Positions 1 to 64,000 of a stretch of 64,000 nt of DNA are shown one piece after another. The notes beneath the pieces are model-generated. The model was not told the DNA's origin. It worked only from the letters and a program-made list of their open reading frames with translations, and did not search any database. Both the position numbers and the translations under genes were made by a program. Numbering within the stretch: the stretch's first letter is position 1; each line of letters starts with the position of its first letter. This DNA comes from Roseibium alexandrii DFL-11 (lineage in GTDB: Bacteria; Pseudomonadota; Alphaproteobacteria; Rhizobiales; Stappiaceae), in the NCBI RefSeq assembly GCF_000158095.2, contig NZ_CM011002.1, positions 2,247,228 through 2,311,227 of the forward strand, written 5' to 3'.

Positions 1-1613
1 CCGGCTATGAACGGGACGAAATCCTGGGCAACAACCCGAGCATTCTCAGTTCTGGCAAGCATGACGCGGACTTCTATCAGACGATGTGGTCCAAGCTCCG
101 GAAAGACGGCGTTTGGCAGGGCGAGATCTGGAACAAACGGAAAGACGGCGACGTCTTCGCAGAACGCCTGACCATCAGCGCAATTGAAGATGAAAGCGGC
201 AACACCACCAATTACATCGGCCTGTTCGTCGACATTACGAAAATGAAGGCCCACGAACGCCAGTTGGAACACCTAGCGCGCTATGATCGCTTGACCGGCC
301 TCCCAAACCGCGTCCTTCTGGCAGACAATATGCAACAGGCTATGGCGCGTGCGCGCCGGCATGGGCATACCCTTGCCATCGCCTTCATTGATCTCGACGG
401 CTTCAAGGCCGTCAACGACACCTATGGCCACGCTGCCGGCGACGAGTTGCTGGTCTCGGTCGCACACCGTCTCACCAAAGTGCTGCGGACGGAGGATACG
501 CTGGCGCGCATCGGGGGCGATGAATTTGTTGCCATCATCACCGATCTGCCGGATGAGAAGAGCTGCGTCAGCACGCTGAACCGGATCCTTGATGCTGCGT
601 CCAAGGAGTTCAAGCTCGGCGCGGCAACAGCATCCGTTTCCGCCAGCATCGGCGTCACCTTCTACCCGCAAACGGAAGAGATTGATGGCGACCAACTGGA
701 GCGGCAAGCCGATCAGGCAATGTATGAGGCGAAAATCTCCGGCAGGAACCAGTATAAGTTCTTCGACCCGGAACAGGACCGCAGGCTCACCGAGTATTAT
801 GCTCAGGTAGCGGATGCCAAAAAGGCCCTAAAAACAGATGCTTTCCGCCTGCACTATCAACCAAAAATCCGGCTCGCCACGAAAGAAGTCATTGGCTACG
901 AAGCGCTGATACGCTGGCAACATCCCGAGAAGGGTCTTTTGATGCCAGGCGCGTTCCTGCCGCCAATCGAACGGCACCCTGATGTGGCCATCGAGCTTGG
1001 CAACTGGGTGTTGGACAATGCCCTTGAACAGATTGAGCGGTGGAATGAAGTCGGCCTCGACACGACCGTCAGTGTCAATGTGAGCGCCCTCCAGCTCACC
1101 TCGAGCGATTTCGAAGAAACACTGAACAAACATCTTCAGAAGCATCCGGCTGCCGAACCGTGTCAGCTCGAAATCGAAATTTTGGAAACTGATGCCCTCA
1201 GTGACATTGAGCGTGTTTCGAAGATCATCCGGAATTGCCGCCTCTCGTCAGTCCGCTTTGCACTGGACGATTTTGGGACCGGCTACTCGTCGCTCGCCTA
1301 CCTGAAACAGTTGCCAATTGATACCTTGAAGATCGATCAGGGCTTTGTGCATGACAGCCTGAACAATGCCCAGGACCAGGAATTGCTCAAACTCATTATT
1401 TCCCTGGGCCGGGTGTACAACATCGACGTTTTGGCAGAGGGCGTCGAGACGCCTGCACATGCAGAATTGTTGCACACCTACGGCTGCCGGTATGCACAAG
1501 GGTATGCTTTTGCGCGTCCAATGCCCGCAGACGACGTTTTGGATTGGCACAGCAATTGGATCGAGCACCGGTTGACCCAGTCAGCCATGCCGCGGGCGCT
1601 CACCGGCAGTTAA
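1..1613 (+). CDS. PAS-GGDEF-EAL signalling protein, 5' end outside window
   Basis: The open frame runs from base 3 with no start before the window edge, so the N-terminus is missing. The first visible residues (GYERDEILG...) are the end of a PAS domain, then PAC, GGDEF and EAL domains. The GGDEF motif is intact (IGGDEF, bases 513-527) and is preceded at the correct five-residue spacing by an RxxD product-inhibition site (RTED). The EAL half keeps EAL (bases 900-908), SVNVS, the DDFGTGYSSL loop, LKID and AEGVET, so c-di-GMP phosphodiesterase activity is expected. Both catalytic sites look functional, so the net direction cannot be read from sequence. It converges on the mnmD gene with only 6 bases between stops. 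Confidence 0.93.
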   Translation, partial: GYERDEILGNNPSILSSGKHDADFYQTMWSKLRKDGVWQGEIWNKRKDGDVFAERLTISAIEDESGNTTNYIGLFVDITKMKAHERQLEHLARYDRLTGLPNRVLLADNMQQAMARARRHGHTLAIAFIDLDGFKAVNDTYGHAAGDELLVSVAHRLTKVLRTEDTLARIGGDEFVAIITDLPDEKSCVSTLNRILDAASKEFKLGAATASVSASIGVTFYPQTEEIDGDQLERQADQAMYEAKISGRNQYKFFDPEQDRRLTEYYAQVADAKKALKTDAFRLHYQPKIRLATKEVIGYEALIRWQHPEKGLLMPGAFLPPIERHPDVAIELGNWVLDNALEQIERWNEVGLDTTVSVNVSALQLTSSDFEETLNKHLQKHPAAEPCQLEIEILETDALSDIERVSKIIRNCRLSSVRFALDDFGTGYSSLAYLKQLPIDTLKIDQGFVHDSLNNAQDQELLKLIISLGRVYNIDVLAEGVETPAHAELLHTYGCRYAQGYAFARPMPADDVLDWHSNWIEHRLTQSAMPRALTGS

Positions 1614-1619
1614 TCGGAT

Positions 1620-2384
1620 TCAGGTGCGCAATGCCGCCTTCTGGCCGATCACCATTTCGCGCTTACCGGCGTAACCTTTGACCTTTCCAATGTCGAACCC
1701 CGCTGCTTGCAGGTTCCGGCGCACCCATCCTGCAGATGTGTAGGTCGCGAGGGTCCCATCTGAGGCGGTGAGGTTTGCCGCAGCCCCAAGAAGCGTTCCG
1801 TCCCAAAGCTCCGGGTTTTTTGCCGGACTGAACCCATCCAAAAACCAAGCATCTACTTGCAAGGCATCGAAGCCCGCTTGTTCTAACACTTGGGGCACGT
1901 TTTGAAGCTCCGCGATCAACACGCGGGCATCCCCCACGCCGAGCACCAACCTCACCCGCCCGAGTTGCAGGATGTTCCAGCCTGGCTGCGGAGACCAAAT
2001 CGCCGTCAGTTTTTCTGCCCAATCAGTCAACTCTGGGAACGCGGCCAGCGCCCTTCGGAGTTGTGCGCTGGTCATGGGATGGAGTTCAAACGAGATGAAC
2101 GTCAGCTCCGGCGGATTTGCGACACTCTCCAGTGCTTGAACCGCCGCAAGAAAGTTAAGACCGGTGCCAAAGCCGAACTCGGCAATGGTGAAGATCTCGC
2201 GCCCCTCAAAACGCTCAGGCAGGCCATTGCCGGACAAGAACACATGCCGGGTTTCGTCAAGCCCGCCGGCTTTTGAGAAATAGGTATCTCCGAACCCTTC
2301 GGCGCGCGGCACGTCCCCGTCCAGCCACTCAAGTTCCGGCGGGCCAAACGCCGCAGCGGTTTTTCTTTGCTCTTCGTCCGTCAC
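1620..2384 (-). CDS. mnmD: tRNA 5-methylaminomethyl-2-thiouridine methyltransferase (MnmD)
   Basis: A 254-residue SAM-dependent methyltransferase matching the N-terminal half of bifunctional MnmC. It shows the SAM-binding stretch EFGFGTGLNFLAA and the family signature WFLDGFSPAKNPELW. In this family the enzyme methylates nm5(s2)U to mnm5(s2)U at wobble position 34 of certain tRNAs. The oxidase half is not fused here. A separate FAD oxidoreductase lies divergently just upstream (start 2459), so the two MnmC activities appear split on opposite strands across a 74-base gap. Confidence 0.88.
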   Translation of the reverse strand: MTDEEQRKTAAAFGPPELEWLDGDVPRAEGFGDTYFSKAGGLDETRHVFLSGNGLPERFEGREIFTIAEFGFGTGLNFLAAVQALESVANPPELTFISFELHPMTSAQLRRALAAFPELTDWAEKLTAIWSPQPGWNILQLGRVRLVLGVGDARVLIAELQNVPQVLEQAGFDALQVDAWFLDGFSPAKNPELWDGTLLGAAANLTASDGTLATYTSAGWVRRNLQAAGFDIGKVKGYAGKREMVIGQKAALRT

Positions 2385-2458
2385 GCCACTAAACCAAGCC
2401 CCTAATTCTCAGCTCCTCATAAGGGAGCCCAGAGAGCCGATCAAGCGCGGGGACCAAC

Positions 2459-3625
2459 GTGGCAAGCACTTCAGAGCGATATGACCTGGTTATTGCAGGT
2501 GCCGGTATTTTCGGCCTGTCGATTGCCTATGCAGGGCTCAAGGCTGGCTTGAAGGTTGCTGTCGTGGAAACCCGTCATGTTGGCGCGGGGGCCAGCGGCG
2601 GATTGCTTGGCGCATTGATGCCGCACATGCCAGCCCGCTGGAACCCGAAGAAAGAGTTCCAGTTTCAGGCGCTCTCAAGCCTTTCCGGCCATATCACAGA
2701 ACTGGAACAGCTCTCTGGCGTCACCTGCGGCTACAAGCGCCTGGGGCGGATCCTGCCACTGACCACACAGGACAAACTGGACCACCATCTGGAGCGCGCC
2801 GAGGAGAGCAAGCAGCGCTGGCATCCGGAAGACACCGGTTTTTCCTATGTTGTTGAACCGCAGGGCAGCCGGTCGGATTGGCTGAGTGCAGACGCAGCCC
2901 CTTACGGCATTGTCTTTGAGACACTGGCGGCCCGGGTTGCTCCACGACTTTACTTAAAAGCATTGGCCAGCTTCGTGGCAACACATGGTCTCTTATTGGA
3001 AGAAACAGGCGTCGCCGGGTTCGATGAGGCAAAGGATGCGGTTCATCTGAGCGACGGGCAGACGCTAAATGCTAGGAGTTTAGTCATTGCGGGAGGGCAT
3101 GGTGCTTTTGATCTCATCGAAACCCTCACAGGTGAGGCAATCGGCCGGGGAGAAAAGGGACAGGCCCTTTTGATGGACGGTCGCGGCCTGGAAAACCGGC
3201 CAGCCATCTATTGCGACGGGCTCTATGTGGTGCCGCATGACGATGGCACCGTTGCGATTGGCAGCACGTCAGACCGGACTGCGCAGGATACGGAGGTCGA
3301 CCAGGACCGCTCCACAGATTTGATCCGGCGAGCCACTGCCTTCTGTCCGTCCTTGAACGGGCGCAAGGTTCTAACCGAATGGGCCGGGATCCGGCCAAGA
3401 TGCAACAAGCGCGACCCGTTGGTGGGCGCCCTGCCCGGCCTGGAGCGGACTTTTGCGGCCACAGGCGGCTTCAAGATTTCCTATGGAATAGCGCACTTGA
3501 TCGCCAAAGCGATGATTGCCGAGATTTCCGGGGGCTCGCCACGCATCCCATTGCCGGAAACGTTCCGCCCAGATCATCATTTTGGGTTGAACCGACTGGA
3601 TGCGGACCGGACCGTCCGCCGATAA
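2459..3625 (+). CDS. FAD-dependent oxidoreductase, stand-alone MnmC2-like oxidase
   Basis: A 388-residue DAO-family flavoprotein. The N-terminus has the Rossmann fingerprint VIAGAGIFGLSIAYAGL, followed by ARWNPKKEF, and the C-terminus contains EWAGIRPRCNKRDPLVG and GGFKISYGIAH, as in MnmC C-terminal and glycine-oxidase-like proteins. The start is a GTG preceded by GGGGACCAAC. MnmC2 removes the carboxymethyl group of cmnm5s2U in tRNA. The divergent mnmD neighbour supports that role, but a different amine substrate cannot be excluded from sequence alone. Confidence 0.72.
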   Translation: MASTSERYDLVIAGAGIFGLSIAYAGLKAGLKVAVVETRHVGAGASGGLLGALMPHMPARWNPKKEFQFQALSSLSGHITELEQLSGVTCGYKRLGRILPLTTQDKLDHHLERAEESKQRWHPEDTGFSYVVEPQGSRSDWLSADAAPYGIVFETLAARVAPRLYLKALASFVATHGLLLEETGVAGFDEAKDAVHLSDGQTLNARSLVIAGGHGAFDLIETLTGEAIGRGEKGQALLMDGRGLENRPAIYCDGLYVVPHDDGTVAIGSTSDRTAQDTEVDQDRSTDLIRRATAFCPSLNGRKVLTEWAGIRPRCNKRDPLVGALPGLERTFAATGGFKISYGIAHLIAKAMIAEISGGSPRIPLPETFRPDHHFGLNRLDADRTVRR

Positions 3626-3720
3626 AAGCTCAGAAAACCGGAATTACACTGGCGATACGCCGCACAGCAGACCGTGGTCTGTCCAAAAGTATTTAGCGAT
3701 GCCGCCGTCCAGCGCTGCGG

Positions 3721-3909
3721 TTAGAAAAAAATCGAGGCTGTGCCGTAAAGAACGGCACCAGAGAGGGCGATCGAGCCCCAAAAGAGACCGTTCTTGACAA
3801 TAAGGAAGCCGAGGCCGTCCGGCGCGCTGGCTGGATTAGGCCCGCGTGCGGCGCCTGGACCTTGTCGGCGGCTACGCTCTTCAGTTGCAGCAGGCATAGC
3901 TTTTGCCAT
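3721..3909 (-). CDS. small membrane protein of unknown function
   Basis: A 62-residue frame with AGGA eight bases before the ATG. The N-terminal half is charged and rich in Arg, Pro and Ala; the C-terminal half holds one likely membrane span (LFWGSIALSGAVLYGTASIF). The length, ribosome binding site and clean single-span topology suggest a real gene. No family is recognised. It lies alone between the FAD oxidoreductase and the YbaK-type gene. Confidence 0.5.
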   Translation of the reverse strand: MAKAMPAATEERSRRQGPGAARGPNPASAPDGLGFLIVKNGLFWGSIALSGAVLYGTASIFF

Positions 3910-4147
3910 TTGCTTATCCTATTTGTTCAGAGTCATCCGGCACTTAATAGCCACGGGATAACAACCACCAGTCACGATAACCTTCTTCCCACAGGACACT
4001 GTCCAAATTATGGAAACATAGTGAACGTTTTGTTTACAATCTCCACAAGATTGAAAGCTTTACACACAGACAATGTAGGACTGATGTCAACATTGGAAAG
4101 TTTTGATCTTCGTTTGTATTTTCGCATCTTCTTGAGAAAGGCTGCGC

Positions 4148-4624
4148 ATGTCGCTTGAATCTGTCCGTGCTCATCTGGCCAAGGCCGCCCCGGATCTTGA
4201 GGTTCTGGTCACGGAGGACAGCAGCGCGACAGTTGATCTGGCGGCGGCTGCGCATGGCGTCGAACCGGGTCAGATCGCCAAAACGCTCTCGTTCAGGGTC
4301 AAGGATGAGGTGTTTTTGCTGGTTGCCCGCGGCGATGCGCGGCTCGACAACAAAAAGGCCAAGGCGGCCTTCGGCGGCAAGGCAAAGATGCTCAGCGCCG
4401 GGGAAGTGGTCGAGATCACAAGCCATCCGGTCGGTGGCGTCTGCCCGTTCGGCCTGCCCTCACCGCTCAAAGTGTACTGCGATGTCTCGCTGAAGGCCTA
4501 TGATGTTGTCATTCCGGCCGCAGGCGCGACCAATGCAGCTGTCCGCATCGCGCCGGACCGGATGGCGGAGATCACGAGCGCCGAGTGGGTGGATGTTCTC
4601 CAACCGCCGCTGGCTACCGGCTGA
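4148..4624 (+). CDS. YbaK/EbsC-family aminoacyl-tRNA deacylase
   Basis: A 158-residue single-domain protein. The pattern GVEPGQIAKTLSFRV, the conserved lysines around LDNKKAKAAFGGKAKML and the loop HPVGGVCPFGLP are typical of the YbaK/ProX/EbsC fold. Family members hydrolyse mischarged aminoacyl-tRNAs (Cys-tRNA(Pro), Ala-tRNA(Pro) or related). The exact tRNA substrate is not readable here. The upstream 200 bases are AT-rich and free of genes. Downstream lie three GC-rich palindromes before the convergent cysNC. Confidence 0.85.
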   Translation: MSLESVRAHLAKAAPDLEVLVTEDSSATVDLAAAAHGVEPGQIAKTLSFRVKDEVFLLVARGDARLDNKKAKAAFGGKAKMLSAGEVVEITSHPVGGVCPFGLPSPLKVYCDVSLKAYDVVIPAAGATNAAVRIAPDRMAEITSAEWVDVLQPPLATG

Positions 4625-4640
4625 TTTTTTTGAGATGCCG

Positions 4641-4782
4641 GTCCCGGCTCGGTGGCCGGGACTGCGGAGTTATTTACTGTGGGGAGATCGGTCCCGGATC
4701 AAGTCCGGGACGGCGAAGTTGAATTCTGAACATGCAAGAGAGCGCCATAATTCTGAGCGCTGCCCCGGACTTGATCCCGGAC
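4641..4782. repeat. cluster of three REP-like palindromes (GTCCCGGATC core)
   Basis: Three hairpins lie between two convergent genes: GTCCCGGC...GCCGGGAC at 4641-4662 (8-bp stem), GTCCCGGA...TCCGGGAC at 4691-4711 (8-bp stem, 5-base loop), and an inverted relative around 4763-4782. Related units recur at 26654, 30102, 32182 and 57180 in this window, always between genes. They may act as terminators or mRNA stabilisers, but none has a clean T-run. Confidence 0.7.
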
Positions 4783-4823
4783 CGGTCTTTTGCCCTGACG
4801 CACATGACTTCAATACCGGGAAA

Positions 4824-6758
4824 TCAGATCCCGTCACCATCCATGCCTAGAACACTCAGGAACCCGCGCGCCCTCAGATACGCAACGATCTCATCCGCCA
4901 CCTCTTCCGGCGGCCGGCCGACATTGTGGATGCGGATCTCCGGGTTTTCCGGGGCCTCATAAGGACTGTCGATGCCAGTGAAGTTCTTGATCTCACCTGC
5001 TTCCGCCTTGGCATAAAGGCCCTTTGGATCGCGCTTCTTGCACTCCTCGATCGGCGTGTCGACAAACACCTCGATGAACTCGCCCTCGCCCATCAGGTCC
5101 CGTGCCATCTGCCGCTCGGAGCGGAACGGCGAGATGAAGGAGACCAACGTGATCAGCCCGGCATCGGACATCAGTGTGGCGACCTCGCCCACCCGGCGGA
5201 TGTTCTCCACCCGGTCGGCGTCGGTAAAGCCGAGATCCCGGTTTAGCCCGTGGCGCACGTTGTCGCCGTCAAGCGTATAGGTGTGCCGGCCTTCCGCGTG
5301 CAGACGCTTTTCGACCAGCGAAGCAATGGTCGACTTGCCGGACCCTGACAGCCCGGTGAACCACAACACCGCCGGTTGCTGGCCCATCTTGTCGGCCCGC
5401 GCCTTGCGGTCAATATCCAGAGCTTGCCAATGGATGTTCGTCGCGCGGCGCAGTGCAAACCACACCATACCCGCCCCAACCGTCTGATTGGTCATCCGGT
5501 CGATCAGGATGAATGACCCGGTCGTCCGGTTGGCCTCATAGGGATCAAAGGCAACATCTGAAGATAAGCTCAAGTTGCAGAACGCGATCTCATTCAGATC
5601 CAGCGTCTTGCCGGCCATATGCTCGAACGTATTGACGTTGATCTTGTGCTTGATATCCGTGACAGTCGCATTGACCGTCTTGGCGCCGATCTTGAGCATG
5701 TAAGACCGGCCCGGCAGAAGCGGCTCATCCGACATCCAGATGAGGTGCGCGGCCATCTGGTCCGCGACATCGGGACGGGCTGACGGTGTGCTGAGCAGAT
5801 CCCCGCGCGAGATGTCGATCTCGTCCTGAAGGGTCAGCGTGACGGCTTCGCCCGCGCGCGCTTCTTCCACCTCGCCGGTCGGCGCGATGATCTGCTTGAC
5901 CCGGCTGGTTTTGGCGGGGCCTGCCACGACGATTTCGTCCCCGACGGCCACCCGGCCGCTGGCGATTGTTCCCGAATAGCCGCGGAAGTCGAGGTTCGGC
6001 CGGTTCACCCATTGCACGGGGAAACGGAACGGGGCGTCCAGTTCGTGCTCGCCCACCTCGACCGTTTCCAGATGTTCCAGAAGCGTTGGACCGGTGAACC
6101 AGTCCATGTTCCCGCCCTTGGCGGTGACATTGTCGCCAAAGCGGGCCGACATCGGGATTGCCACCAGGCTTTCAAAGTCAAAGCCGCTGGCGAAGGTCTC
6201 AAAATCCTTCCGGATTTCGTCAAAACGCTCTTGGGAGTAATCGACGAGATCGATCTTGTTCACCGCCAACACCACATGGCGGATGCCGAGCAGCGAGGCA
6301 ATGAAGGCATGGCGGCGGGTCTGGACCTGCAGGCCATGGCGGGCATCGACGAGAAGCACGGCAAGATCGGCAGTCGAGGCGCCGGTTGCCATGTTCCGGG
6401 TGTATTGCTCATGGCCCGGTGTGTCCGCCACGATGAACTTGCGCTTGTCGGTGGCAAAGAAGCGGTAGGCCACATCAATGGTGATGCCCTGCTCGCGCTC
6501 TGCTTCCAGCCCGTCGACCAGAAGCGCCAGATCAATGTCTTCGCCGACCGTGCCGTGTTTCTTGCTGTCCCGCTCAAGAGCCGCCAACTGGTCCTCGAAG
6601 ATCAGCTTGGTGTCATAGAGCAGCCGGCCGATAAGCGTCGACTTGCCGTCATCCACCGAGCCGCAGGTCAGGAACCGCAGCTGGTCCTTTTGCTCCTGGG
6701 CAGCCACATAGGCGGCAACAGCTTCGGAACTCGTCAGGGTGTCTTCAAGAACGCTCAT
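4824..6758 (-). CDS. cysNC: bifunctional sulfate adenylyltransferase GTPase subunit / APS kinase (CysN-CysC)
   Basis: A 644-residue fusion. Residues about 25-440 form CysN, an EF-Tu-like GTPase with the P-loop [32 protein letters not shown] and NKIDLVD. Residues about 455-640 form CysC with the second P-loop [18 protein letters not shown] and [18 protein letters not shown]. With CysD it makes adenosine 5'-phosphosulfate from sulfate and ATP, then phosphorylates it to PAPS. The start codon overlaps the cysD stop by one base, indicating translational coupling. The fused form is the one seen in rhizobial NodQ. Confidence 0.96.
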
Positions 6759-7687
6759 CAGAAATACCCCTCACGCTTTTTCTTTTCCATCGAGGCGCTT
6801 TCGTCCTTGTCGATCAGGCGGCCCTGGCGCTCGGACGTGCGGGCAATCAACATTTCCTTGACGATGCCGGGCAAGGTCGTGGCGTCTGATTCAATCGCAC
6901 CGGTCAGCGGGTAACAGCCGAGCGTGCGGAAGCGGATCATCTTTTCCTCGACAACCTCGCCGGGCTGCAAGGTCATCCGCTCATCGTCAACCATGATCAG
7001 CATGCCGTCGCGCTCCACCACCGGGCGCTTGGCGGCAAGGTAGAGCGGCACCATCGGGATGTTTTCCGTCAGGATGTATTGCCAGATGTCGAGCTCGGTC
7101 CAGTTGGAGAGCGGAAAGGCGCGGATGCTCTCGCCCTTGGCGACCCGGGCGTTGTACAAGTTCCACAGCTCGGGCCGCTGGTTCTTCGGGTCCCAGCCGT
7201 GAGAAGAATTGCGGAACGAGAACACCCGTTCCTTGGCACGGGACTTTTCCTCATCGCGCCGCGCACCGCCGAAGGCCGCATCAAAGCCATATTTGTTAAG
7301 CGCCTGTTTGAGCGCCTCGGTCTTCATGATGTGCGTGTGCACCGACGAGCCGTGGTCGAACGGGTTGATGCCCTTCTCCACGCCTTCCTGGTTCGTGTGC
7401 ACCAGAAGCTCGAGCCCCAGCTGCTTCGCCGTCTCGTCCCGGAAGGTGATCATGTCGCGGAACTTCCAGGTGGTGTCCACGTGAAGCAGCGGAAACGGCG
7501 GTTTTGAAGGATAAAACGCCTTCATCGCCAGGTGCAGCATGACGCCACTGTCTTTGCCGATGGAATAGAGCATCACCGGGTTTGAAAACTCAGCCGCCAC
7601 CTCGCGGATGATATGGATGCTTTCCGCTTCCAACCGCCGCAAATTGCTCAGGCGTTCTGGCGTCAGGTCTGCCGACATAATGTTCAT
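6758..7687 (-). CDS. cysD: sulfate adenylyltransferase small subunit (CysD)
   Basis: A 309-residue PP-loop ATP pyrophosphatase-family protein with [19 protein letters not shown] near residue 40, [11 protein letters not shown] and [16 protein letters not shown], all typical of CysD. It is the catalytic adenylyltransferase subunit activated by the CysN GTPase, and is first in a two-gene operon with cysNC. A second possible start (MSADL) lies nine bases inside. No phosphoadenylyl-sulfate reductase or sulfite reductase gene is in the window, so the reductive branch must lie elsewhere. Confidence 0.96.
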
Positions 7688-8057
7688 AACCGTTGTTTTC
7701 CCAAAACCGGTTTACCGTGACTCTGTCTGATGGTTCAAACCAGACGATTATCCGGAAATGCCATTAACTGGCCGACACGCGAAATGGAGTGGATCAATTC
7801 TCCATTTCTGAAGTGCTCAGCCTTGCAAGCCTTGTCAGGCAACTCATTGAAACTCATCAATTCATGCCCGTTTGTGATCCGTTAGAGATAGAGAATGGGG
7901 GGTAATCAATTCAAGGAATGGCATTCCACGATTCCGGCCAATAATAAAATCTGTCTCTTTTTTCAGCGGTTAGGTTTCAGGAGACTTCAGCGGCTTCAGT
8001 GCAAACCTCTTAGCGGCAGTCGGCTGATTCACCGATTGGAAAGCATTCATTAATAGT
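7688..8057. other. 370-base intergenic region between divergent cysD and PilZ genes
   Basis: No coding frame stands out. It must hold the cysDNC promoter (minus) and the PilZ-gene promoter (plus). The only conspicuous structure is the inverted repeat at 7781-7808. The part nearest the PilZ start is AT-richer than its surroundings. Confidence 0.6.
7781..7808. promoter_or_regulatory. perfect inverted repeat upstream of cysD
   Basis: GAAATGGAG and CTCCATTTC form perfect 9-base arms separated by 10 bases, about 95 bases upstream of the cysD start. The spacing (centre to centre about 19 bases) suits a dimeric regulator bound on one face of the helix. No T-run follows, so it is not an obvious terminator. 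Which regulator binds is unknown. Confidence 0.35.
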
Positions 8058-8606
8058 ATGTCCCCCGATGTGCATGTGATCCTTGAAGTACCGGTTCAAA
8101 CAGTCATGTCCGAAGACAAACAGGAACAGGCGCCAGTGAGCGGCCAGGAAACCCAGACGGCAGAAGACCGCCCGCGGCGGACCCGTGTCTTGAAAAAAGG
8201 CAAGATCATTTTCCAAGGCGGCCTGAGGTCCTTCCCCTGCATCGTGCGCAATCTCTCTGATGGCGGGGCGATGCTGCAGTTTGAGACCGCATTCTTGGCG
8301 CCGCCGCAATTCGAGCTGCAGATTGATCTGGAAAACTTTGAAGTCACTTGCGAAAAGCGCTGGGAAGACGGGCTGAAGATGGGTGTCCAGTTCATTGGCG
8401 AAAAACGTATTGTCGGCGCACAGCGTGCCCAGTCCCTCAAAACGTCAGAGGAAGCGCTGAAGTCGGAAATTGATCTCTTGCACGACAGCCCGGACAATTT
8501 TTTCACTCGTCAGCACATGATGGATGATACCAAACGCGTTCAGCAGCCTGTGCGGCGTGCCCGTCAGGCCGGCTCTGGAAAACCAGCCTTCGGCAAGCGG
8601 CGCTGA
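8058..8606 (+). CDS. PilZ-domain protein
   Basis: A 182-residue protein with one PilZ domain at about residues 38-125. A basic entry segment (RPRRTRVLKKGKI) is followed by the CIVRNLSDGGAML loop, matching the (D/N)xSxxG half of a c-di-GMP site. The arginine half is RPRRTR rather than a strict RxxxR, so binding is likely but not certain. The C-terminal 50 residues are polar and basic without a known domain. A later ATG at 8106 could be the true start; neither has a strong ribosome binding site. It converges on the SpoIIE-type phosphatase gene. Confidence 0.85.
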   Translation: MSPDVHVILEVPVQTVMSEDKQEQAPVSGQETQTAEDRPRRTRVLKKGKIIFQGGLRSFPCIVRNLSDGGAMLQFETAFLAPPQFELQIDLENFEVTCEKRWEDGLKMGVQFIGEKRIVGAQRAQSLKTSEEALKSEIDLLHDSPDNFFTRQHMMDDTKRVQQPVRRARQAGSGKPAFGKRR

Positions 8607-8651
8607 TCCGAAATGTAGTCCGAACGATTGGCTCTATAAGGACGTTATTGG

Positions 8652-10007
8652 CTACTCTGCTTCAGATCCTTTGAAGATCATCGCAAGACAGGTGATGTCG
8701 TCTGATTGAGCTGCCTCGGCGGCAAACCTTGAAACTTCCGCAGTCAACGTCTCGATCCAATCTAAAGCGCTCGCGTTTTTTGAGGTCTCAAGAAAGCGCT
8801 TCAGCCGGTCATGGCCGTAAAGCTCCCCGTTCGGATTGAGGGCTTCCGTCACACCGTCGGTCACCAACAGCACACCATCGCCGGGCGCGATCTGGCGAGT
8901 CCGGGTTGGATAGTCCGTGTTTTCAAAAACACCCGCGATCGGTCCGAGGCTTTCGACCCGCTCACAGTTCCCGCAGCTGCCTAGCCAATAAACGTCTTCG
9001 TGTCCGGCGCTGGAATAGGAAAGCATACCCGTTTCGAGGTCCAGACACCCATAGAACAGCGTTACGAACATGCATTCCGGATTGTCATCGGCAAGCACAT
9101 CGTTCAGGCGGGTGATCACAGTGCCTGGCGGATGCCCTTCCCGGGCAAGTGTTTTCAGGATCATCCGCGAAACGCTCATGAACATGGCAGCTGGCATGCC
9201 CTTTCCGCAGACATCCCCAATGGCAAAGCCAAGCTTGCTCTCCCCGACCATGAAGTAGTCATAAAAATCCCCGCCAACGTCCTTGGCCGGGGTCATGGAA
9301 GCGGCAATTTCGAAATTGTCTCCAAACGCCCCCGGGTCAATTCCGGACGGCAGGAACGAGCACTGTACCTTGGCCGCCATACGCATTTCTTCGCGCTGCG
9401 CGCTTTTTTCACGAATTTCGCGGGCCATCTTGTCAAAGACGTGTGCAAACTGGCCGAGCCGTCCCGCCTCCGCCTTCAAGGTTTCCAGCATGGCCGGCTG
9501 AAAGGCGTCGTTTCCGAGCGATTCTGCAGCCTGGGTCAGCGTCGCAATCGCGCCATTCATTCCTTGCAGCCGGTTCCCCAGCGCGCCAATTATCGTCAGG
9601 ATGGCATCCGGATGGTCGATCAAGAGACCGCGGACAACATCGCGGTCCAGTCTCAGAAGCTGCACCGCGCTGCGCGTGCGAACAGTCGCGGTCCGGGGAC
9701 TGCGGGCGAAGACGGAAATCTCACCGACCATGTCCGGTGCCGTCAGCACCGCCAGGGTGACGTCGCCATGCGGCGTGTCAACATCCACCGACAATTCACC
9801 GGACACCAGAAGATAGGCAAAAGACCCCGGGTCGCCCTGGCGAAACAGAACAGTGCCAGCGGCGGCATCTTCAATCGGACAGGCTTCTGCAATGTTTTGC
9901 AGGTGCTGCTCGTCCATGGAGGCAAAAATGTCGTGCGTCTTTAAAAGCGCGACCAGCGTTCCAAGGTCAGCACTTGCGCTTGAGAACCGTTCACCGGACG
10001 GATCCAT
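8652..10007 (-). CDS. cyclic nucleotide-binding domain / SpoIIE-type PP2C phosphatase
   Basis: A 451-residue protein. Residues about 20-145 form a cNMP-binding domain (FRQGDPGSFAYLLVSGEL, VGEISVFARSPRTATVRT), followed by a helical linker and, from about 235 onward, a SpoIIE/RsbU-type phosphatase with KDVGGDFYDYF, IGDVCGKGMPAAMFM, LLVTDGVTEA and QSDDITCLA carrying the metal-binding aspartates. Such enzymes usually dephosphorylate anti-sigma-factor antagonists. No STAS or anti-sigma kinase gene is nearby. The ATG at 10007 is chosen because AAAGG precedes it; an open extension upstream to 10133 looks non-coding. Confidence 0.9.
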   Translation of the reverse strand: MDPSGERFSSASADLGTLVALLKTHDIFASMDEQHLQNIAEACPIEDAAAGTVLFRQGDPGSFAYLLVSGELSVDVDTPHGDVTLAVLTAPDMVGEISVFARSPRTATVRTRSAVQLLRLDRDVVRGLLIDHPDAILTIIGALGNRLQGMNGAIATLTQAAESLGNDAFQPAMLETLKAEAGRLGQFAHVFDKMAREIREKSAQREEMRMAAKVQCSFLPSGIDPGAFGDNFEIAASMTPAKDVGGDFYDYFMVGESKLGFAIGDVCGKGMPAAMFMSVSRMILKTLAREGHPPGTVITRLNDVLADDNPECMFVTLFYGCLDLETGMLSYSSAGHEDVYWLGSCGNCERVESLGPIAGVFENTDYPTRTRQIAPGDGVLLVTDGVTEALNPNGELYGHDRLKRFLETSKNASALDWIETLTAEVSRFAAEAAQSDDITCLAMIFKGSEAE

Positions 10008-10145
10008 TTGATGCCTTTCAGGTTGTTGCTTAAGCCCGCGTTGCTTCTGAGTTGAACCATTCCGAAGCAAACAGCACAAGGGGCAACTCACATCCCGCCC
10101 GGCATCCGGAAACGCCAAACCGTCCTTCGGCAAACAGCGCTGGCC

Positions 10146-10631
10146 TCAGCCTGGTATGTCTGTCACCAACTGGTATTTGCCGAATATCTCGCCGCCATAG
10201 TCGACATCGCCAATGAAACTTGCTCCCATTCGCTTGAGAGCTCCCAATTTCTTTCGGGACGGCGGCAAAAGAAAGGTCACGAACGGCATCCGGTCATCGG
10301 CCTGGGCGAAGGCAAGCGCCTTTCGAGTAATGGCTATCCCGAGGCCAAAGCAGTCGGGCTTCAGAACAAGACCGAAGTCCCACTCGTCTCCCTCTTTCTG
10401 AAACCCGCCCCAGCCTGCATACCGGCCATGATTGAGAAATGCCCAATGCCCCAGCCCATCGCGCTGCCAGCACGCTTCTTTGGCTGCGAGGAACTGAGCA
10501 GCCGTTTCGTCATCCCAAGCCTTTGTCAGCAGCGGCATATGCGCTGCAAGACGCGGGTCATTCATATGCGCGGTCAACTCCGCAAGGGAAATTGATGTCA
10601 GGCGTACAAAGCTGATGTTGGCGGGAGACAT
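10146..10631 (-). CDS. GNAT-family N-acetyltransferase
   Basis: A 161-residue single-domain protein of the RimJ/RimL-like GNAT type: HWAFLNHGRYAGWGGFQKE, then an acetyl-CoA-binding strand-helix (FGLVLKPDCFGLGIAITRKA) and LGALKRMGASFIGDVDYGG near the end. The pyrophosphate-binding loop is degenerate compared with the Q/RxxGxG/A consensus. The acceptor substrate is unknown. It follows the phosphatase gene on the same strand with 138 bases between them. Confidence 0.72.
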   Translation of the reverse strand: MSPANISFVRLTSISLAELTAHMNDPRLAAHMPLLTKAWDDETAAQFLAAKEACWQRDGLGHWAFLNHGRYAGWGGFQKEGDEWDFGLVLKPDCFGLGIAITRKALAFAQADDRMPFVTFLLPPSRKKLGALKRMGASFIGDVDYGGEIFGKYQLVTDIPG

Positions 10632-10809
10632 GGTAACCCGGGATCCATAAGTCTGTTGGTCGTTTCCGGGTTAGAACGAGATAACCTGGGCCGGGTCAAG
10701 GCCGGCGGGCTCCAAAGCGATCAACAGTCCGTGTGCTTGCAGTGTAACCTTACAAGTACCGTTGTTTGGCAAGATCTCCGCCACTATTGAGACTGCCTGA
10801 GATCCCCGT

Positions 10810-11613
10810 CTATTGCGCCGTCCAGCCGCCGTCGACAGGGATGGTCGTGCCGGTGACATTGTGGGCAACCGGATGACACAGCCACAGCGCCAAGGCACCA
10901 ATCTCCGATGGGTCGGAGGTCCGGCGGGTCGGTTGTTTTTCGGCAAGAAGATCGGCAATCCCAAGATCCCGGTCTCCGCCGTGAAGGGCGGCGCGGGCGG
11001 CAACCTGCGGCTCGATGATCGCGGTTTCGGTCCAGCCCGGCGCGATGCAGTTGACCGTGACACCGCCTTTGGCCTTGGTGCCGGCGGCGGCATATTCCAG
11101 CGCGGCGACCTTGCTCATGCCGACCAGGCCGAACTTTGAGGCCACATAGGGCGCCTTGTTCACCGACGCGACGAGGCCGTGGACCGAGGCAATGTTGATC
11201 ACCCGGCCATATCCCCGTTCAGCCATGACGGGCAGCGCCTTTCGCATCGTGTGAAAAGCGCCGGACAGATTGACATCGATGATGGCCTCCCAGGTCGCCG
11301 CATCGAGCTCTGCGTAGCTGGCGGTTTTCTGAATTCCAGCGTTGTTCACCAGAATGTCCGCGCCGCCCCAGTCAGACACCTCCTGCATCATCGCCTCGAT
11401 GGCCGCTACGTCCCGCATGTTGGCATCAAAAAAATGGGCTTCGGGCGCACCCGCCTCCTTAACAGCGGCCACAACCTCTGCTGCCTGGTCCGCTGTCGCA
11501 AGACCATGTACGCCCACCCGGGCGCCGGCGCCTGCAAGGCTCTTTGCAATCGCCAAACCGATGCCTTGAACAGACCCGGTCACCAGGGCGGTTTTTCCCG
11601 TCAAATCACTCAT
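10810..11613 (-). CDS. 3-hydroxybutyrate dehydrogenase-like short-chain dehydrogenase
   Basis: A 267-residue classical SDR. It shows the cofactor motif TGSVQGIGLAIA, DILVNNAG, the catalytic Ser in INIASVHGLVAS and YVASKFG for Tyr and Lys, plus VNCIAPGWTETAI. The HGLVAS and APGW segments resemble NAD-dependent 3-hydroxybutyrate dehydrogenases, which interconvert 3-hydroxybutyrate and acetoacetate. The ATG at 11613 has GGAGG at ideal spacing inside the end of the upstream ligase gene, overlapping it by 8 bases, so the two are translationally coupled. Confidence 0.82.
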   Translation of the reverse strand: MSDLTGKTALVTGSVQGIGLAIAKSLAGAGARVGVHGLATADQAAEVVAAVKEAGAPEAHFFDANMRDVAAIEAMMQEVSDWGGADILVNNAGIQKTASYAELDAATWEAIIDVNLSGAFHTMRKALPVMAERGYGRVINIASVHGLVASVNKAPYVASKFGLVGMSKVAALEYAAAGTKAKGGVTVNCIAPGWTETAIIEPQVAARAALHGGDRDLGIADLLAEKQPTRRTSDPSEIGALALWLCHPVAHNVTGTTIPVDGGWTAQ

Positions 11614-13141
11614 GTTCGTTTCCTCCATCCATCAGCTGTTGTCTCAATTCGGTCTTCAGGACCTTGCCGTAATTGTTCTTCGGCAGCGCCTCGACGAAGC
11701 GGTAGGTCTTCGGCCGTTTGAACCGGGCGATCTGCTCCAGGCACAAGGCATCGAGTTCTGCTGCCTCCACGTATTGCCCGTCCAAACGCACAACAAAGGC
11801 AACGACGATCTCGCCCCACTCCGGGTCTGCCTGTCCAATCACGGAGACCTCATGAACCGCCGGATGGCTGAGCAGCACCTCCTCCACTTCCCTTGGGTAG
11901 ATGTTTGTTCCGCCGGAAATGATCACATCCTTTGAGCGGTCCTGAAGCGTCAGATAGCCGTCCGGATCGAGCCGCCCCATGTCGCCGGTCCACAGCCAGC
12001 CGTTTCGCAGTGTGTCTTCGGTCGCGGCCGGGTTCTGCCAATAGCCTTTCATGACCGTTGCCCCGCGCACAACGATCTCGCCCACCTCACCAGCTGGAAC
12101 ATCTGCGCCGTTTTCATCAACAACGCGCACCCGAACGGAAGATTGTGCTGTTCCAACGGAATTCAGCCGGTCCCGCCATCTTGGATGGCTGCGATCGGAG
12201 ACATCGGCCCGCGAAAGCGCGGTGATCCCCATCGGGCATTCCCCCTGGCCGTAGATCTGGACGAACCGGGTTCCCATCACCTCGACCGCCTCCAGAATAT
12301 CGGCCTCATACATCGGCCCTCCGGCATAAACGATGGTGCGCAGCCCCATGCCGTTGAGCCCCTGGGCCTTGGCAACATCCACCATCCGGCGCACCATGGT
12401 GGGCGCTGCGAACATGCTGACACATTTTAAGTTTGGCGCGATCCGGAGGACTTCTTCGGCATCAAATCCGCCGCTTTCCGGAACAACATGCCGCGCACCG
12501 CGCAAGACATGCATGAAGTTGTAAAGCCCGGCGCCATGGCTCATGGGAGCTGCATAAAGAATAGCCCCTCCCGACTTGACCTCGTCCACATCGACAAAGA
12601 AGTTGTATGTCATTGACGCGATGTTGCCGCAGGTGATCATAACGCCCTTCGGCCGTCCCGTGGTGCCGGAGGTGTAGAACAGCCAGGCGAGATCATCCTC
12701 ATCCAGCGGCACGGGCTCTGAAAACGGGGTTTCCGATCGCATGGCGTCAAAGGCCCCGCTGCCGGTCACAAGGATCTGTGCATCGCCAGATAGAAGACCA
12801 GACAGGGCGTTGGCTGATTTCTCATCGCAGAACACCAGTTTTGCGCCGGCATCCTCGACCATCCAGGCAGCTTCCCGCCCGTGCAACTTGGTATTGATCG
12901 GCACGGCAGCCGCGCCGGCCCACCAAATGCCATAGAGCGCTTCAAGATAGGATGTGCTGTTTGCCATGAAGACAGCCACCCGGTCGCCTTTGGCAACACC
13001 GCGGCCTTGAAGCGCGCGCGCAATCGCCCCGGCAGTCTCCGCAAATGCCGCATAATCGGCCACCTGGCGCACACCGGTGAAGAGTGCCGGTGCCTCTGGT
13101 GATTTTGCCGCTGTGCGTTTCAGCCATTCTGCCGGGTTCAT
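11606..13141 (-). CDS. AMP-forming acyl-CoA synthetase
   Basis: A 511-residue ANL-superfamily ligase with the AMP-binding motif LFYTSGTTGRPKGVMIT near residue 165, YGQGECP, TGDMGRLDPDGYLTLQDRSKD and the C-terminal catalytic lysine in NNYGKVLKTELR. It activates a carboxylic acid to its CoA thioester. Coupling to a hydroxybutyrate dehydrogenase suggests a short or medium acyl substrate such as a ketone body, which is inference. The ATG at 13141 follows GGGAGGCAAGGGC; a longer in-frame extension to 13210 lacks such a site. Confidence 0.88.
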   Translation of the reverse strand: MNPAEWLKRTAAKSPEAPALFTGVRQVADYAAFAETAGAIARALQGRGVAKGDRVAVFMANSTSYLEALYGIWWAGAAAVPINTKLHGREAAWMVEDAGAKLVFCDEKSANALSGLLSGDAQILVTGSGAFDAMRSETPFSEPVPLDEDDLAWLFYTSGTTGRPKGVMITCGNIASMTYNFFVDVDEVKSGGAILYAAPMSHGAGLYNFMHVLRGARHVVPESGGFDAEEVLRIAPNLKCVSMFAAPTMVRRMVDVAKAQGLNGMGLRTIVYAGGPMYEADILEAVEVMGTRFVQIYGQGECPMGITALSRADVSDRSHPRWRDRLNSVGTAQSSVRVRVVDENGADVPAGEVGEIVVRGATVMKGYWQNPAATEDTLRNGWLWTGDMGRLDPDGYLTLQDRSKDVIISGGTNIYPREVEEVLLSHPAVHEVSVIGQADPEWGEIVVAFVVRLDGQYVEAAELDALCLEQIARFKRPKTYRFVEALPKNNYGKVLKTELRQQLMDGGNEHE

Positions 13142-13224
13142 GCCCTTGCCTCCCTTTTGTCCCTTCCGGATACTATTTGCGCGCTTTATCTGGATATTCC
13201 GGCAAAACACGTAATGGAGATCGA

Positions 13225-13770
13225 ATGGAGGAGCTGGCTGCCGTTGCCTTTGAGCATGCGCCGATCGGACTGGTTTACTCAGAAGACAGGACCATCCGGA
13301 AATGCAATCCGCGGTTTGCGGCGATGTTTGAATATGACACCGGCGCGCTGACCGGTGTCTCCCTGTCAGTGCTTTATCCCTCGTCCGAAGAGTTTCTGCG
13401 CATCGGCAAGATCGGTGTCAGCAAGATGCTGGGCGGCGGCACGTATCAGGACGAACGGATCATGCGCCGGAAATCCGGCACCTTGTTCTGGTGCCGGGTG
13501 CGCGGCCAGTCGCTGGACCCAGATCATCCCTTCGCCAAGGCCGTGTGGAGTTTTGCCGATATTTCGGAGGACCGGCCGCTGGCCGACATGAGCGTGCGCG
13601 AGCGTCAGGTGGCGACCATGCTCGCCGAGGGTCTGACGTCCAAGGAGATCGCCCGCGCGCTCGACATCTCCCACCGCACGGTAGAGGTTCACAGAGCCCG
13701 CTTGATGAAAAAGTTCAACGCCCGTAACAGTCTGGAGCTGATCGCGCACATTGCCGGCGTGCCGGTGTAG
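13225..13770 (+). CDS. PAS-LuxR-type transcriptional regulator
   Basis: A 181-residue protein with a PAS domain at residues about 5-115 (HAPIGLVYSEDRTIRKCN...) and a LuxR/FixJ helix-turn-helix at about 120-180 (MSVRERQVATMLAEGLTSKE, then ISHRTVEVHRARLMKKF). The start at 13225 is set by GGAG seven bases before the ATG. It is divergent from the acyl-CoA ligase with 83 bases between starts, the usual position for a local regulator. The PAS ligand is unknown; no haem- or flavin-specific residues are evident. Confidence 0.88.
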   Translation: MEELAAVAFEHAPIGLVYSEDRTIRKCNPRFAAMFEYDTGALTGVSLSVLYPSSEEFLRIGKIGVSKMLGGGTYQDERIMRRKSGTLFWCRVRGQSLDPDHPFAKAVWSFADISEDRPLADMSVRERQVATMLAEGLTSKEIARALDISHRTVEVHRARLMKKFNARNSLELIAHIAGVPV

Positions 13771-14124
13771 GACGCCGCATGTGAAACGTCAGCTGCACGG
13801 CCTGTTGAGTTCATTCCACCAAAACAGATGCGGCTCCACACTAGAGGCGTTCAACACCGCGTTCTGTTCAGGTGTGGTTTACTCATCGCACTGAGGAACG
13901 ATCGCCTGTACACCCCTTCCAGATTATCCGCTTCAAGCGATAGCAAGTAATGAATAAATTAATGCATGCAATAATATCATGCCCTACAAGTCGATTGCTA
14001 TTTTCAATTTAAAGTACCTTGTATCACCGCTCTTCAATCAAAAATCACATCGGAATTAATAAGTCTAATTTAATAATCTTCTGTCATTTCTTGCAGTAGA
14101 AGGGCACGTTCATCGAGGGAAGCT
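13771..14124. other. 354-base AT-rich intergenic region
   Basis: No gene seen. The second half is markedly AT-rich (stretches such as AATGAATAAATTAATGCATG), and probably contains the promoter of the downstream EIIC-EAL gene. No clear terminator for the LuxR gene was found. Confidence 0.6.
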
Positions 14125-16371
14125 ATGGGGAAATATGCCAGCGACACACGGGATGTGTTGAATAGGCTCTGCGCAGCACCTCTTTTATTCAGCAAGCAAC
14201 TCTCAAACAATTCTGCCTTCTCTGCATTGCAACGCAGCCTTTGCATTACCTTGCCCGCTATATTGCTCGGCGCCTTCGCCCTTTTGATCAAATACCCGCC
14301 TTTTGTTCAAACAGGCACCGGTCACAACTTTCATTTCGGACAAGATGTGGAAGTTGTGCTGGATGCGGTGATTAACTCGACCTTCGGCATCGCGTCACTC
14401 ATCGTGATCGTGAGCTACGCCTACATTTTCACAAACAGCTTGAACAGCCAGAAGCGCCGCCCTGTTGCGCACCCGCTTCTGACAATTCTGGTTGCACTCA
14501 CCAGCTTTTTCATCTTGATCGCACAGGCAGACAGCTCTCAACTCCTGGCTTCTCTCTCCATAAGCCAGGGTTTGCCTACGGCCCTGTTCGTTGCTGTCAC
14601 AAGCACCAGCCTGTTTCTTTTCCTGTGCCAAAAAAGGATCTGCCGTTTCCAGACCCGGGCGCTCAGCAATGAGGCGATGCTCGGTGATATCTACGGCGTC
14701 CTGCCCGCCGCACTCACAACCCTGATTGTGTTCGCAGGCCTGAAAGGCTTTCTGCTCACAATCGGATCCGAGCATGTAACCGCCGAGCTTCAGGCGCAAC
14801 TGAATGGCATGGTCGGAAACATCGACAATTCGCTCTGGGGCGGCCTCAAATATGTTCTGCTGTCACAGGTGCTTTGGCTGTTTGGCATTCATGGCCGGAA
14901 CATGCTCAACGGTGTTTCGGATTTGCAGTTGATCCCTGCGGCCAACGAAAATATCGCGCATGTCGCTGCGGGCTTGCAGCCCACCAACATCATCACGTCT
15001 CAAGTGTTCGACCTTGTCCACGTCGGAGGCTCCGGCGCAACGCTTGGCATGATCATCGCCATGCTGGTTTTCAGCAAGTTGACCGTGGTGAAGCGCTTTG
15101 CCCTGCTGGCGCTCATACCCGCGTTGTTCAACGTGAACGAACCGATCATTTACGGCATCCCGATCGTCCTCAATCCTTTGTATGCGCTGCCCTTTCTGCT
15201 TGCACCGCTTGTAAATACCGGCGTCCTTTATGGTGCGATGCTTCTGGAGTGGATGCCCTTCACGAGCTACGGCGTTGCCTGGACGACGCCGCCGATAATC
15301 AACGCATATGCTGTCACAGGCTCTTTCTCCGGGGCAGGAGTTCAAGCCGTCTGCCTCGTGCTGTCGGTCCTCATCTATGCCCCGTTTGTCCGGCTGACCG
15401 ACACCGTCAGCACGCTGACGATACGAGAGTCTCTGACTGACCTTTTGCGGTTTTCAACCGAAACAGAAACTGCAAGTACTTCGACAAGATTGTTGCAACG
15501 GACCGGTGTTGTCGGCCGGGTGGCCCGCGCCCTTGCCATCGATTTGGAAACGGTTCTGGATAAAATGCAGGGACTGCACCTTGAGTATCAGCCACAGATA
15601 AACGCCTGCGATGGCAGCGTGTGCGGTGTTGAAGCTCTGCTGCGCTGGAATCATCCGATATACGGCCGCATCGCTCCGCCGGTGATTATCCAGCTGGCGG
15701 AGGATATGGAGATCATGCCGCAACTTGGCGAGCACATTCTCGACTTGGCGTGCCGCACCCGAGCCGACTGGACCGGTTTCGTGGCGGCCAATTTCAAAAT
15801 GTCGGTCAACGTAACGCCGTCCCAGGTTCTTCAGCACGATTTCGCAGATGTGGTGAAACAGACACTCGCGCGGTATGCACTAGACCCGTCGGCTGTCGAA
15901 CTTGAAATCACCGAGAGCACGGTCCTCTTGCCGGATGATAAAGTCTTTGAGGCGATCGAAGCCCTCAGGGCCGTAGGTGTTCGGTTTGCACTCGACGATT
16001 TTGGAATGGGACACACCTCTCTCAGGTACATGCAAGCCTTTCCCATAGATACAGTGAAAATCGACCGGTCCTTGACCCGGTCATGCCATAGCGAGATCAA
16101 TGGACACATCTTGAAGTCGATTTTTGATCTCAGCGCGTCTTTGGGCTTTGCGACTGTGGTTGAAGGCATTGAAACAGATGAGGAAAAAGCTTGGTTCTCA
16201 CAGTCCGGTTGCACCAGCTTCCAAGGTTTTCTGTTCAGCCGCCCCTTAGCGGCAGATGACTTCGTGACCTATTACATCCAGAATGCACAGCTGCATGCGC
16301 CGTTGACCGCCGCTTTGGACGAAATGAAGAAGATCAAGGCACCGGCCCGCCGCACACAATCGGTGGCATAA
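14125..16371 (+). CDS. PTS EIIC (cellobiose-type) permease fused to EAL c-di-GMP phosphodiesterase
   Basis: A 748-residue protein of two parts. Residues about 30-430 are polytopic and match PTS EIIC of the lactose/cellobiose class: LFGIHGRNMLNG, VGGSGATLGMIIAML, PALFNVNEPIIYGIPIVLNP, and GVAWTTPPIINAYAVTGSF. Residues about 475-730 form an EAL domain with E503-A504-L505, SVNVTPSQ, ELEITES, the D624-D625 pair in DDFGMGHTSL, VKIDRSL near 645 and VEGIET near 680, so every catalytic position is present. No EIIA or EIIB domain is fused or adjacent. The EIIC part probably senses or transports a sugar and controls c-di-GMP breakdown. GAGGGA precedes the ATG. Confidence 0.9.
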   Translation: MGKYASDTRDVLNRLCAAPLLFSKQLSNNSAFSALQRSLCITLPAILLGAFALLIKYPPFVQTGTGHNFHFGQDVEVVLDAVINSTFGIASLIVIVSYAYIFTNSLNSQKRRPVAHPLLTILVALTSFFILIAQADSSQLLASLSISQGLPTALFVAVTSTSLFLFLCQKRICRFQTRALSNEAMLGDIYGVLPAALTTLIVFAGLKGFLLTIGSEHVTAELQAQLNGMVGNIDNSLWGGLKYVLLSQVLWLFGIHGRNMLNGVSDLQLIPAANENIAHVAAGLQPTNIITSQVFDLVHVGGSGATLGMIIAMLVFSKLTVVKRFALLALIPALFNVNEPIIYGIPIVLNPLYALPFLLAPLVNTGVLYGAMLLEWMPFTSYGVAWTTPPIINAYAVTGSFSGAGVQAVCLVLSVLIYAPFVRLTDTVSTLTIRESLTDLLRFSTETETASTSTRLLQRTGVVGRVARALAIDLETVLDKMQGLHLEYQPQINACDGSVCGVEALLRWNHPIYGRIAPPVIIQLAEDMEIMPQLGEHILDLACRTRADWTGFVAANFKMSVNVTPSQVLQHDFADVVKQTLARYALDPSAVELEITESTVLLPDDKVFEAIEALRAVGVRFALDDFGMGHTSLRYMQAFPIDTVKIDRSLTRSCHSEINGHILKSIFDLSASLGFATVVEGIETDEEKAWFSQSGCTSFQGFLFSRPLAADDFVTYYIQNAQLHAPLTAALDEMKKIKAPARRTQSVA

Positions 16372-16552
16372 GCGAGCTGGAATACGTGTAAAGCTAGACA
16401 CCACAGGGCATCATTCCTGTAGCTACGGCACATCCATTTCCCGCGTGAGAACGCCAAGCTGAGTTATTGCGCGCCAGACGTATATTGCTGCTGTACCGGC
16501 GACGTCTTCGTTCGCTCAGAACCAAAATTATTCAGTTTTTCGGAAGGAAAAA

Positions 16553-16627
16553 TGGCTGGGGTGGAAGGATTCGAACCTTCGCATGCCGGTACCAAAAACC
16601 GGTGCCTTACCGCTTGGCTACACCCCA
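16553..16627 (-). tRNA. tRNA-Gln(UUG)
   Basis: On the minus strand the cloverleaf starts TGGGGTG and closes with CACCCCA plus discriminator G and an encoded CCA (16555-16553). The D arm reads AGCCAAGCGGTAAGGC, the anticodon stem ACCGG/CCGG encloses a loop with TTG, and the T arm carries GGTTCGAATCC. The sequence closely follows bacterial tRNA-Gln. Confidence 0.95.
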
Positions 16628-16964
16628 ATGCCGTGGGAAGGGTGTATACCCATCTCGCCAGACAAGCGCAAGCCTCCCAAGTGCGTTTCTTTTGATTGGT
16701 AAGGATAGTTTTCCCCAACTCGGTAAAACAGTCGTCAAACACTCCGGACTTCTGCCCCGACCGGACCTTCCAGCCCCCGCCCCAGCGCCGGTAATTTTCT
16801 CAGAACCTCCGCGAACCGGCTGGAATTGTTCACAGTTTTAAAAAAGTGGACCCGTCGCAGGCAAAGTCCTTGCGAGGACGGAGAAGCTTTGCTAAATGAC
16901 CGTCCACGCGGCGCGGGCTTGCCCCGCTGTTCCCGATGGATTTAAATGAAATCCAAATTCTAGT
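16628..16964. other. spacer between the two divergent tRNA genes
   Basis: No protein gene is supported. Frames that cross the tRNAs give the well-known false tRNA-antisense peptides and were left out. A small hairpin GGATTT/AAATCC lies at 16938-16954 just before tRNA-Pro. Promoters for the two tRNAs must lie here. Confidence 0.6.
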
Positions 16965-17041
16965 CGGAGTGTAGCGCAGCCTGGTAGCGCACCTCGTTCG
17001 GGACGAGGGGGTCGGAGGTTCGAATCCTCTCACTCCGACCA
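16965..17041 (+). tRNA. tRNA-Pro(CGG)
   Basis: The acceptor stem CGGAGTG/CACTCCG is followed by discriminator A and an encoded CCA at 17039-17041. The D arm is TAGCGCAGCCTGGTAGCGCA, the anticodon stem CCTCG/CGAGG encloses TTCGGGA with anticodon CGG, and the T arm contains GGTTCGAATCC. A T-run (TTTTT, 17043-17047) directly follows and may end the transcript. Confidence 0.95.
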
Positions 17042-17243
17042 TTTTTCCTTCCAGATATTTTTTGACTTCATCCGCCTTACAGCTTGGCGGACGGCCAACC
17101 CATGACCGGTCGGTCCCGGGGCTGATTTCCTTCGACCATCTTGAAAGCGGCAGCTCTGCGGCAGAGCGAATGAACGCGGCGCTCGCTCATTATATATATC
17201 CATCCTGTCCGGAAGCTCCAAACCAGGTCCGCGCCCTCTGCTC

Positions 17244-18317
17244 TTAGCCCGCTTTCGTCGGCTCACTCTGGTCTTTCGCACTCTTGACGCGATCTGCCAG
17301 TGTCTGCTCGCTGCGCTGCCTGGCCAGTTTTTGAAGGTCCTCAACTTCATCGTGCTCGTCCACGATTTCAGCGCCCAGAAGGGTTTCCAGCACATCCTCC
17401 ATGGTGATCAAGCCGGCCGTGCCGCCATAGTCGTCCTGAACCAGGGCAATGTGCGCGTCATTTCCCATCAGCTTTTCGAGCAGGGAATCGAGATCCTCGT
17501 TTTCGGAAATTCGAAGAATATCCCGGCGCAACGTCGATATGCTGGCATCGTTGCGCCCGTTGACCGCGGTGAGAAGAAGATCCCGTGTCAGCAGGAAGCC
17601 GGACACTTCGTCGATTGACGCCCCGGTCACAAGCATGCGGGAAAACGGATAGTTCTCCCGTGACTTGACCACCTCTCCAACGCTCATCGCTTCTGCGACA
17701 TGCTCAATGACCGTTCGGGGCGTCATCACCTCCCGCGCGGAGATTTCCGGAAGCTGGAAAAGATTGGTGACCACACGTGTCTCATCTTCCTCCACGATCC
17801 CCAAACGGTTGCCGACGGTCGCCAAAGCCGAGATCTCCTCCCGGGACACTTCGTGTTTGGGATCGCCTTTGGTGAGAAACCGTGTAATTCCCTGGCTCAT
17901 CCAGACCAGCGGCAATTGGGCAGCGATCAACCACGGCAGCACCCGAACCGCGAAGGGAGCCAATGCCCGCCAATAGGTCGCGCCCAAGGTCTTTGGAATG
18001 ATTTCCGACAGAACCAGGATGGTAAGCGTCAAAACGGCTGAAAACACGCCGACCCCGGCATCATCAAAGACAAGGGCGGCCTGAGCCCCGGCTCCTGTCG
18101 CTCCCACGGTGTGCGCGATCGTGTTGAGAGAAAGAATGGCGGCGAGCGGCCGTTCAATGTCCGAGCGGAGTTTTCTGAGACTTTCGGCGAGCTTTGGCCG
18201 ATCCTCGTTTGCAGATTCCACAAAGGACGGCGTGATCGACAACAACACTGCTTCGAGTATCGAGCAGAGAAACGACACTCCGATGGCAAGCACCACGAAT
18301 AGGATCAATAGGGTCAA
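17244..18317 (-). CDS. CNNM/CorC-like membrane protein with DUF21 and CBS pair
   Basis: A 357-residue protein. Residues 1-150 form a DUF21 (CNNM) domain with about four membrane spans and the conserved [14 protein letters not shown]. Residues about 190-315 are a tandem CBS pair: [17 protein letters not shown], then [20 protein letters not shown] and [14 protein letters not shown]. The protein ends about 45 residues after the CBS pair, so the C-terminal CorC_HlyC domain of most hemolysin-C-type proteins is absent. Relatives move or regulate divalent cations such as Mg or Co; the substrate here is not known. Confidence 0.9.
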
Positions 18318-18477
18318 ATTCTTCTCCGTCGCATGCCCGGTTCAAAGTGTAAGAAAACACAAGAGTGCCCGTTGCATAAACACGGGTCCATGACTTTTCC
18401 GCTTCACGCGTTTCCTGGTTGCACAATTTTTCTTCAGCGGCTTTTGCAGACGGTGCTGGCCTCAAGCGCCGATGTGC

Positions 18478-19146
18478 TTAGGACTGACAGAGTTTAAAAA
18501 ACCCGGCCTCGCTGTAGTCGAGCAAGGTTTCGGCGAGATCCGCTTCTTCTTGTTCGCGGGCCACAGCGCCGATACGCCAGCTGCTGGCGGTGAGCGCCAG
18601 CATGCCCGACACGGTAAAGACGAAGGCGGCGCTCAGTGCTGTCCGGGAGGCGCCCGGCAGCAGGTCAGCGATCTCATCCACAAAGACGGCTGCGGTCGGA
18701 TCAAAACACTCCGCCGCGATGTCCCGCCAGCGCTCATCCGCCGACACCAGCGCGATCAGTCGGCCATAGGCGGGCCACGGCGCGCCGTCAGACAAGGTCA
18801 TCTCTAGAAACGGCTGAACGAAACTCGCCAGGATTTCGCGCAAGGTCAGCTTGCTACGTCCTTCCTGTTCGGCAACAGCCCTCTTTTCTTCCAGCGCCTG
18901 GAGGCGAAGTTCGGCGAGCGGCTTTGCCCGGCGGGCAACCACCATATGAAACAGCTCTTCCTTCGGCCCTCCGTGATGATGCACCAGCGCCACCTGGGCT
19001 CCCGCCTGTTTAGCGATGTCGCGAATCGATGTGCCGTCAAAACCGCGTTTGGAAAACAGATCTTCTGCCGCATCCAGGATCCGGGCCTTTGTTTCTAAAG
19101 ACTTTTTGCTGGGTGCCCGCTTCCGGGGCGCAGCCACATCTGTCAT
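18478..19146 (-). CDS. TetR-family transcriptional regulator
   Basis: A 222-residue protein. The N-terminal helix-turn-helix (ILDAAEDLFSKRGFDGTSIR, DIAKQAGAQVALVHHHGG) is typical of TetR. The C-terminal 150 residues form a helical ligand-binding domain with a DUF1956-like feel but no firm subfamily. It is divergent from the FMO operon with 75 bases between starts, and a perfect palindrome lies in that gap. It therefore probably represses both itself and the operon until a substrate-derived ligand binds. Confidence 0.9.
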   Translation of the reverse strand: MTDVAAPRKRAPSKKSLETKARILDAAEDLFSKRGFDGTSIRDIAKQAGAQVALVHHHGGPKEELFHMVVARRAKPLAELRLQALEEKRAVAEQEGRSKLTLREILASFVQPFLEMTLSDGAPWPAYGRLIALVSADERWRDIAAECFDPTAAVFVDEIADLLPGASRTALSAAFVFTVSGMLALTASSWRIGAVAREQEEADLAETLLDYSEAGFFKLCQS

Positions 19147-19171
19147 TTTTTACAGGAGCCTCTTGCTTATT

Positions 19172-19187
19172 TTGAACATTCGTTCAA
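19172..19187. promoter_or_regulatory. candidate TetR operator
   Basis: TTGAACATTCGTTCAA is a palindrome with perfect 6-base arms and a 4-base centre. It sits in the 75-base gap between the divergent TetR and FMO genes. TTGAAC/GTTCAA arms are common in operators of TetR-family lipid and fatty-acid regulators. The position would let one bound dimer control both promoters. Confidence 0.6.
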
Positions 19188-19221
19188 TATAACGATACCA
19201 CTGACGTGGTTGGGAGGAAAC

Positions 19222-20568
19222 ATGCCACAAGTAGCAGGTGCGGCGCCATGCGCCAGCACACAGGAAAGCTATGCCCTGATTGGCGCAGGCCCCATGGGCC
19301 TTGCGATGGCCAAGGTCTTGCGCGAACAGGGAATTCCCTTTCAAGGGTTTGAGCTGCATTCAGATGTCGGCGGTGTCTGGGACATGACCGGCCCGCGCTC
19401 GACCATGTATGAAAGCGCGCATCTGATTTCGTCCAAAACGATGACGGAGTTTGCCGATTTTCCGATGCCGCCGGACACACCCGACTATCCTTCTCATCGC
19501 GACATGCGGCAGTACTTCCAGGCCTTTGCCCGTCACTTTGATCTCTACCGGTCCTACCGCTTCCAAACCGAAGTTGTGAAAGCCCAGCCGATTGGGCCGT
19601 CGGGCAAGGGTTGGCGTGTGGTCTGGCGGGGCCCGGATGGCCGGCAAGAAGAAGCCATCTTCAAGGGACTTCTGATCGCGAACGGCACACTCTCGACCCC
19701 CAATATGCCGAACTTCAAGGGTGACTTTTCCGGCGAGCTCATTCACGCGGCCAAGTACAAGTCCGCCACCCAGTTCGACGGCAAGCGGGTGCTGATCGTC
19801 GGTGCCGGAAACTCGGGCTGCGACATCGCAGTCGATGCCATCCATCATGCAAAAAGCACGGACCTTTCCTTGCGCCGGGGCTATTACTTTGTGCCGAAAT
19901 ACGTCTTCGGCAAACCGGCAGACACTCTGGGAAAAACAGCGAACCTGCCGATGTGGCTCCGCCGCAAGATCGATGGTGTCGTGCTCAATTGGTTTGCCGG
20001 AAACCCGCAGCGCTACGGGTTCCCGAAACCGGATTACAGGCTTTATGAAAGCCATCCGGTAGTAAATTCGCTGATCCTGTTCCATGCCGGTCATGGCGAC
20101 TTGAAAATCCGTCCCGACATCGACCGTCTGGACGGCAACACGGTCCATTTTGCCGACGGCAGCGCTGCGGATTACGACATGATTGTCACCGCAACCGGCT
20201 ATGTGCTCGATTACCCGTTCATTTCAAAAGACTTGCTCAACTGGACGGATGCGGCGCCGAGCCTTTATCTCAACTGCATGCACCCGCAGCGCGACGATCT
20301 GTTCGTGCTCGGCATGGTCGAGGCGACGGGCCTTGGTTGGCAGGGGCGGCATGAACAGGCCGAACTCGTCGCGCGTTACATCACGGGGCTTCAGACCGGA
20401 AACCGGGAAGCGGACAACATCAAACGCTACAAGGCCAACGGCTTTCAGCGGGCAACTGGCGGGGTCAATTACCTGAAGCTTGCCCGGATGGCCTATTACG
20501 TCGACAAGAAAACCTACCGCAAATCCGTCACACAAAGGATTGCGGCCCTGAAAGAGGCTGCCCGATGA
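19222..20568 (+). CDS. flavin-containing monooxygenase (FMO/Baeyer-Villiger type)
   Basis: A 448-residue class B flavoprotein monooxygenase. It has the FAD fingerprint LIGAGPMGLAMAKVL, the FMO-identifying motif FSGELIHAAKYK (FxGxxxHxxxYK pattern), the second Rossmann motif VLIVGAGNSGCDIAVD for NADPH and the TATGY motif. Such enzymes insert oxygen at soft nucleophiles (N, S) or into ketones. The substrate is unknown. The ATG at 19222 has GGGAGGAAAC in front; an in-frame TTG 12 bases upstream is less likely. It is first in a five-gene operon and overlaps the next gene by 4 bases. Confidence 0.9.
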   Translation: MPQVAGAAPCASTQESYALIGAGPMGLAMAKVLREQGIPFQGFELHSDVGGVWDMTGPRSTMYESAHLISSKTMTEFADFPMPPDTPDYPSHRDMRQYFQAFARHFDLYRSYRFQTEVVKAQPIGPSGKGWRVVWRGPDGRQEEAIFKGLLIANGTLSTPNMPNFKGDFSGELIHAAKYKSATQFDGKRVLIVGAGNSGCDIAVDAIHHAKSTDLSLRRGYYFVPKYVFGKPADTLGKTANLPMWLRRKIDGVVLNWFAGNPQRYGFPKPDYRLYESHPVVNSLILFHAGHGDLKIRPDIDRLDGNTVHFADGSAADYDMIVTATGYVLDYPFISKDLLNWTDAAPSLYLNCMHPQRDDLFVLGMVEATGLGWQGRHEQAELVARYITGLQTGNREADNIKRYKANGFQRATGGVNYLKLARMAYYVDKKTYRKSVTQRIAALKEAAR

Positions 20569-21467
20569 CCAACATCGACGCAGCTGTTCTGAACTTTTCC
20601 CCGGACAGCATGCTGATCCTCAATGGCGTCTTGGCGATCGTGATGTTTGCGGTCGCACTCGACATCACCCCCAACGATTTCCGGGCGCTTTTGCGCACGC
20701 CAAAACCTTTCCTAACCGGGATCCTGTCACAGTTCGTCGTTCTTCCGGCCCTCACCTTTTTGCTGGTGCTGGCCGTCCGGCCGCAAGGATCGGTCGCGCT
20801 CGGGTTGATCCTGGTCGCCGCGTGTCCGGGCGGAAACATCTCCAATTACATCACGCACAGGGCGGGCGGCAACGCGGCGCTCGCGGTCTCGCTGACAGCC
20901 TTTACCACCATTGGGACGGTTCTTTTCACACCGCTCAACATCGCCTTCTGGGGAAGTCTGTACGGCCCAAGCCGCGCCTTCATGACTTCCGTTGCGATCG
21001 ACCCGGTGCAGGTTGCAGCCACGGTCAGCCTGATGCTGGTTTTACCGCTTGCGCTCGGCATGCTGGTCAACCGCAACCTGCCGCAACTCGCCTGGCATTT
21101 GCGCAAACCGTTGCAGATGCTGTCCATGACGATTTTCATCTCGTTCATCGGAATTGCGCTTTATGGAAACTGGGATTTTCTGGGCGCATTCGGGCCGGAT
21201 ATCGTCCCGCTGGTCATAGCCCACAATGGCATTGCCCTTCTTGGGGGGTACATGGTTGCCACCATTGCCGGGCTATCCCCCTATGACCGGCGGGCGATAT
21301 CCATCGAAACCGGCATCCAAAACTCCGGCCTCGGCCTGATCCTGATCTTCGGCTTTTTTCAAGGCCTCGGCGGCATGGCGGTTGTTGCTGCCTTCTGGGG
21401 CATCTGGCATGCGGTCTCAGGGCTGGCGCTCGCCAAGTGGTTTTCCCGCACGGTGGCCGCAAGATGA
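20565..21467 (+). CDS. bile acid:sodium symporter-family transporter (BASS)
   Basis: A 300-residue, highly hydrophobic protein with about nine membrane spans. The stretch GLILVAACPGGNISNYITHR followed by GGNAALAVSLTAFTTIGTV and the late ETGIQNSGLGLILIF are hallmarks of the BASS family, whose members co-transport organic anions such as bile acids, pantothenate precursors or 2-oxo acids with sodium. Translationally coupled on both sides (4-base overlaps). Its place in an FMO/SDR operon points to import or efflux of the pathway's acid substrate or product. Confidence 0.88.
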   Translation: MTNIDAAVLNFSPDSMLILNGVLAIVMFAVALDITPNDFRALLRTPKPFLTGILSQFVVLPALTFLLVLAVRPQGSVALGLILVAACPGGNISNYITHRAGGNAALAVSLTAFTTIGTVLFTPLNIAFWGSLYGPSRAFMTSVAIDPVQVAATVSLMLVLPLALGMLVNRNLPQLAWHLRKPLQMLSMTIFISFIGIALYGNWDFLGAFGPDIVPLVIAHNGIALLGGYMVATIAGLSPYDRRAISIETGIQNSGLGLILIFGFFQGLGGMAVVAAFWGIWHAVSGLALAKWFSRTVAAR

Positions 21468-22393
21468 GCCGGATCCTGATCACGGGCGCTGCGGGCATGA
21501 TCGGCCAGAGGCTGGTCCAGTTGCTCGTGCGCAGCGGACACGAAGTGATTGCGACGGACATCGGGCCAAGGCCGTCGCTGCCGAATGGAGCCATCTGGCG
21601 CAAAATGGATGTGCGCGGCCGCGACCCGGAGCAGGTCATCACAGAAGACAGACCCGACGCCGTCATTCACCTCGCATCGATTCTTGAGCCGAAGGACCGG
21701 CAATTGGCCTATGAGGTGGATGTCATTGGCACACGCAATGTGGTCGATGCCTGCATTGCGGCGAAGGTCAGGCGGCTGGTCGTCACGTCCTCCGGCGCGG
21801 CCTATGGCTATCACGCGGACAATCCGGACTGGCTGACGGAAACGGACCCTTTGCGCGGCAATCCGGAATTTGCCTACTCCGACCACAAGCGCCAGGCCGA
21901 ACAGGTGCTGGCCGAGGCCCGCAGAAACGCACCGCAGCTGGAACAGGTGATCCTGAGGGTCTGCACCGTTCTTGGAACCGGTGTTGAAAACCAGATCACA
22001 TCGCTCTTCCGCAATGCGCGCCTTTTGGGTCTTTCCGGCAGTGACAGCCCGTTTGTTTTCATCTGGACCGAGGATCTTGCACGCATCCTGGAACGGGCGG
22101 CCACCGATGGCCCGCCGGGTATCTACAACGTGGCGGGCGATGGCGCCCTCTCCATGACCGAACTGGCAGCGCATTTGAAAAAGCCGCTGATCCGCGTTCC
22201 GGCGGCGCTCGTTAAAGCAGCGCTCACAATTGCGCAGCCATTGGGTCTCTCCCGGTTTGGCGCAGAACAGGTCCGGTTTCTGCAATTCCGCCCGGTTCTC
22301 GACAACACCGCGCTCAAAACCGATTTCGGTTACACGCCGCAAATGACCAGCGCGGAGGTATTTGACCTTTGGAGCCGGGAGGCCGGATTATGA
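21464..22393 (+). CDS. NAD(P)-dependent epimerase/3-beta-HSD-like extended SDR
   Basis: A 309-residue extended SDR. It begins ILITGAAGMIGQRLVQLL (Rossmann TGxxGxxG), has VVTSSGAAYGY for the catalytic Ser and EFAYSDHKRQAEQ for the YxxxK pair. It is closest in style to the nucleoside-diphosphate-sugar epimerase and 3-beta-hydroxysteroid dehydrogenase superfamily. With no sugar genes near and lipid-type neighbours, a hydroxy-lipid or steroid-like alcohol is a better guess than a nucleotide sugar. ATGA overlaps link it to genes on both sides. Confidence 0.85.
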   Translation: MSRILITGAAGMIGQRLVQLLVRSGHEVIATDIGPRPSLPNGAIWRKMDVRGRDPEQVITEDRPDAVIHLASILEPKDRQLAYEVDVIGTRNVVDACIAAKVRRLVVTSSGAAYGYHADNPDWLTETDPLRGNPEFAYSDHKRQAEQVLAEARRNAPQLEQVILRVCTVLGTGVENQITSLFRNARLLGLSGSDSPFVFIWTEDLARILERAATDGPPGIYNVAGDGALSMTELAAHLKKPLIRVPAALVKAALTIAQPLGLSRFGAEQVRFLQFRPVLDNTALKTDFGYTPQMTSAEVFDLWSREAGL

Positions 22394-23190
22394 AGCCGAC
22401 GGCGGTCATATCGGGAGGTGCCGGCGGTTTGGGCCAAGCCTTTGGGGCCATTTTGCGCGAACACGGCTGGTTTACAGTCATGCTCAACCTGCCCGGACCG
22501 GATCTGGACGCCTTGTCCTTTGTTCCAGACACGCTCGCATTGTCTTGTGACATCACAGATACCGGTCAGCTGACCGAAGCGGCCTGGCAGATCCGGTCCG
22601 AACGCCCGTCCATCGATCTGGTTGTCTACAACGCAGGGGTCACCCATATCGGCCCGTTCACCACGCAAGCGCTTGAGGATCACCGCAAGGTGTTCGAGGT
22701 GAACTATTTCGGCGCCGTGGCCATGGCCAAGGCGTTCGGCCCGGATTTGCGGCGCTCCAAAGGCACTCATTTGGCGATTTCATCTGTGGCCGGTTTTTGC
22801 CCGCTGGCACTGCGCACAGCCTATGCCGGCAGCAAGCATGCGCTGGAGGGCTTTTTCAAGTCGCTGCGTTCTGAGGAAGCCGCACATGGGGTTGCATGCC
22901 TGATCGCCGCGCCAAGTTTCATTGCCACCAACACCGGGGCCGACAGCGCCCCCAAAGACGGTCTCGCGCGCCCTGGTTCGGCGTCGGATCAGGTCGATGC
23001 GCTCGCGCCGGAGGACGCAGCGCGCATTCTTTACCGCGGGTTTGCCCGGCGGAAGACCTTCATTCCGATCGGCCGGGTGGCGCGCCTGTCACACCTTATC
23101 AACCGTCTGTCGCCCCGGCTTTACCGCCACCTGATGGAACGCACGATCCTGCCGTCTCCGGCAAAAGCTGAGGGAGGCGCGCCACACTGA
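22390..23190 (+). CDS. classical short-chain dehydrogenase/reductase
   Basis: A 266-residue classical SDR with ISGGAGGLGQAFG, LVVYNAGVTHIG, SSVAGFCPLALRTAYAGSK (Ser, Tyr and Lys of the active site) and a basic C-terminal tail. The TGxxxGxG motif is SGGAGGLG here. The start is the ATG of an ATGA overlap with the previous gene. A carbonyl or hydroxyl group on the pathway intermediate is the likely target; specificity is unknown. Confidence 0.87.
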   Translation: MKPTAVISGGAGGLGQAFGAILREHGWFTVMLNLPGPDLDALSFVPDTLALSCDITDTGQLTEAAWQIRSERPSIDLVVYNAGVTHIGPFTTQALEDHRKVFEVNYFGAVAMAKAFGPDLRRSKGTHLAISSVAGFCPLALRTAYAGSKHALEGFFKSLRSEEAAHGVACLIAAPSFIATNTGADSAPKDGLARPGSASDQVDALAPEDAARILYRGFARRKTFIPIGRVARLSHLINRLSPRLYRHLMERTILPSPAKAEGGAPH

Positions 23191-23298
23191 CCGGTTTGTG
23201 ACCACAGCAAAACCACAGCCGCAGAGGCGCGGCGCACAAGGCAACGCCCTGAAACAACAGCCAAACCGGGCGTGTGCATCACTCGTGGAGGGGAAATA

Positions 23299-24495
23299 AT
23301 GGGCACTCTCAAAGTATTGGCCGCCAATCTCATGATTGGCGGAACGGTTCTCTGTTGTCTTTCGCCAGCATATGCCGGCGGCTGGGACACGCTTGGCGTC
23401 GGCTCGAACGAGCTGTTGTTCGACGACAGCCGGTTTGCATTCGAGGCAACCACCAAGGCAGTTGACCGCAACGTCGACTATGAAGTGACCAACGCTGAAG
23501 TGGCAGGACGCCCGGTGGTCGGCGGGCCAGTTAAAAGCCGGGCGACCCCGAACATCTGGAATTACCAGTTTGCAGCAAAACTCCGGCTGACCGATCAGCT
23601 GGACTGCATGGCGCGGACCAATGACCCCTACCAGATTGAGGAGGACCTTAATCAGGAGTGGCAGGGCCGGTTCTCGCTGACCAGGACCTCTGCTGCCGGC
23701 AGGGGTTTCAACGGAACCTGTGCCTACAAGTTTCAGGTCCGCGATGGGCATTATGTCCGGGCAATTGCCGGGGCAAACCTGCTATATCTGAGGTACCGGA
23801 CCGACAATCTGTCGTATGGCGCGTTCATCCCTCCCTCCACCTATGTCGATTTTCCGACCCGGCTGGATGTGAGCTCGAACGACCCCGGCTTTGGCTGGCG
23901 GGTCGGGGCCTCTTACGAGATCCCGCAATATGCAATTCGGGCGAGCCTGATCTACGATTCCGCCATTGATGTCGACCTTGCCGGGGGAACAGAAGTCACC
24001 GGAGTGACAAGCTTCGACAGTTTTGCCTCGGTGACCATGCCGCAGTCGCTGGAATTCAATTTGCAAACCGGGATCGCGCCGGACTGGCTGGCAACCTTCG
24101 GCGTCAAGTGGGTGGACTGGTCCAAACTGCAGGATCTGACGGTTCAGAACCCGGCAGGCAGCACGGTGGTCAACCGTTTCCTTGGGTATGACGACGGCTG
24201 GACAGTGCGTGCCGGGCTCGCCCACAAGGTCAATGACTGGCTGAAACTGGGGTCAACGATCCAGTGGGACCGGGGCATCGGGCGATCCTATTCCGATACC
24301 TATTCCTTTGGGGTCGGAACGGCCATTCAGCTCGACAGACATGCTGAACTCACCATCGGCACGGCTGCGACCTACAAGGCCTCCGGCACCGGAGATCTCA
24401 CCAATCTAGCGTCCACATCCGGCGCGACGACGCAATACAAGTATGGGGATTCCTGGAACTACACGCTTCAGACAAAGCTCAAGTTTTCGTTCTAG
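23299..24495 (+). CDS. FadL/OmpP1-family outer membrane transport protein
   Basis: A 398-residue protein with a clear signal peptide ending SPAYA|GGWD and a C-terminal Phe (KLKFSF), as expected for an outer membrane beta-barrel. Internal features such as SLEFNLQTGIAPDWLATFGV and RAGLAHKVNDWLKLGSTIQW match the FadL/TodX family, which brings hydrophobic compounds across the outer membrane. The ATG at 23299 follows GGAGGGGAAATA. It closes the FMO operon, 108 bases after the SDR stop, and a strong hairpin follows at 24517. Confidence 0.86.
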   Translation: MGTLKVLAANLMIGGTVLCCLSPAYAGGWDTLGVGSNELLFDDSRFAFEATTKAVDRNVDYEVTNAEVAGRPVVGGPVKSRATPNIWNYQFAAKLRLTDQLDCMARTNDPYQIEEDLNQEWQGRFSLTRTSAAGRGFNGTCAYKFQVRDGHYVRAIAGANLLYLRYRTDNLSYGAFIPPSTYVDFPTRLDVSSNDPGFGWRVGASYEIPQYAIRASLIYDSAIDVDLAGGTEVTGVTSFDSFASVTMPQSLEFNLQTGIAPDWLATFGVKWVDWSKLQDLTVQNPAGSTVVNRFLGYDDGWTVRAGLAHKVNDWLKLGSTIQWDRGIGRSYSDTYSFGVGTAIQLDRHAELTIGTAATYKASGTGDLTNLASTSGATTQYKYGDSWNYTLQTKLKFSF

Positions 24496-24516
24496 ACGCG
24501 CAAATCCACGATCGTC

Positions 24517-24537
24517 ATCCCCGCTTTATGCGGGGAT
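24517..24537. repeat. hairpin after the FadL gene (dispersed-repeat type)
   Basis: ATCCCCGC and GCGGGGAT form a perfect 8-bp stem with a 5-base loop, 22 bases after the FadL stop. No T-run follows, so it could be a 3' mRNA-stabilising or REP-like element rather than an intrinsic terminator. Confidence 0.5.
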
Positions 24538-24721
24538 CCACTGTCATGGCAACTGGCCGCAGCCATTGCGTTTTTTTTCAAAAGCTCTGAGAACGAGAGG
24601 CTCCCAGATCGCAGCAGTGCTGCCTCCGGGACGGCAATACAGAGTGAACCGGTCTATGGCCGCACTTCGGGAAATGCGGCTTTTATACCTGCAGGCAAAA
24701 CCTGCAAATTGCCGAACCGAC

Positions 24722-25057
24722 TTAAGCGCAGAGGCCCATTTCGGCAGCTTGCTGCGGGCGGTGCAACGCTGCGTTGGCGGCGACCATGGCAACAGCGTGG
24801 ACGCGGTTCTTGGCGCCCAGACGCTTGATGGCAAAGCGGATATGCGCCTTGACCGTCGCGGTGGTGACACCCAGCTCATAAGCGATCTGTTTATTCACCT
24901 TGCCCTCACAGAGCTTCATCATGATTTCCAGCTGGCGCGGCGTGACGCCGTCCAGGATGTTTTCTGTCGGCTCGAGAGTGCTTGGGAGCGGCCGTGCGCG
25001 GCGCAACAGGTCGCGGGTCGTATGGAGCGCAAAATGGGCTGTCATGTCTGGGTCCAC
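24722..25057 (-). CDS. HTH-only LuxR-family DNA-binding protein
   Basis: A 111-residue protein consisting almost entirely of a LuxR/NarL helix-turn-helix (TPRQLEIMMKLCEGKVNKQI, then ELGVTTATVKAHI and KNRVHAVAM). No receiver or ligand domain is present; only 35 residues precede the HTH. The start is GTG at 25057, with an ATG alternative at 25045. It is divergent from the ScfR-type regulator with about 100 bases between them, so the two probably share a control region. Confidence 0.78.
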   Translation of the reverse strand: MDPDMTAHFALHTTRDLLRRARPLPSTLEPTENILDGVTPRQLEIMMKLCEGKVNKQIAYELGVTTATVKAHIRFAIKRLGAKNRVHAVAMVAANAALHRPQQAAEMGLCA

Positions 25058-25144
25058 TTCTTCTCTGGCTAAGAGGTTGGACGCAGTTTTGTGCAGGACA
25101 AGCGAATTGTAAAATGTTAACTTGAGTATTGCTAATAGCTAATT

Positions 25145-25153
25145 ATTTGCAAT
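25145..25153. promoter_or_regulatory. TTTGCAA-type half-site next to the ScfR start
   Basis: ATTTGCAAT lies directly before the start of the ScfR-type gene. RamB and PccR proteins of this family are known to bind TTTGCAAA-like sequences, so this may be an autoregulatory half-site. A reversed partial copy (ATTGC) lies about 20 bases upstream. Support is positional and by similarity only. Confidence 0.3.
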
Positions 25154-26608
25154 TTGAGGAAGCGTGTTTTGCAGAAGAACCTCTACTCCGGCCACACCCT
25201 GCGCCAGGTCCGCGCGGACACCGGCCTTTCGCAAGTGGAGTTCGCAAAAAAGCTCGGCCTTTCAACCCCCTACATAAACCAGATTGAAAACAACAACCGG
25301 CCCGTGACCGCGTCTGTGCTCCTGGCCATCTACCGGGTGTTTGGCACCGATCTTGCCGCGTTTGAGGAAAACGACCTCGACCGGATGACGCAGGATCTGG
25401 AAGAAATTTTTGCGGACACCCGTTTTCATGGCACGCGCATCAGCAAACAGGACCTGCATGAACTGGCGACCCGGGCCCCGGAAGCTGCCCGCGCCATCAT
25501 GGACATGTACGGCACCATGCGCGCCTATCATGAAAAAGATGCCGGTGAGGACGACCTTCTGCAGATGAACGCGTCCGACGATGGTACCGGCAGCATCAAC
25601 AAATCGGCCTACGAGGAAGTCCGGGACTATTTCCACTATCAGGACAATTATGTTGATGCGATCGACCGGGCCGCAGAACAGCTCGCCATCAAGATCAATC
25701 TTCTTGCGGACGCGCCGAAACTCACTGCCCTCACCAACTGGCTCTCTGACACCTACAGCATCACCGTGGAACAGCATGGTGCAGAAGATGCTGCGCTCAT
25801 CCGGCACAATGAATTCGAGCGCCGGATTTCAATCCACCGGTCCGTGCCGGACAGCTCAAAATCCTTCCTGCTCGGCTCTGTCATCGCGGAGCTCTATGCC
25901 AAGGACATCTTAACGTCAGAAGTGGCGGATGCCCGTTTCCGGACCCAATCGGCGGAAAGCATCGCCCGGCTGGCCCTCCGCAATTTTTTCGCCGGATCGC
26001 TGCTCTTACCCTACGAGGCCTTTCTGGAGGCGGCCGCAGCAAGCCGTCATGACATCCAGCGCTTGTCGCACCAGATGGACGCCAGCATCGAGCAAATCTG
26101 TCACCGGCTTTCAACCCTGCAGCGGGCCGGTTCCAAGGGCATCCCGTTCTATTTCGTCAAGATCGACCGGGCCGGAAATGTCGTCAAACGCCACAGCGCG
26201 ACGCGGTTTCAATTCGCGCGCTTTGGCGGATCCTGCCCGCGCTGGAATGTGCATCAGGCGTTTGAGCAAACGACTGACAAATTCATCTCGCAAATTGCCC
26301 AGATGCCGGATGGTGTGAAGTACCTGTGTGTCGCGACCAGTGTCACGAAACACACCACGGACTATAAAACGCAGGCCCGGCGCTACGCGCTCGGCTTTGG
26401 CTGTGAAGCCCAATATGCCGATGCAATTGTCTATGCGGATGGTCTGGCGCTGGACGATCGCGCGGAACCGGAGCCTCTGGGTGTCAACTGCCGGATTTGC
26501 CCGCGCGATAATTGCGATCAACGTGCCTTCCCGGCCATCAACACGACCCCGTTTATCGATAGCCGTGAACGCGGCATTGTTCCATACCGCGCTAAGGCGG
26601 CGCGGTAG
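25154..26608 (+). CDS. XRE-type short-chain fatty acyl regulator (ScfR/RamB/PccR-like)
   Basis: A 484-residue regulator. An XRE helix-turn-helix at about residues 10-70 (VRADTGLSQVEFAKKLGLST, PYINQIENNNRPVTAS) is followed by an IrrE-like middle region and a C-terminal DUF2083-type domain with a cysteine cluster CRICPRDNCDQRAFP. Family members sense short-chain acyl-CoAs and control propionate, acetate or glyoxylate metabolism. No ATG is available: a TTG at 25154 opens the frame, but the TTG at 25169 is better placed behind GAGGA (25156-25160). The HExxH motif of IrrE proteases is not visible. Confidence 0.88.
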   Translation: MRKRVLQKNLYSGHTLRQVRADTGLSQVEFAKKLGLSTPYINQIENNNRPVTASVLLAIYRVFGTDLAAFEENDLDRMTQDLEEIFADTRFHGTRISKQDLHELATRAPEAARAIMDMYGTMRAYHEKDAGEDDLLQMNASDDGTGSINKSAYEEVRDYFHYQDNYVDAIDRAAEQLAIKINLLADAPKLTALTNWLSDTYSITVEQHGAEDAALIRHNEFERRISIHRSVPDSSKSFLLGSVIAELYAKDILTSEVADARFRTQSAESIARLALRNFFAGSLLLPYEAFLEAAAASRHDIQRLSHQMDASIEQICHRLSTLQRAGSKGIPFYFVKIDRAGNVVKRHSATRFQFARFGGSCPRWNVHQAFEQTTDKFISQIAQMPDGVKYLCVATSVTKHTTDYKTQARRYALGFGCEAQYADAIVYADGLALDDRAEPEPLGVNCRICPRDNCDQRAFPAINTTPFIDSRERGIVPYRAKAAR

Positions 26609-26653
26609 GCTTTCCTTTAAAGAAGAGCATCGCAAGGCCTTAATCGCGGTGCC

Positions 26654-26708
26654 GTCCCGGGCCTGATCCGGGACCTCTATTGCAAAGGCCCCGGCGCAAG
26701 GCCGGGGC
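26654..26708. repeat. two REP-like palindromes
   Basis: GTCCCGG...CCGGGAC (26654-26674) and GCCCCGGC...GCCGGGGC (26688-26708) lie between the ScfR gene and the convergent DUF2783 gene. They belong to the same GC-rich intergenic repeat family seen at 4641, 30102, 32182 and 57180. Confidence 0.65.
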
Positions 26709-26738
26709 GGCAGTATGGCCAGGCCGTTGCAGATCCAG

Positions 26739-26942
26739 TTATTCTGGATGTTTCGTTCTGGCAGCCGCCTCAAGCAGGGTTTTCAGCTCGCCCGGATCGC
26801 CGATGCGGTTGGCCATCAACAGGATGAGCCGGGCATTGAAGGCATCGCTTTCGGCCTTTGAGAGCCCCTCATGGGCCTCCAAAAGGTCTGCGTAAAAGTC
26901 GTCCGGGTGGCGCAGTTGCGCCTTGGTGATATGCGCTGTCAT
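26739..26942 (-). CDS. DUF2783-type small protein
   Basis: A 67-residue protein, mostly helical and polar (DDFYADLLEAHEGLSKAESD and LLMANRIGDPGELKTLLEAA). The look and the position directly after an aromatic-type FAD monooxygenase match DUF2783. Its ATG overlaps the monooxygenase stop by one base (TGATG), so it is translationally coupled and probably acts with that enzyme. No biochemical role is known. Confidence 0.75.
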   Translation of the reverse strand: MTAHITKAQLRHPDDFYADLLEAHEGLSKAESDAFNARLILLMANRIGDPGELKTLLEAAARTKHPE

Positions 26943-28558
26943 CAGGCCGCCTCCCCTTTTCCGATCGCCCGGTTCAAGGCTGTTTCAATCTGTACCCAAT
27001 CAAGCGCTGTCCAGCGCGCAGCCACATGCTGGTCCGGCCGCACCAGATAAATCGCGGCGCCGGCATCGCCCAGATACCGAGACCGAAGCTCTGCGCCGAT
27101 GTCGCCGTCCGCAACAAAAATCCCCTCAACGGAAAGTCCGGCAATGTCGGCCCGTTCCGGGATCTCCAGGCCCAGCGCGAGCAACTTGAACCCATCGCCC
27201 AGCCGATCCGACAGCCACTCCCCGCCAACCGGCGTGTCCGCCGCCGGACTGCCCGGCCGCGTGCGGACCGGCAGGCCGTCTACATCGTCGCTGTTCAACG
27301 GTGACGTTTCATAGACGCACGGCACTGACAGGCGCCCGGAATTCACCAGTGGCCGGGCGAATTCGTACGTTTCGGACAGATCCAGAACCGCATCGCGGAA
27401 GATCCGGCTCATCTCCGATTTTGGCGTGATGAAGTCGGTCGAACGGGAACTTTGCAGGATGTTTTCATCCGCTGCCCATTCGCGCTCCAGCCCATAACTG
27501 TCCAAAAGGCTTTCCGGCGCCTGGCCTTCCAGAACAAGTTTCAATTTCCAGCCGAGATTGTCGGTGTCCTGAAAGCCCGAGTTTGCGCCGCGCGCACCGA
27601 ACGGCGAGACCTGGTGCGCGGCGTCCCCGGCAAAGATCACGCGGCCATGGCGGAACTTTTCCATGCGGCGGCACTGGAAGGTGTAAATCGACACCCACTC
27701 CAGATCGAACTCCACGTCTTCGCCGAGCATCTGCTTCAGACGCGGAATGACGTTTTCCGGCTTCTTCTCTTCTTCCTTGTCGATGTCCCAGCCGAGCTGC
27801 AAATCGATACGCCAAACGCCGTCCGGCTGCTTGTGCAAGAGCGCTGACTGGTCCTTGTTGAACGGCGGATCGAACCAGAACCAGCGCTCGGTCGGGAAGT
27901 CCGCCTTCATGATCACGTCTGCAATCAGGAAGTTGTCCTCAAACACCCGGCCGACAAAATCCAGATCCAGCATCCGGCGAGACGGAGAACCGGCGCCGTC
28001 ACAAGCGATCAACCAGTCAGCCTCGATCCGGTAGGCACCATCCTGAGTGTCGATGATCAGCGAGGCGTGATCGTCCATCTGATCGATGGAGGCGACCTTG
28101 TTGCCGCCGCGAATGTCGACCGGCTTGCCTTCCTGCTGAAGGGCGCGCAGACGCTCCACCAGATAGAGTTCGCAGTAATATTGCTGAAGATTGATGAAGG
28201 CCGGGCGCTTGTGTCCTTCCTCCGGCAAGAGGTCGAAATTGTAGACCTGACGGTCGCCAAAAAAGACCCGGCCATGGCTCCAGACCACACCCTTCTCGAC
28301 CATCTGATCGCCGCAGCCGTAGCGGTCTAGGATCTCCAGGGACCTCTTGGAAAAACAGATCGCGCGGGATCCAACGCTGACCTTGTCATTGTCGTCGAGG
28401 ATGACAACCGGGATATCCTGCTGGGCCAGATCGATCGCCATCGCAAGGCCGACCGGGCCGGCGCCAATAATCACCACCGGATGGCGCACCGGCGCGGTTG
28501 TCTCCTGATCGGGGGACCACTTGTAGGGATACAGCGGCACTTCGAACAATTTGGTCAC
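26942..28558 (-). CDS. FAD-dependent aromatic hydroxylase (MhpA/phenol hydroxylase-like)
   Basis: A 538-residue class A flavoprotein monooxygenase: GAGPVGLAMAIDLAQQDIPV at the N-terminus, LIACDGAGSPSRRMLDL (DG motif) and FAGDAAHQVSPFGARGANSG (GD motif). The C-terminal 150 residues resemble the thioredoxin-like tail of phenol hydroxylases. It would hydroxylate a phenolic acid. In a homogentisate cluster it may generate homogentisate from a hydroxyphenylacetate, which is inference. The ATG overlaps the DinB gene stop by 4 bases. Confidence 0.87.
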   Translation of the reverse strand: MTKLFEVPLYPYKWSPDQETTAPVRHPVVIIGAGPVGLAMAIDLAQQDIPVVILDDNDKVSVGSRAICFSKRSLEILDRYGCGDQMVEKGVVWSHGRVFFGDRQVYNFDLLPEEGHKRPAFINLQQYYCELYLVERLRALQQEGKPVDIRGGNKVASIDQMDDHASLIIDTQDGAYRIEADWLIACDGAGSPSRRMLDLDFVGRVFEDNFLIADVIMKADFPTERWFWFDPPFNKDQSALLHKQPDGVWRIDLQLGWDIDKEEEKKPENVIPRLKQMLGEDVEFDLEWVSIYTFQCRRMEKFRHGRVIFAGDAAHQVSPFGARGANSGFQDTDNLGWKLKLVLEGQAPESLLDSYGLEREWAADENILQSSRSTDFITPKSEMSRIFRDAVLDLSETYEFARPLVNSGRLSVPCVYETSPLNSDDVDGLPVRTRPGSPAADTPVGGEWLSDRLGDGFKLLALGLEIPERADIAGLSVEGIFVADGDIGAELRSRYLGDAGAAIYLVRPDQHVAARWTALDWVQIETALNRAIGKGEAA

Positions 28559-29106
28559 AGGTTCTCCTCCCTGCTGAACGTGTCGATATGTCGTTGAGCT
28601 GCCGGATGGCGCTCAAAGTTGAGAAAGAATTCATCCAGCTGCGGCGGGGCAACGCTTGTTCCAGCCAACATCGCATGAGCCTGCCCACGGTGATGGATCT
28701 GGTGCTGAAACAGATGCATCAATGTGGCTGCGATCGTTTCCTTGACCGTACCCTTCGCCCCACGATCCTGGGCAATTTCGCGCTCCAGATCCGATGCGCG
28801 CAATCCATCACAAAACGCGATCAACTGCCGGTCCAAACCGGCTTGGGCCATAGCTAGGTCATTCGCGTCCCGAAGAAACGGCACCTCAAAAACCGCCAGC
28901 CCCTCACCGCCCTCGGTCAGCGCGTCCAGATAATACCGGTCGACTTCCCAGTTGTGGTTCAGCGTTTCGAGAAGGGACGGAAAGAAATTGGTTCTCTCCG
29001 CCTCAAACTCGACCTGGCTGAGCTTGCAACACGCCTCGTAGAGCCGCTCATTGGCGTAGGCATTGTTGCGCGCCATCAAGCGCAGATGATCGAGGGCTGC
29101 ACTCAT
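28555..29106 (-). CDS. DinB/MDMPI-fold metalloprotein in the homogentisate cluster
   Basis: A 183-residue four-helix-bundle protein of the DinB superfamily. Candidate metal ligands are H51 (LNHNWEVDRYY) and H135/H139 in LFQHQIHHRGQAHAM, the classic HxxxH...RGQ pattern. The superfamily includes thiol-dependent transferases and maleylpyruvate isomerase. The start is the ATG at 29106 with AGGG nearby; a GTG lies three bases upstream. It is coupled to the FAD hydroxylase. No zeta-class GST (MaiA) is seen in this cluster, so an isomerase role is possible but unproven. Confidence 0.85.
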   Translation of the reverse strand: MSAALDHLRLMARNNAYANERLYEACCKLSQVEFEAERTNFFPSLLETLNHNWEVDRYYLDALTEGGEGLAVFEVPFLRDANDLAMAQAGLDRQLIAFCDGLRASDLEREIAQDRGAKGTVKETIAATLMHLFQHQIHHRGQAHAMLAGTSVAPPQLDEFFLNFERHPAAQRHIDTFSREENL

Positions 29107-29109
29107 CAC

Positions 29110-30069
29110 TCAGCCCTGCAGGTCCGCCCACATCTTTGCATCGCGTTCTGCGGTCCAGATGCGCGGCGTGTCGATGCCCAGCGCCTCGTCGTAGGCGCGC
29201 GCCACGTTGAACGGCAGGCAGTGTTCGTAGATCGCATAGTCCTTGAACTTCGGATCGCATTCGGCGCGGCAGGCGTCCCAAGCCTCTTTCAAGGTTCCGC
29301 CACCCTGCGCTACCCGGGCAACCGGCTTGTAGGTGGAGGTTACGAAGTCGGCGGTGTTCGTCAGCGCTTTGCCGACCATTTCCTTGCCGACCAGTGCATC
29401 GCCACGGCCCGGTGCAATCGCTTCAACGTCATAGGCGCGGATCGCTTCCAGTGTTTTCGGCCAGTCGTTGAAATGACCGTCTCCGCAATAACACGCCGAG
29501 TGATATTCAACGATGTCGCCGGTGAACATGACGTTTTCGTCCGGCACATGAATGACGATGTCGCCAGCTGTATGCGCCCGTCCCAGGAAGCTGAGATCCA
29601 CACGGCGCTTGCCCAGATAAACGGTCATGCTGTCGTTGAAAGTGGTCGTCGGCCAGGTCAGCGGCGGGATTTTGCTGACGTCATCATAGCCCATGAACAG
29701 GCGCGGAAAACGCATGAATTCCGATTCCCTGTCTTCCGCACCGCGCTCCACAACCATGGACCGCGCCTTCTGGCTCATGATGATGTTCGGTGCCTGATAG
29801 GCCGCAGCTCCCAGGACCCGAACAGCATGATAGTGGGTCAAGACCAGGTGGCTGATCGGCTTGTCAGTGACGGACCGGACCTTTTCGATGACCTTGCCCG
29901 CCAGCGCCGGTGTCGCCTGCGCCTCGATGATCATGACACTGTCGTCACCGATGATCACGCCGGTGTTCGGGTCACCCTCGGCGGTAAAGGCCCAAAGATC
30001 CTTGCCAATCTCTTCAAACGTGATCTTCTTTTCTTCCATGTCGCCGACAGAGGCGAATTGCTTGCTCAT
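29110..30069 (-). CDS. MBL-fold protein with incomplete second metal site
   Basis: A 319-residue metallo-beta-lactamase-fold protein. The usual HxHxDH is H79-Y-H81-A-V-R here, so the two first-site histidines remain while the second-site Asp and His are Val83 and Arg84. H166 (GRAHTAGD) and the bridging D185 (MFTGDIVEYH) are kept, but the final PGHG-type loop is PGRG with Arg222. So zinc site 1 and the bridging residue can form, while site 2 cannot. It lies three bases upstream of the DinB start, within the homogentisate operon. The substrate is unknown. Confidence 0.82.
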   Translation of the reverse strand: MSKQFASVGDMEEKKITFEEIGKDLWAFTAEGDPNTGVIIGDDSVMIIEAQATPALAGKVIEKVRSVTDKPISHLVLTHYHAVRVLGAAAYQAPNIIMSQKARSMVVERGAEDRESEFMRFPRLFMGYDDVSKIPPLTWPTTTFNDSMTVYLGKRRVDLSFLGRAHTAGDIVIHVPDENVMFTGDIVEYHSACYCGDGHFNDWPKTLEAIRAYDVEAIAPGRGDALVGKEMVGKALTNTADFVTSTYKPVARVAQGGGTLKEAWDACRAECDPKFKDYAIYEHCLPFNVARAYDEALGIDTPRIWTAERDAKMWADLQG

Positions 30070-30101
30070 GCTGTTTTCCCGTCGTTCACGAGGTTCGCGT
30101 C

Positions 30102-30124
30102 ATTGCCGGACTTGATCCGGCAAT
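30102..30124. repeat. perfect hairpin between two homogentisate-cluster genes
   Basis: ATTGCCGGA and TCCGGCAAT form a 9-bp stem with the 5-base loop CTTGA. It is a variant of the window-wide CCGGAC-TTGATC palindrome. It sits in the 165-base gap between the fumarylacetoacetase and MBL genes and could tune differential expression within the operon. Confidence 0.6.
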
Positions 30125-30234
30125 CCATTCCGTAGCCGTGCCTCACCCCAGGGCGATACTGTGCGGTCCGTTCACGGCATGGATACCCGTGGCGAGCCCG
30201 GGTATGACGTTTATTGATATTGATTGGTGCGCCA

Positions 30235-31245
30235 TCACAGAGCCTGTTGTACTGTCTGTTCAATAGCGCCGAAAATGGAATGCCCTTCCCCGTCCAGCAT
30301 CTCGATGCGGATCGTGTCGCCGAATTTGAGGAACGGCGTTGTTGCCTCGCCGTTTTCGATTGTCTCGATCACGCGCAGCTCCGCGATGCAGGAATATCCG
30401 GCCCCACCGTCGGCAAGTGATTTGCCCGGACCACCGCCCATTTTGTTGGAGACCGTGCCGGACCCGATGATCGTGCCCGCGCTGAGCGTCCGTGTCTTGG
30501 CCGCATGGGCGATCAACTGGCCGAAATCAAAGGTCATGTCGACGCCCCCTTCCGCCCGGCCAAAGGGCTGACCATTGAGGTCGACATGCAGCGGCAGATG
30601 CAGCTTCCCGTTTCTCCAGGCCTCACCCAATTCATCGGGCGTCACAGCAACAGGCGAAAAGGCCGAGGACGGTTTTGACTGGAAGAAGCCAAAGCCTTTG
30701 CCCAGCTCGCCCGGGATCAGACCCCGCAAAGAGACATCGTTGACGAGCAGCACCAGCTTGACATGAGACAGGGCCTCTTCAGCGCTCACGCCCATCGGCA
30801 CATCGCCGGTGATGACCGCGATCTCACCTTCCATGTCGATGCCATAGGCTTCGTCGCGCATTTTGATCGGATCGCGGGGCGCGATAAACGTATCTGAGCC
30901 GCCTTGATACATCAGCGGGTCTGTCCAAAAGCTCTCCGGCATTTTTGCGCGGCGGGCTTTGCGCACCAGCTCGACGTGGTTCACATAAGCGGATCCGTCG
31001 GCCCACTGATAGGCGCGCGGCAACGGCGACAAGGCATCGTGTTCGTGAAAGCGCAGGGTTGGCACGGCGTCATGGGAGAGGCTTTCGGCAAGCACTTGCA
31101 GCTTGGGTGCAACATGATCCCAATCGTCCAGCGCCGCCTGCAGGGTCGGTGCAATGTGGCTGGCATCCGTGCAATAGGTCAGCCGCTCGTTGACCACCAC
31201 CAGTTTTCCGTCCCGGCTGCCGTCTTTCAAACTCGCCAGTTTCAT
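30235..31245 (-). CDS. fumarylacetoacetate hydrolase-family protein
   Basis: A 336-residue FAH-family hydrolase. The acidic metal-binding segment GIDMEGEIAVITGDVP and the conserved LVLLVNDVSLRGL, GFGFFQSKPSSAFSP and GTIIGSGTVSNK are seen. In a cluster with homogentisate dioxygenase it most likely cleaves fumarylacetoacetate to fumarate and acetoacetate. It is shorter than eukaryotic FAH, as usual for bacterial forms. GGGAGATGCATTC precedes the ATG. Confidence 0.9.
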   Translation of the reverse strand: MKLASLKDGSRDGKLVVVNERLTYCTDASHIAPTLQAALDDWDHVAPKLQVLAESLSHDAVPTLRFHEHDALSPLPRAYQWADGSAYVNHVELVRKARRAKMPESFWTDPLMYQGGSDTFIAPRDPIKMRDEAYGIDMEGEIAVITGDVPMGVSAEEALSHVKLVLLVNDVSLRGLIPGELGKGFGFFQSKPSSAFSPVAVTPDELGEAWRNGKLHLPLHVDLNGQPFGRAEGGVDMTFDFGQLIAHAAKTRTLSAGTIIGSGTVSNKMGGGPGKSLADGGAGYSCIAELRVIETIENGEATTPFLKFGDTIRIEMLDGEGHSIFGAIEQTVQQAL

Positions 31246-31263
31246 GAATGCATCTCCCCAAGC

Positions 31264-32115
31264 CTATTTTGTTATGACCAATCCATCATGACCGACAATT
31301 GTCTGCCCGGAAAAGGTTTCTGTTGCCTCCAACCACTCCTGCCCTTCGAAACCGGGTAAATCTGCCGGGATCAGGTGGTTGAGGAGAAGGGTTTTGGCTT
31401 GGGCCATCTCGGCAATCTTGGCAGCATCCGGCGCCATCGTGTGGCTTGCCCACAAATGCGCGCGCAGCCGGTCGCCATTGCCCGTGATCTCGACGATTTT
31501 GTCGACACCGCGCTGAAGCATGGCCTCGTGCACCAGAACATCGCAATCCTTGGCAAAGACGGCGAGCGGCGGGAAGAAGGCAGTGTCAGCGGAAAAGACC
31601 ACCGACCAGTCCTTCGTATCGAACCGCAAGGCGAAACAATCGACCACCGGCGGGTGATCGACACGCAGCGCCTTTAGCGCCAAGCCACTTTCTTCAAGCG
31701 GTACCTCACCCTCTGCCAACAGGTGAATTTCGACGAGATCCCGCAGATCCGGTCGGCCTTCATCATCAATCCGCAGATCGATGTCGTAGCGCATGGAAGC
31801 AAGGAACCCGTCCAAATACTCCATCAGGTCAACCGGGCCGAACACCTTGACCTTATGCGCCAGCCCGCTGGTCCAGGCTGTATGCAACAAAGGTCCGAGC
31901 TCCAGAACATGATCGGAATGCATGTGCGTGATGAAGATGAGGTCCAGCTCTTTCAAGGAGACCCCGGCGTCGACCAGGCCCCGGGTCACCCCGAGACCAC
32001 AATCGATGACACAGCGCCGGCCGCCAATCTCGATCAGGGAACTCGTTGGCGACGGCCCGCCCGGCCGGATCGCCGGCCCACCTTTGGAGCCCAAAATGAC
32101 GAGACGGTCATCCAT
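31264..32115 (-). CDS. MBL-fold metallohydrolase, RNase Z/arylsulfatase-like
   Basis: A 283-residue protein with a complete motif ITHMHSDHVLELGPL, plus VVFSADTAFFPPL, VHEAML, SHTMAPDAAKIA and LLNHLIPAD, giving the full two-zinc ligand set of the RNase Z-like branch. Homologues are often found with aromatic degradation genes; the substrate here is not known. The start at 32115 (MDDRLVILGSKGG) fits the fold; the in-frame extension to 32205 runs through a repeat and is rejected. It lies 18 bases upstream of the fumarylacetoacetase gene. Confidence 0.85.
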   Translation of the reverse strand: MDDRLVILGSKGGPAIRPGGPSPTSSLIEIGGRRCVIDCGLGVTRGLVDAGVSLKELDLIFITHMHSDHVLELGPLLHTAWTSGLAHKVKVFGPVDLMEYLDGFLASMRYDIDLRIDDEGRPDLRDLVEIHLLAEGEVPLEESGLALKALRVDHPPVVDCFALRFDTKDWSVVFSADTAFFPPLAVFAKDCDVLVHEAMLQRGVDKIVEITGNGDRLRAHLWASHTMAPDAAKIAEMAQAKTLLLNHLIPADLPGFEGQEWLEATETFSGQTIVGHDGLVITK

Positions 32116-32181
32116 GTCCGCTTTGCCCTGCACCCACACACTCCTTGCCAGCATCGACAACTGCGCTTTTCCTAAAAAGCT

Positions 32182-32234
32182 GTCCCGGATGTGATCCGGG
32201 ACCAACCCTGAAGGCCCCGGATCATATTCGGGGC
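32182..32234. repeat. two REP-like palindromes after hmgA
   Basis: GTCCCGGAT/ATCCGGGAC (32182-32202, 9-bp stem, 3-base loop) and GCCCCG...CGGGGC (32214-32234) separate hmgA from the MBL gene. They belong to the GC-rich intergenic family. They may allow higher hmgA expression relative to downstream genes. Confidence 0.65.
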
Positions 32235-32249
32235 GGCAAACAGTGTCAG

Positions 32250-33623
32250 TTACTTCTTATCCCAGGTGCCTTCCGGCGTGCCGTCGAACTTCTTCTCCAG
32301 GCTGTCCCAGCAGTCGATGTAATTGTCCTGCAACGGCGCGTCCTTCGCGGCATATTCGGTCAGGTGCTGCGGAAACCGGGTCTCAAACATGAAGGACATC
32401 GTGTTGTCGAGCTTTTCGGCCTTCAGGTCCGCATTGGATGCCCCCTCAAAGGCATCGTTGTCCGGTCCATGCGGCAGCATCATGTTGTGAAGGCTCATAC
32501 CACCCGGCACGAAGCCTTGTGGTTTGGCGTCATACTGACCATAGATGTTGCCCATCAGCTCGGACATGATGTTCTTGTGATACCAGGGCGGGCGGAAAGT
32601 ATTTTCGGCCACCATCCAGCGCTCACGGAACAGAACGAAGTCGATGTTGGCCGTTCCAGGCACACCAGACGGCGCGGTCAAGACAGTGAAGATCGACGGG
32701 TCCGGATGGTCGAACAGGATCGCCCCGACCGGGCAATAGGTTCTGAGGTCATATTTCACCGGTGCGTAGTTGCCGTGCCAGGCAACCACATCGAGCGGCG
32801 AGTGACCGATCTTGGTCTCGTGGAACTGGCCACACCATTTCACCGTGACTTTACTTGGCACTTCCTTGTCTTCATACCAGGCGACCGGTGTCTTGAAGTC
32901 CCGGCGGTTGGCCATGCAGTTGGCCCCAATCGGGCCGCGGCCCGGCAGCTCGAATTTCTGGCCATAGTTTTCGCAGACGAACCCGCGTGCCGGGCCTTCA
33001 ACAACCTCGACCCGGTAGACAAGACCGCGCGGCAGAATGGCGATTTCCTTCGGCTCCAGCTCGATAATACCAAGCTCGGTGTAGAAGCGGAGAATGCCCT
33101 CCTGCGGCACGACCAGAAGCTCGCTGTCGGCGGAGAAGAAGTACTCATCTTCCATCGACTTCGTCGCAAGGTAGATATGCGTTGCCATGCCGACCTGGGT
33201 GTTCACATCCCCGGCCGTCGTCATCGAGCGCATGCCGGTCAGCCAATTCAGCCCCTCATCGGCGTGCGGCACCGGATCCCAGCGGTATTGGCCGAGCGAA
33301 ATGACATCTTCGCAGACGTTCGGCGCGCTTTTCCAATAGGGCAGATCGATTTTCTGAAACCGGCTGGTGTGCTTAACCGATGGCCGGATGCGATAACACC
33401 ATGTCCGCTCGTTTTGATGGCTTGGCGCGGTAAAGGCGGTACCGGACAACTGTTCGCCATAAAGCCCATAAGCGCATTTCTGCGGGCTGTTCATGCCTTG
33501 CGGCAGCGCGCCCGGCAGGACTTCGGTCTCAAAATCGTTGCCGAAACCCGGCATATACTGGAGCTCGTTGGAAAGCGGCTTGCCGCCGTCGCCGGAAACT
33601 TGCTTGTGATCGACCTTGTTCAT
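32250..33623 (-). CDS. hmgA: homogentisate 1,2-dioxygenase
   Basis: A 457-residue protein matching HmgA along its length: [58 protein letters not shown] region, [15 protein letters not shown] and [16 protein letters not shown] carrying iron-ligand His and Glu residues. It opens the homogentisate ring to maleylacetoacetate in tyrosine and phenylacetate-type catabolism. GGGAGG precedes the ATG. It is the first gene of the cluster, directly behind the promoter and palindrome at 33658-33694. Confidence 0.97.
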
Positions 33624-33657
33624 AATCGCATCCTCCCGGGATCATGCCCTGCCAAAT

Positions 33658-33675
33658 TAGTTGCACTTGTAACTA
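33658..33675. promoter_or_regulatory. candidate operator in the hmgA promoter
   Basis: TAGTTGCACTTGTAACTA is an 18-base palindrome with 7 of 9 pairs matching and perfect TAGTT/AACTA outer arms. It overlaps the predicted -10 box and lies 35 bases before the hmgA ATG, a typical repressor position. The size and symmetry suit a MarR-type dimer. No MarR, IclR or LysR gene lies beside the cluster. Confidence 0.5.
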
Positions 33676-33694
33676 TCTAGGCAAGTGCGGTCAA
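33666..33694 (-). promoter_or_regulatory. predicted sigma-70-type promoter of hmgA
   Basis: On the minus strand, TTGACC (33694-33689) and TACAAG (33671-33666) are separated by 17 bases. The -35 box is close to TTGACA; the -10 box is weaker. The -10 overlaps the palindrome at 33658-33675, which would block polymerase when bound. Confidence 0.5.
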
Positions 33695-33868
33695 GAGACT
33701 TCCGAACTGGCCGTGACACATTCGCCGTTTAGCTTGGCCGGAATGCCAGTTCTGAGGCGCGCGGCACCACCACCCTGCCCCAGCATTCCGTGACCGCGAG
33801 TTCGAATGCCTTGCATCTGCCGGGGCGTTGAATTAAATTAGAACAAAATAGGAACATTGGGGATTCTG

Positions 33869-34210
33869 ATGCCATTTCAGGACACGTATTTTGAGCCAAA
33901 AACGTCCGCGCCACATCTGGCAGCAGATGGGTATGAGCCACAGGAGCAGGTGGGGGCACCGCCTCCAAAAACATCTGCGCAGCTCACCCAACAGACAGCC
34001 GGCGAACTGGAAACCATGATGCTGTTTCTGCGGCGCGCACGCGACCGGGCTGTCGTAATCCGAGAAAATGCGCCGGCCGGAAGCTATCTGGAGAGCGTTC
34101 TGCACCGGACGATCCTCGGCATTGATCAGGAGCTGGCCCAACTCAATTATCTTCTCACCAGGAGCGATCTGCAAAAACCATCCCCGACTCGGATGCGCCC
34201 GGCGATCTAG
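33869..34210 (+). CDS. small protein of unknown function
   Basis: A 113-residue protein with ATG at 33869 behind GGGGATTCTG. The first 45 residues are Pro- and Ala-rich and likely disordered; the rest is a helical hairpin (ETMMLFLRRARDRAVVIREN, HRTILGIDQELAQLNYLL). No membrane span or known domain. It is divergent from hmgA and upstream of the adenylate cyclase on the same strand. Confidence 0.6.
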   Translation: MPFQDTYFEPKTSAPHLAADGYEPQEQVGAPPPKTSAQLTQQTAGELETMMLFLRRARDRAVVIRENAPAGSYLESVLHRTILGIDQELAQLNYLLTRSDLQKPSPTRMRPAI

Positions 34211-34218
34211 AACATTAA

Positions 34219-34246
34219 AACACCCAAAACGAGTGTTGGTCTTTTT
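34219..34246 (+). terminator. weak candidate terminator
   Basis: AACAC and GTGTT form a 5-bp stem, followed shortly by CTTTTTG, just after the preceding hypothetical gene. The stem is short and AT-rich, so confidence is low. Confidence 0.3.
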
Positions 34247-34331
34247 GGGAGACTTGTGATGAGCTAACTGGGAAACATTTAGGAAATGCCCCATTTCACT
34301 TGGGGCGTTCGGAACTTCGGGGGCTTGCGGC

Positions 34332-35483
34332 TTGACGGCGACAGACGATCAAAAAGCGCAAGCGCAACTGATCAACTGGATCATGACCGAGGGACCGCGC
34401 CAAAGCTCTCCATCCGGCCTGCTTCACAGTTTCTGTCTGAAAATGTGCGAAGCCGGTGTTCGCGTCGACCGGTCCACACTGGGCGCCCCGATCCTGCACC
34501 CGGTCGCCAAATCATCCTTCGTGTTCTGGGACAGCGAGACGGGCACACACGAGCGGTGGTTCACATATGCGCCGGATCAGCTGGAAATGCTGAAGGCAAG
34601 CCCCATTCACAAGATCTACACCCTGGGCGAGCCGTCCTCCCTCCGGCTCGACCAGCAACATCAGCGGGACCTTTATCCAATCGGCGCAGATCTCTGGGCG
34701 GAAGGCTACTATCAGTACGAGGCGTTGCCACTCAAGTTCTCAGATGACACCTATAAGGTCCTGACGCTCGCAACGAAATCACCCGACGGCTTTTCGGAAA
34801 CGAACCAAAGACTGATCGAGGCCACTGTTCCGGCTCTTACTCTTGTGTTTGAAGGCTTCATTGCGCGCAACACCGCACGAACGTTGATGGAAACTTATGT
34901 CGGACAGCGCGCCGGTCTGCGGGTACTTGACGGGGAAATCGCACGCGGTGACGGGAGCTCCATCGATGCCGTGATCTGGTTTTCTGATCTGCGGGGGTTC
35001 ACCGCCCTTGCGCAATCCCGCAGCGAAAGCGACGTTCTGAAGATCCTGAACGGCTATTTCGGGACCGTGACAGAGGCAATCGAAGATCAGTCCGGCGAAG
35101 TTCTGAAATTCATCGGCGATGCGATTCTGGCGATTTTCCCGTACGAGGACGATGTCCACCACGCAATCGCAAAAGCCGAGGCAGCGGCTCTCAAAGTTGT
35201 TAACGCTGACGCATTTCAAAATGACATCGAGTTCGGGATCGGCCTGCACACCGGAACTGTGTTTTATGGCAATGTCGGCGGTGGCAACCGGCTCGATTTC
35301 ACCGTTATCGGCAACTCGGTGAACATTGCCAGCCGTATCGAGGGGCTATGTTCCAGCCTCAACATGCCCCTTCTTGCCTCTGCAGAATTCGTCGGCATGT
35401 CCACACGGCCCTGGCAATCACACGGCAAACATCAGTTGAAAGGTGTCTGCGAACCTCTCGAAGTCTTTGCCCCGACGACCTGA
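34332..35483 (+). CDS. class III adenylate cyclase with N-terminal sensor region
   Basis: A 383-residue protein. The catalytic domain covers about residues 200-380: WFSDLRGFTAL and LKFIGDAILAIF hold the two metal-binding aspartates; LDFTVIGNSVNIASRIEG holds the adenine-specifying Asp and the transition-state Asn and Arg. All catalytic residues are present, so it should make cAMP. The first 190 residues (HERWFTYAPDQLEMLKASP, then IGADLWAEGYYQYEALPL) resemble the N-terminal half found in many rhizobial cyclases and have no membrane span. The start is a TTG at 34332; the next ATG would remove 17 residues. Confidence 0.88.
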   Translation: MTATDDQKAQAQLINWIMTEGPRQSSPSGLLHSFCLKMCEAGVRVDRSTLGAPILHPVAKSSFVFWDSETGTHERWFTYAPDQLEMLKASPIHKIYTLGEPSSLRLDQQHQRDLYPIGADLWAEGYYQYEALPLKFSDDTYKVLTLATKSPDGFSETNQRLIEATVPALTLVFEGFIARNTARTLMETYVGQRAGLRVLDGEIARGDGSSIDAVIWFSDLRGFTALAQSRSESDVLKILNGYFGTVTEAIEDQSGEVLKFIGDAILAIFPYEDDVHHAIAKAEAAALKVVNADAFQNDIEFGIGLHTGTVFYGNVGGGNRLDFTVIGNSVNIASRIEGLCSSLNMPLLASAEFVGMSTRPWQSHGKHQLKGVCEPLEVFAPTT

Positions 35484-35578
35484 CACCCAACTTATTTTCA
35501 CCACCTCTAGAAATCATATCCCCAGTGTGATTGAACTCTAGGTCAAAAGGCGCTCGACATTCAGGTCTGGAGGCGAAC

Positions 35579-36142
35579 TTGATACAAATTGCTTCGATTT
35601 TCGCAAAACCGGTGCTCGACAAGTTCGGCGTAACCGATGAGGCCAAGGAGCGGTTTGTCGCCCTGCAAAAGGCGGTGACCGGAGATACAGGGACCGCGTG
35701 GATCCCGTTGTCGCGCCCATCGGCAACACTCGACTTTTCGACACATACGCAGACCCAGTCAGACATGTTCAACACTGGCTCGATCGAAGGCAAGGATGGC
35801 CCCATTACCTGGTGCGAATTTGTCTGGAATTCGGACCAAGTCATAAAGGACTGCATCCTGCACAAGGTCTCCTGGCGGTTTTACAGCAACAAGCTAATCT
35901 GCCTGGAAATTTGTGCCAGCAAGGATGAAAAGGGATTTGACACCAGCGATTTGATTGGGCATCGGCTGGAGCTCCGGGATAACACCGGTTTTCTGATCGG
36001 GATTTGGGCTGCTGCATTCCTGATTGTCAAAGACACGGACCGCCGGAGTTTTCAAACATCTGCCGAAGACGATCACAAGGTACTCGGACTGCATTTTAAT
36101 ATGCTGGCCGACAAGCAAACAGGCCTGTCTTTCAGGATCTGA
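35579..36142 (+). CDS. hypothetical soluble protein
   Basis: A 187-residue protein. The TTG at 35579 is chosen because GGAGG ends five bases before it; the frame stays open 48 bases further upstream without such a site. A mixed alpha/beta pattern is seen with several tryptophans (VSWRFYSNKLICLEICAS, IGIWAAAFLIVKDTD). No signal peptide, membrane span or known family recognised. It follows the cyclase on the same strand. Confidence 0.6.
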   Translation: MIQIASIFAKPVLDKFGVTDEAKERFVALQKAVTGDTGTAWIPLSRPSATLDFSTHTQTQSDMFNTGSIEGKDGPITWCEFVWNSDQVIKDCILHKVSWRFYSNKLICLEICASKDEKGFDTSDLIGHRLELRDNTGFLIGIWAAAFLIVKDTDRRSFQTSAEDDHKVLGLHFNMLADKQTGLSFRI

Positions 36143-36205
36143 TACCAACCAAAACAAAACAAAAACCGGACTGCATCAGCAGCATCAGGATTTTGGAGCC
36201 AAGAC

Positions 36206-36397
36206 ATGAAATTCCAGAACACAGTCATGCCACTTATCATGTTGACGGCTTTGTTCGGCATGATCGTGATGATGTTCGACGTTCCGGTCGGCATGTCGCC
36301 CAAACGATTTGGCGCCTACGTCTTTGGAGCCATTCTTGTCATTGTTGTCTTGAACCTCGCAATGGTCTTGTTTGATAACGCAAGACACAAGAAGTAG
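36206..36397 (+). CDS. small two-span membrane protein
   Basis: A 63-residue protein with GGAG eight bases before the ATG. Two hydrophobic spans (VMPLIMLTALFGMIVMMF and VFGAILVIVVLNLAMVLF) are joined by a short loop, and the C-terminus is basic (NARHKK), probably cytoplasmic. No family recognised. It converges on the DM13 gene. Confidence 0.65.
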   Translation: MKFQNTVMPLIMLTALFGMIVMMFDVPVGMSPKRFGAYVFGAILVIVVLNLAMVLFDNARHKK

Positions 36398-36450
36398 TGG
36401 GCCATCCCGACTTGATCAGGTTCCTTTGTCCGGCTGATATTCGTTTTTGC

Positions 36451-36921
36451 TCACCGGTATTTCGCGGCGGTGATGAACTCGCTGAATGCCTCACACCACA
36501 CAAGGACTGTGGTGTAATCCTCAATGTTCACCCCATCTGGAACGTCGGCAATGAAACCATCGAAAGTGTTGATGTCGGCGATTTGAACAGCGCTTTCCCG
36601 AACTGCTTCAAACCCCGCTTCGTCTTCGACGAACTCCTTGACCAAATAAAGCTTGTAGTCCGGGCCGGGTGAGAGCGCGCCGGTATGCACAATCTTGTCC
36701 TGAGACAGACTGATGGACCCTTCGCCCCAATGCAGAAAGTCACTTCCCTTGAGATCGCGGGTGAGCGCGGCTTGGTACTCAGCAGACTGGCTGGCTTCTG
36801 CGAGAACGGCCGCATCCGGCCCTTTGGGCGCTGTCAGAATGGGTAGAAAATAGACCCCCAGCGCAAACCCGATGGCCAGCATTCCGCCATGCGAAACCAG
36901 CAGCACAAGCCAACGTATCAT
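36451..36921 (-). CDS. membrane-anchored DM13-domain protein
   Basis: A 156-residue protein. An N-terminal membrane anchor (LVLLVSHGGMLAIGFALGVY) is followed by a DM13 domain: GSDFLHWGEGSISLSQDKI, ALSPGPDYKLYLV and TVLVWCEAFSEFI with the near-invariant cysteine. DM13 domains are thought to take part in electron transfer or redox in extracytoplasmic proteins. The ATG at 36921 has AGGAGATGCACC in front; a longer frame to 36990 is rejected. Confidence 0.83.
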   Translation of the reverse strand: MIRWLVLLVSHGGMLAIGFALGVYFLPILTAPKGPDAAVLAEASQSAEYQAALTRDLKGSDFLHWGEGSISLSQDKIVHTGALSPGPDYKLYLVKEFVEDEAGFEAVRESAVQIADINTFDGFIADVPDGVNIEDYTTVLVWCEAFSEFITAAKYR

Positions 36922-37019
36922 GGTGCATCTCCTAAAGACTGTTCGCTCCGGTTCCGAAGAGATAAGCAGCAAATACGCGCCTGCAATCAAGTCCGCTTAA
37001 CAGTTTTGTGGCCGGTCCG

Positions 37020-38492
37020 TCAGGCGGCGGCTTCGTCGCCCGGCTCTGTTCGCCACCCAAGATCCGTCAGCGTCACAATCCGGTTGCCGCGCAGATCGGT
37101 CGCACAGACTAAAAACCCGCGCTCTTCCATGTGGGACAAGAGCCAGCGGGCCCGCCCCGGGGACCGGGTACCGTAAGCCGTTGCAATTTCGATGTTGCCT
37201 GGGCACGGCGCTTTCGCGAGCGCCGCCTTTGCAAGCAGCAGATAGACCCCGCGCATGTCCTCCGGAAGCTCGGCTGCGATCAGCTCGGCCTGCTGCCAGG
37301 CACTGTCATCCACCTCGCCCTTTTCAACACCGGCGCGGGCAACCGACAGTTTTTCCCGGAAAGTCTGGAGATCAGGCGTTCCGCCGGTGAGTTTGGCGAT
37401 CCGGCAGCGGACCTGGAAATCCTGGTAGAGCGAGGCAATCGGCTGAAACGCTGCCTCATCCTCATCCAGAATTTCGGTGATGATCTGATCGATCTTTTCT
37501 TCGCGCTCGCCGTGCTCAAACAAATTGTCGGCTTGCGGGATGTGGGCTTCTGCCGCATCCCCGGCACTGGTCAATTGGTTCAGAACATCATCGGTCGAGG
37601 CAACCGGTTCGGCGATCCTCGGCCGTACCGGGATCTCGTCGGGGGACCGGGTAAAAATCAGATCCTTGGCTTCTTCCTTCGGCTGTTCAGGAAGCGGCAT
37701 CAGCTTTGGTCCGCCGCCGCGGCCAGCCGTTTCAACCGGGCCGATCTTGACCGGGATCGGACGGCGTGAAACTGCCGGGCCGAGCGCGATGAAATGGCCC
37801 CGATCCAGATTGCGGAAGCTTTCCGCCTGACGCCGCTCCATCCCGAGCAAGTCCGCCGCCCGGGCCATGTCGATATCGAGGAATGTCCGGCCCATCAGGA
37901 AGTTGGACGCTTCTGCAGCGACATTCTTGGCGAGCTTTGCAAGGCGCTGCGTCGCAATGATCCCTGCAAGCCCGCGTTTCCGCCCCCGGCACATCAGATC
38001 CGTCATCGCGCCAAGCGATCTGCGGCGCGCTTCTTCGGTGACTTCCCCGGCTGCGGCCGGCGCAAAGAGCTGCGCTTCGTCCACCACCACGAGCATCGGA
38101 TACCAAAGGTCCCGGTCCGCATCAAAAAGACCGTCCAGGAAAGTGGCTGCTGCCTTCATCTGACGGTCCGCATCCAGACCCTCCAGATTAAGCACAACGG
38201 ATACGCGGTGCTGGCGCACGCGCCCAGCAATCATCTTGAGGTCTTTCTCAGTCCCGACCGCATCAACGACCACATGGCCGTATTTGTCGGCAAGGGTCAC
38301 AAAGTCCCCTTCCGGGTCAATAATGGCCTGCTGCACCCACTGGGCGGACTGCTCCAGAAGCCGGCGCAACAGGTGCGATTTGCCGGATCCCGAGTTGCCC
38401 TGAACGAGCAAACGGGTTGCCAGAAGCTCTTCCAAATCGAGCCCGGCGCGTTTGCCTCCAGCCATGTCACCAATGTCGATCTGAACGGTCAT
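37020..38492 (-). CDS. HerA-type (DUF87) ATPase
   Basis: A 490-residue protein with Walker A (QGNSGSGKSHLLRRLLEQ, near residue 33), Walker B (LVVVDEAQLFAP, near 140), a conserved CRGRKRGLAGIIATQRLAKL and NFLMGRTFLDIDMARAADLL. This is the FtsK/HerA superfamily. HerA helicases usually work with the nuclease NurA in DNA end processing, but no nuclease gene is present. The C-terminal 200 residues form a separate helical region with a winged-helix-like end (RARWLLSHMEERGFL). Its biological partner is not identified. Confidence 0.85.
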   Translation of the reverse strand: MTVQIDIGDMAGGKRAGLDLEELLATRLLVQGNSGSGKSHLLRRLLEQSAQWVQQAIIDPEGDFVTLADKYGHVVVDAVGTEKDLKMIAGRVRQHRVSVVLNLEGLDADRQMKAAATFLDGLFDADRDLWYPMLVVVDEAQLFAPAAAGEVTEEARRRSLGAMTDLMCRGRKRGLAGIIATQRLAKLAKNVAAEASNFLMGRTFLDIDMARAADLLGMERRQAESFRNLDRGHFIALGPAVSRRPIPVKIGPVETAGRGGGPKLMPLPEQPKEEAKDLIFTRSPDEIPVRPRIAEPVASTDDVLNQLTSAGDAAEAHIPQADNLFEHGEREEKIDQIITEILDEDEAAFQPIASLYQDFQVRCRIAKLTGGTPDLQTFREKLSVARAGVEKGEVDDSAWQQAELIAAELPEDMRGVYLLLAKAALAKAPCPGNIEIATAYGTRSPGRARWLLSHMEERGFLVCATDLRGNRIVTLTDLGWRTEPGDEAAA

Positions 38493-38923
38493 GCACAACC
38501 GGGCGCAAACCAGCGCCACCACCCTTTCTCAGCTGTCTACGAGACGCGAGTGAAAACGATTCCTCGGATCATGAAAAGCGGCTGTTGCGATTAGCAGAGG
38601 TTATCCCTGAAATCCACCCTGGAACGCGGGTTTCAGGCAAATATGCTGGCCGCACTGGACGCTTTGCATCAGACCCGACAAACAGCAAACACCCACAACG
38701 TTTTACCAAGCTGCGGGAATTAAGTTTTTTATCATGCGGCTATCAGATACCATTCAATAAAAGAGGTGCATAATACAAAATACACAATCAGAAATAATAT
38801 AAAACTTAGATGACTACTTTGCCAAACTTAAGCGCAGCAGGATTCATACGAGGTAATTTTGAAGTAAGATACGCCGTTTGATCCCGACATCGGCCGGCAT
38901 CACACGCGAGGAGCAGCAGCGAA
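38493..38923. other. 431-base intergenic region between divergent genes
   Basis: No convincing gene. The part from 38700 to 38880 is strongly AT-rich (for example AATACAAAATACACAATCAG), unlike the GC-rich surroundings, and probably carries the promoter of the solute-binding-protein operon. No tRNA, ncRNA or terminator recognised. Confidence 0.6.
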
Positions 38924-39772
38924 ATGATTGTCATGTCACTCAGAAAACTGTTCAACGCCCTCTTCCGGCCTGCCATTGGCGTTCTTGCTGTCCTCTGGAC
39001 AATATTCCCGTCTGCTTTCGTCCACGCAGAAGACTGTCCAGACAACTTTCGCGTTGGTGCTTCCGATGATTACGAACCATTCAGCTATATCGGTGCTGAC
39101 GGCAAACTGACGGGTCTTGATCTCCGGTTCGTCCAACAAATCCTCGGAGAGGCAGGGTGCACCCCACAATTCCTGGATTTGCCATTCCCCCGCGCTGTGG
39201 TGGAGCTGGCAGCCGGGCGGATCGACATGATGATGTTCGCCTCCGTCACTGCAGAGCGACAGAATTTTGCTTTGTTTTCCGCCCCCTATAGAAACGAAAC
39301 AGCCGGATTGATCATCCGTGCCCGTGATCAGGGCAGGTATCCAATCACTGAGGTTGGGGATCTTCTCAAGCTCAAACTCCTATTGGCCCATGATGTTGGA
39401 ACCTATCGCGGCGATTTATTTGAAACGTTCATGGCAAACCCGGCGGCCAAGAAAAACATAATTCAAGTCAGCAGCTCCCGCCAAAGCCTGAACATGCTGG
39501 TAAAAGGGCGCATCAACGCCATCGTTGAAACACCAGCTGCCGTGTTCGCCCTTGCAGAAACACTTGGGGTCCGTGACCAGATTGCCGAACATCCCTTTTT
39601 GCTCTGGAGCGAACCGGTCCACTTCATGTTCAGCCGGAAGACCGTTTCTCCAGATTTCGTCGCCCAAATCGATGCCTTATTGGCCGATGCGGTGCAGACG
39701 CCCGAGTATACATCACAGTTCGGGTCCATGAGTGTCGGCAGCCCTGCAAATGCGGGTTCCGAGACCAATTGA
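38924..39772 (+). CDS. orphan family-3 solute-binding protein, copy A
   Basis: A 282-residue secreted protein. The signal peptide ends near SAFVHAED, followed by a SBP_bac_3 fold: FRVGASDDYEPFSYIGADGK, LDLPFPRAVVELAAGRIDMM and GTYRGDLFETFMANPAAKKN. Such proteins bind amino acids or small polar ligands. No permease or ATPase gene is nearby. The next gene, 21 bases downstream, is a clear paralogue sharing the same blocks (SAPYRNE, PVHFMFS). GAGGAGCAGCAGCGA precedes the ATG. Confidence 0.85.
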   Translation: MIVMSLRKLFNALFRPAIGVLAVLWTIFPSAFVHAEDCPDNFRVGASDDYEPFSYIGADGKLTGLDLRFVQQILGEAGCTPQFLDLPFPRAVVELAAGRIDMMMFASVTAERQNFALFSAPYRNETAGLIIRARDQGRYPITEVGDLLKLKLLLAHDVGTYRGDLFETFMANPAAKKNIIQVSSSRQSLNMLVKGRINAIVETPAAVFALAETLGVRDQIAEHPFLLWSEPVHFMFSRKTVSPDFVAQIDALLADAVQTPEYTSQFGSMSVGSPANAGSETN

Positions 39773-39793
39773 GGATGCATAAAGGGAGCGTCA

Positions 39794-40714
39794 ATGCCGC
39801 CAGCGCCATACCTTCAGATCTTCAAGTCCCGCTTTCGTTTCCGATTTGCGGGCATACACCGAAGTAGCCTCAAAAAGTGTGGCAACTGTCTTTGCGTGCT
39901 GCTTCTGCCTCTCGTCTTCGTAGCGCCTGTTGCTCCATTTTCTACCGCCGCAACACAGAACGCCTTGTGTTCCGAGCCGTTGCGTGTGCGGGCGTCCGGC
40001 GACTACTTCCCATTCAGCCACAAAGCACCTGGCGGCAAGCTCATCGGCACAGATGTCGAGCTGGTTCGAGCTGTCTTTGATCTCATCGATTGCCCGATCG
40101 AACTGGAAATCATGCCGTTCAAGCGTGCAATCGTGGAATTGTCGCAAGGCAACATCGACATGGTCCCCTTTGCGTCCATCACGGAGCACCGGTCCAAGTT
40201 CGCCCACTATTCCGCCCCTTACCGGAACGAACTCGCCCGGCTGATCTTTCGAAAGGGTGAGGCCGAAACCCATCCTATCTCAGAGATCAACGACATCATT
40301 GACCATCAGCTGATCGTCGGTCACGAGCGCGCTTCTTATCGCGGAATGCTCTTTGACAATTTCATGAGAAGCGACGCCGGGCAGCATCATGTCTTCCACA
40401 CAACGACCACCACCGAAGGCATCCGCATGCTGGAAACCGGCCGGATAGATGCCTTGGTCGAAATGCCCAGCGCCGTCATGGGCGTTGCGAACCGGATGGG
40501 CCTGGAAGGGGCCTTTGAAGTGCATCCCTTTCCCGTTTGGGAGGAGCCGGTGCATTTCATGTTCAGCCAACAGACTGTGCCGGTCCAACTTGTCGATGCT
40601 GTGAGTGCAGCAATTAGGGAGGTCAGACGGACGGAAGACTACAAGGTGGCGTTCGGGCACCTTGCTCTACCCATTCCAAACACCGGCGATCCGTCAGCTC
40701 CCCTCATGGATTGA
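39794..40714 (+). CDS. orphan family-3 solute-binding protein, copy B
   Basis: A 306-residue paralogue of the previous gene with a longer, basic N-terminus before a hydrophobic signal (CVLLLPLVFVAPVAPF). It shares LRVRASGDYFPFSH, MPFKRAIVELSQGNIDM, YSAPYRNELARLI, ASYRGMLFDNFM and WEEPVHFMFSQQT with copy A. The tandem arrangement suggests duplication with ligand divergence. GGGAG precedes the ATG. The absence of transporter subunits makes a sensory role possible. Confidence 0.85.
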   Translation: MPPAPYLQIFKSRFRFRFAGIHRSSLKKCGNCLCVLLLPLVFVAPVAPFSTAATQNALCSEPLRVRASGDYFPFSHKAPGGKLIGTDVELVRAVFDLIDCPIELEIMPFKRAIVELSQGNIDMVPFASITEHRSKFAHYSAPYRNELARLIFRKGEAETHPISEINDIIDHQLIVGHERASYRGMLFDNFMRSDAGQHHVFHTTTTTEGIRMLETGRIDALVEMPSAVMGVANRMGLEGAFEVHPFPVWEEPVHFMFSQQTVPVQLVDAVSAAIREVRRTEDYKVAFGHLALPIPNTGDPSAPLMD

Positions 40715-40781
40715 AGCTCTTCCCTTTGCGTTGCCAAACACCACATCAAATACAAATACATGTTAAGCAGGAGCTGACTGG

Positions 40782-41441
40782 ATGAAGATCCACGCCGATT
40801 TGTCGAAACGGGCCCAGGTAGATAGCGCGACCCTCGATTGGATCGCCTCCCCAATGGCTGGTGTGGAGCGGCGTATGCTGGAACGCGACGGCGAAGAGGT
40901 CGCGCGGGCAACCAGCTTGGTTCGCTATGCTCCAGGATCTTCTTTTTCAGCGCATTCCCATGATCTCGGCGAAGAGTTTCTGGTGCTCGACGGCGTCTTT
41001 ACCGATGAGACCGGCGACTTTCCGAAAGGCATGTATGTCCGCAACCCGCCAGGCTCACGGCATATTCCATCCAGCGAACCTGGAGCGGTGATCCTCGTCA
41101 AGTTGCGACAGATGCAGACAGACGACGACACGTTTGTGCGCGTCGACACGCTGGATCCGGCGGGGTGGCAGGCGGGCCGCACGGGCGAACACATTCTTCC
41201 CCTCTTTGTGCGCCCCGAAGAAGAGGTGGTGATGCTTCACTGGGAGAGCGGCGCGGCTTTTGGCGAGCAATCCTTCCCCGGCGGCGCGGAGTATTTTGTC
41301 GTTGAAGGTGCCTTTGACGACGAAAACGGCCGCTATGATCAAGGCACCTGGCTGCGTTTGCCGGCAGGCAGCAGTCAGACGATCAAGACAGACAACGGTG
41401 CCCGGGTCTGGCGAAAAACCGGGCACCTTTCTGCTGGCTAA
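40782..41441 (+). CDS. ChrR-like bicupin
   Basis: A 219-residue protein with two cupin domains. The first has FSAHSHDLGEEFLVLDGVFT with the HxH...E metal ligands; the second has GGAEYFVVEGAFDDENGRYD, where the first histidines are replaced (GAAFGEQSF). This resembles the cupin half of ChrR anti-sigma factors, but the N-terminal zinc anti-sigma domain and an ECF sigma gene are absent. A metal-dependent stress or redox role is likely. Its stop overlaps the convergent nitroreductase stop by 4 bases. Confidence 0.82.
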   Translation: MKIHADLSKRAQVDSATLDWIASPMAGVERRMLERDGEEVARATSLVRYAPGSSFSAHSHDLGEEFLVLDGVFTDETGDFPKGMYVRNPPGSRHIPSSEPGAVILVKLRQMQTDDDTFVRVDTLDPAGWQAGRTGEHILPLFVRPEEEVVMLHWESGAAFGEQSFPGGAEYFVVEGAFDDENGRYDQGTWLRLPAGSSQTIKTDNGARVWRKTGHLSAG

Positions 41442-42040
41442 GCGGCTGCGTCCAAAGGCAGCCCAAAGCGGCCGTGAAAGGCAATCTCGCTCAAGGGCCG
41501 CCGGCCGCTTGGACGTTCTTGCTGCTGAAGCTCTGGCGTCAACTGCTCAGCATCTCCGCGGCGGCCGATGGCAAAGGCGACATGGACCTTCAACCGTTCC
41601 GGCAAGCCGAGAACCTCATGGGCCTGGTCTCTGCGCAAGCCTGCCATGGCGTGCGTATGGTAGCCGAGCAGCGTGGCTTGCAGCGCAGCCTGGGCCCATG
41701 CACCACCGGCATCAAACGCGTGAAAAATTGCCGGAACCGGTCCGTCTTCACTGACGCCGTCGACCAAGGAATCTGAAATCACAAAGACCAGCGCTGAGGC
41801 GCCAACGGCCCAGCTCCCGTTGAAATCGTCCAGCAAGGCGTAAAGCCGTTCAAATTCAGCATCTCCGCGCATTGCGTAAATGAACCGCCAAGGCTGCGTA
41901 TTGAAAGCTGACGGCGCCCACCTTGCGGCTTCCAGAATGGTTTTCAATTCCGCTTCGGGCATCGGAGCCCCATCGAACGCGCGCGGGGACCAGCGCTTCA
42001 AAAAAAGATCATCAACCGGATGGTCTGCAACACGGGTCAT
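41438..42040 (-). CDS. nitroreductase-family protein
   Basis: A 200-residue FMN-dependent oxidoreductase: FLKRWSPRAFDGAPM, EAARWAPSAFNTQPWRFIYA, AWAQAALQATLLGYHTHAM and AFAIGRRGDAEQL near the C-terminus. Family members reduce nitro compounds or quinones. Divergent from an MFS pump with a strong palindrome in the shared 215-base gap, so both may respond to the same toxic compound. Confidence 0.88.
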   Translation of the reverse strand: MTRVADHPVDDLFLKRWSPRAFDGAPMPEAELKTILEAARWAPSAFNTQPWRFIYAMRGDAEFERLYALLDDFNGSWAVGASALVFVISDSLVDGVSEDGPVPAIFHAFDAGGAWAQAALQATLLGYHTHAMAGLRRDQAHEVLGLPERLKVHVAFAIGRRGDAEQLTPELQQQERPSGRRPLSEIAFHGRFGLPLDAAA

Positions 42041-42095
42041 TTCAAAACTCCTTAAACCCAGGAACTGTGGCGATGCACATCAGATAGCCGACAAT

Positions 42096-42113
42096 TATCT
42101 TTATATCAAGATA
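42096..42113. promoter_or_regulatory. MarR-type operator candidate
   Basis: TATCTTTATATCAAGATA is an 18-base palindrome with 8 of 9 pairs matching and perfect TATCTT/AAGATA arms. A second half-site, ATCAAGAT, follows at about 42135-42142. The pattern TATCTTGATAtcAAGATA is typical of MarR-family regulators. It lies between the divergent nitroreductase and MFS genes, but no MarR gene is adjacent. Confidence 0.55.
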
Positions 42114-42255
42114 CTTATTAAAAAGATATTTTAAATCAAGATTCATGGTCGCGAGCTTTGACTGCAGACGTGCCTCTTGGTCAGAAAACAGCCTGTACGA
42201 CCCGCCGTGCCCGCACTAGGCTGAGGCCAACGGACCTTTCGCCAGAAGAGTGCAC

Positions 42256-43638
42256 ATGGCAGGACTTTCAGAGCACAACCGCCGGCGCGGCCTGGTTTTC
42301 GCCATGGGCGGTCTCGGCGGGCTCGTGATGCTGGACGAGACGGTTTTGGGTGTTTCTCTGCCTGCGATCCAAACAGACCTCGGATTATCGGCAACAACCG
42401 CACACTGGATCCTCAACGCCTACATGCTGGCGTTCACCTGTTTCGCTGCGATCGGCGGCAAGGCCATTGATCTGTTTGGCCTCCGTCCAGCGCTGATTGC
42501 CAGCTGCTCGCTCTTCGCCGTCGCCTGTCTGATAGCCGGGTTCGCGGACAATGCGGCGCTCTTGATCATGATGCGTGTGGTGCAAGGATTGTGCGCCGCG
42601 ATCATGTTTCCGATCACCTTCGCTGCTGCAACTCTGACCTTCGAATCGGACGAGCGTGGCCGCGCGCTCGGTGTTCTCGGTGCGACCGCAACCTTGTTCT
42701 TGGCTGCGGGGCCGCTGATTGGCGGTGTCTTGACCGACCTGCTCTCCTGGCGATGGGTGTTTTGGATCAACATTCCGGTTGTTGGGACGGCCGGCGTACT
42801 TGCCTGTATGCTCTGGCGCGCGCCGGATGCCAAAAGTGCCCGGCCGGACATCGACCGCATTGGCCTCATTCTTCTGCTCGTCGGCCTGACAGCTTTGATT
42901 TTCGGATTGATGGAAGGACCGGATGCAGGCTGGGGAACACGGCTGATCTATCTCAGCCTTGCCGGCGGCATCGTCGGGTTGAGCGCTTTTGTGATCTGGG
43001 AAGTCCGCCAGGCGTCCCCGCTTATTGACGTGCGCTTGTTCCAGTCCCCGGCCTTCACGGCAGGCGTTCTTGTTTTCCTGCTGACCCAGATGAGCAAGAT
43101 TGTCGTCGCTGTGCTCGTGCCGCAATATCTCCAGCTCGATCTATCCTATTCGGCTCTTTGGGCCGGTGCAGCGACCGTAATCGCCGTCTTGCCAATCCCC
43201 TTCCTGTCAGCGCCTGCCGGAACGATTGCCGATAAATCTGGATCCCGCCGGCCCGTTCTTGGCGGGCTGATCGTTTTGATTGCAGCCAATTTGTGCATCG
43301 GAGCTGCGATGCTCCTGGACAATTACCTTTACCTCGCTCCCTTTCTTCTGATCTGGGGCATCGCCCTTCCCTTTGCCATGATCCCGGCAGGCAGGATCAC
43401 GGCCAACGCGGTGCCGGCAGAAAAACAAGGGGAAGTGAGCGGCTTGTTGATCACCTTCCGGTTGATCGGTGCAACGCTGGGTGTCACGCTCGGCAGCGTA
43501 TTCCTGGCGATCGGCGCGGGTTTCCCGGCTGTTTTTTGTACGGTCGGGGTCATTTTGTGGGCTGCACGGCCTTTTGCTGGCTTGCCATCCGCCCGGAACA
43601 GCAGGCTGCATCATGACGGCATCCTAACCGGATATTGA
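42256..43638 (+). CDS. MFS drug-efflux transporter, DHA2 (EmrB/QacA) type
   Basis: A 460-residue protein with about 14 predicted membrane spans. Family features are LDETVLGVSLPAIQTDLGLS, WILNAYMLAFTCFAAIGGKA, DLFGLRPALIASC and LSWRWVFWINIPVVGTAGVL (motif C region). It probably exports a toxic organic compound using the proton gradient. The ATG at 42256 is preferred over a GTG six bases upstream. Divergent from the nitroreductase gene. Confidence 0.9.
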   Translation: MAGLSEHNRRRGLVFAMGGLGGLVMLDETVLGVSLPAIQTDLGLSATTAHWILNAYMLAFTCFAAIGGKAIDLFGLRPALIASCSLFAVACLIAGFADNAALLIMMRVVQGLCAAIMFPITFAAATLTFESDERGRALGVLGATATLFLAAGPLIGGVLTDLLSWRWVFWINIPVVGTAGVLACMLWRAPDAKSARPDIDRIGLILLLVGLTALIFGLMEGPDAGWGTRLIYLSLAGGIVGLSAFVIWEVRQASPLIDVRLFQSPAFTAGVLVFLLTQMSKIVVAVLVPQYLQLDLSYSALWAGAATVIAVLPIPFLSAPAGTIADKSGSRRPVLGGLIVLIAANLCIGAAMLLDNYLYLAPFLLIWGIALPFAMIPAGRITANAVPAEKQGEVSGLLITFRLIGATLGVTLGSVFLAIGAGFPAVFCTVGVILWAARPFAGLPSARNSRLHHDGILTGY

Positions 43639-43709
43639 CACTTTGATCCCACGGTCGGTGATACCGTTCGGGGAGGCAAACTGAAACGATTGCCGCAACG
43701 GAGTAGAAC

Positions 43710-44378
43710 ATGGCGCAAAACCGCCCCCAGCCCAGACACCAGACGCTCGGCGAGTTGATCGCCGACGGAACGATCCATGTGATTGGAATTGGCCTCGGTG
43801 TTGCGGCAACGATTATCCTGACACTCACACTCTGGAACAGTGGTGATCTCGCCCGCCAGGTCAGTGTTCTGGTCTATACCGCCTGCCTGATGGCCATGCT
43901 GATTTGCTCGGCGCTCTACAACATGTTTGCAAAAGATCACAAAGCCGGTGTGTTGCGCCGCTTGGATCACGCGGCGATCTTCCTGATGATTGCGGGCACG
44001 TACACGCCGCTCGCAGCCATGATCATCGGCGGCTGGACCGGCGGTGTTCTGCTGGCCGTTGTCTGGAGCGGCGCTCTGACCGGAGCAATCGTGAAACTTT
44101 TAAACCTGCAAGGCATGGACCGCTTGACGGTGCCAATCTGCCTCGGCCTTGGCTGGGTGGTGGTTTTCGTTGTCAAACCACTCATGGAGAATGCGTCGGC
44201 CTTTGGCTTCTGGATGATTGTGGCGGGCGGTTTGCTCTACACGATCGGAACCGTGTTCTATGCTTGGAAGAACCTGCTGTTCCAGAACGCAATCTGGCAT
44301 GCGTTTGTTCTGGCGGCAGCCGTCTGCCACTTCGCAGCGGTCCTGCATGATGTCGCGCTCGCAGCTCCGATGCCTTGA
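43710..44378 (+). CDS. hemolysin-III / PAQR-family membrane protein
   Basis: A 222-residue protein with seven predicted spans. The family's conserved histidines are present: DGTIHVIGIGLG, LRRLDHAAIFLMIAGTYTPL and HAFVLAAAVCHFAAVLHDV. PAQR proteins form a zinc site from such residues; bacterial members are of uncertain function despite the hemolysin name. It lies 71 bases after the MFS gene on the same strand. Confidence 0.9.
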   Translation: MAQNRPQPRHQTLGELIADGTIHVIGIGLGVAATIILTLTLWNSGDLARQVSVLVYTACLMAMLICSALYNMFAKDHKAGVLRRLDHAAIFLMIAGTYTPLAAMIIGGWTGGVLLAVVWSGALTGAIVKLLNLQGMDRLTVPICLGLGWVVVFVVKPLMENASAFGFWMIVAGGLLYTIGTVFYAWKNLLFQNAIWHAFVLAAAVCHFAAVLHDVALAAPMP

Positions 44379-44407
44379 CAGGCACCGGAACAGCTGAACT
44401 CAACCTT

Positions 44408-45148
44408 TTAAGTGGAAATGTCCTCGTCCTTGGTCAGGACAACCACTTTGGTGCGCAGCGGCACCCGGTCAAACAGATCGATCACATCCTGTTGCCACAT
44501 GCGGATGCAGCCGGACGACACGCTCTTGCCGATGGATGACGGCTTGTTGGTGCCGTGGATCCGGTACAGCGTGTCCACACTGCCTTGCCACAGATCCATG
44601 GCGCGCGCGCCAAGCGGATTGCGCAGCCCCGGCGGAAAGCCTTTCTCCCAATAGCGCTCAAGTGACGGCTTGCGGGCAATCATCTCCCGTGGAGGGCGCC
44701 AGATCGGGTGCGGCCGCTTGACCCGGATCAAGGCTTCACCCGACCAGGCGAACCCGGCCCGCCCGACACCGATGCCGTAGCGCAGCGCCTTGCCGCCCGG
44801 CAGCACCCAGTAGAGGTAGTTGTTGTAAGGGTCTACAATGATCGTGCCGGGCCGCTCGCGGGTCTTATACTCAACGACTTGACGCAAGTACTGCTCATCA
44901 AACGCCTTGTAGTTGATGGCGGGCCAGGTGAAATCGCCATCCGGCAATGCCGCGTAGGCGGATGCATAATCGAACTCTTCGTCCGGCAGCGGTGGCTGAT
45001 CGGGCAAGCCGACGACCTGTTCATAGGTCTGGCATCCAGCGAGTGTTCCCGCCGCCAAAACCAGCCCGCCCGCCATCAGGCTTCTCCGGCTGAGACCTTT
45101 GCTCAGCGCAAGGGGTGCCTCGGTGCTTTCAAATGTCCGGCGCGTCAT
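44408..45148 (-). CDS. L,D-transpeptidase, Tat-type lipoprotein
   Basis: A 246-residue protein. The N-terminus has SRRSLMAGGLVLAAGTLAGC, combining a twin-arginine motif with a lipobox cysteine. The YkuD catalytic domain carries YRIHGTNKPSSIGKSVSSGC with the active His and Cys, followed by IRMWQQDVIDLFDRV. It would form 3-3 peptidoglycan cross-links or attach proteins to the wall from the periplasmic face. The ATG at 45148 follows GGAGG at 5 bases. Confidence 0.9.
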   Translation of the reverse strand: MTRRTFESTEAPLALSKGLSRRSLMAGGLVLAAGTLAGCQTYEQVVGLPDQPPLPDEEFDYASAYAALPDGDFTWPAINYKAFDEQYLRQVVEYKTRERPGTIIVDPYNNYLYWVLPGGKALRYGIGVGRAGFAWSGEALIRVKRPHPIWRPPREMIARKPSLERYWEKGFPPGLRNPLGARAMDLWQGSVDTLYRIHGTNKPSSIGKSVSSGCIRMWQQDVIDLFDRVPLRTKVVVLTKDEDIST

Positions 45149-45321
45149 GAAACCTCCAAAATCCGGTCTCTTCATAAGTCGAGCATCGCAAGGAGTGCAA
45201 GTCACATTGCCTTCAGGCGCTTACATTTCCAGAATTTGCGGCTAAAGTAGACGCCTCTTGAAAGCAGCCCGCCTGCCTCACCATTTTCCAGCTTCCAATA
45301 AAAACAACGGCACCCATCCAT

Positions 45322-46374
45322 ATGACTTCGCATATCCCGGCTTTTGACGGACACAATGACACGCTTTTGAAGCTGGAGATTGACGCGATCCGCGGAAAGA
45401 CTCGCGACTTCTTCGAACGATCCGATCGCGGCCATATCGACTTGCCGCGTGCCAAGGAAGGCGGCTTTGCAGGCGGCCTTTTTGCCATGTTCGTTCCATC
45501 TAATCCGGAACAGGACTTTTCCAAGCCCTTTTCGCCCAGCGACAAACGGAACTTCCTCCCTGTTGATCAAAAGCTGGCCCTCAGCTTTACCAAAAGGATG
45601 CTGGAACGAGCTGAACGGCTGGAAGCGGATTCGGACGGAGCCGTTGCCATTTGCCGGTCGCCGGATGCGATCGAAAGCGCCATGGAAAAGGACCAGCTGT
45701 CCATCAGCCTGCATATTGAAGGTGCAGAGGCCATCGACACCAATTTCTATGAGCTTGAGGCTTTCTACCAGCGCGGCCTTCGCTCCCTCGGTCTTGTTTG
45801 GAGCCGGGAAAACGCCTTTGGTTATGGCGTGCCGATGGCGCATCCCCACAGCCCGGATATTGGGCCGGGCCTGACCGGTGCCGGCCGCGATCTGGTGCGC
45901 GCCTGTAATCAGATGGGTATTCTGGTGGATGTATCTCATCTGAACGAAAAAGGCTTCTGGGATGTCGCACGCATAACAGACAAGCCAATCATCGCCAGTC
46001 ATTCAAATGTGCACGCTATCTGCGCCAACAGCCGGAACCTGACCGATAAGCAGCTGGACGCCATCAAGGAAAGTGGCGGCCTCGTCGGCATCAACTTCTT
46101 CGTCGGCTTTCTGCGTCCTGACGGCAACTTCAACCAGGACACGCCGCTTGATGTTGTGGCCGATCATGCCGCCTATCTCGTTGACAGGCTGGGCGAAGAC
46201 GGCGTTGCCTTGGGGTCGGATTTTGACGGCTGCGCCCCGCCGAGGGACCTCAGCGACGTCACAGGACTGCCGCGTCTGGCCGAGGTCCTGGATGCGCGCG
46301 GGTTTTCGAAACAAACTCTAGAGAAAGTGTTTTTCCGGAATTGGATCAACGCTTTGAAAACAACAGCGAAATAG
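45322..46374 (+). CDS. membrane dipeptidase, peptidase M19 family
   Basis: A 350-residue renal-dipeptidase-like enzyme with the full zinc set: FDGHNDTLLKLE (HxD), SLHIEGAEAI (Glu), VDVSHLNEKGFWD and IASHSNVHAICANSRNLTD (His), and LGSDFDGC (Asp). It cleaves dipeptides, including some D-amino-acid forms. No signal peptide is seen, so it is probably cytoplasmic. The GntR gene and the dipeptide ABC operon follow, which makes a dipeptide uptake-and-cleavage locus likely. Confidence 0.92.
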   Translation: MTSHIPAFDGHNDTLLKLEIDAIRGKTRDFFERSDRGHIDLPRAKEGGFAGGLFAMFVPSNPEQDFSKPFSPSDKRNFLPVDQKLALSFTKRMLERAERLEADSDGAVAICRSPDAIESAMEKDQLSISLHIEGAEAIDTNFYELEAFYQRGLRSLGLVWSRENAFGYGVPMAHPHSPDIGPGLTGAGRDLVRACNQMGILVDVSHLNEKGFWDVARITDKPIIASHSNVHAICANSRNLTDKQLDAIKESGGLVGINFFVGFLRPDGNFNQDTPLDVVADHAAYLVDRLGEDGVALGSDFDGCAPPRDLSDVTGLPRLAEVLDARGFSKQTLEKVFFRNWINALKTTAK

Positions 46375-46726
46375 ACAAATCTAGCCACATTAATTCAACA
46401 TTCTCGCGAACTTGTGACCACTGATCGCGATTTAGCGATTGTTTTTCGAAGCGGTCCATTCGAGGATGCATACATTGCAAATTTTGCAGATGTTTCTTGA
46501 AATGTGCATCGGTTTGCCGAACCGCCGACAATAAGAAAAACACCAAACGGCTGATCCGGGTCCGGAAACCAAAAAATCCAATTAATCAAGAACATCTGCG
46601 TGCGAACTGGCACGCCCCATCGGCCGCTGTCTCCAGACCTGCGGCATAACTCGGGAAGAAGCTTCAGGGCCGGACACGACGTCCGGCGCCTGTAACTGCT
46701 GTGACAGTTCGCAATTCACGTCGGTA
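46375..46726. other. 352-base intergenic region before gntR
   Basis: No gene seen. It contains AT-rich stretches near 46380-46520 and a small inverted segment GGACACGACGTCC near 46673. It probably holds the gntR promoter. No terminator for the dipeptidase is evident. Confidence 0.5.
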
Positions 46727-47452
46727 ATGGGGGCTGACTTGGTATTCGATGTTGGGGCAACAGATCCGCAGGCTGCGGGCTTTCAAGGCGAGCGCCGCAG
46801 ACGCAAGGCTGACACTGTCTATGACAATATGAAGCGTCAGATCCTTTTGGGAGAACTGACGCCGGCCAGCCCAATCACGGAACAATCACTCGCGCAGTCC
46901 TATAGCTGTTCGCAAAGTACGATCCGCGAAGCGCTTTTAACTCTTCAGGAAGACGGTTTGGTGATCCGGCGCGGGTATCAGGGCACGTTTGTCACCCAAA
47001 CCACCAATAAAGAAGCGATCATCCTTTTCCGGCTGCGCCTCAACATCGAAACAGCAGCCGTGGACCGGATTACGCCAGACATCACAGAAGATCAGCTGGA
47101 CACCCTTCGCCAATTGGCAGCCCGCTATGACGATATCCGGGCCAAACGCGACAAGATCGGCATCTCCGAGGCAGATATCGCCTTCCATATGACCATGTTG
47201 CGCTTCGCCGATATGCCAGTACTCGAGCCGGTGCTTTTGCGCACGCTGCTTCACTTGCACCGGTTTATTATCACCCGGCACACGAGCAATCTGATCTGGA
47301 TCGACAAGATCAAAGCCTCCCATCACGAACTGATCGAGGCGATTGCCACCAAAGATCCTGATCATGCTCGAAAAATGGCTATCCAGCACGCGACGACAAA
47401 CACGATTGAAGTCACCGACGAGGTGCGGACGGAAGTCTTCGCAAAGATCTGA
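46727..47452 (+). CDS. GntR-family regulator, FCD type
   Basis: A 241-residue protein: winged helix-turn-helix at about residues 30-95 (ITEQSLAQSYSCSQSTIREA, LLTLQEDGLVIRRGYQGTFV) and an FCD helical ligand domain at about 100-230 with metal-site residues (EADIAFHMTMLRFAD, SHHELIEAIATKDPDHA). FCD regulators bind carboxylates or amino-acid-like ligands. It lies between the dipeptidase and the convergent dipeptide ABC operon, so it is the best candidate regulator for both. Confidence 0.9.
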   Translation: MGADLVFDVGATDPQAAGFQGERRRRKADTVYDNMKRQILLGELTPASPITEQSLAQSYSCSQSTIREALLTLQEDGLVIRRGYQGTFVTQTTNKEAIILFRLRLNIETAAVDRITPDITEDQLDTLRQLAARYDDIRAKRDKIGISEADIAFHMTMLRFADMPVLEPVLLRTLLHLHRFIITRHTSNLIWIDKIKASHHELIEAIATKDPDHARKMAIQHATTNTIEVTDEVRTEVFAKI

Positions 47453-47485
47453 GCGGCACAGGCGCCGCAATGATACCGACAAGCT

Positions 47486-47508
47486 CCGGCCACCGTTTTG
47501 GTGACCGG
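47486..47508. terminator. hairpin between convergent gntR and ABC operon
   Basis: CCGGCCACC and GGTGACCGG form a 9-pair stem with one mismatch and the loop GTTTT, between two convergent stops. It may serve as a terminator for either strand; the T-run is only partial (ATGTTTTG) on the plus side. Confidence 0.45.
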
Positions 47509-47531
47509 CTCCATGTTTTGCCAAACGCTAC

Positions 47532-49154
47532 TTAAGCTGTTTCCATCATCTGCTGCTGGGTCAGCATCGCGGCGCCAATGAGCTCTTTGGTGTAGGCGTT
47601 TTGTGGTGCCTGGAAGATGTCGTCCACGCTTCCCGCCTCGACCACCTTGCCCCGCTGCATCACCATCACGGTGTCCGACAGTGCCCGCACAACCGCAAGA
47701 TCGTGGCTGATGAAGAGATAGGTCAGATCATGCGCCTTCTGCAGGCCGCGCAAAAGCTCCACCACCTGTTTTTGAATGGTCCGGTCGAGCGCGGATGTCG
47801 GCTCGTCCAGAACGACAAACTGCGGCTTTAGAACCATTGTCCGCGCAATTGCAATGCGCTGACGCTGACCACCGGAAAACTCGTGCGGATAGCGGTTGCG
47901 CATCTCAGGATCGAGCGAGACTTCCTCCAGCGCCTGGCAGGCTCTTTGATCCCTGTCCCGAGCGCTTGAGGAAGGCTCATGCACCAAAAGACCTTCGGAG
48001 ATGATCTGCCCGACAGTCATCCGCGGGCTCAAGGACCCAAATGGATCCTGAAAGATCAGCTGCATGTCCTTGCGCAAAGCCTGCATGGCGGCCCGGTCCT
48101 TGCCCGAGACCACCTCCCCTTGAAAGACAACCCGCCCACCGGCCGGCAGCAAGTTTAAAACGGCGCGGCCGAGCGTGGACTTGCCGGATCCGCTCTCACC
48201 GACGATGCCCAGCGTCTGGCCCTGGCGCAGGGAGAAGCTGATATTGTCGACAGCCCTCAAGATATGGGCCGGACCAAAAAGCCCTGCCTCCAGAACAAAC
48301 TCCACATCCACTTTCTGCGCTTCCAGAAGCACCGGTGTGTTGTCGGGTACAGGAGGCTTATGACCCGTCGGTTCCGCGTCGAGCAGCATCCTGGTGTACG
48401 GGTGTTCCGGCTGGGTGAAGATGCGAGCTGTCTCGCCGCTTTCCACCACCTCGCCGGTCTTCATCACATAGACCCGGTCGGCGATCCGACGGACAATGCC
48501 GAGATCATGAGTGATGAAGATCACGGCCATGCCCAGACGTTTTTGCAGATCAGCCAGAAGATCCAGGATCTGCGCCTGGGTGGTCACATCGAGCGCCGTC
48601 GTCGGCTCGTCTGCGATCAGGACATCGGGGTCATTGGCAAGCGCCATGGCGATCATTACACGCTGGCGCTGGCCTCCGGACATCTCGTATGGATACGCCT
48701 TGATCTTGCGCTCCGGGTCCGGAATGTTGACGAGCTTCAAAAGCTCCAAGGCTTTCGCCTTCGCCTGTTTCCAGCTGAGGCCGCCGTGTACGACCATCGG
48801 CTCGGCGAGCTGGCGCCCGATTGTGTAAAGCGGGTCCAGCGAGGTCATGGGCTCCTGAAAGATCATGGTGATCTTCTTGCCGCGCACCTTGTTCAACTGG
48901 TGCGCCGGCAATCCCAGGATGTTGGTATCCTCGTACAGGACTTCGCCTTGCGTCAGGCCATTGGAGGCAAGAAGCCCCATCGCAGCCATCAGTGTCTGGC
49001 TTTTTCCGGAGCCGCTCTCGCCGACGATGGCGACGGTTTCTCCGGGCTTCACGTTGATATCAACGCCGCGTACGGCATTGACCGGACCGGTGGCGGTCTT
49101 AAAGTCGACTTTCAGGTCCTTGATCGCCAGGACCGGGTGTTTTGGGTCTTGCAT
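47532..49154 (-). CDS. dipeptide/oligopeptide ABC transporter ATPase, DppD-DppF fusion
   Basis: A 540-residue protein with two complete ABC ATPase domains. The first has GESGSGKSQTLMAAMGLL, SGGQRQRVMIAMAL and LIADEPTTALDVT; the second has GESGSGKSTLGRAVLNLL, SGGQRQRIAIARTM and VVLDEPTSALDRT. This is the fused DppD/DppF arrangement common in Alphaproteobacteria. The ATG at 49154 has GGAGGGAGACCC in front; the longer open frame is rejected. Last gene of the operon, 11 bases after dppC. Confidence 0.94.
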   Translation of the reverse strand: MQDPKHPVLAIKDLKVDFKTATGPVNAVRGVDINVKPGETVAIVGESGSGKSQTLMAAMGLLASNGLTQGEVLYEDTNILGLPAHQLNKVRGKKITMIFQEPMTSLDPLYTIGRQLAEPMVVHGGLSWKQAKAKALELLKLVNIPDPERKIKAYPYEMSGGQRQRVMIAMALANDPDVLIADEPTTALDVTTQAQILDLLADLQKRLGMAVIFITHDLGIVRRIADRVYVMKTGEVVESGETARIFTQPEHPYTRMLLDAEPTGHKPPVPDNTPVLLEAQKVDVEFVLEAGLFGPAHILRAVDNISFSLRQGQTLGIVGESGSGKSTLGRAVLNLLPAGGRVVFQGEVVSGKDRAAMQALRKDMQLIFQDPFGSLSPRMTVGQIISEGLLVHEPSSSARDRDQRACQALEEVSLDPEMRNRYPHEFSGGQRQRIAIARTMVLKPQFVVLDEPTSALDRTIQKQVVELLRGLQKAHDLTYLFISHDLAVVRALSDTVMVMQRGKVVEAGSVDDIFQAPQNAYTKELIGAAMLTQQQMMETA

Positions 49155-49165
49155 GGGTCTCCCTC

Positions 49166-50293
49166 CTATCGGTCCTTGGGATCCAGCGCATCGCGCAAGC
49201 CGTCGCCGATAAAGTTCAGCGCGAACAGCGTCGATGTCAGGAAGATGGATGGGAAGATCAGCATCCAGGCTGACCCTTGCAGATTTCGGGCGCCTTCGGA
49301 AATCAGAACGCCCCAACTCGTCATCGGTTCCTGGATGCCAAGACCGAGGAACGACAGGAAACTTTCAAGAAGAATCACCTTCGGCACGAGCAGGGTCATG
49401 TAGACAACCACCGGGCCGAGCGTGTTCGGGATAATGTGCCGGCGAACGATGCCGCCGTCCCCAACGCCCATCGCCTCGGCTGCCTGCACGAATTCCTGCC
49501 GCTTTATGGTCAACGTCTGACCGCGCACGATCCTGGCCATGTCCAGCCATTCGACTGCTCCAACTGCGATAAACATCAAAATGAAATTCCGGCCGAAGAA
49601 CACCACCAGCATGATCACGAAGAAGATGAAGGGGAGCGAATAGAGGATGTCGACCACCCGCATCATCAGCTGATCGGCCCGTCCGCCGAGATATCCGGAC
49701 GTCGCCCCGTAAAGAACACCGATGGTGATGGCTACGACCGTCGCGAGAAGACCGATCGTCAGAGAAACACGGCCGGCAATGAACGTCCGGGTCATCAGAT
49801 CCCGGCCATTGGCATCGGTGCCAAAGTAGAAATGCAGATAGTTGATGTCGGCAGTCAGCGTCGCGCGCTTGTCTTCATCCGCAAGGTCGCTCAAGGCCGC
49901 GTTTTTGAACAGGTCGCTTCGGTCGATGTACCGGGTTGATCGGGGATCAATGGCCCGGCGGGAGGTCACTTCCGCAACCACCTGATCACCAACCCGCTCA
50001 TAGCTTTCAAGGTTCAAGCGCGCCCGTTTCACAAGGGCTTCAAATGCCGGTTCAACCTGATCCGGTTTCGGGTAAGCAACAAGGCTTGAGGGTACCTTCA
50101 CATAGTCCCTGTAAACGGTGTCATAGTCATGCGGCGACAGGATCGGGCCAAGGGCCGACAACAGCGCGATGGTGGCCAGAACAATCATGCTGGCAACAGC
50201 CGCCTTGTTCGCCAAAAGCCGGTCCCGGGCATCATCCCAGAGCGAGCGCCCGCGTTGCGGAACGCCGATGGTATCGGGTGTCGTGACAGACAT
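49166..50293 (-). CDS. peptide ABC transporter permease, DppC/OppC-like
   Basis: A 375-residue inner-membrane permease. The signature FGTDANGRDLMTRTFIAGR and the EAA region (QAAEAMGVGDGGIVRRHIIP) are seen. It is about 75 residues longer than most DppC proteins because of a polar insert of about 100 residues between spans 1 and 2 (PDQVEPAFEALVKRARLNLE onward), probably periplasmic. Such an insert occurs in some OppC-type permeases and may contact the binding protein. Confidence 0.92.
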   Translation of the reverse strand: MSVTTPDTIGVPQRGRSLWDDARDRLLANKAAVASMIVLATIALLSALGPILSPHDYDTVYRDYVKVPSSLVAYPKPDQVEPAFEALVKRARLNLESYERVGDQVVAEVTSRRAIDPRSTRYIDRSDLFKNAALSDLADEDKRATLTADINYLHFYFGTDANGRDLMTRTFIAGRVSLTIGLLATVVAITIGVLYGATSGYLGGRADQLMMRVVDILYSLPFIFFVIMLVVFFGRNFILMFIAVGAVEWLDMARIVRGQTLTIKRQEFVQAAEAMGVGDGGIVRRHIIPNTLGPVVVYMTLLVPKVILLESFLSFLGLGIQEPMTSWGVLISEGARNLQGSAWMLIFPSIFLTSTLFALNFIGDGLRDALDPKDR

Positions 50294-50304
50294 GTGTGTT
50301 TTTC

Positions 50305-51228
50305 TCAGTCGTAGCGCACGCGCGGATCAAGAAGCGCATAAAGCAGATCCACGACCAGGTTGAAGATGATGACGAAACACGCCACGACGACCACGGTACC
50401 CATAACCAGCGTGTAGTCGCGGTTCAGCGCGCCTTGCACGAAATAGCGGCCAATGCCGGGAATACCGAAGATGGTCTCCACCACCACGGATCCGGTCAAC
50501 AGGGCAGCCGCGGCCGGCCCCATATAAGACACCACCGGCAGGATCGCGCCGCGCAAGGTGTGAACCACGATCACGAGGTAGTTCGTTAAACCATAGGCCC
50601 TGGCAGTCCGAACGTGGTTGGAGCGCAAGGCCTCGATCATGGATCCGCGGGTCAATCGGGCAATCACCGCAATCTGCGGTAATGCCAGGGTCACCACGGG
50701 CAGGATCTTGTTGACGAATGCCCCATCGCCCCAGCCGCCCACAGGCAGCCAACCGAGCCAGACACCGAGCAAGAGCGTGAGCACGGGAGCCACGACAAAG
50801 TTCGGTATGGTCACACCAAGGGTCGCAGCGGCCATGACAGAGTAATCTGCCGGACCATTTTGCCGGAGCGCCGCCACAACCCCCATTAGACCACCGACAA
50901 CCAGCGCCAGGGCAAGAGCGCTCAAACCGAGCTGAATCGAGATCGGCAAGCTGGCGGCAAAGAGCTCATTGATGGTGAAGTCGCGAAAGTAAAAGCTCGG
51001 GCCAAAATCGAGCTGCGAAATGGATTTCAGATAGAGCAGGTACTGTGTCCAGAGCGGCTCATCCAAGTGATAAATCTTGTTCAGATTTTCCATCACCTTG
51101 GCCTCAAGCGGGCGTTCGAGGTCGAACGGCCCGCCCGGCGCGATCCGGATCAAAAAGAAGGAGATTGTTACAATCAGAAAAATCGTCGGGATTGCGCCCA
51201 GCAATCGACCGAACACGTAGCGGGTCAT
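50305..51228 (-). CDS. peptide ABC transporter permease, DppB/OppB-like
   Basis: A 307-residue permease with six predicted spans. Features: FLIRIAPGGPFDLERPLEA, the periplasmic DFGPSFYFRDFTINEL, and the EAA loop RTARAYGLTNYLVIVVHTLR with VVVETIFGIPGIGRYFVQGA. It pairs with DppC. Only 11 bases separate it from dppC, but 371 bases containing the MITE-like element lie between it and the upstream binding-protein gene. Confidence 0.93.
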   Translation of the reverse strand: MTRYVFGRLLGAIPTIFLIVTISFFLIRIAPGGPFDLERPLEAKVMENLNKIYHLDEPLWTQYLLYLKSISQLDFGPSFYFRDFTINELFAASLPISIQLGLSALALALVVGGLMGVVAALRQNGPADYSVMAAATLGVTIPNFVVAPVLTLLLGVWLGWLPVGGWGDGAFVNKILPVVTLALPQIAVIARLTRGSMIEALRSNHVRTARAYGLTNYLVIVVHTLRGAILPVVSYMGPAAAALLTGSVVVETIFGIPGIGRYFVQGALNRDYTLVMGTVVVVACFVIIFNLVVDLLYALLDPRVRYD

Positions 51229-51257
51229 CAGCTTGCCCTTCTCGTTCCACGATGATC

Positions 51258-51527
51258 TTAGGGTCAGGACCCATTAATTGGATTGAATTGGCGCCGCAAA
51301 CGGCGATGAGCTGCAACGAAAAGCACGATAAGCGGGCTTTCTGCCCGGTTGAGCGGTTTGACGTAGCGGATCGAAGCCGTTTTTGCGTTCCCGAAGAATA
51401 GAGCGAATTTGCCCGCCAACGTTGTTGCAAACCTTTGAAAACCGGACGGTTTCCTGCAGCATTGCACCTCGTATCCGAACAAATTCATCCCTACCAATTC
51501 ATCCAAATTAATGGGTCCTGACCCTAA
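51258..51527. mobile_element. 270-bp MITE-like element with near-perfect terminal inverted repeats
   Basis: The ends read TTAGGGTCAGGACCCATTAA and its reverse complement, identical over 22 bases and nearly identical over 32-33 bases apart from single-base indels. A TA dinucleotide flanks the GGGTCAGG ends on both sides, suggesting TA target-site duplication as in IS630/Tc1-type elements. The interior encodes no convincing transposase; frames across it are short and lack known domains. It sits between dppA and dppB, so it is transcribed as part of the operon. Confidence 0.7.
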
Positions 51528-51599
51528 ACCATTCAGGCCGCCATCTTGCAAAACCGGCAGCAGCGGAAGATCCGCCGCCGCCAATTTCGAACGTTACCG

Positions 51600-53186
51600 T
51601 TATTGGGCGATGCTCATCCAGCGTGTCGGATGGATATTTTGAAGATTGTCTTCAAATCCAGTGACCGTGTCGGAGACGAGGTTCATGGAACCGTAGTACA
51701 TCAACGGGATGAACGGCAGGTCGCGCATGAACAGGGCTTCGGCCTGCTGCAGGAGTTGGGCACGCTTTTCCAGATCAACGGTCTTTGCAGCCTCATCCAT
51801 CAGCGCGTCGTATTCCGGATTGTTGTACCGCGCGTAGTTGAAACCCGTGTTGTCGCTTTCCACCATAAACAGGAAGTTCTGCGGATCGGAGTAATCGCCG
51901 ATCCAGCCTGCGCGCGCGACATCGAAGTCACCCCGGTCCCGCAAATGCGCATAGTGGGTTGCGACATCCGTGTTGAGCATGGACACTTCAACACCCAGCG
52001 GCTTCCACATGTCGGCAATCGCAACGGCCGTGTTCTTGTGGTTTTCGGAAGTGTTGTAACGGATCTCCAGCTGCAGCGGATCGTCCAGAGAAAAGCCTGC
52101 GCTTGCGAGCAACTCGATCGCCTTATCTTCACGGTCAATCAAGGACATGTCCTTGTAGTCCGCATAAGCCGGTTCACCGTAGTTGCCGATGCCAGGCGGA
52201 ACGAAGGAATAAGCCGGAACCATAACGCTGCCCCAGATTTCCTCGGCAAGGAACTCCCGGTCGATCGCCATGGAGAGCGCCCGGCGCACGTCCGGGTTGG
52301 ACAGCGCTTCGTCCTCATGGTTGAGAGCGTAATAGTAGTTGCCAAGATACGGCGCGACGCGGAACTGCGGCCCGAGTTCCTCCTTCATGAAGGCGACCTG
52401 CTCAGTCGGCGCATCATTGTTTGTGTGCAGCTCGCCGGCCTGGAACCGGCGCAGGGCAGCGCCCCGGTCTTCGGTCGGATAGAAGATCACCGTATCAATC
52501 TGAACATTGTCCGCATCGTGAAACTGCGGGTTCTTGTTGGCCTTCAGCTGGGCGTTCGGTGTGAACTCGACCAGCGTGAACGGCCCGTTCGAAACGATGT
52601 TTTCCGGCTTCACGAAATCCGTGCCATGAGCCTCAACGGTGGCCGGGTGCACAGGCAGTCCTGTCTGGTGACCTAACAAGTCAATGAAATACGGGGTGGG
52701 CGCTTCCAAGGCGATTTCGAGCGTGCGGTCATCAATGGCTTTGACGGCCAGTTCCTCCACCGCCAAATCACCGGTGTTGACGGCTTCGGCGTTCTTTATC
52801 GGGTACAGGATGTTTGCATATTTTGCGCCTGTTTCCGGATTCATGATCCGGCGCAGCGAATAAACGAAATCGCCAGCAACCACCGGGTCGCCATTCGACC
52901 ACTTGGCATCTTCGCGGAGCGTGAAAGTATAAACAGTGCCGTCGTTCGAGACCGTCCAGCTTTCGGCAACACCCGGGATAATTTCCCCTTTTGCGTTGTA
53001 AGCGACGAGACCTTCGTAAAGATCGCGCAGAATGTGCGCCTCATAGACGGTGGACGTCTTGTGCTGGTCCAGCGTTTCCGGATCACCTGTGTTCCCACGG
53101 TGATAAACCACTTCGGCCATGGCCGTGAGCGATGTTGCCGCCATCAGCGCGGCGGCGAGCGCGGTGACGCGCAAGGACTTGATCAT
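51600..53186 (-). CDS. peptide ABC transporter substrate-binding protein, OppA/DppA-like
   Basis: A 528-residue SBP_bac_5 protein. The signal peptide ends at SLTAMAEVV. Family features: YHRGNTGDPETLDQHKTSTV, ILRDLYEGLVAYNAKGEI, AESWTVSNDGTVYTFTLRED and RALSMAIDREFLAEEIWG. It binds peptides in the periplasm and hands them to the DppBC permease. It is the promoter-proximal gene of the operon on the minus strand. Confidence 0.94.
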   Translation of the reverse strand: MIKSLRVTALAAALMAATSLTAMAEVVYHRGNTGDPETLDQHKTSTVYEAHILRDLYEGLVAYNAKGEIIPGVAESWTVSNDGTVYTFTLREDAKWSNGDPVVAGDFVYSLRRIMNPETGAKYANILYPIKNAEAVNTGDLAVEELAVKAIDDRTLEIALEAPTPYFIDLLGHQTGLPVHPATVEAHGTDFVKPENIVSNGPFTLVEFTPNAQLKANKNPQFHDADNVQIDTVIFYPTEDRGAALRRFQAGELHTNNDAPTEQVAFMKEELGPQFRVAPYLGNYYYALNHEDEALSNPDVRRALSMAIDREFLAEEIWGSVMVPAYSFVPPGIGNYGEPAYADYKDMSLIDREDKAIELLASAGFSLDDPLQLEIRYNTSENHKNTAVAIADMWKPLGVEVSMLNTDVATHYAHLRDRGDFDVARAGWIGDYSDPQNFLFMVESDNTGFNYARYNNPEYDALMDEAAKTVDLEKRAQLLQQAEALFMRDLPFIPLMYYGSMNLVSDTVTGFEDNLQNIHPTRWMSIAQ

Positions 53187-53571
53187 ATCGTTCTCCCCTC
53201 AGGATTTTTGTCAATTTAAGAAACGATGGCGATATACATTCCACGCCCATAACGTGCATTCAAGCATCGCCTGAATATGTTTCCACCAAGAATCCAAAAA
53301 GGCGATATTTTTCCTATAAATCACCGTGGAAGGGAAATATTTTCCGATAATATCAAGCCAAGCTAAAGAAGCTGCGCTCGGCAAAAGCAGCCAAATAACT
53401 ATCTATAGTTGCATCAGGGGTGTTGCGGCGTTGCCTGGAGCACCGATGCTACACCTTCTTGGCGTCACAAACAAAACCGGCCAGCCCAAACAGAACGCCC
53501 GAACATGTGCGCACACTGTTCGACACGTCCGGTCCGGAGCCGGCCGGCTTGGTCAGCAAGTCTTCTGAGTA
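53187..53571. other. 385-base intergenic region before dppA
   Basis: No supported gene. The dppA promoter must lie here (minus strand). AT-rich inverted segments (ATATTTTTCC near 53306, GGGAAATATTTT near 53333) could be control elements. A plus-strand frame of 80 codons has no ribosome binding site or homology signal and was rejected. Confidence 0.5.
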
Positions 53572-54345
53572 TCAGTAACCGAGATACGAGGAGCCCAGGC
53601 TGTCACGGTACTTATCGACCCATTTTGTGTTGATCGCCTTCACGGTGCCGTCGGCTTCAAGCTCTTTGAAACAACGGTCAAAGTCGGCCGCAATCTTCGC
53701 ATCCCGGAACGCCATGGTGTACGGGCTGGAGTCAAACACGGCCTTGAAGGAAACAGACTGATTGGGGTCGAACCGCAGATCGCTTTGGCCGCGAAGCTGC
53801 TGATTGTACTCCGCAAATAGCATGCCGTCGCCGATGATCGCATCGACACGCCCGCCGAACAACGACCGGCTCTGGGTAATCTGGTCGGTAACTTCCCTGT
53901 AGTCCGCAAACGAACCGGTGTGGTCGGCAAGGCCCGGAATGATGCTTTCAGCACCTTTGAAGCCGATGACCTTCTTGCCAGAAAGATCCGGCAAACCGTC
54001 GTAGCTGGCACCACTGTCAGTCAGAAACGAGACGCCGTTCTGATAGTGGATATAGACACCGGTCGCAGTGCCATCGATCGGCATGCCCATCGGAACGGTC
54101 GCGACGGCATCGCCCTGCCCGTTCTTGAAGCTTTCCCAGTGGCGTGTGAAGGGCTGAATGTTGAATTTGACCGTGTGACCGCATTTCTCAAGGGCCGCGG
54201 TGATCAGCTCGGCCTCGCGGCCGCCGCCGCCGTCAAGAAACATGGGTGGCAAGTTGCCCGCCATTACGGTGATCTCGTCCGCCCATGACGTAGCCGGTTG
54301 CAGAACCATTGTCAGGAGGACAGAAAAGAGGGCTGTTTTTTTCAT
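53572..54345 (-). CDS. orphan family-3 solute-binding protein, copy C
   Basis: A 257-residue secreted protein with signal peptide ending near SWADEIT, then TVMAGNLPPMFLDGGGGREA, IQPFTRHWESFKNGQGDAVA and RVDAIIGDGMLFAEYNQQLR. It belongs to the same broad family as the pair at 38.9-40.7 kb but is not close to them. No permease or ATPase is nearby. GGGAAATTCG precedes the ATG at 54345; a longer frame to 54387 is less likely. Two palindromes upstream may be operators. Confidence 0.82.
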   Translation of the reverse strand: MKKTALFSVLLTMVLQPATSWADEITVMAGNLPPMFLDGGGGREAELITAALEKCGHTVKFNIQPFTRHWESFKNGQGDAVATVPMGMPIDGTATGVYIHYQNGVSFLTDSGASYDGLPDLSGKKVIGFKGAESIIPGLADHTGSFADYREVTDQITQSRSLFGGRVDAIIGDGMLFAEYNQQLRGQSDLRFDPNQSVSFKAVFDSSPYTMAFRDAKIAADFDRCFKELEADGTVKAINTKWVDKYRDSLGSSYLGY

Positions 54346-54441
54346 CGAATTTCCCAGTATCTGGAGGCCAATTAGAACACCATCCAAATCGATAGCTATG
54401 AAAAACAGCTTAATCCGGCTTGCTGTATTTATCGCACTGTG

Positions 54442-54481
54442 ATTACTACTAAGTAATTCAAACTTAATTCGAAATTTCGAA
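54442..54481. promoter_or_regulatory. two palindromes upstream of solute-binding protein C
   Basis: ATTACT/AGTAAT with a 4-base centre (54442-54457) and the perfect 14-base palindrome TTCGAAATTTCGAA (54468-54481) lie 97-136 bases before the start of the binding-protein gene. Their closeness suggests regulatory sites, but no matching regulator gene is adjacent. Confidence 0.35.
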
Positions 54482-54630
54482 AACTCTAACTACTGATTGA
54501 CGCAGGGAATGCCTCTTGGGCACGAAGACCTTGCCCTCCAAAAAGACTCTGCAATTCGCGGCAAGGAAGACCGACGCGCGGTCAGCGCGCCGGTGCGATC
54601 AGTTTGGACCCACACACGAACAAACGAGGC

Positions 54631-55125
54631 TCACCGGCAGAACCGGTATTTCCCGCTGTAAGCCAGATACGTGCCCGTATTTGGGTTAAAGGACTTAAAT
54701 TTGCGGGCACAATACGCGTAGTACTCCGGCGTGAACGGCGCGAGTCCGGTCTTGGTATACGGGACCCGCTGCGGGGCGCCCGGGTGGACAACGACCGGCG
54801 GCGCAATGTAGAGGGGCGGATTGATCCGAACTCGTGACCGGTAGCGATAAGGGCGCTTGTAGTACGGACGATAGTAAGGCCGGTGCGGTCTATAGTAACC
54901 GCCGCCATAATACCCTCGGCCGCCATAGTAGCCACGACCGCCGTAATAGGCACCGCCACGATATCCACCGGTTCCGAAGGAAAAGCCAATGCCGCCGCTG
55001 CCGATGTAGATGGAATCAGCTTTCGCGGCTCCCGATCCGCTTACCAGCGCCGTCCCTGCAATCACTGCAAGGCCGAACACTCCAGCCGCTGCAAGTCTCA
55101 TCGCTGCGCGCGTCTGCAGACGCAT
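54631..55125 (-). CDS. BA14K-family secreted protein with Gly/Tyr-rich repeats
   Basis: A 164-residue exported protein. After a signal peptide (AAAGVFGLAVIAGTALVSGS) comes a low-complexity region with repeated GGRGYYGGRGYYGGG and YRPHRPYYRPYYKRP, then a C-terminal BA14K-like motif YYAYCARKFKSFNPNTGTYL ending KYRFCR with two conserved cysteines. BA14K proteins are typical of Hyphomicrobiales and have lectin-like or surface roles. The ATG at 55125 is chosen; a GTG at 55176 and an ATG at 55101 are alternatives. Confidence 0.78.
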   Translation of the reverse strand: MRLQTRAAMRLAAAGVFGLAVIAGTALVSGSGAAKADSIYIGSGGIGFSFGTGGYRGGAYYGGRGYYGGRGYYGGGYYRPHRPYYRPYYKRPYRYRSRVRINPPLYIAPPVVVHPGAPQRVPYTKTGLAPFTPEYYAYCARKFKSFNPNTGTYLAYSGKYRFCR

Positions 55126-55348
55126 ACGGTCAGTTATTTCTTTCAAGCTGCGACCAGTCACCGTTGACGCCTCCACGTTTGCCCGGTTGCTCTGCCCCTG
55201 CCTTCAGCAATCACTATACATGCTTTCTTGGCCAAAATCGTCCGCCTGATGATCAATTCTTTCAAAGCCGTTTCCAGCCGAGCTTGCAAGCCGCTCCCCG
55301 CGCCCGTAAAACCCGGCGCCAGACCCTCAATTCCCAGACCGGACACAC

Positions 55349-57160
55349 ATGGCCCCTCCTCCGCTTTTGACCCTTCGCGATGTTCACCTGACCTTCGGTG
55401 GCACCCCGCTTTTGACCGGCGCCGAACTTTCCGTAGCGGAAGGGGAACGGCTGTGCCTTGTCGGGCGCAACGGCTCGGGCAAATCGACACTGTTGAAGAT
55501 CGCCGCCGGCATGGTGGAAATGGACACCGGCGAACGGTTTTTTCAGCCGGGCCGCACAATCCGCTACCTGCCGCAGGAACCGGACCTGTCCGCGTATACC
55601 TCCACACTGGACTACGTCAATGAAGGGCTGACAGACGGCGACGATCCGTATCGCGGGGCCTATCTACTGGAAGTTCTGGGCCTCACCGGTCAGGAAGATC
55701 CAAATTCGCTATCGGGCGGGGAAGCCCGCAGAGCGGCCCTTGCCCGCACGCTGGCACCCGAACCGGATATTATCCTTCTCGATGAGCCGACCAACCACCT
55801 CGATCTCCCGGCCATCGAGTGGCTGGAAGAAGAGCTGCGGAGCCTGAAATCCGCCATCGTTCTGATCTCCCACGACCGCCGCTTCCTGGAAAACCTGTCG
55901 CGTGCAACGGTCTGGATCGACCGGGGCATCTCGCGCCGCCTCGACAAGGGCTTTGCGCATTTTGAAGCCTGGCGCGATGAGGTCTTTGAGCAAGAAGAGG
56001 TCGATCAGCAAAAGCTGGCGCAGAAGATCAAGCGCGAAGAACACTGGATGACCTATGGGGTCACCGCGCGGCGCAAGCGGAACATGCGCCGGGTGCGCGA
56101 GCTGGCCGATCTGCGCAAGCAAAAGCGCGAACACCGCGGCCCGCAGGGCACCGCCAAACTTTCTGCAGCTGAAGGCGAAACCTCCGGCAAGCTGGTGATC
56201 GAGGCCAAGGGGATTTCGAAAACCTATGGCGACAGGTCGATCGTCCAGGACTTCTCGTCCCGCATCCAGCGCGGCGACCGCATCGGCCTCGTTGGCCCGA
56301 ATGGAGCGGGCAAAACAACGCTCTTGAAGATGCTGACAGGCGAGCTGACTCCAGACACCGGCTCGGTGCGCCTTGGCACCAATCTGGAGATGGTGACGCT
56401 GGACCAAAAGCGGGAAAACCTCAACCCACAGGACAACCTATCCTCCGTCCTGACCGGCGGGCGCGGCGACACCGTCGTCATTGGCGACGAAACCAAACAT
56501 GTCATGTCCTACATGAAGGACTTCCTGTTTTCGCCCGAACAGGCCCGGACGCCCGTCGGCGTGCTGTCAGGCGGCGAGCGGGCGCGCGCCCTGCTTGCGC
56601 GGGCGCTGGCATCGACATCCAACATGATGGTGCTCGACGAGCCGACCAACGATCTTGATCTGGAAACGCTCGATCTTCTGCAGGAGTTGCTTGCCGATTA
56701 CAAGGGCACGGCACTGATCGTCAGCCACGACCGTGATTTCCTCGACCGGGTGGCGACATCCGTCATTGTCTCAGAGGGCAACGGTGTGTGGCGGGAGTAT
56801 GCGGGCGGCTACACCGACATGCTCGCCCAGCGCGGCGAAGGCGTCAGCGCACGCAAGGCGGAAAAGTCAGCACCGTCCAGGAAGGAAAAGGCGCAAGGGT
56901 CAACGCCTTCAGAGGAAAAACCGAAGAAGAAATCGAAACTCAGCTTCACCCAGCAGCACCTGCTTAAATCTTTGCCTGAAGACATCGAGAAAATTGAAGC
57001 GCAGCTTGAAAAACTTCAAAGCGACATGAACGACCCGGAGCTCTACGCGAAGAACCCGGACAAGTTTGCCAAGTTGTCCGCACAAATCACTGATCTTTCA
57101 ACCAAAAAAGACGCCATGGAAGAACAGTGGCTGGAGCTGGAAATGCTCAACGAGGGCTGA
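55349..57160 (+). CDS. ABC-F family ATPase, Uup-like
   Basis: A 603-residue soluble protein with two ABC domains: GRNGSGKSTLLKIAAGMV, LSGGEARRAALARTL and LLDEPTNHLDL; then GPNGAGKTTLLKMLTGEL, LSGGERARALLARAL and VLDEPTNDLDLETL. The linker between them is the ABC-F type (IKREEHWMTYGVTARRKRNM). A basic linker leads to a C-terminal coiled coil (EDIEKIEAQLEKLQSDMNDP), as in Uup. ABC-F proteins act on the ribosome or in DNA-related processes rather than transport. Confidence 0.92.
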   Translation: MAPPPLLTLRDVHLTFGGTPLLTGAELSVAEGERLCLVGRNGSGKSTLLKIAAGMVEMDTGERFFQPGRTIRYLPQEPDLSAYTSTLDYVNEGLTDGDDPYRGAYLLEVLGLTGQEDPNSLSGGEARRAALARTLAPEPDIILLDEPTNHLDLPAIEWLEEELRSLKSAIVLISHDRRFLENLSRATVWIDRGISRRLDKGFAHFEAWRDEVFEQEEVDQQKLAQKIKREEHWMTYGVTARRKRNMRRVRELADLRKQKREHRGPQGTAKLSAAEGETSGKLVIEAKGISKTYGDRSIVQDFSSRIQRGDRIGLVGPNGAGKTTLLKMLTGELTPDTGSVRLGTNLEMVTLDQKRENLNPQDNLSSVLTGGRGDTVVIGDETKHVMSYMKDFLFSPEQARTPVGVLSGGERARALLARALASTSNMMVLDEPTNDLDLETLDLLQELLADYKGTALIVSHDRDFLDRVATSVIVSEGNGVWREYAGGYTDMLAQRGEGVSARKAEKSAPSRKEKAQGSTPSEEKPKKKSKLSFTQQHLLKSLPEDIEKIEAQLEKLQSDMNDPELYAKNPDKFAKLSAQITDLSTKKDAMEEQWLELEMLNEG

Positions 57161-57552
57161 GCAGTGGTGTGTGGCGCGGAGAACAGCCGGCGCCGTCCCG
57201 GCCCTGTGCCGGGATCTACTCTCCCACCAGCGCGCTGAAGCTTTCACGCGATACGTACCAGCCCCTGCGAACGGGTAGATCCCGGATCTCCGCTTGCGCT
57301 GCGTCCGGGAAAGCGCCCGTCTTCCCAACGTCATTCCCGCCGCCGAGCGGAGATCCACTCAGCCTCCTGTCAACTCGATCAGACCTGTTTTGGGTACGGT
57401 CATAGGATGGATTGGTCGAGATCGGAGCGTCGCGAGCTCAGGCGACCTCGCGCCCATGAAAAAGGGCGTCCGGGCCTCTCGGACGCCCCTCAGAGCCCCC
57501 TCTGGATTGGTATTGAGTTTGGCTCTGATCTCAGTATTTCAATTTTGCCGGC
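57161..57552. other. 392-base region between convergent genes with palindromes and a terminator
   Basis: It holds two GC-rich repeats of the window-wide family: one at about 57188-57212 (CGTCCCGGCCCTGTGCCGGG) and one with GATCCCGGATCTCCGC and CTGCGTCCGGGAA near 57280-57311, followed by the terminator at 57464-57488. No gene is supported. Confidence 0.65.
57464..57488 (-). terminator. intrinsic terminator of the TauABC-like operon
   Basis: GGGCGTCCG and CGGACGCCC form a perfect 9-bp stem with a 7-base loop. Read on the minus strand it is followed at once by TTTTTC, a classic Rho-independent terminator for the ABC operon that ends at 57553. Confidence 0.85.
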
Positions 57553-58317
57553 TTAATTGCGGTTGCCGCGATGTGCCCATCCCGTCATTCGCATTTCCAG
57601 CCATGCCATTAGTGCGTACATAATAATACCCAGAACAGCGAGAGCGACAAGCCCTGCCCAAACGAGCGGGACGTTAAACTGGGACTGGGCCAGCTGCATC
57701 ATGTAGCCAAGGCCTGAGTTGGCCGCGATGGATTCAGAAATCACCGATCCGACGAAGGCCAGCGTGATCGCCACCTTCATCGAGCCGAACAGATAAGGCA
57801 TCGCTCGTGGAATACCGACCTTCAGCATGATGTCGTGCTTCTTGGCCCCCAACGCGCGCAAAACGTCTTCCATCTCCGGCTCAATCGTCGCAAGACCTGT
57901 GGCCACATTCACAACGATTGGAAAGAAGGCGATCAGGAATGCGGTGATAACGGCGGGAATGGTCCCGATGCCGAACCAGATGACGAGGATCGGAACGACT
58001 GCGACCTTCGGGATCGAGTTGAAACCAATCATGATCGGGTAAAGTCCGGCGTAAATCGACCGGCTCCAGCCGATTGCAAGGCCAAGCGCCATGCCGCCAA
58101 CAACGGCCATGACGAAACCCACAACAGTCGTATACAGCGTCTGGACGGAGTTTTTCCAAATCGGCGACCAGTACTTCACGGTTGCCGCCCAGATATCTGA
58201 CGGTGCCGGCAAGATGATCACCGGGATGTCGAAAACCTGGACAGAGCCTTCCCAGAGTACAAACAGACCAATCGCCCAAAGCCACGGCGCAGCGGTGATC
58301 CAGCGGGATGAGGTCAT
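57553..58317 (-). CDS. ABC transporter permease, TauC/SsuC type
   Basis: A 254-residue permease with six predicted spans and the EAA loop RALGAKKHDIMLKVGIPRAM, as in nitrate/sulfonate/taurine/HMP importers. It overlaps the upstream ATPase gene by 4 bases and precedes a strong terminator. The substrate is set by the binding protein encoded first in the operon. Confidence 0.92.
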   Translation of the reverse strand: MTSSRWITAAPWLWAIGLFVLWEGSVQVFDIPVIILPAPSDIWAATVKYWSPIWKNSVQTLYTTVVGFVMAVVGGMALGLAIGWSRSIYAGLYPIMIGFNSIPKVAVVPILVIWFGIGTIPAVITAFLIAFFPIVVNVATGLATIEPEMEDVLRALGAKKHDIMLKVGIPRAMPYLFGSMKVAITLAFVGSVISESIAANSGLGYMMQLAQSQFNVPLVWAGLVALAVLGIIMYALMAWLEMRMTGWAHRGNRN

Positions 58318-59105
58318 GCGGCAGCCCTCGCATTGGCGATCAGGTCGCGCAGTTCATGAACAATGTCGTTGAAGGCGCTTTCATAGGTCAATTCAATCGG
58401 ACGGGGACGCTCAAAAGGGACTTCGCGCTCACGGATGATGGTTCCGGGACGTGCGCTCATGACGAACACCTTGTCTGCGAGAAACACCGCTTCGCGCAAA
58501 TCATGCGTCACCAAAATGGTTGTAAACCCTTTTTCCGCGTGCAGATCGCGCATGACCTGCCAAAGTTCTTCCCGGGTGAAGGCGTCGAGCGCGCCGAAAG
58601 GCTCGTCCAGCATCAACAGGGCTGGGTCATGAATGAGCGCACGGCACAGATTGGCCCTTTGCTGCATGCCGCCGGACAGTTGCCATGGATATTTGTCGCC
58701 AAACCCCTTAAGCCCGACCAGCTCCAAAAGAGCCTCCGCCTTGGCCGTATAGGCTTGTTTTTCAGAGCGGAACTTGGATCGGTGCGGCTGAACGATCTCA
58801 AGTGGCAGCATGACGTTGGCAAGTGAGGAGCGCCAGGGCAGCATGGACGGGTTCTGGAAGGCCATGCCGGCAACGGATACAGGGCCGTCCACTTCATGCC
58901 CTGCGACTTCGATGGTGCCGTTTTGCGGCGCGATCAGGCCGGTGGCCAGCTTCATCAATGTCGACTTGCCACATCCGGACGGGCCGACCACAGCGGCAAA
59001 TTCACCCTTCTTGACGCTCATGGTGAGCCCATCGAGGGCGAGCGTCCCATCTGCTGCGCCGCCATAGGTCAGGCGGACATCTCTTAAATCTACAAATCCG
59101 GTCAC
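58314..59105 (-). CDS. ABC transporter ATPase, TauB/SsuB type
   Basis: A 263-residue ATPase: Walker A GPSGCGKSTLMKLATGLI, Q-loop AFQNPSMLPWRSSLANVMLP, signature LSGGMQQRANLCRAL and Walker B LLMLDEPFGALD with the switch His in LVTHDLREAVFLAD. It energises the TauC-like permease. It lies 73 bases after the binding-protein gene on the minus strand. Confidence 0.94.
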   Translation of the reverse strand: MTGFVDLRDVRLTYGGAADGTLALDGLTMSVKKGEFAAVVGPSGCGKSTLMKLATGLIAPQNGTIEVAGHEVDGPVSVAGMAFQNPSMLPWRSSLANVMLPLEIVQPHRSKFRSEKQAYTAKAEALLELVGLKGFGDKYPWQLSGGMQQRANLCRALIHDPALLMLDEPFGALDAFTREELWQVMRDLHAEKGFTTILVTHDLREAVFLADKVFVMSARPGTIIREREVPFERPRPIELTYESAFNDIVHELRDLIANARAAA

Positions 59106-59178
59106 TGAATGATCCGTTGGAAAAGGAAGGAGACCGCAGCCGGATCGGCTGCGGCCATAGCATCGTGGAGCGACAAAC

Positions 59179-60189
59179 CTACTTCAGCATGCGCTCTTCT
59201 TTGGGCGGCAGATAGCTGGCATCAAAGACCCGCTCCGGTGCCGGAGGCGTTGCGCTGACACCCATGGAGCCCTGGAGATATTCCATGGATTTCGTCAGCT
59301 TATCCACATCGACACCGCCAAAACCGTTTTCCTTCACGGCCGGTGTCGCGATGGAGCCTTCAACGGCCATCGTCAGACGCTCGATCTCGACGGCTTCATC
59401 GAGGATTTCGTTGCGCTTCATGACGTAAGGGATAGCAGCAGCCGGATCGGCAATTGCATCCAGATAGCCTTTGGTCAGAGCCTTCAGGAAGCCTTTCACG
59501 GCCTCCGGGTTTTCCTCGGCAAAGTCCGTGTTGGTAATCACCACGTTGCCATAAAGACCCAGACCGTTCTCACCCATCAGGATCAGGGAGATGTCGTCTT
59601 CCGGAACCCCTTGGGCTTTCAGGTTGATGACCGAGGAGAAGGAGAACCCGAAGATCGCATCGACCTGGCCTTGCGCCAGCATCGGCTCGCGCACCGGAAA
59701 GCCGACACTTTCGATTTTGATGCCGGAGGTGTCGATGCCTGTGACATCAACGAAGGCCGGCCACTGACCAAAGGCCGCATCCGGCGGCGGGGCGCCAAGG
59801 GTCTTGCCTTCCAGAGACTTCGGATCTTCCGTGACACCCTGGCTTTTGCGGCCAATCACGGCGAAAGGCGGCGTTTCATAGGCCATCATCACGGCCTTCA
59901 CCTTGAGATCCGGCTGATCGTCCAGAACCTTTATCAGAGCGTTTATGTCGCCAAAGCCCATGTCGTAAGTGCCGGTCGCAACACGCGGGATCGACTCGCG
60001 GGAGCCCGCTCCGGTGTCGATCGTCACGTTCAGATCTTCGTCGGCGAAGTACCCTTTGTCGAGCGCGATGAAGAACGGCGCTGCCGGTCCTTCGAATTTC
60101 CAATCAAGCGTGAATTTGATGTCCGTGGCTGCAAGAGCCGTGGACGATGTTAGGGCCAAAGCGAGGGCCACCCCTGTGAGAAGACGCAT
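59179..60189 (-). CDS. ABC substrate-binding protein, NMT1/THI5-like
   Basis: A 336-residue exported protein with signal peptide ending STALAATD. The fold is that of sulfonate, nitrate or pyrimidine-precursor binding proteins: FTLDWKFEGPAAPFFIALDK, DMGFGDINALIKVLDDQPDL and GVPEDDISLILMGENGLGLY. Ligand identity is not readable; a pyrimidine such as HMP or a sulfonate is possible. The ATG at 60189 follows AGGGGAAATAT; an ATG 15 bases upstream is weaker. Confidence 0.9.
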   Translation of the reverse strand: MRLLTGVALALALTSSTALAATDIKFTLDWKFEGPAAPFFIALDKGYFADEDLNVTIDTGAGSRESIPRVATGTYDMGFGDINALIKVLDDQPDLKVKAVMMAYETPPFAVIGRKSQGVTEDPKSLEGKTLGAPPPDAAFGQWPAFVDVTGIDTSGIKIESVGFPVREPMLAQGQVDAIFGFSFSSVINLKAQGVPEDDISLILMGENGLGLYGNVVITNTDFAEENPEAVKGFLKALTKGYLDAIADPAAAIPYVMKRNEILDEAVEIERLTMAVEGSIATPAVKENGFGGVDVDKLTKSMEYLQGSMGVSATPPAPERVFDASYLPPKEERMLK

Positions 60190-60544
60190 ATATTTCCCCT
60201 GCATTTCAAGAAGGTTTGGATGACGTTGAAATCAATATGCTCAAAAATCAAGCAGTACTTTCGACTGCTCATCATCTACGCAGGGCGTGCCCAATAGTTT
60301 TGCTGCGTGTTTCCAGGGCAACAAGTGACTGAGTTTGCTGACTTTCCGTTGGCTGCCAGCCTTCATTTGGCCTTAAGATAAGCCGAAACAGATCATGATG
60401 AGCGACGTCAGGTGCTCAGAATATCCGCGCCATAATTAGACCAAGCGGTCAAGACACGCGGATATCCAGGCGCATTACGCAAGGCTGGCAGGAGCGGGCC
60501 CGCTGAGATAAAGACAAGTGACACGGCAATTTTGCGGAGTGGCA
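60190..60544. other. 355-base intergenic region between divergent genes
   Basis: No gene seen. It separates the divergent TauABC-like operon and the DUF2157 gene and must contain both promoters. A short palindrome GACCAAGCGGTC lies near 60440. No riboswitch-like fold was recognised by eye. Confidence 0.5.
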
Positions 60545-61894
60545 ATGTTCGATTGGGCCTACAAGAAACGGCTGCGGGACGATCTGGAGACATGGGTCGG
60601 CAAAGGCTGGCTGACCCCGGAAGGCGCAGCAGCCATTCTGGAAGACCAGGATCAGGACGACGGACGCTCCAGACTGCCCATGGCCCTGGCCGGTATTGGT
60701 GTCGTCTGCGTTGCTTTGGCGTTGTTTGCCTTTATTGCCGCGAATTGGGGTGCAATCCCGAAATCCATCAAGCTGGCAGGCATTGCCGCCTTGATCCTTG
60801 GCGCGCACCTTTTGGCAGCCCTCGCCTCCCGGGCCGGCAAGAAAGGTCTTTCGGATTTGGCGACGGGTTTTGCCACCTTGGTGTTTGTCGGTGGGATGGC
60901 GCTGGTCGGACAGATTTTCCATATGCCCGCCGATTGGTCCGGGGGCGCGTTCCTGGTTTGCATGGGCGCCCTTGCTGCTGCCTGGCTGTCCGGATCCATC
61001 ACATCCCTGACGGTGGCTGCAATTGCTGCCGTTACCTGGCAGTCGTCGAGGATGTTTACAGAGCATGCAGGCGGGGCGGACGCCGTGATCAGCATCGTGT
61101 TTCTAGCCGCGATTTTCCTGCATCCCTTCTTCCACCCTGCCCGGCTCAGCCGGTTTGCAGCGATTGCTGTCTTGCTCGTTACGTACGGACGCTGGTTTGG
61201 AGAGGTGGCCGACCGGATGCTGGGTGGAGATGATGCCGTTGGCGCCATGATCCTTGCAGGGTTTGGCGGCCTGTTCGCGACCATGATCCAACTTGGCCCG
61301 ATCGGCGATCTTTATGTGAAATGGTCGAGCTACAAACCGGTCAAGACGCATGCACACTGGCTTATGCTGCGCGCCCTGCAGGACATCGGCTTCATGATGC
61401 TGTGCGCACTTGTGTTCGTCAGCCTGATTGCGGTTCAGGAGTTTGATGACGGTGTTCCGCTGATGCGGGTCTTCTCGCTACCGGTCGCGCTGCCCCTGCT
61501 GTCAGCGGTTGCGCTGTGTGTCATTGGCCTTGTGATGTCGTTCAAGACGGAAAAGGCACTTGCCCTTTTCGCCGCCGTCGGGCTAGCCTTGCTCACGTGT
61601 CTGGCGCCCTTGGTTGTTGAGAACGTATTGTTGGTGTCGGCCCTCGCACTCGCTTCGTTGATCGGGCTTTGCACCCTTGGAACCTGGTTCAACAACCGCT
61701 TCTGGATGCTCTGTGCCTATCTCGCTCTGACGGGTGTTGGACTTTGGCTGCTTCAGGTCACCATCGGCTCCCTTTTGGGACAGTCAGTCTTTTTCCTGAT
61801 CGCCGGCCTTGTCCTTCTTGGCATGGCGCTCTGGCTGGCCCGTTTGTTCAAACGAAAATCAGGACCGGCAGACAAAGCGGAGGCTCGCTCATGA
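60545..61894 (+). CDS. DUF2157 membrane protein
   Basis: A 449-residue protein. A soluble N-terminal segment (KRLRDDLETWVGKGWLTPEG) typical of DUF2157 is followed by about a dozen hydrophobic spans (MALAGIGVVCVALALFAFIA and others). Function is unknown. The ATG at 60545 has CGGAGTGGCA in front. Its stop overlaps the start of a GDYXXLXY protein gene, a pairing often seen for this family, so the two probably form one membrane complex. Confidence 0.85.
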   Translation: MFDWAYKKRLRDDLETWVGKGWLTPEGAAAILEDQDQDDGRSRLPMALAGIGVVCVALALFAFIAANWGAIPKSIKLAGIAALILGAHLLAALASRAGKKGLSDLATGFATLVFVGGMALVGQIFHMPADWSGGAFLVCMGALAAAWLSGSITSLTVAAIAAVTWQSSRMFTEHAGGADAVISIVFLAAIFLHPFFHPARLSRFAAIAVLLVTYGRWFGEVADRMLGGDDAVGAMILAGFGGLFATMIQLGPIGDLYVKWSSYKPVKTHAHWLMLRALQDIGFMMLCALVFVSLIAVQEFDDGVPLMRVFSLPVALPLLSAVALCVIGLVMSFKTEKALALFAAVGLALLTCLAPLVVENVLLVSALALASLIGLCTLGTWFNNRFWMLCAYLALTGVGLWLLQVTIGSLLGQSVFFLIAGLVLLGMALWLARLFKRKSGPADKAEARS

Positions 61895-62469
61895 CCGCCG
61901 AAGCGCTCGATCAGCAGCCAGCCACCCGCTCACGCAAACTATCTCCATTCTTGAAGTGGGGCTTGATCGCGCTTGTGCAGCTGACCCTCATTGCTCTCCC
62001 TCTGATCGACCGTCTCGATGTTCAGATGAGCGGCAAGGAGGTGACCCTGGCGCTGGTCCCGGTTGATCCGCGAGACCTTCTGCGCGGCGATTATGTGATC
62101 ATCAACTTGGCCATCGCCCGTGTGTCCGTTGATTTGCCCGGCGCAAACGAGGCCAAGGAGGGAGACCGGGTCTATGTCCGTCTGGCGCCCGGGACTGACG
62201 GCGTTATGCGTGCGGCCTCCGTTGGCAAGGCACCGGATGCTTCCGGTACTGCCGCCATGGCCGGGACCGTCCAGTCCGTCGGCGGCAGCGACATTCGCAT
62301 CTACTACGGTATAGATGCGTTCTTCTTGCCCGAAGGCGACGGCCTCATCATCGAGGACCTGGATACGGAGCGCGTCAATCTGGTGGTGGCCGTGACTGAA
62401 GATGGCCGGTCATTGCCGCTGCGCCTTCTGGTCGACGGAAAACCCTTCAAAAACGACGCAGCCTTTTGA
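61891..62469 (+). CDS. GDYXXLXY-type membrane-anchored protein
   Basis: A 192-residue protein with one N-terminal span (WGLIALVQLTLIALPLI) and an extracytoplasmic domain holding the family motif in DPRDLLRGDYVIINLAIAR, followed by YYGIDAFFLPEGDG. Function is unknown; it is translationally coupled to the DUF2157 gene by an ATGA overlap. Confidence 0.85.
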   Translation: MTAEALDQQPATRSRKLSPFLKWGLIALVQLTLIALPLIDRLDVQMSGKEVTLALVPVDPRDLLRGDYVIINLAIARVSVDLPGANEAKEGDRVYVRLAPGTDGVMRAASVGKAPDASGTAAMAGTVQSVGGSDIRIYYGIDAFFLPEGDGLIIEDLDTERVNLVVAVTEDGRSLPLRLLVDGKPFKNDAAF

Positions 62470-62525
62470 CGGAGCCGCTATCGGAGAGTATGAGCGCGCT
62501 ATGATATTCTTCGCAAAGGCCACTT

Positions 62526-63569
62526 ATGTCCGATCCTGCTCTTGAAACACTGGTGCTGCCAATCTCGTCCGGTGACGTGGGCCTGCCGGACCGCGCCCGG
62601 TTCCTTGTGCTCCGCGCCCGCGCAGGACGCCCGCTGAAAGATCTGGAGCCACACGAGGTCGTCTGTGAGCAAAGCTTCGCACCGGATCGCGATGCTCTGC
62701 AAAAAGCCGGGTTCAAGGTAGACGCGGAGACCCAGGAAGATGGCTTTGATGCCGTGCTGGTCTTGCCCGGACGCCAGCGGCAGGAGGCACGCGCCCTGCT
62801 CGCACGGGCGGCCACCAAGACGAGGCCCGGTGGCACCGTCATCGCTTGTGCGCCCAATACGGAAGGCGCGAAAACGCTGGAGCAGGACTTTTCGGCGCTC
62901 TTCGGCAGTACTGACAAGCTCTCGAAGAACAAGTGCCGCGTTGTCTGGGCCCCTGTTGATGCGAGCAACCTCGACACTGCGCTGATGACAGATTGGTCGG
63001 GTCTGGATGCACCACGGCCTGTTCTCGATGGCGCTTACATCAGCCGGCCCGGCGTCTTTGCCTGGGACCGGATCGATCCGGCGTCCAGGCTTTTGGCCGA
63101 GAATCTCCCCGACAGTTTGAGCGGCCGGGGCGCGGATCTCGGCGCGGGCTTTGGTTACCTCTCCCGCCAAGTTCTGGAAAAGGCGCCAAAGGTCGCCGCC
63201 CTCGATCTTTATGAGGCAGAAAAACGCGCTCTGGATCTGGCCGAACAAAACCTCGCGCCCTTCAAGGGCAAGAAGGCAATGACGGGCATCTGGTCCGATG
63301 TCACCAAAGGAATTGAGGGTCCGTACGACTTCCTGGTGTCCAATCCCCCTTTCCATCAATCCGGCAAGGCCGACCGGGCAGATGTTGGTCAAGGGTTTAT
63401 CCGGGCGGCTGCTCAGGGCCTACGTTCCGGTGGGGTGTTTTATCTGGTGGCCAATCGGCACCTGCCTTACGAGCGCACGCTCGGCGAAGTGTTCGACCGC
63501 GTCGAAATGCTTGCCGATGCCGGCGGCTACAAGGTGATCAAGGCAACCAAGGGCAAGGGAGGCAAGTAA
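62526..63569 (+). CDS. RsmC-like ribosomal RNA guanine-N2 methyltransferase
   Basis: A 347-residue protein of two methyltransferase-like halves, as in RsmC. The C-terminal half has ADLGAGFGYLSRQVLEKAP for SAM and FLVSNPPFHQSGKADR with the NPPF catalytic motif. RsmC methylates G1207 of 16S rRNA; RlmG is a related alternative. The downstream pseudouridine synthase starts one base after the stop, giving a small rRNA-modification operon. Confidence 0.88.
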   Translation: MSDPALETLVLPISSGDVGLPDRARFLVLRARAGRPLKDLEPHEVVCEQSFAPDRDALQKAGFKVDAETQEDGFDAVLVLPGRQRQEARALLARAATKTRPGGTVIACAPNTEGAKTLEQDFSALFGSTDKLSKNKCRVVWAPVDASNLDTALMTDWSGLDAPRPVLDGAYISRPGVFAWDRIDPASRLLAENLPDSLSGRGADLGAGFGYLSRQVLEKAPKVAALDLYEAEKRALDLAEQNLAPFKGKKAMTGIWSDVTKGIEGPYDFLVSNPPFHQSGKADRADVGQGFIRAAAQGLRSGGVFYLVANRHLPYERTLGEVFDRVEMLADAGGYKVIKATKGKGGK

Positions 63570-63570
63570 G

Positions 63571-64000
63571 ATGAGACTGGTCAAACTCCTCGCCAACCTT
63601 GGCTACGGCAGCCGGAAAGAAATGCAGCAGGCGATCCGCCATGGCTGGGTGACCGACCGGAAGGGCAACCAGCTGAAGGCCGACGCGAAGACGGATCACA
63701 AAGACATTCTCTTCGACGATGAGCCGCTCGACCCGGCGCAAGGCGTCGTCATTTTGATGAACAAACCGCTCGGCTACGTTTGCTCAACCAAGGATCAGGG
63801 ACGTCTGGTCTATGATCTTCTGCCGGACCGGTTCCGGATGCGCAAACCCGTGCTCTCGACCATCGGCCGGCTGGACAAGGAAACATCCGGCGCCTTGCTG
63901 TTCACGGACGACGGGACGTTTTTGCATCAGGTGATCTCGCCCAAATCGAATGTTCCAAAGGTCTATGAGGTCACACTCGACCGGCCCATGAACGGCAGCG
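63571..64000 (+). CDS. RsuA/RluB/RluE-family pseudouridine synthase, 3' end outside window
   Basis: The first 143 residues are visible and the frame is open to the window edge. An S4-like start (LVKLLANLGYGSRKEMQQAI) is followed by VVILMNKPLGYVCSTKDQ and the catalytic motif STIGRLDKETSGALLFTDDG with the active Asp. Family members make pseudouridine in 16S or 23S rRNA; the precise target cannot be told from this portion. GGGAGGCAAGTAAG precedes the ATG. Confidence 0.9.
   Translation, partial: MRLVKLLANLGYGSRKEMQQAIRHGWVTDRKGNQLKADAKTDHKDILFDDEPLDPAQGVVILMNKPLGYVCSTKDQGRLVYDLLPDRFRMRKPVLSTIGRLDKETSGALLFTDDGTFLHQVISPKSNVPKVYEVTLDRPMNGS

Follow-up and report, generated by a model that had tools for sequence, protein, structure and literature searches.

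The DinB-superfamily protein of the Roseibium alexandrii homogentisate cluster: a probable accessory enzyme and an unlikely substitute for the missing maleylacetoacetate isomerase

The window analysed here is a 64,000-nucleotide stretch of the Roseibium alexandrii DFL-11 genome (contig NZ_CM011002.1, positions 2,247,228 to 2,311,227), which contains a homogentisate cluster on its minus strand. Read along that strand, the genes are ordered hmgA, MBL1, FAH, MBL2, DinB, FAD monooxygenase and a 67-aa protein (Table 1), with DinB placed between MBL2 and the monooxygenase. The frames of DinB and the monooxygenase overlap by 4 bases at the DinB end, and the DinB frame also contains a GTG at 29109. 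The 67-aa protein occupies the position held in related clusters by DUF2783-matching proteins, two of which were scanned. The sequence-only reading of this DNA had described a DinB-superfamily protein with three histidines in a cluster that has homogentisate dioxygenase and fumarylacetoacetase and lacks MaiA, and this description was borne out; a search of the window with a profile built from 43 MaiA rows (E up to 1) revealed no MaiA-like frame.

Table 1 Genes of the homogentisate cluster in the window
Feature	Position	Strand	Remarks
hmgA, homogentisate 1,2-dioxygenase	32250..33623	minus	TIGR01015, 649 bits, above cut-off
MBL1, MBL-fold metallohydrolase, RNase Z-like	31264..32205	minus	absent from the clusters of some congeners
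FAH, two-domain fumarylacetoacetase-type hydrolase	30235..31245	minus	FAA_hydro_N_2 (PF18288) and FAA_hydrolase (PF01557)
MBL2, MBL-fold metallohydrolase	29110..30069	minus	SoxH-related profiles match under their cut-offs
DinB-superfamily protein (P0001), 183 aa + stop	28555..29106	minus	His51, His135, His139
FAD-dependent monooxygenase, NF006002/PRK08132 subfamily	26942..28558	minus	NF006002, 791 bits
67-aa small protein	26739..26942	minus	by-eye likeness to DUF2783 (PF10932) proteins

MBL2 is frequent in the hmg clusters of relatives. Across the family, MBL2, the FAD monooxygenase, a DUF2783-type protein and often a VOC protein are frequent companions of hmgA-FAH, and they are seen with or without MaiA or DinB (L040, L097-L113, L305-L308, L316, L318 and L326-L329). 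No paper on homogentisate and DUF2783 was found in a literature search. Congeners carry extra genes in the FAH-MBL2 and MBL2-monooxygenase gaps (L097 4786-5658; L105 2735-3369 and 4345-5607), among them a beta-lactamase-like frame and an antitoxin and PIN toxin-like pair, both recognised by eye, and a P450 (PF00067). In L103 and L108 (genomes G305 and G312), a long-type fumarylacetoacetase replaces the two-domain FAH in the cluster. HPPD and glutathione synthetase were found above cut-off in all 15 genus genomes checked, including the six described below that have neither MaiA nor intact DinB. In all but one of the 15 (G305), the two genes are no more than ~2.5 kb apart; the pair in G000 is located at C1:4050921-4052995.

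The window protein belongs to the DinB/YfiT superfamily, which it resembles in family profile, fold and histidine triad. It matches PF05163 (DinB) with an E-value of 2.6e-20 and 73.5 bits against a cut-off of 23, and PF12867 (DinB_2) at 6.8e-7. At E up to 0.001, these and a sub-threshold match to the mycothiol S-transferase (MST) family (21 bits against a cut-off of 27) were the only Pfam matches, and no maleylpyruvate isomerase family was among them. His51, His135 and His139 are invariant across 47 aligned rows, the window row included, and the triad is kept in all 37 hmg/FAH-linked and all 38 unlinked copies labelled among the named homologues (the best 80 of at least 441). The three residues are expected to be metal ligands. 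The AlphaFold model built from the 47-row alignment has a mean pLDDT of 94.2 and predicts the four-helix bundle of the DinB fold. The top Foldseek ranks for the model were the DinB/YfiT proteins DR0053, YizA and YjoA of the PDB, and identity to the ten top-ranked solved structures was just 13–21%. A second, distant DinB protein (27% identity) is encoded elsewhere in the same genome.

Better-characterised proteins of the same fold differ from the window protein in several respects. Mycothiol-dependent maleylpyruvate isomerase (MDMPI, 2NSF), which acts on an analogous substrate, shares the DinB-like fold with a TM-score of 0.56 on the query; however, it ranked 26th in the Foldseek search, has 240 residues against 183, and is only 12% identical. 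The available part of PMC8562490 describes an MDMPI C-terminal domain with a conserved Arg222, whereas the window protein matches neither that domain nor the MDMPI Pfam family and falls outside this family. MST (8F5V, rank 13) and the bacillithiol transferase BstA also have the fold of the window protein, but the metal ligands of MST are two histidines and one aspartate according to the available part of PMC10950700, in contrast to the three conserved histidines found here. MaiA, the zeta-class GST (TIGR01262), is of a family unrelated to DinB, and the point in common is the isomerase step proposed for DinB.

Selection on DinB is purifying and weaker than on its cluster neighbours. In pairs of 28 genus genomes, median identity was 69% for DinB against 82–85% for FAH, MBL2 and the FAD monooxygenase, and median omega was 0.164 against 0.10–0.11 (with FAH compared over 136 pairs rather than 378, because many loci end early). 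DinB is thus the least conserved of the four cluster genes compared.

The lack of maiA noted in the cluster extends to the complete genome. A TIGR01262 search of the assembly (5.46 Mb, 3 contigs, 100% complete) yielded no MaiA above cut-off and 14 weak matches, the best with 62 bits against 171. Eight of these 14, all GSTs, were scored against a profile of MaiA sequences and reached at most 58 bits; the six GST alignments printed in full lack a zeta-class look by eye. An ion channel-SDR locus carries maiA in ten congeners, while the own genome keeps this locus without maiA. Among the 16 genomes checked at the locus, maiA is absent from the own genome and 14 others and present in G305.

On the MaiA tree, the 14 genes of type B in the genus join the in-cluster MaiA of G338, G343 and G348 under one starred fork. 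This shared fork weakens the idea that the MaiA of DinB-bearing genomes is a gentisate-pathway enzyme only. The weakening is tempered by loci in which MaiA is paired with a small FAA hydrolase, namely L124 and L132 (both Stappiaceae), L255, and L250-L253 (Paraburkholderia), where the hydrolase was assigned by Pfam in L124, L250 and L255 and by similarity in the rest. Five of the 14 type-B genes adjoin a guanine deaminase gene, and the one such locus scanned contains guanine deaminase and XdhC. In G306, a fragment 84% identical to HmgA (L119 4688-4978) adjoins the long-branch MaiA gene.

Linkage of DinB to hmgA/FAH is real. Among PF05163 members, the subfamily of the window protein is often hmgA/FAH-linked and mostly alphaproteobacterial, as judged from the best 80 of at least 441 homologues, with flanks of 8 kb and some contigs shorter than that. 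Within this named set, hmgA lies within 8 kb of DinB in 32 cases from several families, and five further homologues have an FAH of 66–78% identity; the nearest DinB locus is 91% identical and the next three are from Roseibium species. Hosts of hmg-linked DinB among the matches listed are Mesorhizobium, Bosea, Chelativorans, Nitratireductor and several Rhodobacterales. A Mesorhizobium locus (L177) has the order aminotransferase, ADH, MarR, hmgA, FAH, DinB and HPPD. DinB often directly follows FAH in Mesorhizobium and Bosea, and at most loci of these genera it comes after FAH while neither MBL2 nor the FAD monooxygenase is close by (exceptions L182 and L184), so that hmgA/FAH appears as the steadier partner. 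The linked label changes 7 times on the DinB tree, compared with a shuffled mean of 26.6, and 4 times in a final count from which the ambiguous loci L179, L181, L192, L202 and L238 were left out, as they were from the residue count given below. A MaiA search covered the host genomes of 50 named loci out of the 80, and MaiA is present in 27 of the 32 genomes with a named hmgA-linked DinB. Four Bosea genomes have an FAH-linked DinB, and three of them lack MaiA (L183, L185 and L194).

Three Aminobacter loci (L179, L181 and L202) combine MBL1, a divergent FAH-like protein (38–40% to the window FAH) and DinB, and their 8-kb flanks contain no hmgA. The cluster of L179 is preceded by a TM_HPP protein and by an aminotransferase-like and an ADH-like frame, both recognised by similarity.

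DinB had been described as sitting in the place of MaiA. It does lie in a cluster devoid of MaiA, but the phrase overstates its position, since most of the hmg loci read have no maiA nearby and DinB is found between MBL2 and the monooxygenase. The further claim that DinB replaces the missing MaiA was examined by surveying DinB, MaiA and HmgA in 121 relatives and 289 class genomes, the class being taken as Alphaproteobacteria. Among 110 distinct genomes with hmgA, MaiA was present in 24 of the 32 with hmg-linked DinB and in 61 of the 78 without it (Fisher p = 0.80). Recognisable MaiA was absent from 25 of the 110, and 17 had neither MaiA nor linked DinB. The complementary distribution expected of a replacement is therefore not seen over these 110 genomes. 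The genus sample (45 genomes, 41 with hmgA, G346 being scored MaiA-positive though its match is under the curated score) comprised 21 genomes with both proteins, 7 with DinB only, 7 with MaiA only and 6 with neither (p = 0.28, odds against replacement). A lean towards replacement was observed in the hmgA-bearing class sample taken alone, where linked DinB occurred in 2 of 10 MaiA-less and 0 of 26 MaiA-positive genomes (p = 0.07); omitting the own genome gave 1 of 9 against 0 of 26 (p = 0.26). Counting only MaiA of the ion channel locus in the hmgA-bearing genus genomes produced a lean in the same direction, with 5 of 28 DinB-positive against 5 of 13 DinB-negative genomes (p = 0.24). Neither lean is statistically significant.

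Changes of state were followed on a tree of 45 rows built from MBL2 plus residues 1–500 of the FAD monooxygenase, which is not a species tree and may be distorted by recombination. This tree implies 4 changes for MaiA and no fewer than 12 for DinB. Over nine independent DinB contrasts, MaiA differed in the same direction in 1.9, in the opposite direction in 0.0 and not at all in 7.1 (averages); compensation was thus not found, although the result does not amount to a significance test, a sign test being unable to reach significance because there are only nine independent contrasts on starred branches. The reverse test with three MaiA-differing pairs gave one compensating pair in a few of 200 random pairings (mean 0.0). 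MaiA often occurs in the same genome as hmg-linked DinB and sometimes in the same cluster, as in six records (L110, L178, L222, L229, L242 and L246).

Intact DinB is missing from 6 of the 13 MaiA-less genus genomes that have hmgA, showing that it is not retained wherever MaiA is absent. Five of them (G291, G293, G295, G323 and G332) have hmgA, no MaiA above cut-off and no linked DinB, and in the sixth (G308), which also lacks MaiA, DinB survives as a broken remnant. These double negatives are spread over three of the four MaiA-less lineages, and the completeness of all six is 99–100%. The gaps read in G291, G295, G323 and G308 retain the end of the DinB frame, while its middle or all the rest is gone; the kept tail bears the ribosome site of the downstream monooxygenase. 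Omega between G291 and G295 was 0.036 for HmgA, 0.069 for FAH, 0.032 for MBL2 and 0.071 for the FAD monooxygenase (dS ~1), values that may partly cover a period before DinB loss because the DinB-positive G000 and G292 group with G295. G291 and G295 have a similar gap, yet given this grouping DinB may have been lost separately in the two or regained. Between G323 and G308, the respective values were 0.057, 0.104, 0.053 and 0.117 (dS 0.4–0.6). As HmgA and FAH are conserved in the double negatives and HPPD and glutathione synthetase are present, the pathway looks maintained there without either protein. DinB and MaiA can both be absent while HmgA and FAH stay conserved, and the dispensability of DinB is judged from these relatives. 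In such genomes, maleylacetoacetate isomerisation either needs no dedicated enzyme or is carried out by an unrecognised one.

The proposed replacement of MaiA by DinB thus fails on the even distribution of MaiA, on the co-clustering of the two genes and on the double negatives. As an obligatory substitute, DinB is rejected by the distribution, the independent contrasts and the scars left at the locus. Since relatives lacking both proteins keep the pathway genes, DinB is probably an accessory enzyme and not the missing isomerase.

Unlinked copies of DinB bear on the breadth of its chemistry. A near copy (E below 1e-38) was found in 13 class genomes, 11 of which have no hmgA match at 1e-60. No alignment column (0 columns at 70% in each group) separates linked from unlinked DinB, and all 37 columns conserved at ≥90% in both groups hold the same residue. 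Ten proteins encoded near unlinked copies were scanned, out of 38 unlinked loci, and showed no tie to the homogentisate pathway and no positive hint of detoxification; they include IMPDH, MipZ and a DAHP synthase-family protein. The same neighbours recur mainly inside groups of related genomes. The shared conserved residues and the hosts without hmgA suggest that the chemistry of DinB is unlikely to be confined to homogentisate catabolism, even if the gene is favoured in that setting.

DinB as a new family of thiol-dependent maleylacetoacetate cis-trans isomerase, sole in this genome or redundant with MaiA elsewhere, is improbable. Such a role would agree with the complete own genome devoid of MaiA above cut-off, with linkage to hmgA/FAH over several families and often in MaiA-free clusters, with the three MaiA-less Bosea genomes, and with the leans in the class sample and the ion-channel-locus count. 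An L-cysteine-dependent maleylpyruvate isomerase of the DinB type is reportedly known from Paenibacillus and also counts in its favour. The same is true of the mycothiol-dependent maleylpyruvate isomerase, included in the DinB superfamily in the available parts of PMC8562490 and PMC4360819. However, neither the genome counts nor the nine contrasts showed compensation, DinB is lost or broken in MaiA-less genomes of three lineages, both genes are co-clustered in six records, and most genomes with a named hmgA-linked DinB also have MaiA. The lack of group-specific residues relative to unlinked copies, the lack of a maleylpyruvate isomerase Pfam match and the low rank of 2NSF argue in the same direction. 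It is equally doubtful that the hmg/FAH-linked clade is a glutathione-dependent maleylacetoacetate isomerase unrelated to zeta GSTs, one that shares the step with MaiA in many Alphaproteobacteria and is the only isomerase in this genome and in several species of Bosea and Roseibium.

Two accounts would leave DinB outside the isomerisation step altogether. Direct hydrolysis of maleylacetoacetate by FAH, or its isomerisation by a non-MaiA GST, would make DinB irrelevant to the step and is a possible, if somewhat unlikely, explanation. It would accommodate the 17 genomes with neither MaiA nor linked DinB, and the 14 GST-like matches under the MaiA cut-off provide candidates in the own genome, but the eight scored GSTs reached at most 58 bits with the MaiA profile, six do not look zeta-class by eye, and direct hydrolysis would leave maleate to handle. 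Alternatively, DinB may have no role in metabolism of the ring-fission product and be kept by operon inheritance, or serve a module of the FAD monooxygenase and MBL2. This is consistent with the identity of linked and unlinked copies in the 37 conserved columns, with the varied contexts of the unlinked ones, with the overlap of DinB with the monooxygenase start and the ribosome site borne by its tail, and with the more frequent changes of DinB than of MaiA on the 45-row tree. It is unlikely nonetheless, given that at most Mesorhizobium and Bosea loci DinB comes after FAH in surroundings that lack both MBL2 and the FAD monooxygenase, and that linked copies mostly cluster on the DinB tree.

The explanation favoured here, with about an even chance of being correct, is that DinB is an accessory enzyme that depends on a metal and a thiol and acts on pathway electrophiles, and not a required isomerase. 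It would be a single-domain DinB/YfiT (S-transferase-like) enzyme long carried in many alphaproteobacterial hmgA-FAH clusters. A metal would be held at the histidine triad, a low-molecular-weight thiol, here probably glutathione, would be used, and reactive electrophiles arising around the pathway would be trapped or processed. Candidates are benzoquinone acetate (oxidised homogentisate), maleyl- and fumarylacetoacetate, and succinylacetone. Maleylacetoacetate itself may be isomerised by glutathione alone, or by some enzyme that does not belong to the MaiA family. In mice, a nonenzymatic bypass that depends on glutathione was reportedly described for the isomerase step by Fernandez-Canon in 2002. 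The metal, thiol, substrate and benefit are proposed by analogy with the superfamily as presented in the available parts of PMC4360819 and PMC10950700. Glutathione synthetase in the genus genomes checked fits a glutathione-based reaction; the inactivity of YfiT, a DinB S-transferase, with GSH, as given in the available part of PMC4360819, counts against it. The lasting linkage to hmgA/FAH exceeds what general detoxification predicts and fits a pathway enzyme, and the genomes without both proteins may hold an unrecognised isomerase; both points weigh against an accessory role.

Literature searches found no paper on homogentisate and a DinB family protein, on homogentisate and a glutathione-independent maleylacetoacetate isomerase, or on Roseibium and homogentisate, and none of the titles listed names a homogentisate-linked DinB protein. 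The hmg-linked DinB clade now constitutes a defined target for assay, and what began as a guess from one genome has been turned into a testable question.
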